Of a DNA stretch of 64,000 nt, positions 1 through 64,000 are shown piece after piece (positions within the stretch are counted from its first letter, which is position 1; each line of letters opens with the position of its first letter). The notes beneath the pieces were generated by a model, which saw only the letters and a program-made list of their open reading frames with translations, had not been told where the DNA came from and did not search any database. Source of the stretch: Thysanoteuthis rhombus (lineage: Eukaryota; Mollusca; Cephalopoda; Oegopsida; Thysanoteuthidae); the NCBI GenBank assembly GCA_963457665.1, contig OY735234.1:2172003-2236002 (forward strand), read 5' to 3'. A program made the position numbers and the translations under genes.

Positions 1-479
1 GAAGTTACATTGGATGTTACTTGGAGTGAGCCCGGATCCAAGTCTTCTTAGTTCATTCATTATTCTTGGATAGGACCTCCACTCCAAAATTGGTAAAGGT
101 TCTTCAAGAAATGTTGTTTCAAGATAAACTAATGAACAAACACACGAAATTCATGCTTATGATAGGATGCCCAGCATTGCCCAGTAACTTGAAATATAAC
201 CCAACAGGGAAAATTAGTTCTTTGATATTCCTCCTTACGCAACACAGCAAATGAAAAAAAGATTATTCACACTATGTACACACGGGAAAGTAACTGTATA
301 GGAAGAAATATTCTGATGCACAAAAAAGAACAAATAATGTTGTCACTTAGTTTGACAGGGCTCCTGGATGCACTGCATAAGCGTTTCTCCGATTGGGTGC
401 CAGTATAAAAAATTTGATTGGGGATACACCTTTGTAACCACCAATACAGAGCTGTCCCTAAGAAAAGCATAGAGAAGTC

Positions 480-1080
480 AGGTAGAAGCCAGCGATCTTG
501 AGAGATTGTCTTTGCACCTAGTTACAATTTCCAGAAATGACCTCAGCTGACCTCTATTACTTTCTCCGTATAAAGATGTGCCCTATGAAAAATTTCTACA
601 TCCTAGGTGCAATATTTTGGCCAAGGAAATTTGTTAGAACTGACCAGAAATTACTTATGGTGGCTTTGAATGACCTTGATGTTAAGATCACATTTCTAGA
701 TACTTTGTCCATGAAAGAACAGCCATGCCAAATTTCAGTTTGATAGGTGCAAAATTATGACTTACAACAACAAGAGTTGGCTAGAAATGATCATATTACT
801 TTTAAGGGCAATACTACATTGCTTGTGACTTTTACTCCATTCCAGTTACAAAGGTGCAAAATTATTGCTAAAGACTTCAGAAATTGAGTAAAAATAACCA
901 GAAATGACCTTTGGTGACCTTGACTGACCACCAATATCAACCTCACTTTGATGTTACTTTTGATGAGAGAAGATACACCTATATGCTGAATTCAGCATCA
1001 TTGGTATAAAATCGAGGCCAATAGTTTTAAAATTGGCTACATACAAAATGATAGGTTGATAGGCCATGTAGTTTTAGCAG
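480..1080. repeat. Degenerate repeat block built on AGGTGCAAAATT / CCAGAAATGACCT motifs
   Basis: The motif pair recurs at several points: CCAGAAATGACCT near 530, a weaker form near 640 and another near 900, with AGGTGCAAAATT or variants near 605, 745 and 852. Spacing is irregular, roughly 100-200 bases. The same family occurs in opposite orientation at 47630-47830. Class unknown. Confidence 0.55.
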
Positions 1081-1859
1081 AGAAGAGGAACAAACAAACA
1101 AAAGGCTCAAATATATTTGTAAATATATATATATATATAAATCAGGTATACCTGTATTTATAAAAACATATATCTAATATTACAAAACGAAAAATGTTTC
1201 TTTGTTTTATAGATTCCTAAATTGTTGCAACTTATAAGCTGAAAATTCAAATACCCTGAGCTAAGTATCCAACACCCTTATTTTATTATATGAAATCTCT
1301 ATAAAATATCATCAGCTTCCCTTCATTATCATATTTAAAGTTTTTTTAACCAGTTCTGACATAAACAGCACATCTCCATTGCTTTGAAATGAAAGGGACA
1401 CTCCTTGATGTCTGCAATCATGACAGGCTCCCCCTATCACTTGATGCCCTGGGCAACAACCCATGTTCCAATACCTAGAGCTGGCCCTGTCTGTAATCAG
1501 ATTGAAATAAAATGAAGATAAGTTATCCATACCTTGTATAAATGAATCACCATAGCTAGCCCATGCATGTACCAGAACTAATTATCTGAAAAATTACTTA
1601 AAAAGAAAAGGAATTTTCATCTAAAATTATCTTTAAAAATTACTAGCACAAACTTAGGCCATTGTTGGTCATTCTACAACTAATATAACCCTAACATTAA
1701 GCACAAATGTGAATAAAGAAATGAAGAATTTTATCATTTATATTTATTTTATATTCATGAATAAGTACAAGAGAAAAGATAAGAGTAAAGTTGCCTCTCT
1801 CTAAATCACTGGGGACATGGTTGCTAATGTGTTGTTATAGCAATATTGGTGTATAAATA

Positions 1860-1930
1860 AACAAGAACCATAAGTTCAGCAATACGTTCACCATTCATGG
1901 TAGTAGTAGCAATAGGAGGAGGAGAAAGAT
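1860..1930. repeat. Dispersed repeat, partial copy (GATGCGTCC family)
   Basis: Shares the segment AACCATAAGTTCA...CACCATTCATGGTAGTAGTA with copies at 58979 and 61942. Short and diverged here. Confidence 0.6.
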
Positions 1931-4424
1931 GAGCAAGTAGTCTTTCTTTGAGTCAATTGATTCTCGTGCTTGTACAATATTGCAATATGGAAATATTCAA
2001 AATTTTTTTTGAAGATTGAACTTTTTCTTGCTGTTTGTGTTAATAATACGGCATTTCAGCTGTTCCATTCTATAGCCTTCTTTGGGTGTACCATCCCAAT
2101 GAGATTGTGGTAAATAGAATTTTCTAATGGTAGCCATGTTACAACATTGGATTTAGATGATGTTCTCTTTTTCTTTCCTTGTTAGGCCTGGATTCTCATA
2201 CTTTGTCCCTGTTGTGTAGTGGGCGATCCATTTACCCTTTGAATATTAATAACTGTTCCCAAAACTACAGACAATATGGGAATATTCTGTGAGTATCATT
2301 TTCAATAAAAATCATAAATAGTCATTTTTGCCTTTTTTTTTTAATACAAAAATATGGACCACATACATTGTATTATGATAGTATAGCAGCTGGTAAAAAA
2401 AATTGATCAGAATAGATGATCTTTTCATCACATCACTCCTTTTAATGACATCACACCTCTTCCTATCTTCCTCTTTCAGTTGGTTAACGTAACAGAACCA
2501 ATTAACCAACTAAAAAGCGTTTTATTGAGATAAGTGGACACATCTACGAACTAATTAAAACATATACTTCAGCGGTTTTGTTGACAGGTAAATAATTAAT
2601 TCATCATAGAAATTACTACTTTTTTTCTTCTTCGGTTTCTCTCTTTATTTCTCTCTTTCTTTTTCTTTTCCTTGTTTTTTTTATTCCTTTCCCGCACGCA
2701 AGTCTCATTTGCGGCACCTGTAGGTTTTGTCAGCCAATAGGCTCAGGGATCCAGAGTGATCCAGGAACCAAAGGAGCCAAAAACAGGATGACAAGAAGAG
2801 AAGGGGTCCCAAAAGAGAAAAACTTTGTAACTTCTGATAAAATTCCACTCAGGCACTCTGATCCTCTTACAAATGCTAAAAAAAGATTCATCATTGACAG
2901 CAGTTAGATTGCTTGCAACATCTTGTGTTATAACACAGTGCAACACATTTTTACATTTTTTCTGTTCCTGGTAAATGGTATTTTCTTGCTGACTGTGTGT
3001 AAAAAGTATAGAAAATGTGAATCATTCCCTTACCCTTCAAACTTTGCTTTTGTGAACAGGACAATGATAATTTGAAATCTAATTATTTTCAAATGGACAA
3101 CAGGCTAATTTGCTCATTTTCAATCACATCAAATCAGAAATGGCTTTTGAGAACTAAGTATATGGCAAGGTTGGTTTCAAGGAACTAGTAGACATTGAAT
3201 GTACTGAAACCTGAAAATTTAGAAGTAGGTATACATTGTACCCTTGTGAACCCAATCCCATTTTCACTTCTGTATAAAGTAAGAAAAACAACTACTCATG
3301 AACATCATTGTCCTGGAGACAAAAGTAAAATTTGAAGTGAATAATAGCCATTTTCTAGACTTTTTACACACAAGCAATTGGAAAATAACATTCACTACCA
3401 ACAAACTAAAATTGCGTTGCATGCTGGGATGATATTCCAATGTTTTTGATTATGATGATAATACAACTGAGTAACCAGTGACTTTGTACATGGAAAATCT
3501 CCTTGATTTTTTTCCAGTGTATACTGCTGTATCCTCCAAGCCAAAGGTCATACTGTTCATTGGCCTAAACCTAAGCCTACAGAAAATGCTATGACAGATT
3601 GTAGTCTAAGCAATATGATCCAGAAATGAATTTTGTAAAAAAAGATAGGTACTGCAGATTGATACAACAGGAAAAGTGAAACAAAGGATACATTTTCCAT
3701 ATTATGCATTCAGTGAACTTTGAACTGATAAGGCTTTTCTTATCTATTGTAAGAGTTGAAAAAAATAATCTCAATTGATAAATAATGAGCAAGAGGATAA
3801 ATTAGTTAACAGCCTGTGAAATAATCTAGTTAAGTTAGGCGGGAGTTCTGAGGAGTTTTTAAGTATTGAATATTGAAAGACAAAACTTGAAAATGGTTGT
3901 TATTTTTGTGTTCTCTTTTTGTTCTGAAATCAAATCTTGCAAAATAGGGATATGTATCTTCATCACCAAGAAATACAGTACCTCCCATTATTGTCAGGAA
4001 TCAAATTATTTTTCACAGAAACAAATAAAGAATAAAATAGTTTTCATTTAACTCCATCAGTACTTATTTTCTTCATTTAACCTCCATCATTACAAAAAGA
4101 AATCTCTTGCTGAACAGCATGCCAGTTGCAATGCAACAGAACTTCTGGAACACAGTAAAACAGGGACAGAAATAAATTTAAAAAAAAAAAAGAAAAGTAT
4201 TTCTCAATTTTTATGAGAAGTCATAATGTTTTCTGTCGTGACACCCTAACCTCCGGCTTTCCTGATTGGTCTAACGTATTCGATACTAGTTCAAATAGAA
4301 TATATAATAATTTCTCACCTCAGAAATCTAGACTGAAATAATCCTTTTTAGCTAACAAATATAAAACAACTATAAGTAGTAGACTGTTAGATACTTTACT
4401 ACTGTAAGGGGGACAGGTCTGTAT

Positions 4425-4486
4425 CAGCCAATCAGATTACGCTTATATTATTGTCACGCTTTCTCATTCACAAGTAGAATAACAAC
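4425..4486 (+). promoter_or_regulatory. ALDH6A1 proximal promoter / 5' UTR with CCAAT box
   Basis: A full NF-Y type CCAAT box (CAGCCAATCAG) occupies 4425-4435, about 50 bases before the start codon. A second, inverted box (ATTGG) lies at 4265-4269. The interval has no open coding frame and no clear TATA box. CCAAT boxes near the start are common for housekeeping mitochondrial enzymes. The transcription start cannot be fixed from sequence alone. Confidence 0.5.
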
Positions 4487-4525
4487 ATGGCTTCTGTTTT
4501 GAGGATCGCAGTTTCTCGTCATCAT
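4487..4525 (+). CDS. ALDH6A1: ALDH6A1 exon 1 (coding part)
   Basis: Residues 1-13, [13 protein letters not shown]: basic and free of acidic residues, as expected at the start of a mitochondrial presequence. The ATG is preceded by AACAAC. The donor gtgagt follows at 4526, phase 0. The start choice rests on this presequence and on the frame joining cleanly to exon 2. The weak point is that a 39-base exon has little intrinsic signal. Confidence 0.8.
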
Positions 4526-7500
4526 GTGAGTTCAACATTTCAGTTATTATTTGATAGTTATAATCTCTGAGGAGCTTTGCGTACATCTTTTTGAGTTTCT
4601 ATTTCTATCTGTATCATTTTAAGATGTGTTTGTTGTATATTATAAAGTGATGTGCCAAAAAAAGTACTCGATTATTTTTTTTTGCGCATTCAACCTCGAA
4701 CTTCAACTTTCAAAATCGAATATTCCCTATTATATAAACCTTCTTTTAGTTAGTCATAGCGATTTGAAAAAAGAATGCAAATTTAAGATAAAATACTTGG
4801 GGTGGGGGACTAGTTGATTATTTTTCGTTGGGACCTCACTTGAACTATTTTGCATTATTAAATATTCTTCATTTCACAGATCGACGGTACGATAACTTTC
4901 CAGTTTTGTTACTTGGATAATGCGTATTTTCATATATATGACGATTGCAAACATAATCTATTGACACTGGTAGGATTATGTAGGTTATTCTTTTCATAGC
5001 CTTAAAAATTGCGTTAAAAGGTCAGAGAAAAATGATTGATGAAAGACAAAATATCTCTGAAGAACCTTGGAAATACATAAATACAATTAATGGTAGTCTT
5101 GCAGAAAAACTTGTTATCAGAAACGTGCAGGTACTTGAATCACGCGTATGAAATGTACTACTGAATAAATTAAAGACAAAATTAAGATAAGTCGAAGAAA
5201 TTGTTTCTCTGTGCGACTTTCAAAGTTATTTTGTTTTTGTTTTTTTAATTTTCTTCTACTTGAGTTTATTTTATTTTTAAAGAATGTTAATGAGAAAAAC
5301 AAGAGATGTGTTATGTTCAGCGGTGGGATAGTTCACCCTTTTTTCACTGCACCTTATCTATTTTCTTGGAAATTTGACAGCAATATTTTCGGGGTCGCAG
5401 AGACAACATATTAAGCAAATAAATTTTGTTTTTGTGTAGCTGAAGAAGAAATCGATAGTTCTTTTCTGATTCATCTAAAACGCAAGAAAGTGATTTTGAA
5501 ATTTATGAAATAAACATTAAAGGAGAAACTAGTTTTTTGTGTCTATCAACCTAAAAAATGAGCAAGATGTCCTTCATAAACCAATAAGTTGTGTAACATC
5601 AGTTGTATGCACTTTAACGTGTAGTATAGTCAGCTAATCTCAAACAGGCCACGTGTTTGAAAGGCACTTACTACATGCGATGCAAAACTTCCAAAGTCTC
5701 TCTCCTGATGCTGCTATTGATTCCAACACACACCATTCAATTAATAATTATAGTGAATATGAAAGTCAAAGCTCTGATACTTCTTGTATTTTCTCCTTCT
5801 ATACGGCTTCCTTTAATTTTTAATTTTATTTCCTGGGAGGTAGCTTCTATGCACAGGCCTCAATACGGGAAATCAACTTTTTAGTCAACATTGAATTAAA
5901 ATAAATCGTTCGTTTTCCCTTTATTTGCAATGTTTCCACCTTTTTAGGTTTCTAGCTCATTGGACGTGTTAGAAGTAATTTTCTTTTTTACCGTGCTTTG
6001 CATTGGAAATAAACTTTTATTTTGAAATTTGAAAATGATATATTTTCATGATATGTATAAAAATGACTTATTTTAATAAGAATGTTGATAGGTGCTGTGG
6101 TGCGTTTAAACTTAGCGATGAATTAAAATTGAGTTTAAATAACCAGGCTAAACAACAAAACAAGGTTGTTTTGCACTTGATGAAAATCTGAACGAGTTTG
6201 TTTTGACCTCCGTTTCAGCCGTACACATTGTTTTGGGGATAAAGCTTCATGCTCACCTTCCTCTCTTTAGTAGGTATTTAAAAGCATAGCTTAATTTGAC
6301 ACTGTGGAAAAGAAATGAAGATTATTAATTGTGCCAATATTCAAAATATTCGCTTTTGCTTGTAATGGAATATAACATAAGACAACGATTTCCGAAGTGT
6401 GCCCTCCGGCTGCCAGGGTCGCCGCGGTTTATTTGAACAACTTCATAAATCTGGGCAATCGTCATTATTCAATGGAAACAAACTAAGTCAACATAGAATT
6501 ATCTGAGTTTGGGATATCAGTAAAAGATGAATATCCTTTGCCGTTTACTCAAGTTCGGCAAATCCTTATTCCATTTTCGATGACCCAACCTCTGCGGAGC
6601 TGGGTTTTCGGCACTCTCTGTGAAAAGAAAGAATCGACGTCCAGTTAGATTCCAAGATTTGAGAAATTGTGGCAAACAAGCTCTCCTATCACACTTTGTT
6701 ATTAAGATGATAAAAAAAATAAAATAGAAAACCAATGTATAATTTTTTTAAATTTAAACTGATAATTCTTTGTTTCTTGACTTAAATTCATTTGTTCAGT
6801 ATTTTCCGACTTCGGGCGTTGTGAAAAAATAAACTGCCCTGTGACGCGAAAAAGTTCGGAAACCAGTGGCATAAGGCATGAAATACGGGGCAGACCATAA
6901 TAATTCCCGGTGAGAGGGAAACACAATAACTTCTGCAGAATTATATTAAAAACATTGGACAATTTAAAAAAATTGAAGGGATCAGCTTATGTTCTATGTT
7001 TGATTCATTCGTTTATCCTAGCATAGTGAGTACACCCCCATATATTTATTAAAACATGAATTAAGGCTTATAAATTCCCCTCCCTGGGTGTCCTACATAG
7101 GGTTAGTGTATAGGTATCTAAAAGTAGGACATGTCCCCTTTCTTCAATTGAAATAAGCCCCCGTTTTTTTTCTTTTCTTTTACACCACTTGACATGCACA
7201 ACTCTTATCTCACTCATGTTGGGTGAGCATGCTTGCATGTAGGGACCCACCCCTTTAAGACCAATGAACATGCATGCACAGGCTATGTATGACTAGCATG
7301 GATTTTTGCTGTTATCTGTTAAGAAATGAAGAGCTTTTATCAAATAGCAAGCTCTGAGAAGTATGCCTAAATAGATAGTATCAGCACTATGCTTTAAGAT
7401 ATGTTTTCTTTTGTATTTTGTTTTTAAACTATTGAGTGGTCTCCAGTCGGTGTGTATATCGAGTAGAAAGTAGGAGTTCAGTTTAGCATTATAGTTAGAC

Positions 7501-10500
7501 TGTAAATAGAACCCCTGTCTCCAATTAGACACTTTTTGAAAAAAAAAATTCTCAAAACCGTACTGTAAAATATTCCCTTGGGTCCATTGTGAATGCATGT
7601 CAAATTTGGTTGAGCTGCACCAACGTTTAAGTGTGGGGGTTACAGTGATGAACAGAGCCGTTTGTTTTATGTAATAGAATGTCTTATTTCAATTGATTTC
7701 AGAAATAATCATCCTCTTTTTTTTGTCATTTTTTGCATCTATCAACCCTCGTCCTACAGGATGATATCATAGTGGATAAAGACACTGGTTCATATCATTT
7801 TATGGGTTAGGCAGTAAGGGGTACAGACTAGTTCAGTGGAGGAGTTGTCCTGTTCTGTAAGAAGCAAAGAATGGCAAAATGGTGGAATTAGGTGTTCATT
7901 TCCCTTGGAAGAATGTTGACAAAAAAAGCAAGCTTTAAGAACAACATACTCTTCTGGACCAAAGTATTCTGTTTGAAACTCCTTAAAAAAATGATCGAAT
8001 GGTGTCTCGTCATATAATGTGGCTGGAATTTTGAAGGAATCCTGATTTTGCTGTTAGTGGGACAAATTTTACTGGTTATAAAATATAGATGTTTGAAATC
8101 TATTTTTCTCTCAACTTTTGAAAAGATTTGAGTTTACAGAAGGATTTGAAAACTTTCGAGATGCTTATGATATTAGTTCGTAGTTATTTCAGTCTGTATG
8201 TGGACATGCACACACATATTCAAAACCATTCCTTTTTAATTGCTCAAAATTCTCTGTCCTTTTTCTTTTTTGGATAAAAAGCTTTTATTGACATGCATAC
8301 GTACATAATTACATACATATGTATTGAATTTTAATCAGTGTCCCCCGCGTTCTTTAAATCTTTTTTTTTTTTTTTTTTTTTTTTGAAGGTCCAATGCTTT
8401 AATATAACATACACCCCATAATTCTATCATGTTATTGCTGGGTATGAAAATGTATTTATTAAGAAGGAAAATATTTTGAAACATTTGATTTATTAGTCAA
8501 CACATACAGTACTGAGAATGCTTGCCTTTTGAACAATGGTTTCCAGGATAGTCTTGCAAGCAATTGCCCGTGAATTTGATCCTCACTGGCTGCCACTGTA
8601 GGCAAAGTTTACTAAATAATATCAATTTGAAACAGCTTGCAATAACATTTATTGAATTTTAATTTTTTTTCTTTCTTTATTTTTTTTTTTTACAGGCATT
8701 GAATTTGATTGAATGAAGTCTTAAATAAAATTCAATATTAGATGCTTCTTTTCTGTTCTCCAGCATGAAATCTTTTAAAATTGGTTTGAAAATATACTAA
8801 AAAGACAGTTGTATTTCTATATTAATGGAAAAAATAGTTCACTGTTATGTAATACGTGCATGTAAGGCACAAGGTTAGCAATTTTAGAGTGATATTGTAT
8901 GTTGATAATGTGGGTTTGTGTTCCTATCTTTCTCACATGAGAAGATGAATGGAGCCAGGGATCAAGAGCAGCTGACCTCTCCCCAAAGGTAGCTGGTCAG
9001 TGAAGGGTTGATCTAGGGATTAGTACTGACTAGGATGATAAGAGACCAGAGAAAGTGATGGTGCTCAGATGTATGTATATTATAAGTGACACACTTATTG
9101 ATGAACGAATATATATATGTGATCATGTATGTAAATACATCAACTCAAGAATTTAGAGAGAGAACAGATTAAGAAGTAGCAAGTTGGGGGTGGGGTCAAT
9201 AGCCTCCACTGACTGCAAGGCCTGTGGGTGAGTTTTTCATCTTTCAGAAAGGGGCTAACTTCAACCGAATTTGGGATGTTTGGGTAAAAAACAATATGGA
9301 AAATGTAGCATTTTAGATGCAAGAATCTTTCTGCGCTGATTGATCTGATCATACCATCAAGGGAAAGACATTGAAATGCCGCTGCCATTGTCTTACAACT
9401 CTTTTTATATACCTCGAAAGACCTCAACAACTACAGGCCTATAAGCCTACTCAACTGTGTATACAAACTTTTCACAAAGATTATCACCAACCGAATCACA
9501 AAAACACTCGATGAAAACCAGCCACGTGAACAGGCTGGCTTTAGAAGAAGCTACTCGACCATGGACCACCTGCACTCGATAAATCAACTGAAAGAAAAAG
9601 CAGCAGAGTATAAACTACCACTTGCCGTAGCATTTATTGACTTTAAAAAGGCGTTCGACTCAGTAGAAATCCCTAAGGTCATGGAAGCTATCAGTCGGCA
9701 AGGTGTAGATCCAGTATACGTTGAAGTGTTGAAACATATATACAATCATGGCAGCTCATTTATCAGGCTACATAAAGACTCGGACCCCTTCCAGCTCCAG
9801 AAAGGAGTAAGACAAGGTGATACCAGCTCACCTAAACTCTTCACAGCCTGCCTCGAGATGATCTTTAGAAGGCTAGACTGGGAGAGTAAAGGAATTAAAA
9901 TAGACGGCGAGTATCTGAGCAACCTCAGATTTGCAGACGACATAGCCCTTTTCGCAGAGAACCTACACGACCTCCAACTAATGATAGATGAACTAAATGA
10001 AGAGAGCAAAAAAGTCTGCCTACACATGAACTTCAGCAAGACGAAGATCATGTGCAACAACCACATTGGAGATAAAAACACTAAGATCGAAATCGAGGAC
10101 ATAGAACTCGAAAGTAGACCACTACATCTACCTAGGACAACAAATCTCCATGAGACCCTCAAAAGAAGAAGAAATCAAGCAAAGAATCACACTAGGATGG
10201 CAAGCCTTTGGCAGCGCTAGCTCAACCTTCAAAAATAATAAGATCCCATTAATCCTAAAGAGAAGGGTGTATAACCAATGCATCCTCCCAATAGTCACTT
10301 ATGGAGCTGAAACATGGAACTTAACCAAGAAACAGACTCGTAAGCTGAGAACCATGCAACGTGCACATGGAAGAATAATGCTGGGCCTCACATGGAGAGA
10401 CCACAAAACAGCACAGTACATCCGGGAAAAGACAAGAGTTAGAGACATCATAGAATCCATGAAAAATATCAAATGGCGGTGGGCTGGCCATGTTGCAAGA

Positions 10501-11688
10501 ATGGCAGACAATCGACGGACATCACGACTCACAACATGGATTCCCCGAGACCACATGCGCAACCGAGGCCGGCAAAATGTTAGATGGAGAGACGAGCTAG
10601 ACAAGTTCAGGAAGTACTGGCTCCGTGACGCCAATGATAGAAAAGTGTGGCAAATCCTGGGGAAGGTCTATGTCCAACGACGGACACTAGAAGACTGATG
10701 ATGATGATAGTAATATCAAGTGAGAATCCTGTTATTACTTGTAAGCTTGTTTTCCTTTACTCTGTTTTTCAGTTAAATTCTCTAAGTGTTTTAATTTTTT
10801 GCACCTATTAATCAAATTCATGTTTTTAGAAAGATTTATATAGTCCTTGATATGTAATATGATTATTTTTTTAAATTCTTCCCTACCAAAATGTAATATG
10901 AAACTATTGGCATTCTCCTGCTGTTTGCAAGAAACAATAACCATAATAGAATGGCAACTAGGATCTAACAGACAGAAGTAATGATCCTCATGCCACACAG
11001 TGGATCAATTTATAAAACCAAATGATATTTCTTTAAAGTAGAATCCAAGTTGTTTTCATGTACCCAAAAGACCAGGTTTTTGCAGCATTTGTCTACTATT
11101 GTAACTATAAAAATGACAGAATTATCTATGTATAGGTTAACACTTCTGTCTAGGTTCAGAATATCTGTTCACTCTGCCTGAAAACAGCATGCACTCATTG
11201 AAAAGTGTTACACACAAAGTGTACTGATAGAGATTATAATTCGTCTGACTGGATTGGAGTAAAAAGACAATACTGATAAACAGTATGAGGTTGCCTCAAT
11301 TAACATTTTCAGTTCACCTCAAAATCAATTTCTTTAGATTCAATATACACATCACTTGCCAAATTCACACACCCACACTAAGATGATACTTGAAACACTT
11401 CCTCGAGACCAATACACTCAGCTAATGATCAAAAAGAATCACTACCCTAGCCTTTGAGAGCATTTGAAATCCATACGGTTAAATTAAAAATCACAACACA
11501 TGCCCACATCCGGAACATTACACTAAAAACTAGACATGTATTCTGTAAAACAGACATCTTTTGTATCTTCATCACTTTTTTGAAGTAGCAAGTTACGAAC
11601 GGGCAAAACGTCGAAATCAAACATAGAAGTCTCATTTGTAGACAACATGGTCTTCCAAATTCTCTTTTCACTCTGATATATATATATA

Positions 11689-11741
<53 letters not shown>

Positions 11742-14700
11742 CATGTAATCCCATTGCATTTTATGTGGATATCCTATAGAATGTAGAGCACAGAGTGGTT
11801 GATAAAAACTACGACTATGATGACATTAGTCTTCTCCCCTCCCCTCCCCTAATTCATTGAATGATAGTAAAAAATCTTTATCATTTTAGATTTGACCTGA
11901 TTTCTAATTTTTAAGTTTTTTTTACTAATGAAATGAGATACAGATAATAGTCCGGAGAATGGACTCAGCAAGCAGTGCTTTTACTCTGGTTTTATGTTTA
12001 CTTCTCACTCATGTCCTTGAGAAAGGTATGAATCCACCTTCAACAGCTATGGATAAAATAGTGCAGAGTGAAGCGAGTGACCACTTCAGGTGCTTGTCTA
12101 TTTCACGTATTGCAAATGGGCTGAGTAAGTGGTAATGTGATATCTGTAGCTAGCGTAAGGCCATCACTTACTACCAATGAAATTTCGTCTAACAACTTTG
12201 CTCTCTTGTCAAAAGTCACATAAAAGTTTAATACATGAAAAGAGTTTATATTGGGTAAATTTGCCTAAATCTCTTTCACCCTTGACCTTTCGGCTGATGC
12301 TCGCTACTAAAAAAAATATCCTTCATCCTTTACTTAACTTCACTTCATGCAATTCCATTGTCTGGGATCTGACATGGTGAAATTATTTTTCAAGCAGTTT
12401 AATCTTTGAACTAGTTGTATGAATTGATGATACAATTCATTTGACTAACTGAATTGATGATTGAGTATGATAATGCAAGGGTGTGTATGTAATTTACCCA
12501 ACTTTGATTCTTTCCCCGTCCACGTTTTGATCACCTCCCCTCATTTCTTAGAATTTTTTCCCCCCAGCATATTTCTTCTCTTCCCCACAAAGTCTTGTTG
12601 AATTATACATTTGACACCTTTGATAGGTGTTTGGATGCACTCATACTGTATCAGCTAATTAACTATTTGTCAATAGAGCTAGTTCAAGCCTAGAGGTTCA
12701 TTCCTAGCCTTAGGCAATTTATTTCTACTTCCTTAAGTTCTCTACCCCTCCTAGCCTCTTTCCCCCTTTTTTCCCTCCATTTGCTTCAGATTTTCTTCCC
12801 CTTTGATTTTGCCTTTGATCTCCACCTCCTTGATGTAGGGGTGGGGAAAGGTCAAGTTTCTACACCCCTGTGATAATGTTGATGTTTTGATGTGAATTAG
12901 AAAAAAAATTTAAAGTTGGGCTGGAGTTGAAGATGAATATTTTGTGTCCAAATAGATCCAAACACATTTTTGAAAAGCTGAGTTTTGGTCAATCCGATTT
13001 CTATCCCTGACAAACAATTTGATATCCTTCTGGCTAAAGTGGTGCTTCAACTATTGCTCTAAGCTTTCCTCTGGACTACATCAGCAAGGCAGAGAGGAGA
13101 ATTCTATGACTGGGCATCGCAGGGTCTACGTAGACTTCATCTTGGCATGCGTCCTGGAGGGGAGGTTCCATTGTCTGAAGAAGAAGAACAACCCTTCATT
13201 CCTTCCTTAATCTTGCTTTTTATTCTAACAGAATTTAATCTTATGAGCTGGAATCTAGTCCTATTCATTCTTTGTTTTGTTTTTTTTCAAAATGTATGAT
13301 TACATTCCAATATAGATAATTATAATTTCTAGTGAAATAAACGCAAAAAAATTCATATTTATTTTAAATGCAATATTGTTTCTTTTTATTCAGAGATCTG
13401 TGTGGGGATGTTTTGCCAACTTTCATACCCATTCACGGCTATTAGCTGTGGTGAGTAAAATATTTTATTCTTTTAGTTAATACGTAAAATCCACTTTCCA
13501 GTTGTCTACTTGTGACACCAAAAGTTCAAATTATGGTGATTTTTGTTTTATTTTTGTTAAAAATGATTTGTAGATATGTCAAAACATTTATTCAAACTAT
13601 TTTCTTTTCAACAAGATATGTTGAACTGCTCTATGAAACTGTTTTATGTCAGTATATAGGGTGGACATTTGATTTAACAAAAAACTATGCTAACGTGACA
13701 CAGCTTCCAATGCACTGGTAATATAACTAGGTGGCTGCCCATCAAAGCAGCCAAACACAAACTAAAGAACTAATTTAGCATAAAATTACAATGTAATTGA
13801 AGCTACTGATAAAAACCTATCTTTGAAAAGAGGAAAAAAACTTTTTCATTTTTATTTATTTATTTATTTTTTTTAAACATAAGGAGTAAAGGTTGAAATT
13901 TCAGGCCTCTAGCTCCATTAATGCAGCCTTTATACATACATAGCCAGCCCAACCTGTTTGGAAACTGAAGAAAACTATGCTGACAGTTTTGGTTGACGGT
14001 TTCCAATTGTATTTAGGTTTTGAATGTAATGATGAAATTGATAATTATTTATTTATTTTTTCTGCCCTTAATAAAACTACAAAATTGCAATTAAGCTATT
14101 GCTAATGTTGTGTGAGGTGGTGTAACGGTTACCAGCATGGGAAACAGAATCAGCAAACAGAGGTCAAATTTCAGCAGAGGCTGCTCAAGTTTACTTCATA
14201 ATACCCTTGCGAAAATTATGAATCCAACCCTCTCATCAGCTATGGTTGAAATAGCTAGACTATTGGAGCCCTCTAACTCTGTAAGGCAATTCTATTGAGA
14301 GAAGGTTACACTGACAGAAAGACATACCAAGAGCTGAGCCATTAGGGCAGATTGGTGGTAAATTCTTTGCCCTTTGTGGCAACTCCTGCAGTCAAAAAGG
14401 CTGCGAGTTATGTCAAATTGTACCTTGGAGACCCAGAAAGTGGGATCATACCTGCACAATAATCCTGCTTTGAAAAGATTTTTGCACTAGTTGCAATCCA
14501 AATCTTTGCACAGCCACGGACATTATTGGATGGTTGACTAATACTGTTACGAGAATAGATGCAACCTCCACTTAAAAACATTTATGCATTTGTACAATTA
14601 TTCAAATGACAAAAAAGTAACTATTATTTCTATTAATATTCGGACCATCCTCATCTTGGTTGTTTTTCATACAATGTTTCGGCTGTTGTACTCTACGGCC

Positions 14701-17700
14701 TTCATCAGGTATCATCTGGTAGGTGTGGGGGAAGTAAAAGGGTTTGGTTTGTTACTTTCCCACACCTACCAGATGATACCTGATGAAGGCCGTAGAGTAC
14801 ATCGGCCGAAACGTTGTATGAAAAACAACCAAGATGAGGATGGTCTGAATATTAATAGAAATAATAATAATACCTCATCTCAAAAATTCAGAGATATCCT
14901 AAAAAGTAACTAGTTAAGAAATTTTTATTCACAGAAAAAACATTTTATATTGCAATTTTTTTATCTTTTAAATGAATTATCATTTTCAAGTCATACATAT
15001 TAGTAATATTTTTGTTTAATTTAGTATGTATAAGTGTGAATTTTTTAAAATTTATTATATTTTGTTTTTTTAGCCAACTACAAAAATGTTCATCGATGGA
15101 CAGTTTGTAGAATCAAAAACAACAAAATGGATTGATTTACCTAATCCTGTAAGTAAAATCCAAATGGCCTTACTTTTTTCTTTTCTCTCTCACTTTCTCT
15201 CATTTTAAACTGCAATTTTTGTCCTGTTTGTAACCTCATACTTGTAAATATCGTCTTGCCCATGAAATATATAAATATATGTTTCTTTTTGAGCTTTTTT
15301 CACAAGTGTGTAGTTTATAATCCTTGCAATAAGGAAAACTAGTTGATGATATGCCATGTCAAAGCATTTTATAAGATCTAGCTTTTGGTAATTATAAACG
15401 TTCTTATATATTTTTTCAAAAAAAGAAATGAAAAAATCTCATACTTAATTGTTGTGTTGAAGAATTTCTTAATTTAGAATTCTTTGTTTTATAGCCTTTT
15501 TTTTTTTTCCCTAATTTCATGTATGAAAAAGTTTATCTTTAGAAAAATGAAAATAGAGATATAACTATACTTTGAGAGTGGCATCGATTCTACAATTAAT
15601 TTATTTCATATATACATAAGGCCTATATTTTGGTCCAACCCAAAGAATTACCATAGAAAATATACTTATGAATGAAAGCAAATCAAATTACATTTGAACA
15701 CACTCAAGATGAGAAACCTGTTTTTAGTTTTTATACAAATAAATTTGCATTACTGTGCTAATATTTTTATTAATCTCATTTTTCTAATCATACCAAAATC
15801 TTTAACAAAATCTAACTTTTGGCATAAATGGTTTGAGAGCAAGTTGAATAACTTGAGTACTATTTTAAAGCAGGATTTTTGTTGTATAGTCCTTGAATAC
15901 TGATTAACTGATCTTTTTCTTTTTTTTTTAATAAATTATTGACAGTCATAAGTTATAATGAAATTTAATCTGTTTTTAGGATACTGATGCAAATTTAATA
16001 ATTCAAACCAAACAAATGTGTTCAAGCATTCTTTTGTTGAAAATTCAATACATACCAAATATATATTTTATGTTACCATTAATACTGATGTATTTCCCCT
16101 TTAAGTCATTTGTTTCATTGAATTCTTTTCATAATTTCAATTATTGGCTTACATGTATAATTCAATTTCTTAAACAGTAAGCAATTGAAACTATTGAGAG
16201 ATATTGACAGCTGAAGGTTGTGACCACTCCAGGAGGAGAGCTAGATATAAAGAAATCGCATCCTTTCACTTTTTCTCTGAAAAAAAATCTTCATCTAATT
16301 CTTAGGCCACAAATGAAGTTGTCACTCGGGTGCCTGAATCCACACTTGATGAGATGAATGAAGCTGTTGCATCTTGCAAAAGAGCTTTCAAGTCATGGCG
16401 TGACACCACAATTCTCACCCGGCAACAGTGCATGTTCAAGCTTCAGCAGTTGATCAAGGAAAATATGGTAAGTAAATAATTCTCAAACTGCCGTTATCAT
16501 TGATTTACGTGGCACCCCTCCAAGTTTAAATGCTTCTTGATGTGAAAGATGAGCTATATAAATTCTTTGAAATCACATTCCTTGATTTGCATCAGTCAAT
16601 TTGCGAGTTTATTTTTGATTTTGATAATTCTTTGAAGAATCCAGCTCCACTTCAAGTTTCTGGCTTTATGTTGATTTGGTTGAACAATGTAAAGAATATG
16701 AATTTAATTAGCTGTTGAGGGACTTTAAGGGAAGAAAAGAAAAGGATATGAAATCCATAGCAAATCTATTCCATATTCAAACAGCCTCTGTCTGTATCCA
16801 GGTCTTCGTAACAGTGAACATAAGATTAAGAGATTAAAACAAAGTAGAATGTTGAATTGACAAAATCTTCATTATCAGTGGATTAATCAAGTATATTCAT
16901 GATAATATAGATCAAAATATAAATTTGAAAAATATTGATGAATCCTGGACATCATTTTAGTCCAGTTCCTTATAACATGAATATGCAAATTAAGCATAAT
17001 TCAGTTTCATATGAATCATAGATATTCAGATATCAAATTGTTCATAGGAGCCAACCATCCTTTACTTTTTCATTAAAATGTCTTGAAAATGGTAAATTAA
17101 CATCACTTTAGTGTGCTCTAAAATTGGGTCAAGCATCAGGAAAAACGTTTGTTTTATATAGTAGATTTAATCTCTATTTAATGTAATTGTTACTGATATA
17201 GTTACCTTATTTTTGTTTCATTTTTTCAGGGAAAACTTGCTCAAAATATTACAACAGAACAAGGAAAAACACTGATCGATGCTGAAGGTGATGTGTTGAG
17301 AGGCCTGCGTAAGTTGATGTAAATTTTGGTGTATATCAAACTGTAGATATGATTCTATATGCAATTTCTTCTTTTTGATAAGGGAAATTATTATTCATTA
17401 GAGTTGATGTTTTATGCCTTTCTACTGGACTTGAAAGGAGGTTCATTTAAAAGCGTAAAATATTGAATCACCATAGCCCCACAAATGGCCAGCCCAACCA
17501 GCTAGCCAAGTGGGCTAGACTTCCTCTTCTCTTTGTATGTATATGTCTGGGCCCTTCCGGTCACTAGGCACTGTCTGAGAATTTTTTTTTTTTTTTTTGC
17601 TTCTTTGAGTCTCGATGGTCATTTTCAACCAACAATGTTCAACTTTTTTTTATTTATTTTTTTTTCTTCCAGAAAATTAGTTCTGTTCAAATGCGGGCTA

Positions 17701-20700
17701 CAGTGATTCATTTATGCGAGATATGGATATTGGGGTTTTTTTTGAGACTGACAAATAGATAAGGCATGCAAGTCTGTTAAAACAAAAGCTGATGATGATC
17801 TCTTGATATAGTAGAGACCATTTCTAACCTTTTCTTTGTTACTGTTATCACGAATGTTAAATAAAGATGGTCATTCAATAGAAACCATCACTGGACCAAC
17901 AGATTTTGACAGCATACCATGTTTGAAGCTTGAAAAGGTTGATTAACAACCAAATACTTCTTTTACATTTTGCTGAGCAATGATCACTAAAAAGTTGAAA
18001 TTTTCAAGCAACAGCCTTGCCCAATGCGAACTAAAGAATCAATTTAATAAAAACTTACATTGCAAATTAAACGCCTCTAAGAACCGGAGGGGGGGGGTTG
18101 AAAAAACAATGAGTAAATATTTAAATTTTCAGCCCTCTACCTTCTTTTGTGTGGCCTGTACATATGAAACAGAACTAGACAGACCAGCTTAGAAACTGAA
18201 GAAACCTATGTTGACAGTTTTGGCGAATGGTTTTTAACAGAAATGTATTTATCTATCAAAGCCTATGATGGGAAACTGCATATGTAGCTGAGGTTGAAAG
18301 GGTGTCGGGTGAACTACAAATGACATTTTGTTTAATCTCTTGTTTAAAAAAGCCATTTTAAAAATCTTAGTAGCATTCATCTTGAAGACCATTAGAAAAT
18401 TTAAAAAATTATATCCAGTTTACTCTGAAGACTAGAAATATACTATGTGTGCCAGACTATAAGACGAATGATTTATTAAAATATTTGATGGACTATGGCT
18501 CAACTGCAACTCCTCCAAGCCCCATAATTGTTCATATCAATCTTCGGTAGATGTCCCCTTGTTGAAATACCAGCATATTGGATGTGGTGTAATATTTGCA
18601 TGATTTTTTTTTTGTTATAGTTTTTTCTTTTCTTTTTTTTATGTCCTAATATTCCAGCATATTGTGTTTCGATAATTTTTCAAATTTTGAAGACAATCAT
18701 TTTGAGAAGTACAGTCATTTGACCTAACCATCTTGATTCCTATACATAATAGAAATATTCTCATATTTTCTACAGGACTGACAAAATAATACTATGAGAT
18801 TTTTAGATGAATAAAAAAACTATCTTGATCTAAGATTGATCTGAATTTTACACCTTTATTTTCTATTAGAAGCAAATTTAGAAATTTGATACTTGTAAAA
18901 CTGCTGCATTGATATATGTCCACTTTTGCCATGGTTGTATTGTTTTAGATAAGTCTATACCACAAACAATTGTACTGCAACAGCTCAGCTCATTGTTAAA
19001 TTACATAATAATAAAGTGAATTTGAGTTGGAATCAACACTTGAACCGAGTGGTTATATCAACTTTGCCAACAATATTGTTTACATTTGAATCGACCCTTT
19101 TTATTTTTGTTCAGTAAATTTCCAAATTAGAAATCATGTATCACCGACCGAAACAGTCCACCGGTCAACATTAGATGGCCAACCACTTGAAAACTAAAGA
19201 AACCTATCTGTATATATGTGTGTCTCATGTACTGGTAGCACTAAGGGAGCTAGAGGGCTGAAAATTTAAACATTCACTTCCTATGTCTCAAAAAAACTGT
19301 TCATTGTTGGTTTGTTTGTTATTTGTTTTGTTTTTGTTTTTTAAATTTTTTTTTTTTTTTTTTCAAATCTGTCTTGGTGATCACCACCCCAGCAGACATT
19401 AGTCACCTGACGGTTTCTATTGAGTGACTAACCAGACCTGTTTTCTTGATGTTTTGCTTCTTTGTTTTCAGAGGTTGTTGAACATTGTTGCAATATGAGC
19501 GGTTCAAGTCTTGGTGAGACTCTCACCGGAATTGCTAAAGACATGGACACAATGACCATACGAGAACCACTTGGTGTCTGCGCTGGTATCACTCCATTCA
19601 ACTTCCCAGCTATGATTCCCTTGTGGGTAAGTCCAGATATGTTCTTCACAATTAGAAGGAACAGTTCTATGGGTAATTATAATATGTAATCAATATGAAC
19701 TAGAAATCAGTGAACAAAAAAAAAAAAATTCAACTTTGTATTAAAAATGATTTCCAATGCATTAAAAAGCAATAAGTCCCAGCCTAAATGTTATATAATT
19801 CTAAAGAGGGCAGGTTAATGAATAATATATCTACAGGGTTATGTTTCAAATACTTTTTGCAAATAAATACAGGATCATTAACATTTGAATAAAAAATATT
19901 ATTTTCTTGTAGAAGTACCTGCCCCTCTGGTGGTTATACCCAGTTATATGGAGCTTACAGCTGTAAAACATTAAATCATTACTTAAGTCAAGGTTCTACA
20001 TCTGCAGGCTCCATATAGCTTGGTATAACCACCGGCAGGGCGGATACATCTGCAGGGTGGATATTTTCAGCTCGTGTTAATAATAAAAGATTTAAGGTAA
20101 CTTGGGGGGTTGTTTATAAGCAAACAGTTGGCACTTTGTGCAGAGTGTTCACTTCAGTTTTCTTCAAACTGGAATATGAATCTTAAAAATGCATTTTTTA
20201 GCTCAAAAATCATGGAACTCTTTGGAAATAATAGTTTAAAACCATCTAGAGTTGAATATCTGAAGCCTACAACCATTGGTTATCTGGTTCATCATTCCAT
20301 TCATCAATGAAATATTAGTTTCTTAGATCCCAAGATATTACTTATTCTATAATGTAATCCTTTGATGATGATGTTTGACACTCTGATTTCTTTGCTTTGT
20401 AGAACATAATTTGAAAAATAATTCAATGTCTTTTAGAATGGAAATTGGGCAATATGACATGTCTTGGAAAAATATGATAATGGGAGTATTAATTTGATAA
20501 AAACAAGTTTGATTCGTCTTTTTAAAGAAGATAGTTTCATTTTCAAGCATTTCAAATGAAAAATAGTACACACTGTGGGGCTTCTGCATCATGATGTGAG
20601 AGGAGTGATAAAATCAGATCATGGGACAAGATGATTTTTTTTTTTTACTATTATTATGGCAAAGAGTGTGGCTAAGAAGAAGAAAAGACAAGAAAGAATT

Positions 20701-23700
20701 AAGATTTTGGATAACTATCAGCATTTTCATTTAAAAAAAAAAAATCTGCCGAAGCATCTCTTTCTCCAAAATCTTTTTAGATGAGTCCATTTTGGGTGGT
20801 TGGTCTATTAGTCCTTAATATGTTAAAAATCAATTTTCTCAGCCATATCATATGGGATTGATATGAAACTTGTTCCAGACCTTCAGGTAAACCACCCTTG
20901 TCATTCTTGCTACTACTATGGTGAACATATTGAACTTGGTTATTTTTTCATCATTAAGTCTTGTCTGAATGAAAACAGCTCTTGCGATCCTCATCATGCC
21001 AACATTTTTAGTAGTTTTTGTATTCCTATGTAACCTTACATTTGATATCTTACAAATGCTTAGCATTCTTGTAATAATGTCTGATTTTCATTCATAGATG
21101 TTCCCTGTAGCATTAACGTGTGGCAATACAATGTTGATCAAACCATCTGAGCGGGATCCTGGTGCCTGTATGATCCTCATGGAATTAGTCAAAGAAGCTG
21201 GTTTTCCCGATGGAGTTGTCAATGTCATTCACGGAAAACATGACTGTAAGAGAATATTATCTATTTATCTATTTTTTTTTTTTTTTCTTTTTTTAGATCA
21301 TTTTATTTTCAATTATACCGCTTGCCAAGAAAGTGTTTGATAGTAAAGAGCAATGTTTAACTATAACTTCCAGGTTAACATCTTACTTCTGTGTATATCT
21401 ATCATTTGATTTGTTGCTTCTTTTGACTTGATTTTTTTTTTTTTTTTTTTTTTTTTTTGTGAGTAACCACTCTTCCATTATTCAAACCAGGGATCCCCCA
21501 ACCTTTTTTACACTGTGGACTGGTTTGATATTGATAATATTTTTGCTGACTGGTCAATGTGGTAATCATGACTGGAATATAGGTGATAAATCAACTTACT
21601 GTAAACCACTTGTAAGTGGCTAATACATTTGATTCAATTTCTATAAGGGTATATCTAACAAATCTAATATTAAGATCCAAAAGAAGGAATTCATTTTCAT
21701 TTTACAAAGAAATACCACTAAATCATATGATTTCATTCTGGTCTGGTAAGACATGCTTTGCGGCCCAGTGATTGGGGACCACTGGTGTAAGCTCTCTGTA
21801 TGAATTCCTGTGCATGACTTTTTCATTCTTTATCCCTTTTTTTTAAACCGTGTTTCGTTTTTATTATGAATACTTGAATTCTTATAGACTATTGCTAATG
21901 AAGGTTATTAATTATATTACAAAGTTAATTAGCCTTGTTTTTTGAGGTTTGATCAATTTCTCTACTTCTTTCCACTCAATGAATCTGGGATGAATATTAT
22001 TTTGGATAGCATTTTCACTTATATTCAACTTCTTATTTGCAGCTGTGAACTTTATTTGTGACCACCCTGACATCAGAGCCATTTCATTTGTGGGATCTGA
22101 TCAAGCTGTAAGTCCAGTTTTTTTATTCTTTATTCATTTCTTGGTTTTTTTTTTTTTGTTTTTTTTTTTGTTTTTTAAATCAATTTCATTCTCTCCCTAT
22201 CTTTCTACATACTTATCCTTTTGAATGTAACTTCTCAAAATTGACAAAATATTTTTACTCCATTTTTTTGGTGAGTTGCCATTCTTTTATTGTGTAAACT
22301 GTCTGTATGAATAGCAATCCATGAAAGAAGTGAACATTTTTATTATCACTAATAATTTTATTTCAATGAAAAAAAATGATTATCCAGTTTTTTTTGATTA
22401 CTCTCCTAGACTGGTAAATCCTGTAAATATTTTATGTTTTCAGGGTACTTACATTTATGACAGAGGTACTAAAAATGGCAAACGAGTTCAGTCCAACATG
22501 GTAAGATAATTTCTCATTAAAAATTTTTGTAGTTTTTTTTTTTCTAGTTTGTTCTGATCACAAAAGAAAAGTAATGATTTTCAATTAAAAACAACTTGGA
22601 AAATCATTCTACATGAACAAAAAACCTGCTTCTTTTTAACATGATTCACAATTATATTGTTCCATTATTTTAAATTTCTTTCACTCCAATTAGCATGAGA
22701 AGAATAATTCAGATAATTTCACCTTTTTAGGCTGATTTTTCATGTGTTTCATTTTACTGAATGCGAGAAATTTAATATTAAAAATTAGTGTTAAAATTTT
22801 GGAGTTGCATTATAATTGATTGTAAAGAGAAAAAAATGATAGCATACATGCATATATAACTGATTTTTTGTTACAAAAAGTGGGGGGTCACATTATATTC
22901 CAGATCACATATAATTAGGATAAATGGTAACTAATGAATTTGATGATTATCATGAATTAAAATATTCAAAACCTTTAGATATTCACTTTCTTAAAAGTAT
23001 GATGCACAGTTAAGAAATGGGTCAATTCAAGTATTTTCCTACACTTCATCTTGTTTCTCAGTTGGTATTTGATGCTAAGATATGCACATCTACTCAAAAA
23101 TTTATATATACCTGAAATATCTCGCGTATTGAAAAGTATTATTTTAATTTTATTTTCATCTTTCAAGTACAAACTTGAGATGTGGGGAGGTGGAAATAAC
23201 AGCCACATTATCTTTGTCCATTTGATTTTAATCTACCCCAAACTACTTCTGGCTTGTTAGGCCCATCAAAGAGTCATAGACCTCCCTTCCTTAAGGAGAC
23301 ATGAATGAGGATTAGGTGACCAACATCTTAGGTCAGCATGTTGTGTTTGGGGTGATCAATTAAAAAATTGGAAAAAGGAGTAATCAATGAATGAGGTACT
23401 TTTCTTGCCTTTTGTTGGGCAGTGATCACTAAAAAGATTTGTAATGCATGCATGCATACATACATAGCCAACTAGCCAAACCAACTTAAAAACTGAAGAA
23501 ATCTTTATTGACAGTTTTGGTTGATGGTATCTAATTATGTTTTTTTTATAAAAGTGACTTCAAAGCATTAACATTATGAGAAATGTGTTTAATGCTAATC
23601 TATACGTGCATTTACTAGTAAGTTCCAATCTAATTTAATCAAGTTGAATACAGCTAAATACCAATACAGACACATTTCCCTCTCCAACAGGTTTGTACAA

Positions 23701-26700
23701 AAAACATACATAAAAAAAAAAGTACATAAAAGCGAGACACCATAAAAATTTAAATAAGTTGAAAAAAAAAAATACACTACCGACGCTCCACTAACAGCTT
23801 GGATTACCCACACACACACACACATTCATACAGCAAATACCAATTTAGATGCACTTTCCACCTCAACAATGCACACTTACATCCACATGTACAATATTTC
23901 TCGATAATACAGGTACAAATACACTCATACAACCCATCTCATTTTCACTGCCTATACACAAATGATTTGAACTTTGACATTACCACATTTTCTCCTTTTT
24001 CGCCAGTAAAAGATAAGAAATTTAGAACAATGATAAACGTGCATCATTTCCCTTCCCCCTCTATAAACCTTATTTACAAAATTTTATTATTTTTCCCATT
24101 TGACGTTTGACAAACGAAAGAAAATAGTCTCTTGAAATATGTAACAGAAATGAATACTATCCGTTTTCCAAACTTTTGTGTTTCCATATTGTCTAATAAA
24201 TTGTGTTTCCATATTGTCTAATAAATCTCATCAATTTCCTCACCATATATATTATATATATATATATATATACAGAGAGAGAGAGAGAGAGCCCCTTCCT
24301 GAATTGGACTTCCAATTATCTTACTGATCTCTTTTTTTTTTTTTTTTTTTTTTTTTTTCTTGTTTGCAGGGTGCTAAAAATCATGGAGTAATCATGCCTG
24401 ATGCCAACAAAGAAATGACTTTGAATCAAGTAAGTCATCCACCAAATTTAAATTAACTACGACAGTGCCTGTCCCAATAGTGCATGTTGAAGTAGCAGAT
24501 TTTGCACATTGATTCTCATAGTCATAACAGAACTTGTGTATAAAGAACATTTTCATTCTATCTGAATTTCTTAGATGAGATATTATTATTCAATGTTTAT
24601 AGAGTGTGGAGTAGTCTTTCATAAATATCATGTAGAATAATTTTTCTATCCATCATATGAAACAAAGCATTCTGGTTACTTCTCCTCAGTGTTCTAAATT
24701 TATATATTTTATATCTAAATTTAGATAATTCTAAAGAAATATCTACAATTTTATTTAGATTTCTCTAGATTCTTTGATCCAAAAAGCTTGAAACTCAACA
24801 TTGCTCTGCCTTGTATGCTGACTAATATATCTGCTGAATATCAGTGTAGTACACTGGCCAGCTGTTGAGTAATTGCAGTGCATACACATACACATAGGTT
24901 TCTTCAATTGTAGTTGAAATAGATTACTATCTGGGCCACATCTTTTCCATCTAATATCTGCATTAATATTTATGAACATGCATGTATAAAGCATTTTTTT
25001 TTTAAGAGAACCTACTGTCTAAACATACAGCAAAATATACACTTAAGCAGAAAATTCTGTCAAATAGGTTTCATTGAATATGGCTGACCACAACTTGTGT
25101 TGTGTTCATTTTTTCAACCAGTTCTCTGCAGGTCATAACTATGATGGTCCAAATTCTTCTGCTGTCATCAGAATTATTAAATGGTTGAAATCTTTTTAAG
25201 GGGGTTTATATGATGCAGCAGAATTTGCACATTCATTGTCGCACTCATAACCGAACTTATGTGTAAAGTACATTTTTGTTCTTTCTGAATATTATTACTC
25301 AATGTTTTGGGTTTTTTTCTCACAATAGCATTTTCATCTTGGTTTATTTTATCACATCTTTAGTCTCTCATAGTTGTATTTCATATCATACCTGGTAACC
25401 TTCCAGAAGTTCTGAGTATAACTCTTTATTTCATCCAGTTGGGTATGTTGTTTATATCACTTGCTTTTTCCACATTTGGTATCCTTTGTAAGGATTTGAA
25501 CACACAGATCTGTTCTGCCAATCCTTACTCCTTATGGCAGTACAATGCTCCACCATAGAGCCAGTATATATCTACACTGCCTAGCCCAGTAGTTGAACTC
25601 AAAACACACATGAACAAGACAAACTTAGCAACTGGAACCAGTATTTTTATAGACTAGTTTTTCAGTATCTGAAACCTGATAAAAACAGTAAAAAGTAGTA
25701 ACATTTTATTTCATTTTTTAGGGTGACAATATACCTTGATTAGTACAGCCTTGATTGGTGTGGATTTTTATGTAGTGTGGTTCAAATATTGTTGTACAAA
25801 TTGATGTAACTAGGTATGAACTGGAAAAGAACACAAAACTTTGAACAGTTCAGAAATTTTTGGAACAAATTAACCACACTAATCTAGGTATACCTCCATT
25901 TGCAAGTAGTGAGACTGTTCAAACTTCTTTCTTTTGTTTTAAATTCATTTATTACTTATTATTTATTATTCCAGTTAGTTGGAGCTGCTTTTGGTGCTGC
26001 AGGACAGAGATGTATGGCGCTGACAACTGCTGTTTTTGTGGGAGAAGCAAAGGAATGGATTCCAGAGTTGATAGAGAAAGCCAAGCAACTGAAAGTTAAC
26101 GCAGGTGAATACTAATTGAAATTGATCAACAAAATTGCGTAGTTTTTAGAATTCAATCCATTTTAAAAATTCACTTGATTTTCAATTATTTATTTTTTCT
26201 CTAGCATTTCTTTTATCTTAATTTCAATTGCTTTTTATCACAACTACTCAGACCATCAATTTACAGAATGATGGTCTGAATAGTCATGGTATTAAACAAC
26301 TGAAAATAAGATGAATGAAATACAAGTCAGAAGATGGATAATTGACAGTGCTTCATCTAATAAAATTCACAATAACATTTTGCTGCCTATGACTAAGTGG
26401 TTGTGAAAAAAGCATCTGAAATTAAGATGAAAATTACTAGTAAAAAAAATTATCATGTTTGCTGGCTTATCAAATGTATGGTTTCTTTGGGTATTCGGGA
26501 GATTAATGCTCCCTACAATTAATCCAAGCCACATATCTGACCATTCCAAAGGTCAATAGATGATCTTAGTCATAATACCAGTTAGCTGGATGCAGTGTGA
26601 TAGTCACATAGTTTAAAAAAAAAAAATATTTAAATGTTATGAACTGTAAAGTACGGCAAATAACTGACCATGCTTCATCTGATACAGGCCTCCCCAGGTA

Positions 26701-29700
26701 TAGCATGGCTCATGATATATGGTGGATGGGTGGAGAACCCTCAAATTTTTACTTATATTATCGCCTAGTCTTCCAGAAAACTATTTTAAAAGAATTTCAT
26801 TAAAAGACTTACTTAATGTTTTCAGTGCCACTTGTTTTTTTCACAGTTATACTCCCTACTGTATTACCTATTTCCTTGAGACCTCTAATGTGATAAGGAA
26901 ACTGAGTTATATAGTTACATCATGGAAGTATAGGGAGTGAAGTTCTGCTAGAAAAACAGAGATTTTTGTATTTGGCAGTTGTTATCTACAAATGAGCTGT
27001 CTTCCACTTGTTATTGCCTGTCCTTGAATATCACTCATACCCATCCCACTGTTAATGGACCCTAACACCTGCAGTATAAATGGGGAGGCCTACATCAAAA
27101 TACAAGATAACATCTGTCCATTTTCATAAACTTGAGCTCTCGATCATCTAAAAATGATTTATATCTCATTATTGTATCATGTTTAAAAATGTAAGAATAA
27201 TTTGTAATATTTCAAACTCTACAATATTTTAAATGCTTTTTGTTCTTAATGTTTCTAGTTCTTCCTACTGCTTTCAAGCAATATCAAATTCAACAAGATT
27301 CATTCACTTTATATTTCTCCTATAATTAGGATAAAGATAAATTTTTCATTTGTATTTCAGGTCATGAAGCTGGTGCTGATCTTGGTCCTCTCATCTCACC
27401 TGAATCCAAGGATCGGGTATGCAATTTGATTCAGTCTGGCATTGATGAAGGTGCTGATGTTCTTTTGGATGGACGAGGTATTAGTGTCCCAGGATATGAA
27501 AAAGGAAATTTCGTTGGACCTTCTGTCATTCACAATGTTAAGGTAATGAAGAGATTTTATTTTAATAAGAAACTTTTTTTCCTTTCATTTCTTTTTATGT
27601 ATCTAAGCACATAAATGTTTTTTGAATTAAATTTATTTTTGTGTCAATTTTTCTACAAGTTTTCATATTTTCTATCTTATAATAGTTTTAAAACAATAAA
27701 AAACTGAAATTGGTAAAAAATGATTTTTTATTTTTTTATTTTTGATGAGAAAAGCAGTTTTATTCATGAAAAATCAGAGATGCCTATATTTGTTTTTATC
27801 CTAGGAAAATATCAGCAGTAGTAGTAATGTAGATGTGAACACATTTAGTTATATGCTTTAGTCTACATGAACACACATGCAAGCTTTGCTCTACCTCTTT
27901 CCTTTCTTTCTGTTGGCTTTAGCATGACAAAAACCTACAAACCAAGAAAAATGACTTTTAGACTATTAGAATAGTTTGTTCTTAATTTGCATTTTGAGAT
28001 TTTTTAATGTATTGGATTATTGCATGACAGAAATGTACTTTTAAAATCAGCAGATAAGGGGCTGAGTTGGTGGAAGATGATGCTGAAATCATGATGATTC
28101 CATTAAGAGATGGAATCAACTTGATATTTGAAGTAGATTGTAAAGAGAGCAGCACATGTAGCCCACTATTCAACTGGTTAACATCACCAAGCCAAATAGA
28201 TATGAACCGTGGTCAATCAACATTAGATTTTATGTAAATAGCAATTTCACTCTTTTTGTTTGTTGGTTTGTCATGCTAAAGCAAACAGAAAAAGTGGAAG
28301 GGAGCAAAGCTTGTGTCTGTTTGCACCTACATCGTTACTACTGCTAGTATTGACAATGATGATGTCTTTGTAGTAAGGAAGAAAGCAAATATTGGCATTG
28401 TCAAATAAGGACATGAGTAATATGTGCATTTCAAAGTCCTGCCTCACCACGAGGGTGTTGTTAGTTCAGTGGTAAGAGCAGAGCCTGCAATTGATACTCA
28501 TTTATTTATTGTATTTTTTACCCAGTTCCATTGCTTTGTTTGAGAATTATTAGAAAACAGAAAATATGAAGACTTGTAGAAAATCAACAATGAATTTCGT
28601 TTTAATCAGTATTTTTTTTTGTTTGTAGATAAATATATTCATACTAAAATATATTTATTTGTATAATTTATCCATTTGTAAATAATCGTATCATTTACGA
28701 TGGGTACTATGCTATTTATGAAATGAGACTTTGTTAAATTTGTGTATTGTTTGAGAAAAAAATCAAGTCTGTAAGGCAATTTTGCCTTTCTTCTCATAAT
28801 ATTGCAATATTAGCCGAGTTAAGTCATTGAGCAGGAAACCAAAAACTGATTATGTAAAGTTTAGTACCTAAAGTATAACCATAAGTGTGATTGTGTATAG
28901 TAAACTATGAAATGATCATTTCTTTACAAAGAGAATATATTAGTTTTTCTTTGTCTTTTCAGCCTGATATGACATGCTATAAGGAAGAAATTTTTGGCCC
29001 TGTTCTTTGTTCTCTTACTGTTGACTCATTGGATGACGCCATTGAACTTATTAATAGCAATCGATATGGAAATGGCACAGCTATTTTCACAACAAATGGA
29101 GCTACAGCTAGAAAGTTCACCAATGATATTGATGTTGGACAGGTTAGTAAAATTTCCTTTCATTTTTTTCAATTTATCTACGCATATATTCATATGATTT
29201 GGTAACACCTGTTCTTTTTATGAATTATTTATTCAAAATGCTATTTCTTTTTGTGTCACATTTTTACATAACTGATCCATTAATTTTTTTTTTTTTTAAA
29301 TACATGGTGTAGTATATTTCTAAAAATTTGTTAAACTCCAGTACAAAGTCTTAAGTTGACTTTGTTTTCGTTGAGTTAGGAAAACAATCCCCATCAAAAT
29401 TATGGGTGTTAAACAATGAGTAAAACCCTCGCTCTCCTACTGTGATTTGAACTCCCGAACAACTGATTGCCGAAATTGACAAATCTTAGATATTAACAAA
29501 AATTTATCATACAGATATGCACCGGCAAATTTCATTCAAGTTAATAAATGAATAATTTTTTTCTTTTTTTTTTTTTTTTTTTTTATGAATATTTTTAATT
29601 TGTTATTTATTCATAGAACATATCTTCAGTCAGAATAGAAGTCTGAATGGAGTTCTACTCTGCTTGTTTTCCTATATTTTAGATGTATGAAATTTTCCAA

Positions 29701-31554
29701 GCAGTTTTTTCTAAGATATAATCCATTTAAAAAAAAATTTTTTTTTCTCAGCAGAATTCAGTTTTTAGATGTTGTTTTAGGCTGATGGCGACTTTTCTTA
29801 CTATAAAACATACATCTTAATATTGATTTTTATTTCTATTGCAGGTTGGAGTTAATGTACCCATCCCTGTTCCTTTGCCAATGTTTTCATTTACAGGATC
29901 CCGAGGATCATTCCGAGGTGACACTCACTTTTATGGACGACAGGTAAGGTAACCGTGTGAAAAGAATGTGTGCTTAACATTTTCATACGGTTATTGCAGT
30001 TATAGATATTTTTCAAAAAATTATATATCAGTAGTTTGCCAAGCCCCAGGAATCCATAACAAATTTAAAGAATTTATTGTGCACATAAGGTTAGATTTTA
30101 AAAAAAATATTACTTATTATTGTTATATTTAAAAAAGATTTTTAAAAATTGAGAAAGTGTTTATGATATGCTGTGGATTCCAGTTAATATTACTGCATAA
30201 GGACCAAGGATTTGGACTGAATAACCGGTTGGTCCGATTTACTAAAAATTTTTATGCACCAGAGACCATAGTTGGGTTTCCCAATTTAAGGATGACTATA
30301 TGCATAAAGACCATGTCTTGCATCTCTTTCATTTTTCTTTGTAAATTTGAGCCACAAACTGAAAATATTTAAAAGTTAGTTGATTTGGTCTGAATAAATG
30401 GCGCATTTGGTCATTATAAACGAAGCAAATTAACAATGATTACATATGTTTGAATCGGTTCTTACAAGATTGGTTCTATTGTGGTTGGTCATGAAAACCA
30501 TTGGTCAAATTAAACAGAATCCACTGTATTAAGATCAACTGGTAATGTAATTGTTTCTTACATATATAGAATTAGTATCAATAACATCAAAACAGCTCAA
30601 AATTGTTTCTTTTTTTAGAAGAATAATTTGTGGAGAGTACTCTATTTCAGTAAATAGATCAAGTGATTATTCATCAGGTTATTACCTTACTGCATTTTAA
30701 ATTCCAACCTTTTTATCCTGTTAGAAGTAGTATTTTCCGTGAAGTTTCTCCTAATTGTTTTCCAAATATACTTGACTTTGAGACAAATGGTTCACAAGGG
30801 TATTTGAAAGACTGTCGCTCGTGACAGCTCATCCAAGCCTCATAAATATTCATATCGAGCTTTAATAGGTGGCCCCCTATTCATATTACCATCACTTTGA
30901 ACATGGTATAATATTTTCATAGTTCTTCTTGTTCTGGTTTTTAATAAAATGTCAGTTTTATATACCAGCATATGTGGTCAAAATTTCTTTCAACTTGAAC
31001 TCTGATTATACAATTTTAAAATGGATTGGTTTATTGGTTTAGGTATTGCAGACCTGCAAACCTACATGTTGTCAGTTAGGAGGAAGATTAATGAAAAATG
31101 TAAGTTTAAAGAATTCCAAGAAAATGAAAGAGTAGAGTTGTGGTTATCAAACTTATCTCACAAATGGTTACTGCAGTTGTAACTTCATGCTACATTTTGA
31201 TAGTAGATATCTATAAGTACAACCAATGTGGCTCCATTCTGTACTGAAGTAATGTGTATGAGATTGATGAGACTTACCTGACAGATTGTACTTCCCTCAC
31301 AGCACAAAAAAAAAGGATCAAATTTGTTTTTTGTTTTGTTTTTTTTTAAATTCCACTTAATCCAATATACTATGCTATACTAGACTTGTTGATTATTAAA
31401 TGAGATACCTGAATGTTTATCTCTCTAATGTTTTGTTTTTTTTCCACCACAGGGAATGCAATTTTACACTCAGATCAAGACCGTTACTCAGATGTGGCGA
31501 GAAGATGATGCCACAGGGGGCAAAGCTGCAGTTGCCATGCCAGTTATGAGATAA
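4487..31554 (+). CDS. ALDH6A1: Methylmalonate-semialdehyde dehydrogenase (ALDH6A1), whole gene, 15 coding exons
   Basis: This mitochondrial enzyme oxidises methylmalonate semialdehyde and malonate semialdehyde with NAD+ and CoA, giving propionyl-CoA and acetyl-CoA in valine, thymine and uracil breakdown. I joined 15 exons by GT-AG sites with matching phases. The product is 529 residues against 535 in human. Visible landmarks: an Arg-containing N-terminus fitting a mitochondrial presequence, PFNFPA with the oxyanion Asn at residue 181, NAD-binding KPSE at 204-207, GAKNHG at 280-285 where most ALDHs have ELGGK, catalytic Cys 312 in GQRCMAL, and EEIFGPV at 411-417. The long similarity to vertebrate ALDH6A1, including the [11 protein letters not shown] block, separates it from other ALDH families. 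No stop or frameshift interrupts it, so it should be functional. Exons are listed separately. Confidence 0.96.
8363..8384. repeat. Poly-T tract
   Basis: Uninterrupted run of about 22 T in intron 1 of ALDH6A1, possibly the tail of an old retroposed copy on the minus strand. Confidence 0.8.
9400..10715 (+). mobile_element. 5'-truncated RTE-type non-LTR retrotransposon
   Basis: Lies in ALDH6A1 intron 1, same strand as the gene. Reverse transcriptase homology begins abruptly near 9400-9420 ([11 protein letters not shown]), so the endonuclease half is missing, as in 5'-truncated LINE insertions. The coding part ends at 10698 and is followed at once by a short TGATGATGATGA run. A very short 3' UTR ending in a simple repeat is typical of the RTE clade. 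The [13 protein letters not shown] motif and the GHVARM C-terminal block also fit RTE-like elements. The element is G+C-richer than its surroundings. Confidence 0.88.
9420..10698 (+). pseudogene. Reverse transcriptase remnant of the RTE element, one frameshift
   Basis: The first part reads in one frame from about 9420 to 10110 and contains the RT core: [11 protein letters not shown] (metal-binding Asp of motif A), [13 protein letters not shown] (motif B) and FADD at 9930-9941 (motif C). Near 10108-10114 homology shifts to the +1 frame, consistent with a single-base loss, and continues to the stop at 10696-10698. The second part has [12 protein letters not shown] and the RWAGHVARM block. No internal stop other than the frameshift consequence is seen, so the copy is fairly young. 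It cannot be autonomous: the 5' half is gone and the frame is broken. Confidence 0.88.
11676..11740. repeat. Compound (TA)n(TG)n(TA)n microsatellite
   Basis: TA run, then GTGTGTGT, then a longer TA run. Intron 1 of ALDH6A1. Confidence 0.95.
11930..12150. repeat. Dispersed repeat, copy 1 (AAAATAGTGCAGAGTGAAG family)
   Basis: Shares AAAATAGTGCAG.GTGAAG.GAGTGA, the GAATCCACC segment and neighbouring sequence with 53715-53880. Probably an old SINE body. No clear promoter boxes survive. Confidence 0.6.
13394..13450 (+). CDS. ALDH6A1: ALDH6A1 exon 2
   Basis: Residues 14-32, [19 protein letters not shown], continuing the presequence. Acceptor ttcag, donor gtgagt, phase 0 at both ends. It lies 8.9 kb from exon 1 and contains only 19 codons. 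The assignment relies on splice sites, phase and basic composition rather than strong homology. Confidence 0.75.
13735..14030. repeat. Dispersed repeat, AAACTGAAGAAACCTAT family
   Basis: Contains CTCTAGCTCCATTAATG, CATAGCCAGCCCAACC, GAAACTGAAGAAAACTATG and GACAGTTTTGGTTGACGG in that order. The same order recurs at 18060-18245 and 61270-61412, and in part at 23440-23545 and 19140-19290. Class unknown. Confidence 0.7.
14110..14590 (+). mobile_element. tRNA-derived SINE-like element
   Basis: The head at 14110-14180 has an A-box-like GGTGTAACGGTTACCAGC and a B-box-like GAGGTCAAATTTCAG at tRNA-like spacing. It is followed by several hundred bases of unique-looking body. Boundaries are uncertain and no target-site duplication was identified. 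ALDH6A1 intron 2. Confidence 0.5.
14622..14867. repeat. Near-perfect 246-bp palindrome (foldback element)
   Basis: The left arm (about 14622-14737) and right arm (about 14751-14867) are reverse complements with only a few mismatches, separated by a loop of roughly 14 bases. Outer ends read CTATTAATATTC and its complement; inner parts share GGTAGGTGTGGG and its complement. Lies in ALDH6A1 intron 2. A relative with diverged arms is at 44650-44935. Confidence 0.95.
15074..15148 (+). CDS. ALDH6A1: ALDH6A1 exon 3
   Basis: Residues 33-57. It starts [14 protein letters not shown], matching the start of the mature enzyme in other animals. Acceptor tttttag, donor gtaagt, phase 0 both sides. The segment forms the first beta strands of the ALDH fold. 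Confidence 0.95.
16306..16467 (+). CDS. ALDH6A1: ALDH6A1 exon 4
   Basis: Residues 58-111, from [16 protein letters not shown] to LQQLIKENM. Acceptor cttag, donor gtaagt, 54 whole codons, phase 0. The N-terminal NAD-domain helices, including the [12 protein letters not shown] helix, are well conserved with vertebrate ALDH6A1. Confidence 0.97.
17230..17308 (+). CDS. ALDH6A1: ALDH6A1 exon 5
   Basis: Residues 112-137 plus the first base of codon 138. Contains [19 protein letters not shown], the conserved EQGKTL ALDH signature. Acceptor tttcag, donor gtaagt; ends in phase 1 and joins exon 6 to make Gln 138. Confidence 0.97.
17460..17580. repeat. Dispersed repeat shared with 45230-45330
   Basis: TTGAATCACCATAGCCCCAC, GCCCAACCAGCTAGCCAAG and a CTTTGTATGTATATGTCTGG segment correspond in order to GAATCACTGTAGCCCCAC, GCCCAGCCAAGTAGAC and a CATCTGTATGCATCTCTGG segment at 45230-45330. 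Confidence 0.55.
17890..18245. repeat. Dispersed repeat, AAACTGAAGAAACCTAT family
   Basis: CAGCCCTCTACC, AGACCAGCTTAGAAACTGAA and TTGACAGTTTTGGCG appear in the same order as at 13735-14030. Upstream, GCCCAATGCGAACTAAAGAA also matches the upstream part of that copy. ALDH6A1 intron 5. Confidence 0.7.
18500..18630. repeat. Dispersed repeat shared with 30815-30935
   Basis: CTCCAAGCCCCATAATTGTT, TAGATGTCCCCTTGTTG and GGTGTAATATTTGCATG match CATCCAAGCCTCATAAATATT, TAGGTGGCCCCCTATTC and GGTATAATATTTTCATAG in order. Both lie in ALDH6A1 introns (5 and 14). Confidence 0.65.
19140..19430. repeat. Rearranged copy of the AAACTGAAGAAACCTAT family
   Basis: GAAAACTAAAGAAACCTAT lies on the + strand, while GGGAGCTAGAGGGCTGAAA nearby is the complement of the CTCTAGCTCC block. 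The two parts are therefore in opposite orientation, suggesting a rearranged or composite insertion. ALDH6A1 intron 5. Confidence 0.55.
19472..19626 (+). CDS. ALDH6A1: ALDH6A1 exon 6
   Basis: Residues 138-189. Contains [20 protein letters not shown]; Asn 181 is the conserved oxyanion-stabilising residue of the ALDH superfamily. Acceptor tttcag, donor gtaagt, ends in phase 0. Confidence 0.97.
19918..20040. repeat. Inverted repeat with ~35-base arms
   Basis: Left arm 19918-19954 and right arm 20008-20040 pair with few mismatches (CTGGTGGTTATACC against GGTATAACCACCGG; ATATGGAGC against GCTCCATAT), with a loop of about 53 bases. ALDH6A1 intron 6. Confidence 0.85.
21098..21245 (+). CDS. ALDH6A1: ALDH6A1 exon 7
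   Basis: Residues 190-238 plus one base. Begins [18 protein letters not shown]; Lys 204 of KPSE is the cofactor ribose-binding position known for the family. Acceptor tcatag, donor gtaaga, ends in phase 1. Confidence 0.97.
21431..21458. repeat. Poly-T tract
   Basis: Run of about 28 T just left of the hAT-like element, ALDH6A1 intron 7. Confidence 0.8.
21489..21783. mobile_element. hAT-like non-autonomous DNA transposon (MITE)
   Basis: The left end CAGGGATCCCCCAACC and the right end GATTGGGGACCACTG form imperfect terminal inverted repeats of the hAT type (CAG..GTCCCCAA). Internal TGGACTGGTTTGATA and TGACTGGTCAATG are typical sub-repeats of such elements. About 295 bp, no coding capacity. A clean 8-base target duplication was not seen, so the copy is old or the ends are slightly misplaced. 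Confidence 0.6.
22043..22107 (+). CDS. ALDH6A1: ALDH6A1 exon 8
   Basis: Residues 239-260, [20 protein letters not shown] and onward. The ISFVGS strand-turn belongs to the NAD-binding Rossmann fold. Acceptor tttgcag, donor gtaagt, ends in phase 0. Confidence 0.97.
22444..22500 (+). CDS. ALDH6A1: ALDH6A1 exon 9
   Basis: Residues 261-279, [19 protein letters not shown]. Acceptor tttcag, donor gtaaga, phase 0. The block closely matches the family sequence that precedes GAKNHG. Confidence 0.97.
23265..23545. repeat. Dispersed repeat, AAACTGAAGAAACCTAT family
   Basis: CATACATAGCCAACTAGCC, TAAAAACTGAAGAAATC and TTGACAGTTTTGGTTGATGG match the 3' half of the family. GGGCAGTGATCACTAAAAAG also resembles a segment near 17980. 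ALDH6A1 intron 9. Confidence 0.6.
24244..24292. repeat. (TA)n(GA)n compound microsatellite
   Basis: TA dinucleotides run into GAGAGAGAGAGA about 80 bases before the exon 10 acceptor. Confidence 0.95.
24332..24358. repeat. T27 tract forming the exon 10 polypyrimidine tract
   Basis: An unbroken run of about 27 T lies 11 bases from the exon 10 acceptor, so it serves as the polypyrimidine tract and is likely to vary in length between individuals. Confidence 0.85.
24370..24429 (+). CDS. ALDH6A1: ALDH6A1 exon 10
   Basis: Residues 280-299, [20 protein letters not shown]. This is the ALDH6-specific replacement for the ELGGK loop that carries the general-base Glu in most ALDHs. Acceptor tttgcag follows an unusually long T tract at 24332-24358. 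Donor gtaagt, phase 0. Confidence 0.97.
24475..24605. repeat. Direct repeat in intron 10, copy 1
   Basis: AGCAGATTTTGCACATTGAT, CATAACAGAACTTGTGTATA and ATTATTATTCAATGTTTA recur in order at 25210-25310. Confidence 0.75.
25210..25310. repeat. Direct repeat in intron 10, copy 2
   Basis: AGCAGAATTTGCACATTCAT, CATAACCGAACTTATGTGTA and ATTATTACTCAATGTTTTG match copy 1 about 735 bases upstream. Confidence 0.75.
25975..26104 (+). CDS. ALDH6A1: ALDH6A1 exon 11 (catalytic Cys)
   Basis: Residues 300-342 plus one base. [19 protein letters not shown] contains the catalytic nucleophile Cys 312. Acceptor ttccag, donor gtgaat, ends in phase 1. Confidence 0.98.
26682..27098. mobile_element. Possible MITE with GGCCTCCCCA terminal inverted repeats
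   Basis: The left end has TACAGGCCTCCCCAGGTATA and the right end has TATAAATGGGGAGGCCTACA. The GGCCTCCCC blocks are reverse complements and are flanked on both sides by TACA, a possible 4-base duplication. About 420 bp, no coding capacity. Family not recognised. ALDH6A1 intron 11. Confidence 0.5.
27361..27542 (+). CDS. ALDH6A1: ALDH6A1 exon 12
   Basis: Residues 343-403. Contains [20 protein letters not shown] and [17 protein letters not shown], both strongly ALDH6-like. Acceptor tttcag, donor gtaatg, ends in phase 0. Confidence 0.97.
27812..28346. repeat. Foldback repeat with ~90-base arms
   Basis: Left arm 27812-27943 and right arm 28257-28346 are reverse complements at about 80% by eye: GCTTTAGCATGACAA against TTGTCATGCTAAAGC, GCAAGCTTTGCTC against GAGCAAAGCTTGTG, GCAGTAGTAGTAATG against GTTACTACTGC. 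The left arm has an extra insertion of about 35 bases. Spacer about 310 bases. ALDH6A1 intron 12. Confidence 0.8.
28450..28500 (+). mobile_element. tRNA-derived SINE head, partial
   Basis: TTAGTTCAGTGGTAAGAGC is a good A-box-like tRNA 5' half, as in many tRNA-derived SINEs. No clear B box follows, so this is a fragment. ALDH6A1 intron 12. Confidence 0.45.
28963..29142 (+). CDS. ALDH6A1: ALDH6A1 exon 13
   Basis: Residues 404-463. [15 protein letters not shown] contains Glu 412 and Phe 414, the conserved cofactor-contacting pair of ALDHs. [16 protein letters not shown] follows. Acceptor tttcag, donor gttagt, phase 0. Confidence 0.97.
29845..29943 (+). CDS. ALDH6A1: ALDH6A1 exon 14
   Basis: Residues 464-496, [20 protein letters not shown] and onward. 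The [10 protein letters not shown] stretch matches the ALDH6 CoA/substrate-side region. Acceptor ttgcag, donor gtaagg, phase 0. Confidence 0.97.
30815..30935. repeat. Dispersed repeat, second copy of the 18500 family
   Basis: Direct-orientation relative of 18500-18630; see that entry for the shared blocks. ALDH6A1 intron 14. Confidence 0.65.
31453..31554 (+). CDS. ALDH6A1: ALDH6A1 exon 15 (last coding exon)
   Basis: Residues 497-529 and TAA stop at 31552-31554. [20 protein letters not shown] matches the family C-terminus; the final residues AVAMPVMR are variable between species. Acceptor cacag, phase 0. The last 43 coding bases are part of a tandem duplication that continues into the 3' UTR (31512-31597). 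Confidence 0.96.
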   Translation, partial: GMQFYTQIKTVTQMWREDDATGGKAAVAMPVMR

Positions 31555-31597
31555 ACATTACACAGGGGGCAAAGCTGCAGTCATGAGATAAACATTA
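31512..31597 (+). repeat. Tandem duplication across the ALDH6A1 stop codon
   Basis: Unit 1 at 31512-31560 (49 bases) is followed directly by unit 2 at 31561-31597 (37 bases). The units are identical except for a 12-base internal gap. Unit 1 includes the last codons and the stop; unit 2 repeats them in the 3' UTR, including ATGAGATAAACATTA. Confidence 0.95.
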
Positions 31598-32605
31598 AGC
31601 ATTTAGCCACATAGACTTCAAATTCAGCCTAGTTTGTCTTGATAATTCTATTCACTTGGAATCTTCTGTTGTTTTTTTGTTTTTTTTTATTGAACTATAA
31701 GATCTGTTCATCAATCTTTTTCTTATTCCCCCTCCCTTGTTCTCCAGATTAATGGGCCCGTTAGCTGTGTTTTATCTTTTATAATCAAACAATATCAATT
31801 ATTGATATAGAAAATTAAAAGCAAATTTCAATTTGAAAAAAGTTGAGTAAAGTTTTTTATGTATTGACACATTGCATATATTTACAAACTCTTCAGCAAT
31901 TTAATTTCAGTGATATGAAAATTACTATTTGTAAGCTGTGGATTTTCAAAAGTTTAAAATATTCATATAGAAAAAAAAAACATTTTTATGCTGAAAGCTC
32001 AGTTCCAAATATAGTTAGTTTCAATGCATGATAAAACACAGCCTCATGCCTTGTAACCTGGAGATAATTCTAAAATATATAAATTTTGAACCAATGAGAA
32101 GATGAATAAATGAGCATAAAAAGAATTAAAATTTCTCATTTATGCGGGTGTAAATTGCCGTAATGTTTTTCTTAATGACTTGCACAGAAATTTTCTTAGA
32201 TTTTATATGATTTACATAATGGGTTGATATGATTGTTTCATTTGATAAAGCATTTGTACAAAGAAAATTTTGATGCTAATTATAAAACTAATTCACTTAT
32301 TGATGGGGGAAAAGTAAAATTAAAACAATCAGAATTTTGAAAATCCTGAGTCCAGTGAATCTACAACCTTGTGAAAGTATATTTGATAACAAAGATCAAT
32401 GAAATATGTTTCCTCGAATGTTGAATCCTGAATAAAATGTATTTTACAGATTTGTTTTGTTATTCTTTTGTTATATACCATTGTATCCTCTTTGCATTCC
32501 TTGTGCTTGTTCGTAAAAAATTGTTTTAGCATCAAGCTCATTCCGTAAAAGATTTCTGCTATGCTTTCATATGAATTGTCTGTTCTCAATCAGACACTGA
32601 ATAAA
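31555..32605 (+). other. ALDH6A1 probable 3' UTR
   Basis: Non-coding, A+T-rich sequence after the stop. AATAAA polyadenylation hexamers occur at 32105-32110, 32431-32436 and 32600-32605. Which is used cannot be decided from sequence. Confidence 0.5.
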
Positions 32606-33479
32606 ACTATAAATTGCTTGTCTCAAAAAATAAGTATTAAATCATTCAGGATGGGCTTCTTTACAGAGTTCCGGGGATGAGTCAATTTTTTGTGGCTTCA
32701 TGCAGTTTGATGTAAATAATTATCTTGGCCTCTCTGAGACCACAATATCTTTTTTTTTAAATGAGAGAAAAGACAGATTTCTTATGATAATTTGAGTAAA
32801 AATGATAAAACAGCCATCTTTGGGAAAGAGCATGAAGAATTTACAAAGATCTTCATTAGGTTTATATTTTGAGATGCATTTGCTCATCTTTGATTTGCAG
32901 TCAAGACACATTTTGTTTAGTTCATTTTCTTAACACATCAAGAAGTCTAGAAGATCTTGATCACAATTGAAAGCTGCTTCAAATCTAAGTGCAATCAACC
33001 TGTGCTACACACTGATCAATTTCAATTGGCATTTTGTAATACTGTGGCCGTGGAAAAAAAACAGCAAAAAGTTGACTCTAGTTAAATCCTTATTATGGTA
33101 AGTATATCAATTTTCTTGAGTTAAGCAAAAATCCCAAAAGTGTTTTCTCAAATATTTCATTCACTAGACAATTAATACTAATACTAATACAAATGGTAAA
33201 GAATGAAGGTAACTTTGTAAAACATACATGTGTAACCCCCTTTTGTAGTCTCTATTTCTTCAGGTGTTGTGAATTTTCCTTTTTGAACAGTAGTCCGTCT
33301 TTCATGTAAACAATAAGGGTCACTCTTAAAGAAAGATGACAAGAATTCAACTTGGAAAGAGAGAACAGTCTCTACTGCTGGTAACTTTGTGGAAATACAA
33401 TTTCGTTTTCGTTTCAACTTGATCTCTTGTTGGTGTGAAAAAGGAAGAATGTGGCTTGTCCTTCATTGTTTATGGGGTG

Positions 33480-33720
33480 GGGTCTTACTTCCATGCCTCT
33501 AATGCCCTGTGGAGACGGAGCGGGAGATTTTTTTTTTTCATCAGCCCCATCTATGACAGGACCCCAAGTAGGTCTCTGCAGCCCTAACCAGTTGATGAAG
33601 TGCAATGCTGGTCAGGCTGTAGTTGACCGGTCACTGTGTCTCTGCTTCAAGTCGCCCCTACCCCGCCCACGTTGTGACCAGATCAGAGGGGGTACGGCTG
33701 TCAACTAAAAGACTGTGCAG
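33480..33720. other. GC-richer patch of unknown nature
   Basis: Clearly more G+C and CpG than its surroundings, with GGAGACGGAGCGGGAG, TAGTTGACCGGTCAC and CCTACCCCGCCCACG. Overlapping open frames exist on both strands (85 and 63 codons) but resemble no family I recognise. It may be an interspersed repeat, a small CpG island or an unrecognised gene fragment. Confidence 0.4.
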
Positions 33721-33885
33721 TGCTGGAACAAAAACACCCAGAGGCATCACAAGTTGAAAAGGAACAATTGAGACTGGTTGTAAATTTGCAACAGGATTTA
33801 TGTCAGTATTATTACAGGTTGACTAGTCAAAATATACGCTGATATGGTTGAGGACACTATGGAATGACTATCTTTCGGGTTATCT

Positions 33886-34033
33886 ACTTGATATCTCTTG
33901 GTTTGTCTGTTGGTATGGCTTCAACAAAATTCTTGTGTCAAAAGTTGTTCAGGAAATCCACTTGATGTCTCTTGGTATGTCTATTGGTGTAGCTTCACCA
34001 AAGATATAATCTTCAGGGGGTCAGGATATCATA
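33886..34033. repeat. Tandem duplication, ~74-bp unit, two copies
   Basis: ACTTGATATCTCTTGG begins at 33886 and ACTTGATGTCTCTTGG at 33960, with matching GTCTGTTGGT..GGCTTCA and GTCTATTGGT..AGCTTCA after each. Confidence 0.75.
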
Positions 34034-34371
34034 GTGACAAGGAATGCAGAATTCTATGCAATGTCCCGGTGGCTTCTCTGCACCCTATTCTGTCTACTCA
34101 AAAATAGGTGGCTTATATAATAGCTGGCTCCCCTTGTGTTTGGGGCCAATGGCTGAAGGGTTTATGATTGATTTCTTCTCTTCTCAGCTGGCAAATATTG
34201 AAATCATGCTAGCCTAAGCAATCTTTCTTCTGATCTCTCCTAAGTTGGGAATCTATAATTTTTCCTTTGGAGATATGCGTAGGCGATAGGTGGGACCAGA
34301 TCCACTGGCAATCAATTTACCTAATTGGAAACTAGAGATATTTTCTCAACAAAGGTGATTGATAATCAAAC

Positions 34372-34590
34372 ATCTGTAATCTGTCCAGGCTTTGTTTGCC
34401 TGACACTTCAGTGCAAAAATATTTTCCCAACTCGGGGATTTTGAACCTCTCAAACAAAGACTATTAATCATATATCTGGGTTCTGTCCAGGCCTTGCTCA
34501 TCCGATCCTTCAGTGCAAAATTATTTTCCTAACTCAGGCATTTTTAAAACTCTCAAACAAAGACTATGAATCATACATCTGGGTTCTGTT
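34372..34590. repeat. Tandem repeat, ~102-bp unit, two copies plus start of a third
   Basis: ATCTG..TCTGTCCAGGC starts at 34372 and 34474, and an ATCTGGGTTCTGTT partial unit starts near 34577. Internal CTTCAGTGCAAAA and CTCTCAAACAAAGACTAT recur in each unit. Confidence 0.85.
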
Positions 34591-37500
34591 GAAAACCCCC
34601 ATAAATAAGCATTCTGATTTTGTAAGTACATTCAACCTTGCAAGGTTATCTTATTTCCACTTTCAGATTTTTCAAATTAACCCTTCAATTCCATAATGTC
34701 ACACATCCATGCTGCTTCAATAATTAGCTAGTACACTCAAATGTCATGTAGAGACAACTAACAATTTATAGCAAGCATCTATTGAAGCTTTAGGAACCTC
34801 TTTAGCAACTGTTAGAATGTGTCTACTTGCCATGGTGGGAATTTCTCGGCTACAAAATAAGGTGTTTATGTAAGGCTTAGTCTAAAATATATAAGAAAAA
34901 TGGTGAAAATTCTGGAATATGTATCAATCACAGGAACTCTCCCACTGACCAACATCCCAATCTCTGTACTTGGCAATTCAATTAATTCTCTCCACTTACT
35001 TAATTTCCTTTTTATATCATGGTTTTGTTTCTATTAATGTCTTGCTATGGTACTTTCTAGTGTATGTTGGAAATGATCTTTAAATGAAAAAACTTCTACC
35101 AGAAAACCTTGCTTGTTTTTTTATGCTTTTTATTTTTCTGCTCTAGATTTCTCTTTTTAATTGTTGTTCATATCTTAATTTTCTCACTTGCTCTCTCTCT
35201 TGAAAATGTGGGTAGAAGGGTGTGGGTGATTCAACTCTAGTACTTTTGTTATTTTGTACTTGATTACTTGTTAGTTTAATTTCTCAGGTGTTTATAACTG
35301 TTAGCTTGTAAAATTTAATTGGAGCTGGGACTTCACCTTGCTTCACAGGGCAATTAACAATTAAGAAACTGTTCTTTTTTTTTTTCTTTTTTTTCCTTTC
35401 AGACAATAAAACTCCTCTATCATGTTAATAACACAACGTTTCAGTTGATCCATTCTTCAACTTCTGTACAAGAAAAGAAGAAAAACCTTACTTCTTCTCA
35501 AAAATGGTGACAGAAATAACTACAAAAACACTTATGATGTTCTGAACACAATTTGGAAAGTTAATGACAACAAATGAGTGTAGTTAACTGTTACTATTAC
35601 TAGTTTACATCATCTTCAGTGACAGAATTACTGAAGGTGACTCTTCCTTGTTCAAGGTTGCTGTATTTGAACATGACAAAAAGGAGACGTTTCCAGTTAC
35701 TGTCATTCAAAGAGAGGATGTACCAGTATCCATATGTATGAATAATATAGCAACATTAGTTAGATTATGGTTGAAAATTGTAAAAAGGCATTAAATGCAG
35801 GTCAAGAAAAAATGCTACCATATGAAAAAAAAAAAAGAAAAAATAGTATACTTTCAGGATTTCATTTTTGATTGTAATAGCAATATGAAAAAGAATGCAG
35901 TACATGACACTACATTCTAATCCTAGAACTGTTAAGTTGACAACACAAAACAGGTGTCCTCTTGCCTCTTCAGTTATTAATGTTTCATCTTTTGTCCTTG
36001 GAGAAAAAAAATGGAATTCTTTTCTTTTAGAGAATTTTACAAATTCCTTCGGGGTGTATATTTCAAGATCTAAATGGTGGACAAGTCTAAGGAAATATGG
36101 TAACCCTAGCCATGTTCATCTTTTATAAAACGCAAATGAATAAAAGGTACACAGAAACATTAGGAAAAATCTAAAACTTGATTCATTATAAAGAGATCCT
36201 GAGTAAGAATAAATCCAAAATCTAACATCTTCCTGGATCATAAATAACAAAAAAGCAGCATTGTTTTATTTTTTTTTTTACTTATCACTGACAGGGATAT
36301 GAAATACTCAAGATAGAGGATCTTCAATTGCTTTGGGTTGTAAAAAAACAAAAATTGTCGTCAATGATTTTATATATTCATTATAAAGGCTTTTACACAA
36401 AATGGTAATATTTGAACATTGGAGTATGTTTTTTTTTTTTTTATCCTTTTTATTAAAGAATTAATATTTGTATAACCTTGTAGCAGACCCTATTTACTCC
36501 GTATTTACTTAGGTCCTGAACAGAAAGAGATCTTGACTGACTGATTTACCATGTACATAACAAAGTTGCTCTACTAGTTTGAGTAAACGAACCTACAATA
36601 TAAACTCCTGGGGCAAACAATTGGTCCAATATATTTCCAGGCCTATCTTTCCTTGTTTAAAAACTAAAATGGAAACATAGCTGGGCATCCAACAATGCCT
36701 CCAATTGGGACAAACAATATTGATTGGTATCTCTAACAATAGTTTGGGTGAGTAATAATTTGGATCAGACAAGCAACAATCTAACAATATACAAAAGACT
36801 CACAGCTGATACCAGAAAGAAGAGACAGATGAAGTTCTAAATCGTATTACAGAGTGGCATTCATAACAGAACATATGACACTTTTTTCCACTTGAAAGCT
36901 AATGCTTCATTAATTGGACTTACCTTTACAGGTATAAGGCGTCTAATATGAGTGGGTTAGGTAAGAGTAATCTTTGATATTATTTATTTCTTGTTTCTTT
37001 TAATTTTGCAAATACTTTTCCTTACTGATTCGTTATTGGTAACATTAATTCCATTACTAATGATGGAAATATCAGGTGTGTGCAAAAGTTCCTGGCACAT
37101 TTTTTTTCAAAACTAGAGATGGAATACACAGGTGAAAACCATTTTTTCATTAAAAACTTTTGCTCATACCTAATATTTCATGATATCAATTGACCCCCGA
37201 AAAATGTTTTTGGGATATGTTCCAACTCAACCTTGGAGATTCTAAGATGTATTCTATAATTATCTTTTCAGCACTGACCATGTATGGTGTTGCTGAACTT
37301 TAAATACAAATGAATATAGTAAAAGTATTCAGCTTTCTTTTTAGCGTCTATGCCAGTGATGGAAACTAGCTGGGTCAGAATGATATACTTTCATACTTTG
37401 ACAATGGCAATTACTGGGAAATATTTTAAAAAAATTTGATTAATCATTTCCATATTGCAAAATCAGGTTTTTAAATCAATAGATAAATTTTTGGGAATCA

Positions 37501-38019
37501 GTTTAATGACTAAAATACTTTAGCTTTAGAAAAATGATATTCTGATTTTTATCACTTGAGAATTAATTTGTTTATAATTGATCATGTCATTCTATAAAAA
37601 CATTTAACTTTCAATTCAGAGGCAAAATATATCATAATTAGCTGTTTAAATAGCCCATGATATAACAGGCTGGATTTACAAACAAATACATCAAAATTTC
37701 CATTCATAGTGACAAAACGAGTTCTGTTAGTCAGGGGGAGAATGAAGCAAAAATCAGTTTTATTTTGGCTATGACTGTAATTGAACCCAGTAAGCATAGG
37801 CAGGCTTTGACTTTCCTTATTGCAGCCTGCAGACTTTACCACTATTTCAGCATTCCTGATTTAGCCATTTGCTCTACGAACAATAACTTTGACCATTTAT
37901 TTGCATTAAATGTTTCTGATTCTATGGAAGGAAAAATTGATCATTGACCTCAGAGTCTTGCTAATTTTGATCTAACATTGGTTTTAACAAGTTTTAGTCC
38001 TCAATCTGTACATTGTACA

Positions 38020-38335
38020 TTGAAAATCAGGAAAAGGGATTGTCAGTGGTCAAGAATCAATGCAAGGATTACTGACAGAATAGGGTTATTACTAGTAAAA
38101 TCTAAATAAAATGCCATAGATTTCAGTTTAGAAAAGCATTACAAATAATTTTTCTATAGAAATGGATTGCGAATCAGGGAAACAGGGTTTTCAGTATTCA
38201 GGAATTATAGCAAGTGTCACTAACAGAATATGGCTATTATATATATAATTATAATTTTGGATTAATGTTTTACTATAGAAATGCATTACAAATGAGAAAA
38301 AAAACATTGTCAGAACATTGTCACTAACAGATTAC
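38020..38335. repeat. Degenerate tandem repeat
   Basis: ACTGACAGAATAGGG, CACTAACAGAATATGG and CACTAACAGATTAC mark three successive units. AAGCATTACAAAT, ATGGATTGCGAATC and ATGCATTACAAAT recur between them, giving a unit of roughly 120-150 bases. Confidence 0.5.
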
Positions 38336-39439
38336 ATGTATATTTCAGTTATCAAAATTTATGTTTGTTCAAGTTGTTACATTAATATAATTCAAGTACG
38401 TGTATCTTTTGCAATAACTTGGAAAAATAAAATTTTTTACTGTATATATAGGCATATAAGTTTCAATTCAAGTTTAGTCCAGGATCAGAGTACTCTCCAG
38501 GCAGCATCGTGTCCATCAGAGTGTCAAGTTCATAAGTTTTAAATGGACTAATATGATCCATTAGATAAAATTCTTTATGCTTAAAATGTTGTCTTATACA
38601 TTTGTACATATGGTATATTTGTAACAGAAATTTGGAAAATTGATGTTTTATTCTGGTATAGGTCTGTTGATGTATTTACATTTTTAACTTCTCAAAGCAT
38701 CGAATTGTTTTTGTTATTAATCACTGCTGGTATGACTATGGATTTTTTTGATTATATGATCATTATTTCTTGTTTTCATGTGTGTACTTGTATAATTTTT
38801 ATGACAGTCAAATAGATGTTAAAGAGAATTATCTTCCAAAGAATTTATTACGAATAGTATTAGTATTGATCATCGATTTTCAAATAAATTAATTTCCATA
38901 ATCAATTTTATTCGTTCATATTGACATTAATTAAGAAACAATTGCTTTGAGATTGAATAGAATAAACATAAATTAGATTTGCAAACTATTTTTTTCACGT
39001 GAAGAGTAAGTTCTTTTTTCATGAAAGTTTCATTAATTAAAAGGTTTATTATTGATTCAAAATAAATTTGGTAAACATTTCTTATGTTATTTTCAAAGAT
39101 TTTTCAAACCATTTTTCTGAATTTTTCTTAAATTACCAAGATTTTACTTTGAAATTTGAGTGATGTTTTTCTACTAATTCTGAGAAAAGCAGTTAGAATT
39201 ATCCTCCATCCTACATCTGATCAGTCTTTGAGCTTGCTCATCAATCACCCAGTGCCATTTGCATCTGTTTTTGACTACATCTTGCCAGCACCTTCTACTG
39301 CTCCTTACCATCAGTTGTGGGAATCCCTCTCTCTTATTTCTGCGCTCTTGAAGACCAAACTGTTATTTGCAAAGACACTCAAAGTGTGAACAAAATGTTC
39401 TCTATTCATCACTTTGTCAACATATATCAAATATACACA

Positions 39440-39550
39440 TAAGAAATGCTGTCAAATTTGAAGGCATTGCGAAAAGGTCAACTGCAAAAGCCAAGATGGG
39501 TCGGTCATGTAATATGAATGTTAGACAATTGATGGAGGTTTGTTTAAAAT
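39440..39550 (+). pseudogene. Possible decayed non-LTR retrotransposon C-terminal fragment
   Basis: One frame reads QLQKPRWVGHVI, resembling the RWxGHV block found near the C-terminus of RTE/CR1-like proteins, after a neighbouring frame with NAVKFEGIAKRS. The fragment is short, broken by stops and frame changes. Chance similarity is possible. Confidence 0.3.
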
Positions 39551-40961
39551 GTGAAAGAAAATAGCTAACCCGCAACATTTTCTTCTTTAGATTAACTCTC
39601 ATATATTTTCATGGTGAAGTAGTGGCAGAGAGTGATTTCAATAATTGAAAAAAAGTAGCCAATAACTTTCAAATGTTGGCCAATTTGCTACTTGTAACCT
39701 CATTTGGCAACCCTGCCTCAAACTCAATCAATGTAGTGAAAACATGTTCAGGAAATCTTTATTCATTCCCTCAAAAAACTAAGAATTTCTTGCTTACACA
39801 GATGTAAAATGAATTTTTCTACATGATGTGTCCAAATTATTTCGTACCTGTGGAAGTAGAGGAAACCGAAAATCACTTTCTCCAGAAAAAATACCATGAT
39901 GTCCAAACCTCTATAGACAACCACACTTGTTACATATGTAATAAGTTTTAAAGGAGTGGGTTAACGATTGGTAAAGAGTCCATCTTTTTATCTCCATTAG
40001 TGTCCAAGTTATTAAGCTTCAAAAAATGTGTTTAATGGGCCGGGCCAGGTCACACTATATTTCAAAATCTAAACGAATCTTCAAAAGACATCTTATTGAA
40101 TGGTAAGAAACAAATCTTTCTATTTTCAATAGTTTCTAAGATATTGGTCAGTTCTTTGACCAGTACATTAAATATAAGTGACCTCACTTCCTGCTCAGTT
40201 GCAATAAAATTAAAATTTCCCAATTGTGATTCAAAATCACAACCAAATGATTGATAGTTGACTTTCTTACTGATTGAGCCATACTGACATGTCAACGAAA
40301 ATTCTTCCTGGAAATACGCAAGGGATTCTTTTATTCTATTAAATAGATACATTTATATCAAAAAATATTTTTATGATTTTTTAATTATCATATATAGAAT
40401 ACGGAAATTGCAGTAATCATTTTCAGTGGGAATAGAACTTGGAGTTTGACCCTGCAGCAGCCAGGTGTGTTTCTAATTCTTTTCTTTCAGAATTTTAAAA
40501 CTTCTAGTGCCTAGTTTCATTCCTTTTGTTTGTTAATTTGTTAAAACATGTTATTTTCAAGTAGTAATCTTTATTATGCAGCATAATACCATCAAAGCTG
40601 GTTTTTGTTTATATTCAACATGAAGCATTTGTTTGTACCCACACAACAAAATTACACAGAAGTTTCATTTCTATAATCAAAAGCTAAAAATGTCAAAATT
40701 GAAATAAAGCTTGGCTGCACAAGGGTCAAACTCCCTTGCTTTGTTAAAATCTAAAAGGTAAACAAAACAGAATTAATTTTTCTATATTACAATATTATTC
40801 CAAAACTATGTCTCCCATTCCAACTCCTTTGTTAGTAGTTCCTATAAATGGGATTTGGAAACAAATTTGGCAAAACAAATTAACCTGGGTTAGACTTGAG
40901 AAGTGGGAGTGAATTCATCATCAGTTTTTGTGTAAGTCACTGTGTCAGGGTTATTCGTGCA

Positions 40962-40969
40962 TGACGTCA
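40962..40969. promoter_or_regulatory. Perfect CRE palindrome TGACGTCA
   Basis: Full CREB/ATF consensus at 40962-40969, in a slightly CG-richer stretch upstream of the evectin-like exons. It might mark that gene's promoter. A downstream ATG (about 41000) opens MVATNENK, but its only nearby donor (gttaag) is phase 0 and does not match the phase 1 needed. The link is therefore unproven. Confidence 0.3.
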
Positions 40970-43629
40970 CTGGCTTTTGGTCTGGTCATTGTCATCTGTC
41001 ATGGTTGCTACAAACGAAAATAAAGTTAAGACTCAATAGTAGGCTTCTTGTCTGAATTTTATAAAATGAAGTGTATTAATCATTATGTATGATATGGTTG
41101 GACTATTTTCCTTATCTATGAGTTGCACATTGTTTGGGCCTTGTGCCCTCCAACCTTCGTTTGGTGCTGTTGGTTCTAGAATGTGGAATCATTACTCAGA
41201 GCGCATGCTTGGTTGGACTGGACACGTCATATCTGTTTTTTGTATATCCGGTTTGTTTTATCAAGGTACTTCGAAGTTCCCTCCCTTGCACTGGGTAATC
41301 TGTTGGTTTTTTTTAGGAGTCTCTTATGATGAGAGGCTCCCAGATGTTATTAATATCAAAAAGCATTATACACAAAAAACATTGTACACAACTGTATTTT
41401 AGCATATGTTACAAGCATTGTTTATTTCAAGACTATAGTGTTGAAAAAAATAGCCAATAATCTTTTATTGCAATTTCTTAGTCATCATATAATAATAATT
41501 AATTGCTGTTCTATAGAACAATAAGAGATAAAGATTGTCTCTCTAAAATTGAAAATTAATTTGCTTTTCTCTTTTAACTATGAATAACAATGTGAATAAA
41601 TGTCCTTATATATTCAAAATGCTTTTAATAAGAATAACTAGATTTCATTTATCAACTTTTCTAACAAAATATCCAACCATGTGAGTCTGTCTACTTGTTT
41701 GTACACACAATATCTCCAAAAGTTCACAATTAATTTCAATGACATTTTGTAGAAGGGTAGGTCATGAGCCAAGAAAAATTAATCAAATTTTGGGGTGGAT
41801 CCAGAATTCTTTTTGTTGATTTTGTCAACATTGCCAGATTGGACATTTTTTTCAGTTTTTTGGATTTAATATCTGAGTAATTTGCTATGTCATCATAAAA
41901 TAAATATAATAAACTATATCATAGTGGTTTTTCAAACTATTGAACCAATAAAAGCTTTTATCCTAGCATAGTCTGGAATCTGTATCCTGATTGTTCACAT
42001 TTTGGAAACAATGGTGTTGCTGAATGTATCTCTGAGTGCTTTTTAGTTTAATTTTGTGACTACAGAGAAATACAAAACAAGAATAAAACATATCTATAGT
42101 GGAATTTTAGAAATGCAATGAAATTTGCTGCAAAATACCCCCAAAAGCAGTATCTTGCCAGACCTGCTAATAAAAAGTTATTTACATTATCCTTTTTTTT
42201 CCCTTGTGAAAAATGAGAATAAAAAGTATTGGCTATAAAATATCAACAGATGATTCCTCATGTTTTCTCTTTCTGATATAAATGAAACTTACTTGGACTT
42301 ACATGGACAAAGTGATAAAAGTTTTAAAATACCAGTGTTGCACCAAAGCTTGTTTTTTTTCCAAAGATTACAGAGCATGGGAAGTTTTAGGATGACTTAC
42401 CAATTATGAAATTTGACTTTTAAAAACTGACCTTATCGTGGATTCAGACACTTTTGACCTACAAACGTAAAAAATATTTTCTCCAAGGAGCATTTAAAAG
42501 ATATCTGTCCATGTTTTTCAATAAGATTCTTTATCACTAAATATTCTCTCAGAAATAAGGGAACAAAGAGCCTGCCATGAAATTTTGCATTTGAAACAAG
42601 GTTTTTACTTAGGGTTGGATAATGATAGCAGAGACCGCTCAATGCACATGCTCCTCCTATGGCATAAAAATCTGGTTCAAAGCTATGCTTTCCAAAAGAT
42701 TTTTTACATCAAGAGTGTTGTTGTTGCTTTGAAATTTACTTTTTAAGATTTAGTTTTTTATCTGGGTTTGGTAATGGACCAACTTTGACAGCTTGAAGCA
42801 GAGAAAACATTACTACTGGAGTAAAATGATCAAACTGGATGTCGGATAAAATATATATTTTGAATATGAGCCAGCAAGACGTATTCAGAAGCTTAGCGTG
42901 GAATCTATAGCTGTTTAACTGAACTGCTACAAACAGTGGTAGAATAACCATCAAGCCGAGTAGGCTTCAGCCCAAGAGCCTAGAGAGTAGGGAAACTTGA
43001 AAGTCAAAAATGTTTCAATTGAGTATACCCATGAGTATCTTAGATGATATTTCAGTACTTTTGGATATATTCGTTTTCATATTGAAAATATTACAAACAC
43101 TATTTCATTTGATAAATTATGCTCCAAACATATAACGATGGGGTGGGGGTCACAAAGGCTCAGCCTAGGGACCCAGGTGGTAGATAATCCTTCACTGCCC
43201 AGTAATAAAGGAAAAAAGGTCTGTTTCAAGTCAGAAAGTATACTCTATTTCTATTGTATTATGAGGCCATTGTTTTATAAATGAAATTGGAATTGGTATC
43301 TTTCTATCAAAACAAATTAATATAGATTAGTTCCTTTCTCTCATTTTTTTGGTCAAATCATACATATTTGTTCCATTTTGTTCAAGCTCTATCAACTCTT
43401 ATATTCAAAATATATATTTCATCCAACATCCAGCTTGTTTAAGTGATTCCTAATTCTTGGGATGTGTATTTACATAGGTTAGTCCATCACCACATCCATT
43501 GATAAAGTAAAACAGAGAAAATAATATCTGTGGATCCATAAAACAAAGAATCTTCATCATTTGTTATTTCAAAGTTCCTTCCTCTGTCTTTATTTACTCT
43601 GATTTATGTTGATTCTGAACAAAAACCAG

Positions 43630-43710
43630 CTCATCTTGGTTGCTATAGTGATGATGTTTTAGCTGTTGAACCCTCTGGCCTTCTTCAGTTGTTTGTTGTA
43701 GTCGGTAACC
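43630..43710. repeat. Single-arm copy of the 14622 foldback family
   Basis: CATCTTGGTTGCTATAG, then TTTTAGCTGTTGAACCCTC and GGCCTTCTTCAG, match the left arm at 14651-14710 in order. No matching right arm nearby. Confidence 0.6.
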
Positions 43711-44309
43711 TTTGTGGGAATTTGGAATCAAACTTTCCATTCAATTCACAAGGATGGGTTGTTCTCATTTTATTGTCAATACTGGAGGATATCTTGCATC
43801 AGTTGAATCTTCCTAGTTACTTTGGCTGTCTTTTTCCTTGTTTTTTTTTTATTACTTCTTCAGGAATTATCTGGATGTAAATTTTGATTTTTTGTTTTAA
43901 GCTCTTTCAGTGTAATTTTGTAGTATTTGTTTCCAGCAATAGATATCAATTGGATTAACTCTTGAATTCATTCAAAGAAAATAGAATATCAATCTGAGGG
44001 AAAATAACTTCTGATTAAAATTATCTCCCTTAGGCCATTAGATGGACTTTTTTTTCATTATTTTTTATGCTATTTCCTTGTCAATTACGAGAAGTTTCAA
44101 GTGGTTTATGAATTTATGAGTTAAGAATACTTTGGCTCAAGATTTCATTTATGAAACATCTAGTTGGACTCATGAACTAATAACTACCTAAACTTGTAGT
44201 ATGATAACTGCTTTTGTTTTCAGCAAATAAATACTATTGATTTAATAAAAATATTTTGAATGGCCTTCATAGAATGCAAAATAGTTTAACAACCATGGCT
44301 ACCAAAGAT

Positions 44310-44410
44310 GGTGAAGGGTTCTTTCCTTTTTCATATGTGCATTCTTGGCCATACCATTTTGTCCACAAACTTGAAAATAGGCATTAGAACTCCACTAGAC
44401 CCATTCTGAA
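44310..44410. repeat. Dispersed repeat shared with 55205-55325
   Basis: GATGGTGAAGGGTT, AAACTTGAAAATAGGCATTA and CTCCACTAGACCCATTCTGA match AGGTGGCGAAGAGTT, GACTTGAAAATAAGCATCAG and CTCCACTAGACCCCTTCTGA at 55205-55325. Confidence 0.7.
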
Positions 44411-44649
44411 CATGTTGTTTTTGATTTTTTTGGGAAAAAACCTTTTTAACTTTTTTTGGTTCTTATTTTGATGGGTATAATTTATCAATAACATTTAGAT
44501 TCTCCAGAATGTTATTTTATTCTATTTTAGTGGAAAACACCTGTGGTGTCAGAAATAGAATTCATTCCAACTTTATTTATTTTTTGATAGAATTTCTTCA
44601 CATGACTTCAAATTTTGATGCTAAGGTTGTCCAATTATTGATTGTTATG

Positions 44650-44935
44650 GCAAGTTATACATAGATTTATTTGGACAATTATTTTTCTGTTCACAATGTT
44701 TTGGCTATTGTACCTTTCTTTATGTGTTTGTCATGTTTGGTAATGCTCTTAGCATCATAAGTAGAGCACTTTCATTCAATAGGGGAGTTTGACTATTCTT
44801 ATTTCATTGGAAGGCTGGAGGGGTTCAGTTGAAACAGCATGAACATAGAAACAACCAAGTTGAGGACAATAGTCTGAACAAATCTGTGAGTAATGATAAT
44901 TCCTCATCTAAAAAATTCAGACCAAAATTAATGTA
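44650..44935. repeat. Diverged relative of the 14622 foldback element
   Basis: The left part TTTTGGCTATTGTACC and the right part AACAACCAAGTTGAGGA with CTCATCTAAAAAATTCAGAC match the outer and inner blocks of 14622-14895 in the same order. Arms no longer pair well. Just upstream of the first recovered evectin-like exon. Confidence 0.65.
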
Positions 44936-45009
44936 AAATAATGTTTTCAGAGACTTTATCAAATGAAGATTGAATACATGGTTTTCTTGTTCTTTTTTTT
45001 TTCTTACAG

Positions 45010-45054
45010 ATAGATCCCCACAGATAAAAGCTGGACTTGTTACACATTATCATC
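45010..45054 (+). CDS. Evectin-like exon (first recovered), PH start
   Basis: Reads (x)RSPQIKAGLVTHYH; acceptor ttacag, donor gtaagt. It enters in phase 1 (two bases complete a codon) and leaves in phase 1. It has no ATG, so at least one upstream coding exon exists. Confidence 0.75.
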
Positions 45055-46489
45055 GTAAGTAAAAAAAATTGGTTTTTATTCTTTCAAAACTAGTTGGTGA
45101 ACAGTTTTATATAAGAGTTGCAGAATATTCATTTGGAGAATAAAGTTGTAAACCTCAAAAATTACATCTATTTGAAAAAAGATGAATTTCAAATTCAAAG
45201 TCTGAATAAGATGCATCACTTTTATATGAATTGAATCACTGTAGCCCCACAACAGACCTGCCCAGCCAAGTAGACAACAGATTCTTTTCTTTTTGTTCAT
45301 CTGTATGCATCTCTGGATGCTCCATGTCACATTTTTAGGAGCTACAATTATGAAAATTTGCAGGAGTTTTGACATCGTTGAACTAAAATGGGCAACATTT
45401 AGTACAGTGATTGGTAAAAAAACAATACAGTTCAGAAAGTAGGAAAGAGAGAGAGAGAGTAACTGGTGAGAAGTGGTGGGGCAAATGAGCAATTGAACAC
45501 GTGTGTTCAGGGCTTTAATAGGGAGTCATTGTCAGAAGTGACATTTTAGATATCTAGCAAAAAGAAGAGTTTCATATTCAATCTTAAATGGGGCACCACA
45601 CAAGCATAGAAACTGAGATATGTTTAATGATGTGATTACCTTATCACAAAATGTCCTTTGAATCAAAATAACAAACAAAACTGATCTTTCTTGGTTACTT
45701 TTATAGAAATTTTCTGTTCTTCTTATAAATGTCAATAAGAGTGGGTTTTTCATAAACACATAAAATCTATCACTACTTAAAAGAATCCTTGATATTGCAT
45801 ATTTTGCAATAAATGCTACAATAAAGAACTTAATTTGACTTATCATTTATTCAAACAAGCACACAAAATGAAGCTTGGTTATTGATAGAAACCTATACTT
45901 TTGTGTATGATAATGGTGTCCGTGGCAAGTTTATGCAAAAATAAAACTCAAGACTTGAATTAAAAAAAAATATTCATGGAAATTCAACAAAACCTAATGG
46001 ATGTTATCGGATGAAAAGAAAAAATGATCCCATTTTGTTAAAAAGAAAAATACAGTTAAAATCATAAACACTGAATCAATTTTATAACCTTGGCAGCTAC
46101 AGTTGTCAAAACATTTTGAATAGAATGTGTCATTTCAAATGAGAAATTCTAGCATAAAATAACATCAATCACGATGGATTTTTAGTTTCGTAGCTTTAGA
46201 AAAAGAAATTTTAACATGGGTTGAAATTAAAGTTAAAGCTAGTCAAAATTGATAAAGACATTATATTTATCTTATCTTTTGAGATTATCCATGATTTTTC
46301 AGAATTTCTTTTTGCAAAATCATGGAAGGAAAGATACTTAGTCTTGCTTCAGGACAGCACTCTTGAATGGTATTCTGATGACTCAGCTGGACATCTGGAA
46401 GGAGCTATCAACCTGAAGGTAAATCTGAAGACTAATACAGTGTTTGAGTTAATTGATAAATTTGATTTTTAGAAAACTCTGATATGGTA

Positions 46490-46538
<49 letters not shown>

Positions 46539-49500
46539 AAGAAATGGATATATAATCCGACAGAATAATTATGAATGGGTTCTTTGAAACTCTATTTGAA
46601 ATAACCTCCCATCATTACACAGAGAAAGTATCATTAGACAGCATAAATAGAATAAACAAATAAAGAAAATAGAGTTGCTGCAAGAGTCAAACCTATTACT
46701 AACTTATCGGTCACAGGTTTGATTCTTTTAGCAGCTGCATTGTCTTTAATTGTTCATTCTGCTAATGCTTTCGAGGCCAACTGATACATTCTTGGAAGGT
46801 GATTTCAAGTAGCATTTCAGATAATATAATGCATTCATAATTATTCTATTGGATTATACATCTATTTCTTAATAATGTAATTGTCTGCACTACGAAAAAA
46901 TAGTGCAGACATGGACAGTGAATGAACAAAATAGGAACTTGGAGATAAAGCAGTTATTTAAGTCTTAGCCTTTCTGTGGGGCTGTTTAGCTCAAATTCCT
47001 GCCGAAGCCCCATTTTCTTTGATTGCTTATTCTGTTCACACTGTCTGGACCAAGTGACAATTTCTCTGTATAATAACAGGAGGTCATTTCAAATAGAGTT
47101 CCGAACAATACAATCATTATATGTATTAGAGAAATGGACATATTTGGTCCAGCAGAATGAATCACAGATTGCATTATATTATATAGAAACTTGGTCTACT
47201 CGTCTCTTTCAATGGGACTGTCATATTTTGACGGACCAAATATGTCCATTTCTTTGATACATAAACATCACGTTTGAAGATATGAATAGACTTAAAATAA
47301 ACGAGATGAGAATTTGGGTCGAAGCAGTTATTTGGCCTTTGCATTACGTACTGCTGTTTAGCTCAATGGTAAGAGCATTGCTACGTTGAAGCAGCTACCC
47401 TATTGGTGACAGGTCTGATTCCTGCAACAGCTTCATTTTCTTTAACTGTTTATTCTATTCATGTTGTCTGGGACGAGTGATATATTAACCTTATAACGAC
47501 CGGAGATCATTTCAAATAAGTTTCAATATAATATAACGCAATTCATAATTCATATGTATATTTATATATATGTATATATATTTACAATAACTCAATATCC
47601 GTCTGTATGTCTGCCTTTTCCATTTTATAGGCTACAAATTTGCATCTAGGAAGCTGAAATATAGCATAGGGGAGGACATAGGCTATGTGAAGTTGATCTT
47701 GGTGATATTTCAATGTCACCAAAGGTCATTTGTAGCCAACTGAAGTAATTGTAAGCTACAATTTTGCACCTAGGCAGTTGAAATATGGCATATGGGTACA
47801 TCTTTTCACTGCAGAGAACATTTGAGACATTTGTCCTCAAAAAAAACTCCTAACAAATATATATACATATATGTAATACTGAATAATATTTTAATGAATA
47901 TCAATACTTTCTTTACATAAGGCCGACTTGCAAATATTCGTTGGTTGAATATTAGAAAAAATTATAAAAAATGATTTTCAAAAGTAGTCCTTATTTTCCA
48001 AATTTTTTCAAATTCAAATACAAAATATAATTCTTTTATAACTGTTGATATTACCAAAAAGGATTGAAAAGTTATAGGAAGAGAAAATGCAAAAATTGAA
48101 GTATGTCAACCTTGAAAGTTTTTAAACTTCTGCTAAGAAATAGTGATTAGTTGCCTGTAAAATCAATGAATTTGCAAACAATGATGGATTTTAAGAGGAA
48201 TTTTTTCACATTTCTTGCAACTATCCAGTTTGTAGCTCCCCTATTGGCAATTGGTGAAAGGACTGCACAGATACCAGGAAAACCCAAGTTACCTGGTCTT
48301 TCACAAGATCGTCTGCTGATGGCTGTTCCAGACAAACCGACCAAAGACAGTAATATTGAATGGTTTTTGTTTGCAGATGAAGAGAGTGTCCAGTAAGTTA
48401 TTTTGATTTTCTTTATTCTTAATCTTTGTGGAAAAAATTACCTTATTGTAAACAAAGAAATGCTAGTGAAACCATCTTTAACATTGCTATAATAAGCAGA
48501 AGCATAGTAATCCAAAAAAGGGGGAAACAAATGGTTTCGTATTTTTTCTTGTTTTTGAAACAATCTTCAGAATTGATTTTTATCACAAAGCCTCCATCCA
48601 TTCAATTTTTAGGCTGTTTCAGCCAACAGCATGAAATCTAAGTAAAGAAGTAGCCTCAGACAAGACTGGAACTTGCACCTCCAACACTAATGATTATCAA
48701 TGTGAATTTTTCTGTTTTCTATCAAGCTATAAGACATAAGATGAAGCAAAATTTTCAACTTATGCAATGATAATTTTGTTCAGAACAAAATGGCTGAGTC
48801 AGCTAATTTGTATAAATTCAATTTCTTGCAAGTATAATACATTTTGAAAGAAATGTTTCCTAATCATCTCTATATACTCAAATAATATACTTATAGTATG
48901 TTGTCTTGTAATTTAATTCAAAATGATATAGGTCTAAAAATTATTAAGGGAAATATTAAAGACTTAGTTGTGAAAGAGCTAAAATGAAGGGAGGTAATCA
49001 AAATAGTGACTACATGAGTTGTTGCCAATTTAGATGGTTTTTTTTTTTTTTACCAAGATTTAGATGTTTTGGGTTGGGTCTGGATGTCAGGAATTGCTAC
49101 TTAAATGGTTTTGAATAAAATAAATGATATTCATTTTACAGTAATAAAATAATCAATATCAATTATTATTGATCTATTTTACTATTATTATTTATTTATA
49201 CTATATATGCTACCATTTTTGACAGCACTATACTAGTAAACTAGTAATAATATTCCACCTCTGAATTTCAAAACGACTCAAGAAATATATAATCATTTCA
49301 AGTATGAAATGATTGTGATATTTTCAAAAATGTAAAAAACAAACCAACGATGAAAGATGAACTGAAAATTTTCTAATTTAAATAAAAAATTGTTCTTTCA
49401 GGAGTTGGGTTGAAGCCATCCAATATGTGGTAAGTATCTGATTTACATTATTACTCAGCTTTATTTTCCCATCTTAAAGAACTTTTTCTTGGGTATTTTC

Positions 49501-52500
49501 ACTCAATACTAGAATTAAGATTGTTGACACCCTAAGTGAAGATAAACAAAAGTTGCCTCTACAAAATCGTTATTCTCAAAATTGGATACTTCTTGAATCA
49601 ATAACAGAAATAGTAATAAAGTTTATCATGTCAAACTCCATTGGGTCAGTTAACTTATGTGATAAGAAAACATTAAATTTTTAGGTCGTATTGAACAAAC
49701 TTGAAGAGAAAGCACAAAATTGCTCAACATGATACAACATTTATCCTTTTGGGAAAGCACAGTAGCAACAGTTCTAATGATTCTATTCTCTGATTTTTTG
49801 ATTCTAGTCTTCATATTATCAGTTTATATGCTTGTCTATCCTTGAATTTAGTTATGAAATTATGTAGGGAAACCAGGGCAAGTGGATCACAGAGCACTGT
49901 AAATCCCTACGATTTTTTTTTTACAAAAATGAATACACAACAGAATGACGACTATTTCCTTTTCTCAAGTCAGCTCATTCACTATCTTATTTTGTGAAAG
50001 ACTTACCTGCTTGTGCATTGCTGTGAAGTGTGTAAGCTAAGGGACATAATTTCAAGCAAAAAGCAATATTCAGAGGTACATTTACTTTCATTATAGAGCT
50101 GCATCTATTCAGAATTTTCTAATTGTGGTATTTGAGGTGAAAGTAAGATTGTATTGGAATTGTTTTTGTCCAAGATGCAATCACTGTACTTGTCCTTTTC
50201 AGAGATATAAGGTTATTTATCTGAATAGTGAAAGTAGTGCACAGTGGATCTGAGCACAGTTGATTAATTCCAGGATTGTGCCACTTAGATTCTTTTAATT
50301 ACAATTGATCCAGTCAATTCATTTCATGTATTTTACAAAGAAACTAAAAGAGCATTTTAATTTTACTTTCATAACAATCTTTTCTTTAATTACTTTTCTG
50401 TATCTTCAGTATTGGACAGGCAGATCAAATCTAGAATCAGGACCTCAGAAATCAAAAGCACAAATTTTCAGATTACTCTCCAATCAAAATATAATTCAAT
50501 TAAAACAAGGATGAAATGAAACTATTTCTTCACTATATTCTTTCATTTAGTTACAGGGATCTGAATTATACATTCCATCTTTATTTCGATTAAATCAAAT
50601 TTTAATTACGGTGTAATCAGAAAATTGGTATTTTTGACTTGAATCAATCTTGGGGTTCAGATTCTACATTTGATGTAGACAGCCTGATACTTGAAATATC
50701 CATGCTTGTCACTATGTATTTTTGATTGTGACACTCCAAGTAGGGTTAAAATACTATTTTCCAGAAATGCTAATTTGGTAAAACAAAATTTTAATTTAAT
50801 ACTTTATATCTTTTATAGCTACGACCATTTCAACCCGGTTATGAGTGTTTACCTTCAGCTCCCCCTCCACCATATTCACCACCATTAAACCAACCAGGTA
50901 AGGATGATGATTAAAAAGGGAGGTAATCCCAAACTGATATTGTAAGGGGGATAATCAAGTTAACCACATTCTGGTTACAACATAAACAAATAAAAACAAG
51001 TAAATTTTCATAAGGTTTCATATGCACTAATGTAAAATAAATGAAAAAAAAATAATTTCAGTTGAAGAAATGGATAGAGAAAATGGTATTTCAAACACAC
51101 ACTGTTCTATTCTATCATTTGCCTGTTTGGTAGCTGAGATAGTTGCATATTTCCTACTGGTGATAGTGGGCAGTATTTGAATTCAAGTTACAAGCTAGAA
51201 TACCGAATCTTGATTTTCAAAATTGGTAGGCTCTAGCTTTTTAGAAGAATAGTGTAACACAATTTTCTTATTTTCATACACTGGACTAAGCTAAACTTAT
51301 CTACTCGTCCCTGATTTTCTTTATTCTTTTAAATTCAAAATATCAGCATAACATTCGCTCCATCTTGATGCTGTATTACTTCTACAGTCGTATGATCACC
51401 GTAAGATATGATCGTTAAGAATAGATCATATATTGTTTTAAAAGCAGGATGATGGGAGAATAATAACAAGGTAATAAAAGATGGAAACACAACCATGAGG
51501 AAATTAATCATTTATTCATTTTTCAACCAACAAGAAAATAAATATTTTGTTAAATATCTTTGTATGCAAGTGCTAGTGATATTTTGGTGTTGTTTCTGAA
51601 GGTAAAAGTAAATGCATGTTAATGAATTGTCTTTTTACTAGTTATATTTATTTTGGTGTGAATGCAGAGTAAAATCAAATAGTACTTACATTTTAGTTGA
51701 AAAAGGCATCGTATGAAATCAGGGATTCTGATTCTCGGACCCATATGGTCTGAGGACTTGAGAGACAGGGAATAAAAAGAAGGGCAGATATGTGCGAGCA
51801 TTACATCTTATAGACAAGAGAGTAACCGGAAATCAGAGACCATTTCAGGGCTGATATCCAATGTAGTGATTTCTTATGAAAGAAAGAGAAACACTACTTT
51901 CAATTATTGAATTTGTTTGTTTGTTTGTTTATACTGCTCATTTATTTACATTGAAAGCAAAATAGTCCCACTACACAACTTCTCATCAATACATTAAAGC
52001 TGCGCCATACACTATTCCAGTGAATATATGAAATCTAAACTAGCTTTCCAAGGGAAATTATGAATTATCTAGTATTACCTTATGTTGTAACTTGAATACT
52101 TCATTGAAAACTTGCAGGGGGGATATTTAAAAAAAACAAAATATTTTCACTATTCATTGAGGAGATTATGTGTGTGTGTATGTGTAGAATTTCTACTCAG
52201 AACGCTTAGAGCAGGGCAAAGCCCAGATACATTGATAAATATATATATATACATATATATATATATAATTGTCAAAATACATGAATAACTTGAACCCAGC
52301 AAAAGTGTTTTAACTGGTAGTGGTGATTAATAACAGTAAACCAATAACGATTACATACATAACAGATGGGTTATATGTGAAGAGGTGTTTTTCCTCAACC
52401 TCCCAATAACTAATGTCTTTTGATCTATGATCAAAGAAATTCAGACAACTTGAGACTATCATATCTATTACTACTACTGGGTGTAAACAAACAATATGGT

Positions 52501-53248
52501 ATGTAAAAATCAGATGAAAAAATGTAGCTATATATTTAGCTTGAATTTCGGCTGGTGATAGGTTGTTGTAGCAAAACTGGTAAAACATTATCCATGTCAG
52601 ACGGGCTCCCAAGGACAAGGTATGTGAGTTCAAATCTTGCTACTTACTTGATGGTTGTAGAATGTAAAAAAAAACCCAAAGAGAACATTGATTAGAGGCA
52701 ACAAAAATAAAATGAAAGATAAACTAGCCTGAAATCAGAGATGTAATTCAAGGGAAACTCTTGAATAGTTGTTTACCTAATGAATTTCTCCAGACAAATC
52801 TCACTCAATGTTGAAGGGGACCCCACAAGGAGCCAAGTGCCCTGGGCCCCCAAATTATTAATAATGAAAAGGCTCTGAAAATTTAGATAACTTTGTGATT
52901 GTTTTAGATTTTTAATACTCTGTAAATATATTCTTATTTATCTGGAAAAAATCTACCTCTACAAAATTAGGTTACCCAGGATATAATTTGACACAACCAG
53001 CCACTCTTGGGAACTACCCTGGGATACCATATCCTCAACAGGTTCAGTCAGCACCATTAAATTACAACATGGTACCTTACCCAAGAGGATCAGAAGTTCC
53101 CCAGAAAGAGACGATCATTATTCGAGAAGAGGATAGATCATCAGATAATTTTGCTGCTGGTAAGTCTTCTTAGATTCATTTTGAGATTCTTAAAAACAAT
53201 AATAATTAAAAAATCTTGATGTCTTGGACAATTAAATTCTTCCCTAAG

Positions 53249-53283
<35 letters not shown>

Positions 53284-54678
53284 ACAGTGATTACAAAAAG
53301 TATCCGATACATTGTTAAAAGTTTATTTTAACATATACAGCTTCCAAATTGACAGAATTTGGATTGAAGATTTATATTAATACAATAAATACAAAAACTG
53401 AAAAGTAATGTGAAAAAATCAGAAATCTTTGATCCAAATTCGATCAGTTTTGAAGCTGTGTGTTAAATTTATTGCAAATGCATTTCAACAATGTGTTCAT
53501 TGGATGATGTCTCTGGGTTGAAATACCATTTCAATCTATTCAGCCTGTTCCACTAGTATCTTGTGATATCACAAATTTTGTTGGTTGGATTTATTTGCTC
53601 TGCTTAGAATATTAAAACAAATGAATAGAGGCTGTTACTTCCTGATTTTGAAGTGTTTTATTTATTCAATCTGAGCTCTTAATCCTTACAGAATGAACTC
53701 AGTGAGTCAAATTCAAACACCGATTGAGAAAGTTTGTGTCTAATGCACTTGGAAAAGGCATGGATCCACCAACCGACCTCCAGTTATATGTAAAATAGTG
53801 CAGGGTGAAGTGAGTGATGCCACTTTGGGTGCTTTCGCATATCACAAACAGGCCAAGTAGATAGTAATACACGGAGCCCAAGCAGGAACAAACAGCAATA
53901 TTTACTTCTGATTCCTCAGTTATTTTTTTAATCAGCTTTGAAACCATGACATTCAACCTCAACAAAACATGAGTTCCAGCAACAACTATTTCTTTCAGAT
54001 ATTGTTAAAATTACATATACAAGTAAAGCTCCCATTTTATAAAAGATGTGTTCCAAGAAAATGGACAATCTGGAAGCTTTATTCAATCTGAGACCAATTA
54101 CAGGTGAAGCTCTTACTTTCTCCACTCCTACTTTGGAATAGGATTATCTAAAGTAGGAACTTCACCTGTATATAGTGTAACCAAAAATTCCAGGGAATTT
54201 GAACAATGCCTGTGAACCAAGTGTAGTATGGACTTTGCTGCTACCCTTTATGAGCCAAGATGCAAAGAACCTAAGGTGACTATTTCGGAGAAAATAAATG
54301 AAACTAGGTGTTATGGTCAATTACGTATATTTTTTTGAAACATGGAAAAAAATAGTTGCATTATACATATATTATACATAATATTAAAAAAAAAAAAAAA
54401 AAAAAGAAAGAAAGTTCAGTAAGTGGAAAATTTCAAATATATTCAATCCAGAGTGTATTTAAAAATCCTTTAGCATACTATAACCACCATGGTTCACAAT
54501 GATTATTGATGCTAAGTCTTTCTTCTAATTTTCAGGTGTTCTCATGGGTGAAGCTGCTGCCCTCAGTATGGGAGGTGGCTGGGGAGGAGATTGCTGGGAT
54601 AATGCCCCTCCTGATGTTATTCAGACCACAGAAATTAACATCTTTGAGGAACCTTATGATAATAGCTTTGACTTTTAA
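45010..54678 (+). CDS. Evectin-like PH-domain protein (PLEKHB family), 5' incomplete, 7 exons recovered
   Basis: Seven exons join by GT-AG sites with matching phases into about 253 residues plus an unfound N-terminal exon. Residues 1-115 or so form a PH domain: QIKAGLVTHYHQ opening, SWKERYLVLLQD strand, and the closing helix SVQSWVEAIQYV with its conserved Trp. A Pro/Tyr-rich linker follows with PPPPYSPP, which contains a PPxY WW-domain ligand, then ETIIIREEDRSSDNFAAGVL, closely resembling the VIIRE...LALGMLAG tail of vertebrate evectin-2. Evectins bind phosphatidylserine on recycling endosomes through the PH domain and recruit NEDD4-type ligases; that role is inferred by family. Oddity: the usual hydrophobic tail is replaced by a Gly/Trp then acidic C-terminus. 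Confidence 0.85.
46303..46418 (+). CDS. Evectin-like exon, PH beta strands 2-4
   Basis: QFLFAKSWKERYLVLLQDST, then LEWYSDDSAGHLEGAINLK, the W-x-x-R-Y-x-V-L hallmark of PH domains. Acceptor ttttcag, donor gtaaat, ends in phase 0. Confidence 0.88.
46493..46534. repeat. (TA)n microsatellite
   Basis: About 21 TA units directly abutting the inverted SINE pair, 75 bases after the evectin-like exon at 46303-46418. Confidence 0.97.
46537..46872. mobile_element. Head-to-head inverted pair of tRNA-derived SINE copies
   Basis: Outer ends TTAAGAAATGGATATATAAT and its approximate complement at 46840-46872 pair. CAGAATAATTATGAATG pairs with CATTCATAATTATTCTA. Toward the centre each arm has a B-box-like GGTTTGATTC / GAGTCAAACC block. 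The body (TTCATTTTCTTTAATTGTT-like) matches the SINE at 47351-47560. Confidence 0.8.
46960..47262. mobile_element. SINE-related copy with terminal hairpin
   Basis: CTGTTTAGCTCAAATTCCTG is a shortened SINE head and is followed by the shared body (CATTTTCTTTGATTG, TGTCTGGACCAAGTGAC, AGGTCATTTCAAATAG). Its end holds an inverted repeat: GAAATGGACATATTTGGTCC at 47131-47150 pairs with its complement at 47233-47252. Confidence 0.7.
47351..47560 (+). mobile_element. tRNA-derived SINE, best-preserved copy
   Basis: The tRNA-like head at 47351-47432 has TTTAGCTCAATGGTAAGAGC (A box) and AGGTCTGATTCCTGC (B box), and GCTGTT pairs with AACAGC like an acceptor stem. The body runs to about 47560, ending in A+T-rich sequence. 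Evectin-like intron. Confidence 0.75.
47630..47830. repeat. Inverted copy of the 480-1080 repeat family
   Basis: Reverse-complement reading gives AGGTGCAAAATTGTAGCTT followed by the GGCTACAAATGACCTTTGG segment, which matches units at 740-960. Lies in an intron of the evectin-like gene. Confidence 0.55.
48229..48392 (+). CDS. Evectin-like exon, PH middle
   Basis: FVAPLLAIGERTAQIPGKPK to IEWFLFADEESVQ. Acceptor atccag is chosen over the nearby tttgtag because only it keeps phase 0 and an open frame. Donor gtaagt, ends in phase 2. Confidence 0.85.
49402..49429 (+). CDS. Evectin-like micro-exon, PH C-terminal helix
   Basis: Only 28 bases, SWVEAIQYV, carrying the near-invariant Trp of the PH C-terminal helix. 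Acceptor tttcag, donor gtaagt. Skipping it would shift the frame. Confidence 0.88.
50406..50693. repeat. Inverted repeat with ~115-base diverged arms
   Basis: The reverse complement of 50406-50517 (ATTTCATCCTTGTTTTAATT, TAATCTGAAAATTTGTG, GATTCTAGATTTGATCTGCC) aligns in order with 50571-50693 (ATTCCATCTTTATTTCGATT, TAATCAGAAAATTGGTA, GATTCTACATTTGATGTAG). A related single segment is at 60155-60245. Confidence 0.7.
50819..50897 (+). CDS. Evectin-like exon with PPPY motif
   Basis: LRPFQPGYECLPSAPPPPYS and onward. PPPY is a classical WW-domain ligand also present in vertebrate PLEKHB2. Acceptor tttatag, donor gtaagg, ends in phase 1. Confidence 0.88.
52238..52267. repeat. (TA)n microsatellite
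   Basis: Imperfect TA run interrupted by one CA. Confidence 0.9.
52555..52660 (+). mobile_element. tRNA-derived SINE head
   Basis: GTTGTAGCAAAACTGGTAAA is A-box-like and GTGAGTTCAAATCTTGCTAC is a good B box (GTTCAAATC), about 60 bases apart. Evectin-like intron. Confidence 0.55.
52971..53159 (+). CDS. Evectin-like exon, Pro/Tyr-rich linker
   Basis: GYPGYNLTQPATLGNYPGIP through ETIIIREEDRSSDNFAAG. It is low in complexity with spaced Pro, Tyr and Gly, and the IIIRE block matches the evectin tail. Acceptor aattag, donor gtaagt, phase 1 both ends. Confidence 0.88.
53251..53279. repeat. (CA)n microsatellite
   Basis: About 14 CA units, 90 bases after the evectin-like linker exon. Confidence 0.97.
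53715..53880. repeat. Dispersed repeat, copy 2 (AAAATAGTGCAGAGTGAAG family)
   Basis: Direct-orientation relative of 11930-12150, in the last intron of the evectin-like gene. Confidence 0.6.
54101..54169. repeat. Short hairpin, ~19-base arms
   Basis: CAGGTGAAGCTCTTACTTT pairs with AAAGTAGGAACTTCACCTG with two mismatches around a 31-base spacer, in the last evectin-like intron. Confidence 0.85.
54536..54678 (+). CDS. Evectin-like last coding exon
   Basis: GVLMGEAAALSMGGGWGGDC, then an acidic end INIFEEPYDNSFDF and TAA at 54676-54678. The start resembles the evectin GMLAGAATGMALG segment, but no membrane-spanning hydrophobic stretch follows. Acceptor tttcag. Confidence 0.85.
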
Positions 54679-55204
54679 GTCTCAAAAGATTGAAATTCCT
54701 TTGTTGAGAATATATTAAAAATTGAGATAAGTATTGAGAAAGAAAACGCTAAAACTTCAAGTTATCCTTTAGAAAACTTATTCTATTTCTAAGGATAAGT
54801 TCTATCAATGTATTTATTGTTTTCTCTTACCTCAACCTATTTTGGATTCAAGCAAAATTGTATGTGTTTGTTCCACTAATTAAATTTCAATTTACTGATT
54901 GAATTGACACTTGTTTTTTAATGATTATTTGATTCTTTGTTTGAAATGAAGTATTTTTATAATTCAATGATCGTTATCAATTATCATCATCATTAGTCCC
55001 CCCCCCTGCTGTCAAAAAATTACAGCAATTATCAAGTGATTTTGCAATAGCATTGTACTTATAAAATATCAGAAACATTATATTGTGCAGCATTTTCTTG
55101 TTTATGCTTAATATTTCCTGAATATTGAACTAATCTGAAAGTAAAGATATAAGTGATCAAGTTCAACATAACATCGAATTCTATTGAGTAATCGTAGAAA
55201 CTAA

Positions 55205-55325
55205 AAGGTGGCGAAGAGTTTTATCCACTTTGATGTTTTTGTGTTCCAGAGCTCATGGCTGTAACGTTTTGTCAACAGACTTGAAAATAAGCATCAGTGC
55301 TCCACTAGACCCCTTCTGAAATGTT
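55205..55325. repeat. Dispersed repeat, second copy of the 44310 family
   Basis: Direct-orientation copy just downstream of the evectin-like gene; shared blocks are given in the 44310 entry. Confidence 0.7.
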
Positions 55326-55604
55326 TATAATTACAATTATAGAGAAAATGTACGTAATGGTTATTTTGTATGAAAAGTTCAGGGGAAATCGGGCCAGGAC
55401 CCAGAGGAATGCATCCACACATGTATGTAAGAAAGGAATACATACAACGGATTCATTCTTGTGGGGGGGGGGGAGAAAAAAGAGAGAGAGAGAGTGAGAG
55501 AAAATAGCAATTTATTAGGAACTGTTCATCTCAGGGCAAGCATAGTGAAGAGAGAGTCAAAGATAAAGAAAAGGGGATAAATAAGATGTCAATGTTTTTT
55601 TTAT

Positions 55605-55719
55605 GTTCTATAACAAGGAAATTAGTCCAACAATGTGTCCACATCCATCTGCCATAACTACAGTGCAATAAGTCTTTTAATTACATTACACTTCTGAGAT
55701 AGGCTTAGAAGATTCACAT

Positions 55720-55778
<59 letters not shown>

Positions 55779-56185
55779 GAACCGTACTGTATCAGGGGAT
55801 GCCTGCATCAATAAGATAGATATTTTTAATCAGTATAATATGGTAGATATATATCAAACAGTACTATATCAGAGATGGCTGCAACAAGATAATAACTACG
55901 AAATGATGTTATAGTGGAGGATGGCTGTACTAATAGTATTTTTTTTCAATTCTGAATTTCAAATGGCTATAAAATCAGGGTCAAGTTTGGCATTGTAATT
56001 GTATAGTAAATTGAACCACCCTTCTTAAACATGATGTAATGGGTGGAAACTATCCGATTTGGTTAGAGCATTGTGAGGAAGCAGGACTAAAAAGAATCTG
56101 TCACATGCTAAAAATTGATTCTTAACATATCGACTGACAGACTGATTTAACTGACTTATACACTCTTTTTTAGAGATGTGTATGG
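55605..56185. repeat. Probable diverged copy of the GATGCGTCC-family repeat
   Basis: The left part AATGTGTCCACATCCATC and the right part TTAACATATCGACTGACAGA with TAGAGATGTGTATGG resemble the two ends of the copy at 58979-59256. A (TA)n tract and unrelated sequence lie between. Low similarity, so tentative. Confidence 0.4.
55723..55775. repeat. (TA)n microsatellite
   Basis: Long pure TA run in the convergent intergenic region. Confidence 0.97.
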
Positions 56186-58978
56186 ATCATGTATAACAGA
56201 ACAGAAAGAAAAAAAAAAATCAGTATACTGGAAACAATAGAATATTTGTTCATTCTTAACATAACATAGATGGAAAGCAAGGATACTGATCGTTTTGAAT
56301 ATTATTATAGTGTGAAAAAAAAAAATTGCTTCTTTTTGGTATTAGTTTGGACTGGTGAAATTTTAGTACAATAATCATCATAAAAGAAGAAAACCAATAG
56401 AATAATGATAAATAAGCAAGAGATGTCAGTTCACGGTACCTTTATTCAGATAAAAAATATAGCCATGAGGCCAGTATATGCATATAATACATTTATTTAC
56501 AAGGAAAAGGTTGCAAAGATGTGAGGAAGAGCAGGAAAAAAAAAAAAAAAAGACCTAATACTTTGGAACTGACTAATAAATCCAATTGTCTTTACAATGT
56601 TGACAATGAAAACTGTTGTAAATCATTGTAATACTTCATTTTGTATGGAGAAAAATAAAGCCTGAAAGATGGATTTTCCTCTGGTGGAACTATATAATTT
56701 ATGATTATTAAATTATTGGGCCCACATAGTAGTTAATATTAACAGACATTAAACAATTGGTTTCATAGTTCAACTTACCAAACCAAGTATTTGAAATTTA
56801 TTTATCATGTATGGGAGAAAGAAATCACTAATTCATTTTTTGTATACAAGAATAGCTTTCATGCATTAATCTAACTGTTCAATTTTCATGAAAGGATGCA
56901 GAAATTAAAAATTAAATAAACTTAAACACCTAACATTTCTTTGATTTCTCTAGAACTGATCTCAGATCAGATTCACTGATGTGTGAAGTCTACTAATTTT
57001 CTTTCAGTTTTGACTTATTGGATATAATGGTTCAGTAATGTTTAGATTACATGAACTTGATAGTGCTCGATAAAAATAGCAGAAGTGAAAAACTACAAAA
57101 AAAAAAAATGGCACATTTAATCAAAATGCTAATGTTCTAAAAAACACCGAGTATGACTGAAAGAACATAGAGGCTAAGAATTAAATGTTAGGGTTATTTC
57201 TGGGTATTGGGGTTTTAATTAAAAATGCCATTTTCCCTCGTGTGATTATTACTTAGAATCCCACTTAATAGTAAGCAATACCTAAAACAAAATTGAAGAA
57301 AAGAGACGGCCAATGTAAAATTAAAATTTTCAAGACAAACTAAGATTAACAGCTAACATTATTAAAAAAAAGAGGTACAGAAATAATTTACTGATCCAAG
57401 AGACATTTTATTTAGTAGCTGCATTTTCCTGCTTCCTTTATTGACCAAGATCATCAATTATGGCACATAATATATATATACAAGTGAAAAATATATTGAA
57501 AGAAATCCAATTCAAGAGTGTTTATCTTCATACCATTTAATTTCTGCTGATTTAATCTAATATTTCTTACAGTTGGAATAGAACATTTCTTTTATACATA
57601 AGTTCATTCATTATTCTAAGTAAAAACTGTCTTTAAATATTGCCTGCTGAGAAGGCAATTATTGGGTTTGGCAATGAAAGTTATATTAAAGGTCTAATTT
57701 ATTAAATAATGATAAATCTTAGCTGTCATTATTCAATGATAGTTATAGCAGAACATTAAATCAATAAAGTTCAATAGAAACCAAGAAAAGAATGGTCAAG
57801 TACCTTTGCTTTTTCTCTTTTTAACATTCATTTTAACACAAGTTGTAAATTTTAAATGGTCAATTCCACAAGTTTATGACTTGAGAGAATAAACAAAAGA
57901 TTTTCCATAACAGTTTAGATATTTGGTGGGAATTATCACAAACATAACAGCTAAATGAACAACTCTCAAATTAATAAATACAAAAAACTTATTACCAAAT
58001 TCCCATGTTTATATGGGATTTGGAAACAAGCTTTTTCATCAAGAGCTGATACACCATAGGGTTTATTAAAAGAGAGAAATTTAGTGGTACCATACTTTGT
58101 AGTTTACAAATGTAGAATTGATCCCTTTGATCATTGCAGTAAAAAAATTGAACAAAGAAAACCACAATAATGAGTAGAAAAACAATTATAGTATTTTCCA
58201 ATGAATTTAACAAACTTATCAATTTCAGACTATTTTTTGTTTTACGAATGTGAAATATGACTCTATACTTTTTTCCGAGGAAAATTAAAAAAAATATGAC
58301 AAGCAAATTAAAAAGACAAGCAAACTGAATTAATGAATATGAATAATCATATATATGTTACAGCTACAGTTGCTGCAAATATTACTTTATTTTAAGCAAA
58401 ATCAGTTGAGACTTGTCTCTTAATGTATTTGATTTAAATAAATGATAATTTGCTTGCCGTATTTTTCAATTTGATCGGGGAGAAGTTATGGAAATAGGAA
58501 ATTTACAGAGATCCACTAATTCATATTTTCTTAAATCTCAACTAATTGGTTATAAGAACCAATTTCTCTACTCAGAGGCATAGTTCTGACTCTTATCTGA
58601 AGGAGTAATGGAAGTCTTTGCTATTTCCTCAATTTAGTATCTATATGAACAGACTGATGAGAATCTTAGGGGTATAGAATTATTTGCTCATTTTATAAAT
58701 GCCGGCTCAGTGGCTTGAATCAACATCTTTAGGAAATGATGGTGTTCATCCAGTTCACTAAACAATGAATGATAAAAGATCCAAATGATTTTAATGTTGT
58801 ATTACCACTAGATGATCTTTTGTGAACAAGAAAAAAATTACATACTTGACGATAATACTGTTTAAGTATATAATATTAACAAGACAACCTCAAAATGAAA
58901 TTGTAGCCATTTTTAAAAACAAAAATAGATGTATATTTTTCTTCTCTTGGAAAATACTGTAGAAGAAAAAAATAAAGA

Positions 58979-59256
58979 ACCATGAGTTCAATGATGCGTC
59001 CACCATCCATGATAGTAGTAGTGGGAAGAAGAGGAAGGTTCACCCAAGGTGTAGGCCAGATTTCACATCAATCCAACATGATACAGCTGAGATAATTGAC
59101 ACTTAGCATTACTGAGGAGGAAGATGGTTTCACCTGAAAGTCTGGACCAAGTTTCATATCCAACATGATACGGATGAGAGAATTGATATTTAACATATTA
59201 GGAATTGACAGACCAACTGACAGAAAAGTATCTGATAGAGATGCGTGGACGCATCT
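58979..59256. mobile_element. Dispersed element, fullest copy of the GATGCGTCC family
   Basis: Begins ACCATGAGTTCAATGATGCG, continues CATGATAGTAGTAG, GATACAGCTGAGATAATTGA and AGACCAACTGACAG, and ends at the palindrome GATGCGTGGACGCATC (59240-59255). The first TGATGCGTCCACC and the last GGACGCATC are complementary, so the ends form short terminal inverted repeats. About 280 bp, non-coding. Class unknown, MITE-like. Confidence 0.6.
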
Positions 59257-59468
59257 AAAAAGAAAAGGTAGAAAATTTTACCCAAGATGATATCTATTAA
59301 GGCATTATCCCCCAAAATAAAAGCAGTATATAATTTTTCTTTGCAACTCACCATAAATTAGCTGCAAGGTATTTCTGTATTCTTGCCAAATATTACTTTT
59401 GAAGTTTTTCCCCCCCATGAGTAAGACGGATTTATTTTGTTTGGATAGAATCCCGAGCAGCCTGTGTG

Positions 59469-59474
59469 TTTATT
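59469..59474 (-). terminator. YIPF4 candidate polyadenylation signal
   Basis: Minus-strand AATAAA about 20 bases after the stop, with another at 59431-59436. If the first is used, the 3' UTR would be very short. Confidence 0.45.
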
Positions 59475-59494
59475 AAGGTGAAATGTAGGAATGT

Positions 59495-63019
<3,525 letters not shown>

Positions 63020-64000
63020 CTACAATTAGAGAGAGAATATATATAATATATAGATATACATATTTTATGGTATGAATTATTGGAAAGAAAAAAGATTGGA
63101 GAAAGAAATTCTGAATCCAGAATAAAAGTTCAATGCAATATTTATTTGGCATTTAATGAGGTTTGATTTCATCAGAAAAGTTCTCTCACTGTTGAAGAAT
63201 ATCAATTATATAATGAGCTGTGTGATTTTTTTCTGTTCCTCATTCAGTAACAGTGGACTCTTCTATTTACAAGAGATAAATTATGCCAATAAAAATATCT
63301 TCAACTCACCATTTGAAACGATGGACTCTTTCATTGAAACAAGTTCAGTGATTTCTTTTCTATAAAAATCATCTCAAAGAAATTGAAATATATCTGTGCA
63401 CTTGTATAACCCTTTATAGCAGAACATGAAAGGCCTTGTGTCAAGCTAAACTAAACTTGGTATATATCAAGCACACTAAACCCTTGATATAATGAATTTC
63501 GGCTTTAACAAATTTGTGGATTAATTCGAGCCAGCTTAGGATTTTCTGAACCAAGTTTGATAAACATGGACCATAAACTTTCTAACTTATCTACATATTT
63601 TGCTTACATTTTTGAAAAGGGGAAGTTAAGACGGAAAGAATGACATCTATTTAATTCCAACTTCAAGTTAACATTGACATAGTTTTTTTCCATAACGCAG
63701 TTTCCTTTTACAATCTTTGTTTACTAGTAAATTGTTTTCTGAGGAGTAAAAACTGATGGTGGCACTTCATTTAGTCCAAACTATTATCATAAGAACTAAA
63801 TCAGGATTTGTCAATGATTTTGGGTGAAACTATTGGAAATTTCAGAATCGATAAAATATTTTTCTTTAATACCCAGGGATACTATTTTATTAGATGGAAA
63901 ATTTTTCCAAGAACCTATAAAACCAAATTTTCAGCTGATATTTTCTTGTAAAAAGCAAATAGTGTACACTGTATTCTAATAAAAAAAAAATAACAAATTT
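63020..64000. other. YIPF4 intron, right edge of window
   Basis: A+T-rich with no exon recognised on either strand. A short TA-rich run lies near 63040-63062. Contains no match to the expected preceding YIPF4 exon. Confidence 0.5.

Follow-up and report, generated by a model that had tools for sequence, protein, structure and literature searches.

The closest described systems to the insertion considered here are found among the Penelope-like elements (PLEs). The PLE PAc cleaves and extends both target strands, and its reverse transcription begins at two internal sites bounding a tail; the second-strand and later steps of PLE insertion were left unvalidated by the biochemical study (PMC11167929). 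In the accessible parts of the report on the PLEs of Adineta (PMC3846280), these elements carry inverted pLTRs with an optional 31-bp tail on one of them, and some copies are flanked by target site duplications (TSDs) of 8–10 bp. Short non-autonomous Penelope elements are also reported from butterflies in the accessible text of PMC6685494.

In the window, i.e. the whole stretch of 64,000 nucleotides of Thysanoteuthis rhombus DNA that was analysed, the top entry among inverted pairs (seeds of 14, minimum 40 nt) is a palindrome with arms of 108 nt each (14622–14729 and 14759–14866), which are 96% complementary and separated by a 29-nt spacer; a gapped alignment of 14622–14737 with 14752–14866 gives 94.8% identity over 116 positions. 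The near-perfect palindrome reported in the preliminary description at 14622–14867 is therefore borne out, and the fold check suggested there, run on the RNA of 14612–14912, yielded -205.4 kcal/mol as against -63.9 ± 4.8 kcal/mol for 100 shuffles (z -29.6). As to its extent, the palindrome itself stands at 14622–14866, but the insertion does not end at 14867 and reaches approximately 14900 via the tail of the right arm, with a 12-bp direct repeat (TSD) flanking the whole (Table 1). The exon at 15074–15148 matches methylmalonate-semialdehyde dehydrogenase (ALDH6A1; E 6e-6 versus PDB chains), and the window copy is an intronic insertion. The transcript of the intron would fold into a stem of more than 100 bp, which in the pre-mRNA is likely to be a natural substrate for double-stranded-RNA editing.

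Table 1. Features of the palindromic insertion and of its old relatives in the window (X, position in the unit)
Feature	Position	Strand	Remarks
Left TSD copy AAAAAGTAACTA	14612–14623		Direct repeat; last 1–2 bases common to arm end
Untailed arm, 5'-truncated	14622–14737	-	Unit X134 to X20, inverted (copy L048)
Hammerhead-like motif, untailed arm	14669–14712	-	Intact core; stem I 4/4 pairs, stem II 5/6
Central junction of arms	14737–14738		1-nt overlap; left arm of L048 ends at X20, right starts at X5
Tailed arm	14737–14902	+	X5 to X170 by alignment; final bases common to right TSD
Hammerhead-like motif, tailed arm	14776–14819	+	Stem I ATAC/GTAT, CTGATGA, stem II, GAAACGTT
Short open frame from ATGAAAAAC, through tail	14818–14900	+	Open in window; 28 residues in majority unit
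Hairpin GATGAGG/CCTCATC	14833–14879	+	A/T-rich loop contains untailed end (X~131); 3' side contains tailed end (X~166)
Tail, 34 nt, single arm only	14867–14900	+	Absent from the untailed arm
Right TSD copy AAAAAGTAACTA	14901–14912		Direct repeat
Old, diverged relative, probably two-armed	44693–44921		Tailed plus arm 44810–44921; minus arm trace 44693–44713, weak by itself (nhmmer E 1.9)
Old relative, one arm visible	43625–43752	-	nhmmer and unit alignment

The palindrome belongs to a mobile, dispersed family, as had been proposed: there are many genomic copies, 40 palindromic loci could be aligned, and relatives lie in the window itself. The diverged relatives earlier placed at 44650–44935 and 43630–43710 are real, being recovered by nhmmer with a profile built from 80 arms (E 2.1e-9 at 44810–44921 and 3e-6 at 43626–43689), and weaker matches occur at 2039–2088 (E 9e-4) and 41052–41163 (E 0.008). 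An assembly artefact is an unlikely source of the palindrome because the same architecture recurs at the 40 loci with TSDs that differ. A systematic sample of 200 kb (28,796 N) yielded three fragments at E ≤ 0.01, all of them diverged, and young palindromes were absent from it.

The arms in the 40 palindromic copies are head-to-head pieces of a single unit. Loci entered this set for their resemblance to a palindromic query with one tail, so its uniformity is partly a matter of selection. A TSD score of at least 8 was obtained for 34 of the 40 copies, the corresponding share among 400 mismatched flank pairs being 2.75%, and these 34 TSDs are 8–18 nt long with 73% A+T. Their target context shows A at -3 and at -2 (19/34 each) and C at -1 (14/34), and G at +1 (13/34) and T at +2 and at +3 (21/34 each). 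The tail is confined to one arm in 40/40 copies of this set picked with a one-tailed query. Beside the TSD, the untailed arm ends at X124–140 (mode 131) and the tailed arm at X159–169 (mode 166), giving two classes of arm end approximately 35 nt apart in the unit. The central junctions are variable, with 39 distinct pairs among the 40 copies: 21 overlap by 1–3 nt, 4 are flush and 15 contain 1–11 nt of filler, the longer arm being the tailed one in 15/40 and the untailed one in 25/40. That the palindromes (L+R) vary little in total length was considered as a mechanistic feature and discarded as an artefact of similarity-based locus choice, given that a sample selected through one arm shows many loop sizes. 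L012 and the edge of L072 show tandem tail units, tandem repetition not being the rule.

This second sample was selected via one arm only, and 20 loci were fetched of 40 scored. An inverted partner was present in the stretch seen in 14/20 loci, with a trace of one in L087; the TSD score was at least 9 in 13 of the 18 loci tested, the control maxima being 8–17, and the second arm was untailed in 11 of the 12 loci with a measurable outer end. Three of the 20, namely L075, L077 and L080, have one arm and a possible TSD, and L079 and L083 have neither partner nor TSD. Both arms seem to be tailed in L070. In L072 and L084 the partner arm stops within the unit and coincides with neither of the start sites.

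The longer copies indicate that the unit measures approximately 310 nt and includes a tRNA-like head. An earlier reading of X1 as the 5' end of the RNA proved wrong, as the unit runs further 5' into this head. Seven of the 20 copies in the second sample reach the head (unit position 6 or lower), defining a common 5' end; the tailed arm bears it in L078, L079, L083, L086 and L088, the untailed arm in L081 and L082. The resemblance of the head to tRNA is weak: L078 scored 26.5 bits with the Rfam tRNA model, under the gathering score of 29, Rfam tRNA was listed for one of eight loci examined, five of which have a near-complete head, and ARAGORN called no tRNA in seven loci including the same five. 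Within the head lie stretches that we take to be A-box-like and B-box-like. Given the tRNA-like head in the longer copies, the unit reads as a tRNA-derived SINE, 5'-truncated in the window copy, which is devoid of the head. Its dispersal, its TSDs and the common, if only weakly tRNA-like, 5' end are all features of a SINE.

The body of the unit contains a predicted minimal type I hammerhead, with a core and stems I and II of the required form. Scored in 78 of the 80 arms (two were dropped as incomplete), the core with the allowed H17 is intact in 57, including both window arms, stem I has 4/4 pairs in 72 and stem II 6/6 pairs in 48. The motif has one additional A between core and stem II, and a search with Rfam recognised no hammerhead. 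Of 36 tailed arms (4 were incomplete), 27 show 7/7 pairs in the hairpin spanning the two classes of arm end and 9 show 6 pairs. A microRNA precursor was considered and set aside, the 15 Rfam matches listed all being generic hairpin matches below their gathering scores.

The window copy is fairly young, in agreement with the recent origin previously suggested for it, as its arms differ at 1/76 non-CpG sites and 4/86 sites overall. Across the family, paired arms match each other at non-CpG subfamily sites much more often than expected (X120, 36/38 versus 18.9; X110, 35/39 versus 21.1; X67, 39/40 versus 29.1), and at CpG sites approximately as expected (X72, 27/40 versus 25.5; X75, 30/39 versus 29.5; X81, 27/38 versus 28.5). 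The X120 classes overlap in age, with arm divergences of 0–0.092 versus 0.015–0.163. Concordance at subfamily sites and not at CpGs points to a single source with separate decay since, and argues against the active homogenisation by gene conversion that had been offered as an alternative to recent origin: the arms are concordant at most non-CpG subfamily sites and no better than chance at CpG sites, and this CpG discordance led us to reject conversion between the arms. At one further CpG site, X114, concordance falls marginally below chance (14/38 versus 20.1 expected), which counts against the explanation we favour. The common source of both arms does not prove a single RNA molecule.

Taken together, these observations make it likely, in our judgement, that the palindrome is a single insertion of a tRNA-derived SINE through two-ended target-primed reverse transcription. 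An endonuclease would cut both target strands approximately 12 nt apart, and each target 3' end would prime a cDNA on the SINE RNA, one starting at the distal site (X~166) and retaining the tail, the other approximately 35 nt further in (X~131). Both cDNAs would extend toward the 5' end of the RNA before their ends are joined, and the outcome would be head-to-head inverted copies of unequal length with a single tail and a TSD. The arms, the tail asymmetry, the TSDs, the variable junctions, the head in longer copies and the common source are shown by the copies analysed; a single RNA molecule may have served as template for both ends. The machinery is probably that of a PLE, since a minimal hammerhead core is present in the SINE body together with a start codon opening a short frame, and since its two arm ends resemble the start sites that define the PLE "tail"; inverted terminal copies were observed, one optionally carrying a tail bounded by two start sites. 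More tentatively, and with somewhat less than even confidence, we propose that the SINE family parasitises a PLE, its insertions consisting of two cDNAs, one per PLE start site, made on the same RNA and joined, with the tail arising because the second enzyme of a dimer must use the second site. Against the two-ended scheme and its PLE machinery stand the weak tRNA score, the lack of a hammerhead match in Rfam, the headless window copy, the loci of the second sample that lack a partner, have two tails or end at neither start site, and the absence of an autonomous partner among the GIY-YIG loci described below. One tail per copy also implies a strand difference in start site, and for PAc in vitro no such difference was seen between top and bottom strands (PMC11167929).

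Among other readings, the unit might be not a SINE but a solo inverted pseudo-LTR pair of a PLE, with a normal PLE transcript reverse-transcribed from within its 5' pLTR/ORF junction and the tRNA-like head representing part of the PLE promoter region. PLEs typically have a hammerhead core, such an open frame and a tail, PLE-like GIY-YIG fragments are present in the genome, and inverted pLTRs with one tail are known from Adineta in the accessible parts of PMC3846280. We nevertheless consider this unlikely, as the shared tRNA-like 5' end of 7/20 copies, with its A- and B-box-like stretches, is what a short polymerase III transcript would be expected to show, and the loci of at least 500 nt that were scanned for RT and GIY-YIG motifs yielded nothing beyond one LINE-type stretch at another place in the window. 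Self-priming, in which the end of a cDNA snaps back and primes a copy of the same strand, has been suggested for the PLEs of Adineta with an antisense template (PMC3846280, accessible parts) and would account for the head-to-head order, the short junction overlaps and the derivation of both arms from one source. The second arm formed by such a snap-back should, however, include a copy of the tail and of the flanking target, whereas that arm is untailed in 40/40 copies of the one-tailed query set and in 11/12 measurable loci of the second sample, and a target-site copy adjoins it in 34/40; we regard it as decidedly improbable.

The preliminary description favoured a mobile foldback element, and dispersed inverted repeats with target duplications would indeed be expected of a foldback or MITE-like DNA transposon moving as a palindrome via a transposase. 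This has scarcely any probability left, given the unequal outer ends with a tail on one side, TSDs of 8–18 nt rather than of fixed length, 39 distinct junctions among 40, and the existence of single-armed and 5'-truncated copies; the variable junctions and unequal ends led us to reject it. Variable junctions, unequal ends, variable TSDs and the tRNA-like head of the longer copies are as expected of palindromes made anew by retrotransposition. Twin priming of the classical LINE type also yields inverted segments with one TSD, the two segments being different parts of the RNA. Both arms here hold the same 3' part of the unit, and two independent neighbouring insertions would not be expected to share a TSD pair (34/40) and a single tail (40/40), making either of these a very slight prospect beside two-ended priming.

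The search for a partner concerned both the unit itself and the genome. The scan of loci of at least 500 nt with short flanks detected no GIY-YIG motif attached to the unit, its only RT match being the LINE-type stretch mentioned above; as no attached RT/GIY-YIG ORF was found, the unit is taken to work in the manner of a PLE and is not classed among these elements. Seven GIY-YIG matches, PLE-like fragments, were obtained in the genome from 150 scored of 1162 candidates. The unit was found near none of these seven at E up to 1 (approximately 400 nt upstream and 800 nt downstream), which disfavours them as the partner, and no autonomous element with the body of the unit was found among them. A loose search for hammerhead-like strings at these loci gave 12 in 9.5 kb, as against 7 to 8 predicted from a control rate of 145 in 200 kb (28,796 N); none of the 12 is followed by the GTTGTAT of the unit, and they were not retained as a signal.

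Copies of this family, short and dispersed, keep the two cDNA ends and the two start sites along with the join and the target site, so that the way in which PLEs insert becomes a matter of counting. If the proposal holds, this would be a SINE riding on a PLE. No description of such a case was found in the accessible literature that was searched; with Repbase and most subscription papers outside that search, this does not establish that none exists.

In comparison with known systems, the family resembles Pen2a_Av of Adineta vaga (PMC3846280, accessible parts) and PAc/Poseidon of Anolis (PMC11167929) in its head-to-head inverted terminal pieces and short TSD, the optional tail of 30–40 nt on one piece, the hammerhead adjoining a start codon, the two internal starts of reverse transcription, and the probable cutting and extension of both target strands. 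It differs from them in that the entire insertion is a short inverted pair with no ORF between, and in its unit of approximately 310 nt with a tRNA-like head and no RT or endonuclease found attached. With the Penelope elements of heliconiine butterflies it shares being short, non-autonomous and tentatively Penelope-associated, while a tRNA head and inverted pairs go unmentioned in the accessible description of those elements (PMC6685494). The minimal type I core with GAAACGUU and no real helix III recalls the hammerheads of animal retrozymes and PLEs, as described in the accessible parts of PMC7761336 and PMC7229834, with the difference from retrozymes that tandem repetition is not the rule. 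Like tRNA-derived SINEs, the unit has a tRNA-like 5' head with A- and B-box-like stretches, a composite body, 5' truncation and TSDs; unlike them, it occurs as inverted pairs in 14/20 copies of the one-arm sample, and its body and arm ends resemble a PLE rather than the 3' end of a LINE.

The palindrome claimed for the ALDH6A1 intron in the preliminary description is real, and with gaps allowed its arms extend over 116 positions at 94.8%. The proposed folding check gave -205.4 kcal/mol for the RNA of 14612-14912 (z -29.6 against 100 shuffles). The end at 14867 does not hold, as the right arm and its tail reach about 14900. About 160-170 nt downstream of the insertion lies an exon that, when translated, matches methylmalonate-semialdehyde dehydrogenase.

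Palindromic insertion and other repeats of the window
Feature	Position	Orientation	Remarks
Palindrome arms	14622-14729 and 14759-14866	inverted	108 nt, 96% complementary
Repeat AAAAAGTAACTA	14612-14623 and 14901-14912	direct	flanks the insertion
Spaced repeats elsewhere	2956-3031/3335-3410 and 46568-46633/47055-47120	inverted	66-76 nt, 74-79%
Second dispersed repeat, four copies	13932-14027, 18163-18258, 23460-23555, 61340-61435		96 nt; three copies 64-73% identical to the first
Separate repeat family	1852, 58964, 61931		

Used as a query against the assembly (2.73 Gb, 514 contigs), the palindrome returned 2133 candidates at first look; all 40 loci scored were two-armed, a two-armed query favoring such loci. 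In the aligned set, comprising 39 of these loci, each with at least about 400 nt of flanking sequence, and the window copy, the arms of all 40 copies represent one common unit placed head-to-head, one arm being untailed and the other tailed (as in the query itself). BLAST alignments end at unit positions X112-148 in the untailed arm and at X160-170 in the tailed arm. Target-site duplications (TSDs) scoring 8 or more flank 34 of the 40 copies, against 2.75% of 400 mismatched flank pairs, and those scoring 9 or more flank 30, against 0.75%. With the TSDs of the 34 copies as reference, arm ends fall at X124-140 (mode 131) on the untailed side and at X159-169 (mode 166) on the tailed side. Outside the TSDs, whose borders are blurred by letters common to TSD and arm, raw counts over the same copies show a roughly symmetric AAC ... 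GTT tendency in the target: A at -3 and at -2 in 19, C at -1 in 14, G at +1 in 13, and T at +2 and +3 in 21.

A second query, one arm with its tail, yielded 1315 candidates, of which 40 were scored and the first 20 outside the earlier set were fetched with 360 nt upstream. An inverted partner is in view at 14 of these 20 loci and is untailed in 11 of the 12 with a measurable outer end, L070 being the exception; at L072 and L084 the partner arm ends inside the unit. Behind the TSD of L087 a trace of an arm, about 15 nt long, persists, and L075, L077 and L080 appear single-armed. TSD scores of 9 or more were seen at 13 of 18 loci tested, against per-locus control maxima of 8-17, this test being weaker than the first as the whole upstream stretch was searched; no TSD was seen at L079 and L083. 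Loop sizes vary widely in this sample, showing that the near-constant length of the 40-copy set reflects how that set was selected. At L012 the tailed arm leads into a head-to-tail array of five segments, each about 74 nt long and drawn from the unit's last 76 positions, and the edge of L072 shows the start of one such segment, which suggests repeated template jumps or slippage.

In longer copies a conserved 5' stretch precedes the common arms, and its common start is reached in 7 of the 20 one-arm-query copies, by the tailed arm of L078, L079, L083, L086 and L088 and by the untailed arm of L081 and L082. Parts of it we take to be A and B boxes. The L078 version scores 26.5 bits as tRNA in Rfam, short of the gathering score, which is 29; at the seven remaining loci of the eight searched, four with a near-complete head, the tRNA model found no match up to E 1, and ARAGORN called none of seven loci. 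This stretch reads as a decayed tRNA-derived head, which would make the unit a SINE. Elsewhere in the window, 47352-47433 (+) is tRNA-like at 30.4 bits, over the Rfam gathering score, is not called by ARAGORN, and is unmatched by the SINE profile at E up to 0.05.

Further along the unit, the sequence at X44-X87 is consistent with a minimal type I hammerhead, with an extra A between core and stem II, and is not recognized by Rfam. Of the 78 arms scored (two of 80 being incomplete), 57 have core and H17 intact, 72 a complete stem I and 48 a complete stem II; both window arms retain the core. An open frame begins 3' of this motif and continues through the tail. A hairpin, GATGAGG/CCTCATC, has all seven pairs in 27 of 36 tailed arms and six in the other nine (four further arms being incomplete), its pair columns varying too little to lend covariation support; of the two arm ends, one falls within the hairpin's loop and one on the 3' side of the hairpin.

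The preliminary description also suggested active homogenization of the arms. Agreement between the two arms of a copy does exceed expectation at six non-CpG subfamily sites: X120 (36/38, expected 18.9), X110 (35/39, 21.1), X121 (38/38, 29.3), X67 (39/40, 29.1), X118 (35/37, 28.3) and X89 (37/39, 30.3); X134, also non-CpG, shows no excess (12/19, 13.1). Agreement is at chance level at the CpG sites X72, X75 and X81, and below it at X114 (14/38, expected 20.1), marginally and as one of 11 sites examined. This combination counters homogenization by gene conversion: the arms are drawn from one source and have decayed separately since. X114, window position 14846 on the tailed arm, reads CA seven times in untailed arms and never in tailed ones. 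The age ranges of the two X120 classes overlap, arguing against merely one source per epoch; this is compatible with a single RNA molecule as the source of both arms, and does not prove it. Copying from palindromic parents would leave palindromes with central junctions in common, whereas the 40 copies show 39 distinct pairs of junction coordinates, the longer arm being tailed in 15 and untailed in 25. The arms overlap by 1-3 nt in 21 copies, are flush in four, and have 1-11 nt between them in 15; these are raw counts and carry no claim of microhomology.

Rather than a foldback element of unfamiliar class, as first described, the palindrome reads as a tRNA-derived SINE that went in as an inverted pair, most likely through Penelope-like element (PLE)-type machinery. 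A search with PF01541 (GIY-YIG) found at least seven matches among the 150 scored of 1162 candidates. Four of these (L092-L095) are mutually similar, degraded fragments, interrupted by stop codons inside or close to the matched region, that we take to be PLE-like by motif. The unit is absent from all seven loci within the 1.3-1.4 kb read, which leaves the autonomous partner, and so the assignment to PLEs, as inferences. The window itself holds an open stretch of 281 aa carrying a FADDI motif (about 9375-10217, +), presumably a LINE-type reverse transcriptase fragment.

Such inverted SINE pairs make an insertion mechanism countable. Two primed cDNAs would meet head to head to form the pair. The Anolis PLE protein PAc, modeled as a dimer, cleaves and extends both strands, starting in vitro alike on each strand at two internal sites that bound a 'tail' (PMC11167929). 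In Adineta PLEs the pseudo-LTRs are inverted and one of them bears a tail, the ORF starts within the pseudo-LTR, and some copies have TSDs of 8-10 bp (PMC3846280). The self-priming put forward by the authors of that work fits the SINE pairs less well than two cDNAs, because the second arm has its own start site, adjoins a target copy and lacks the tail.
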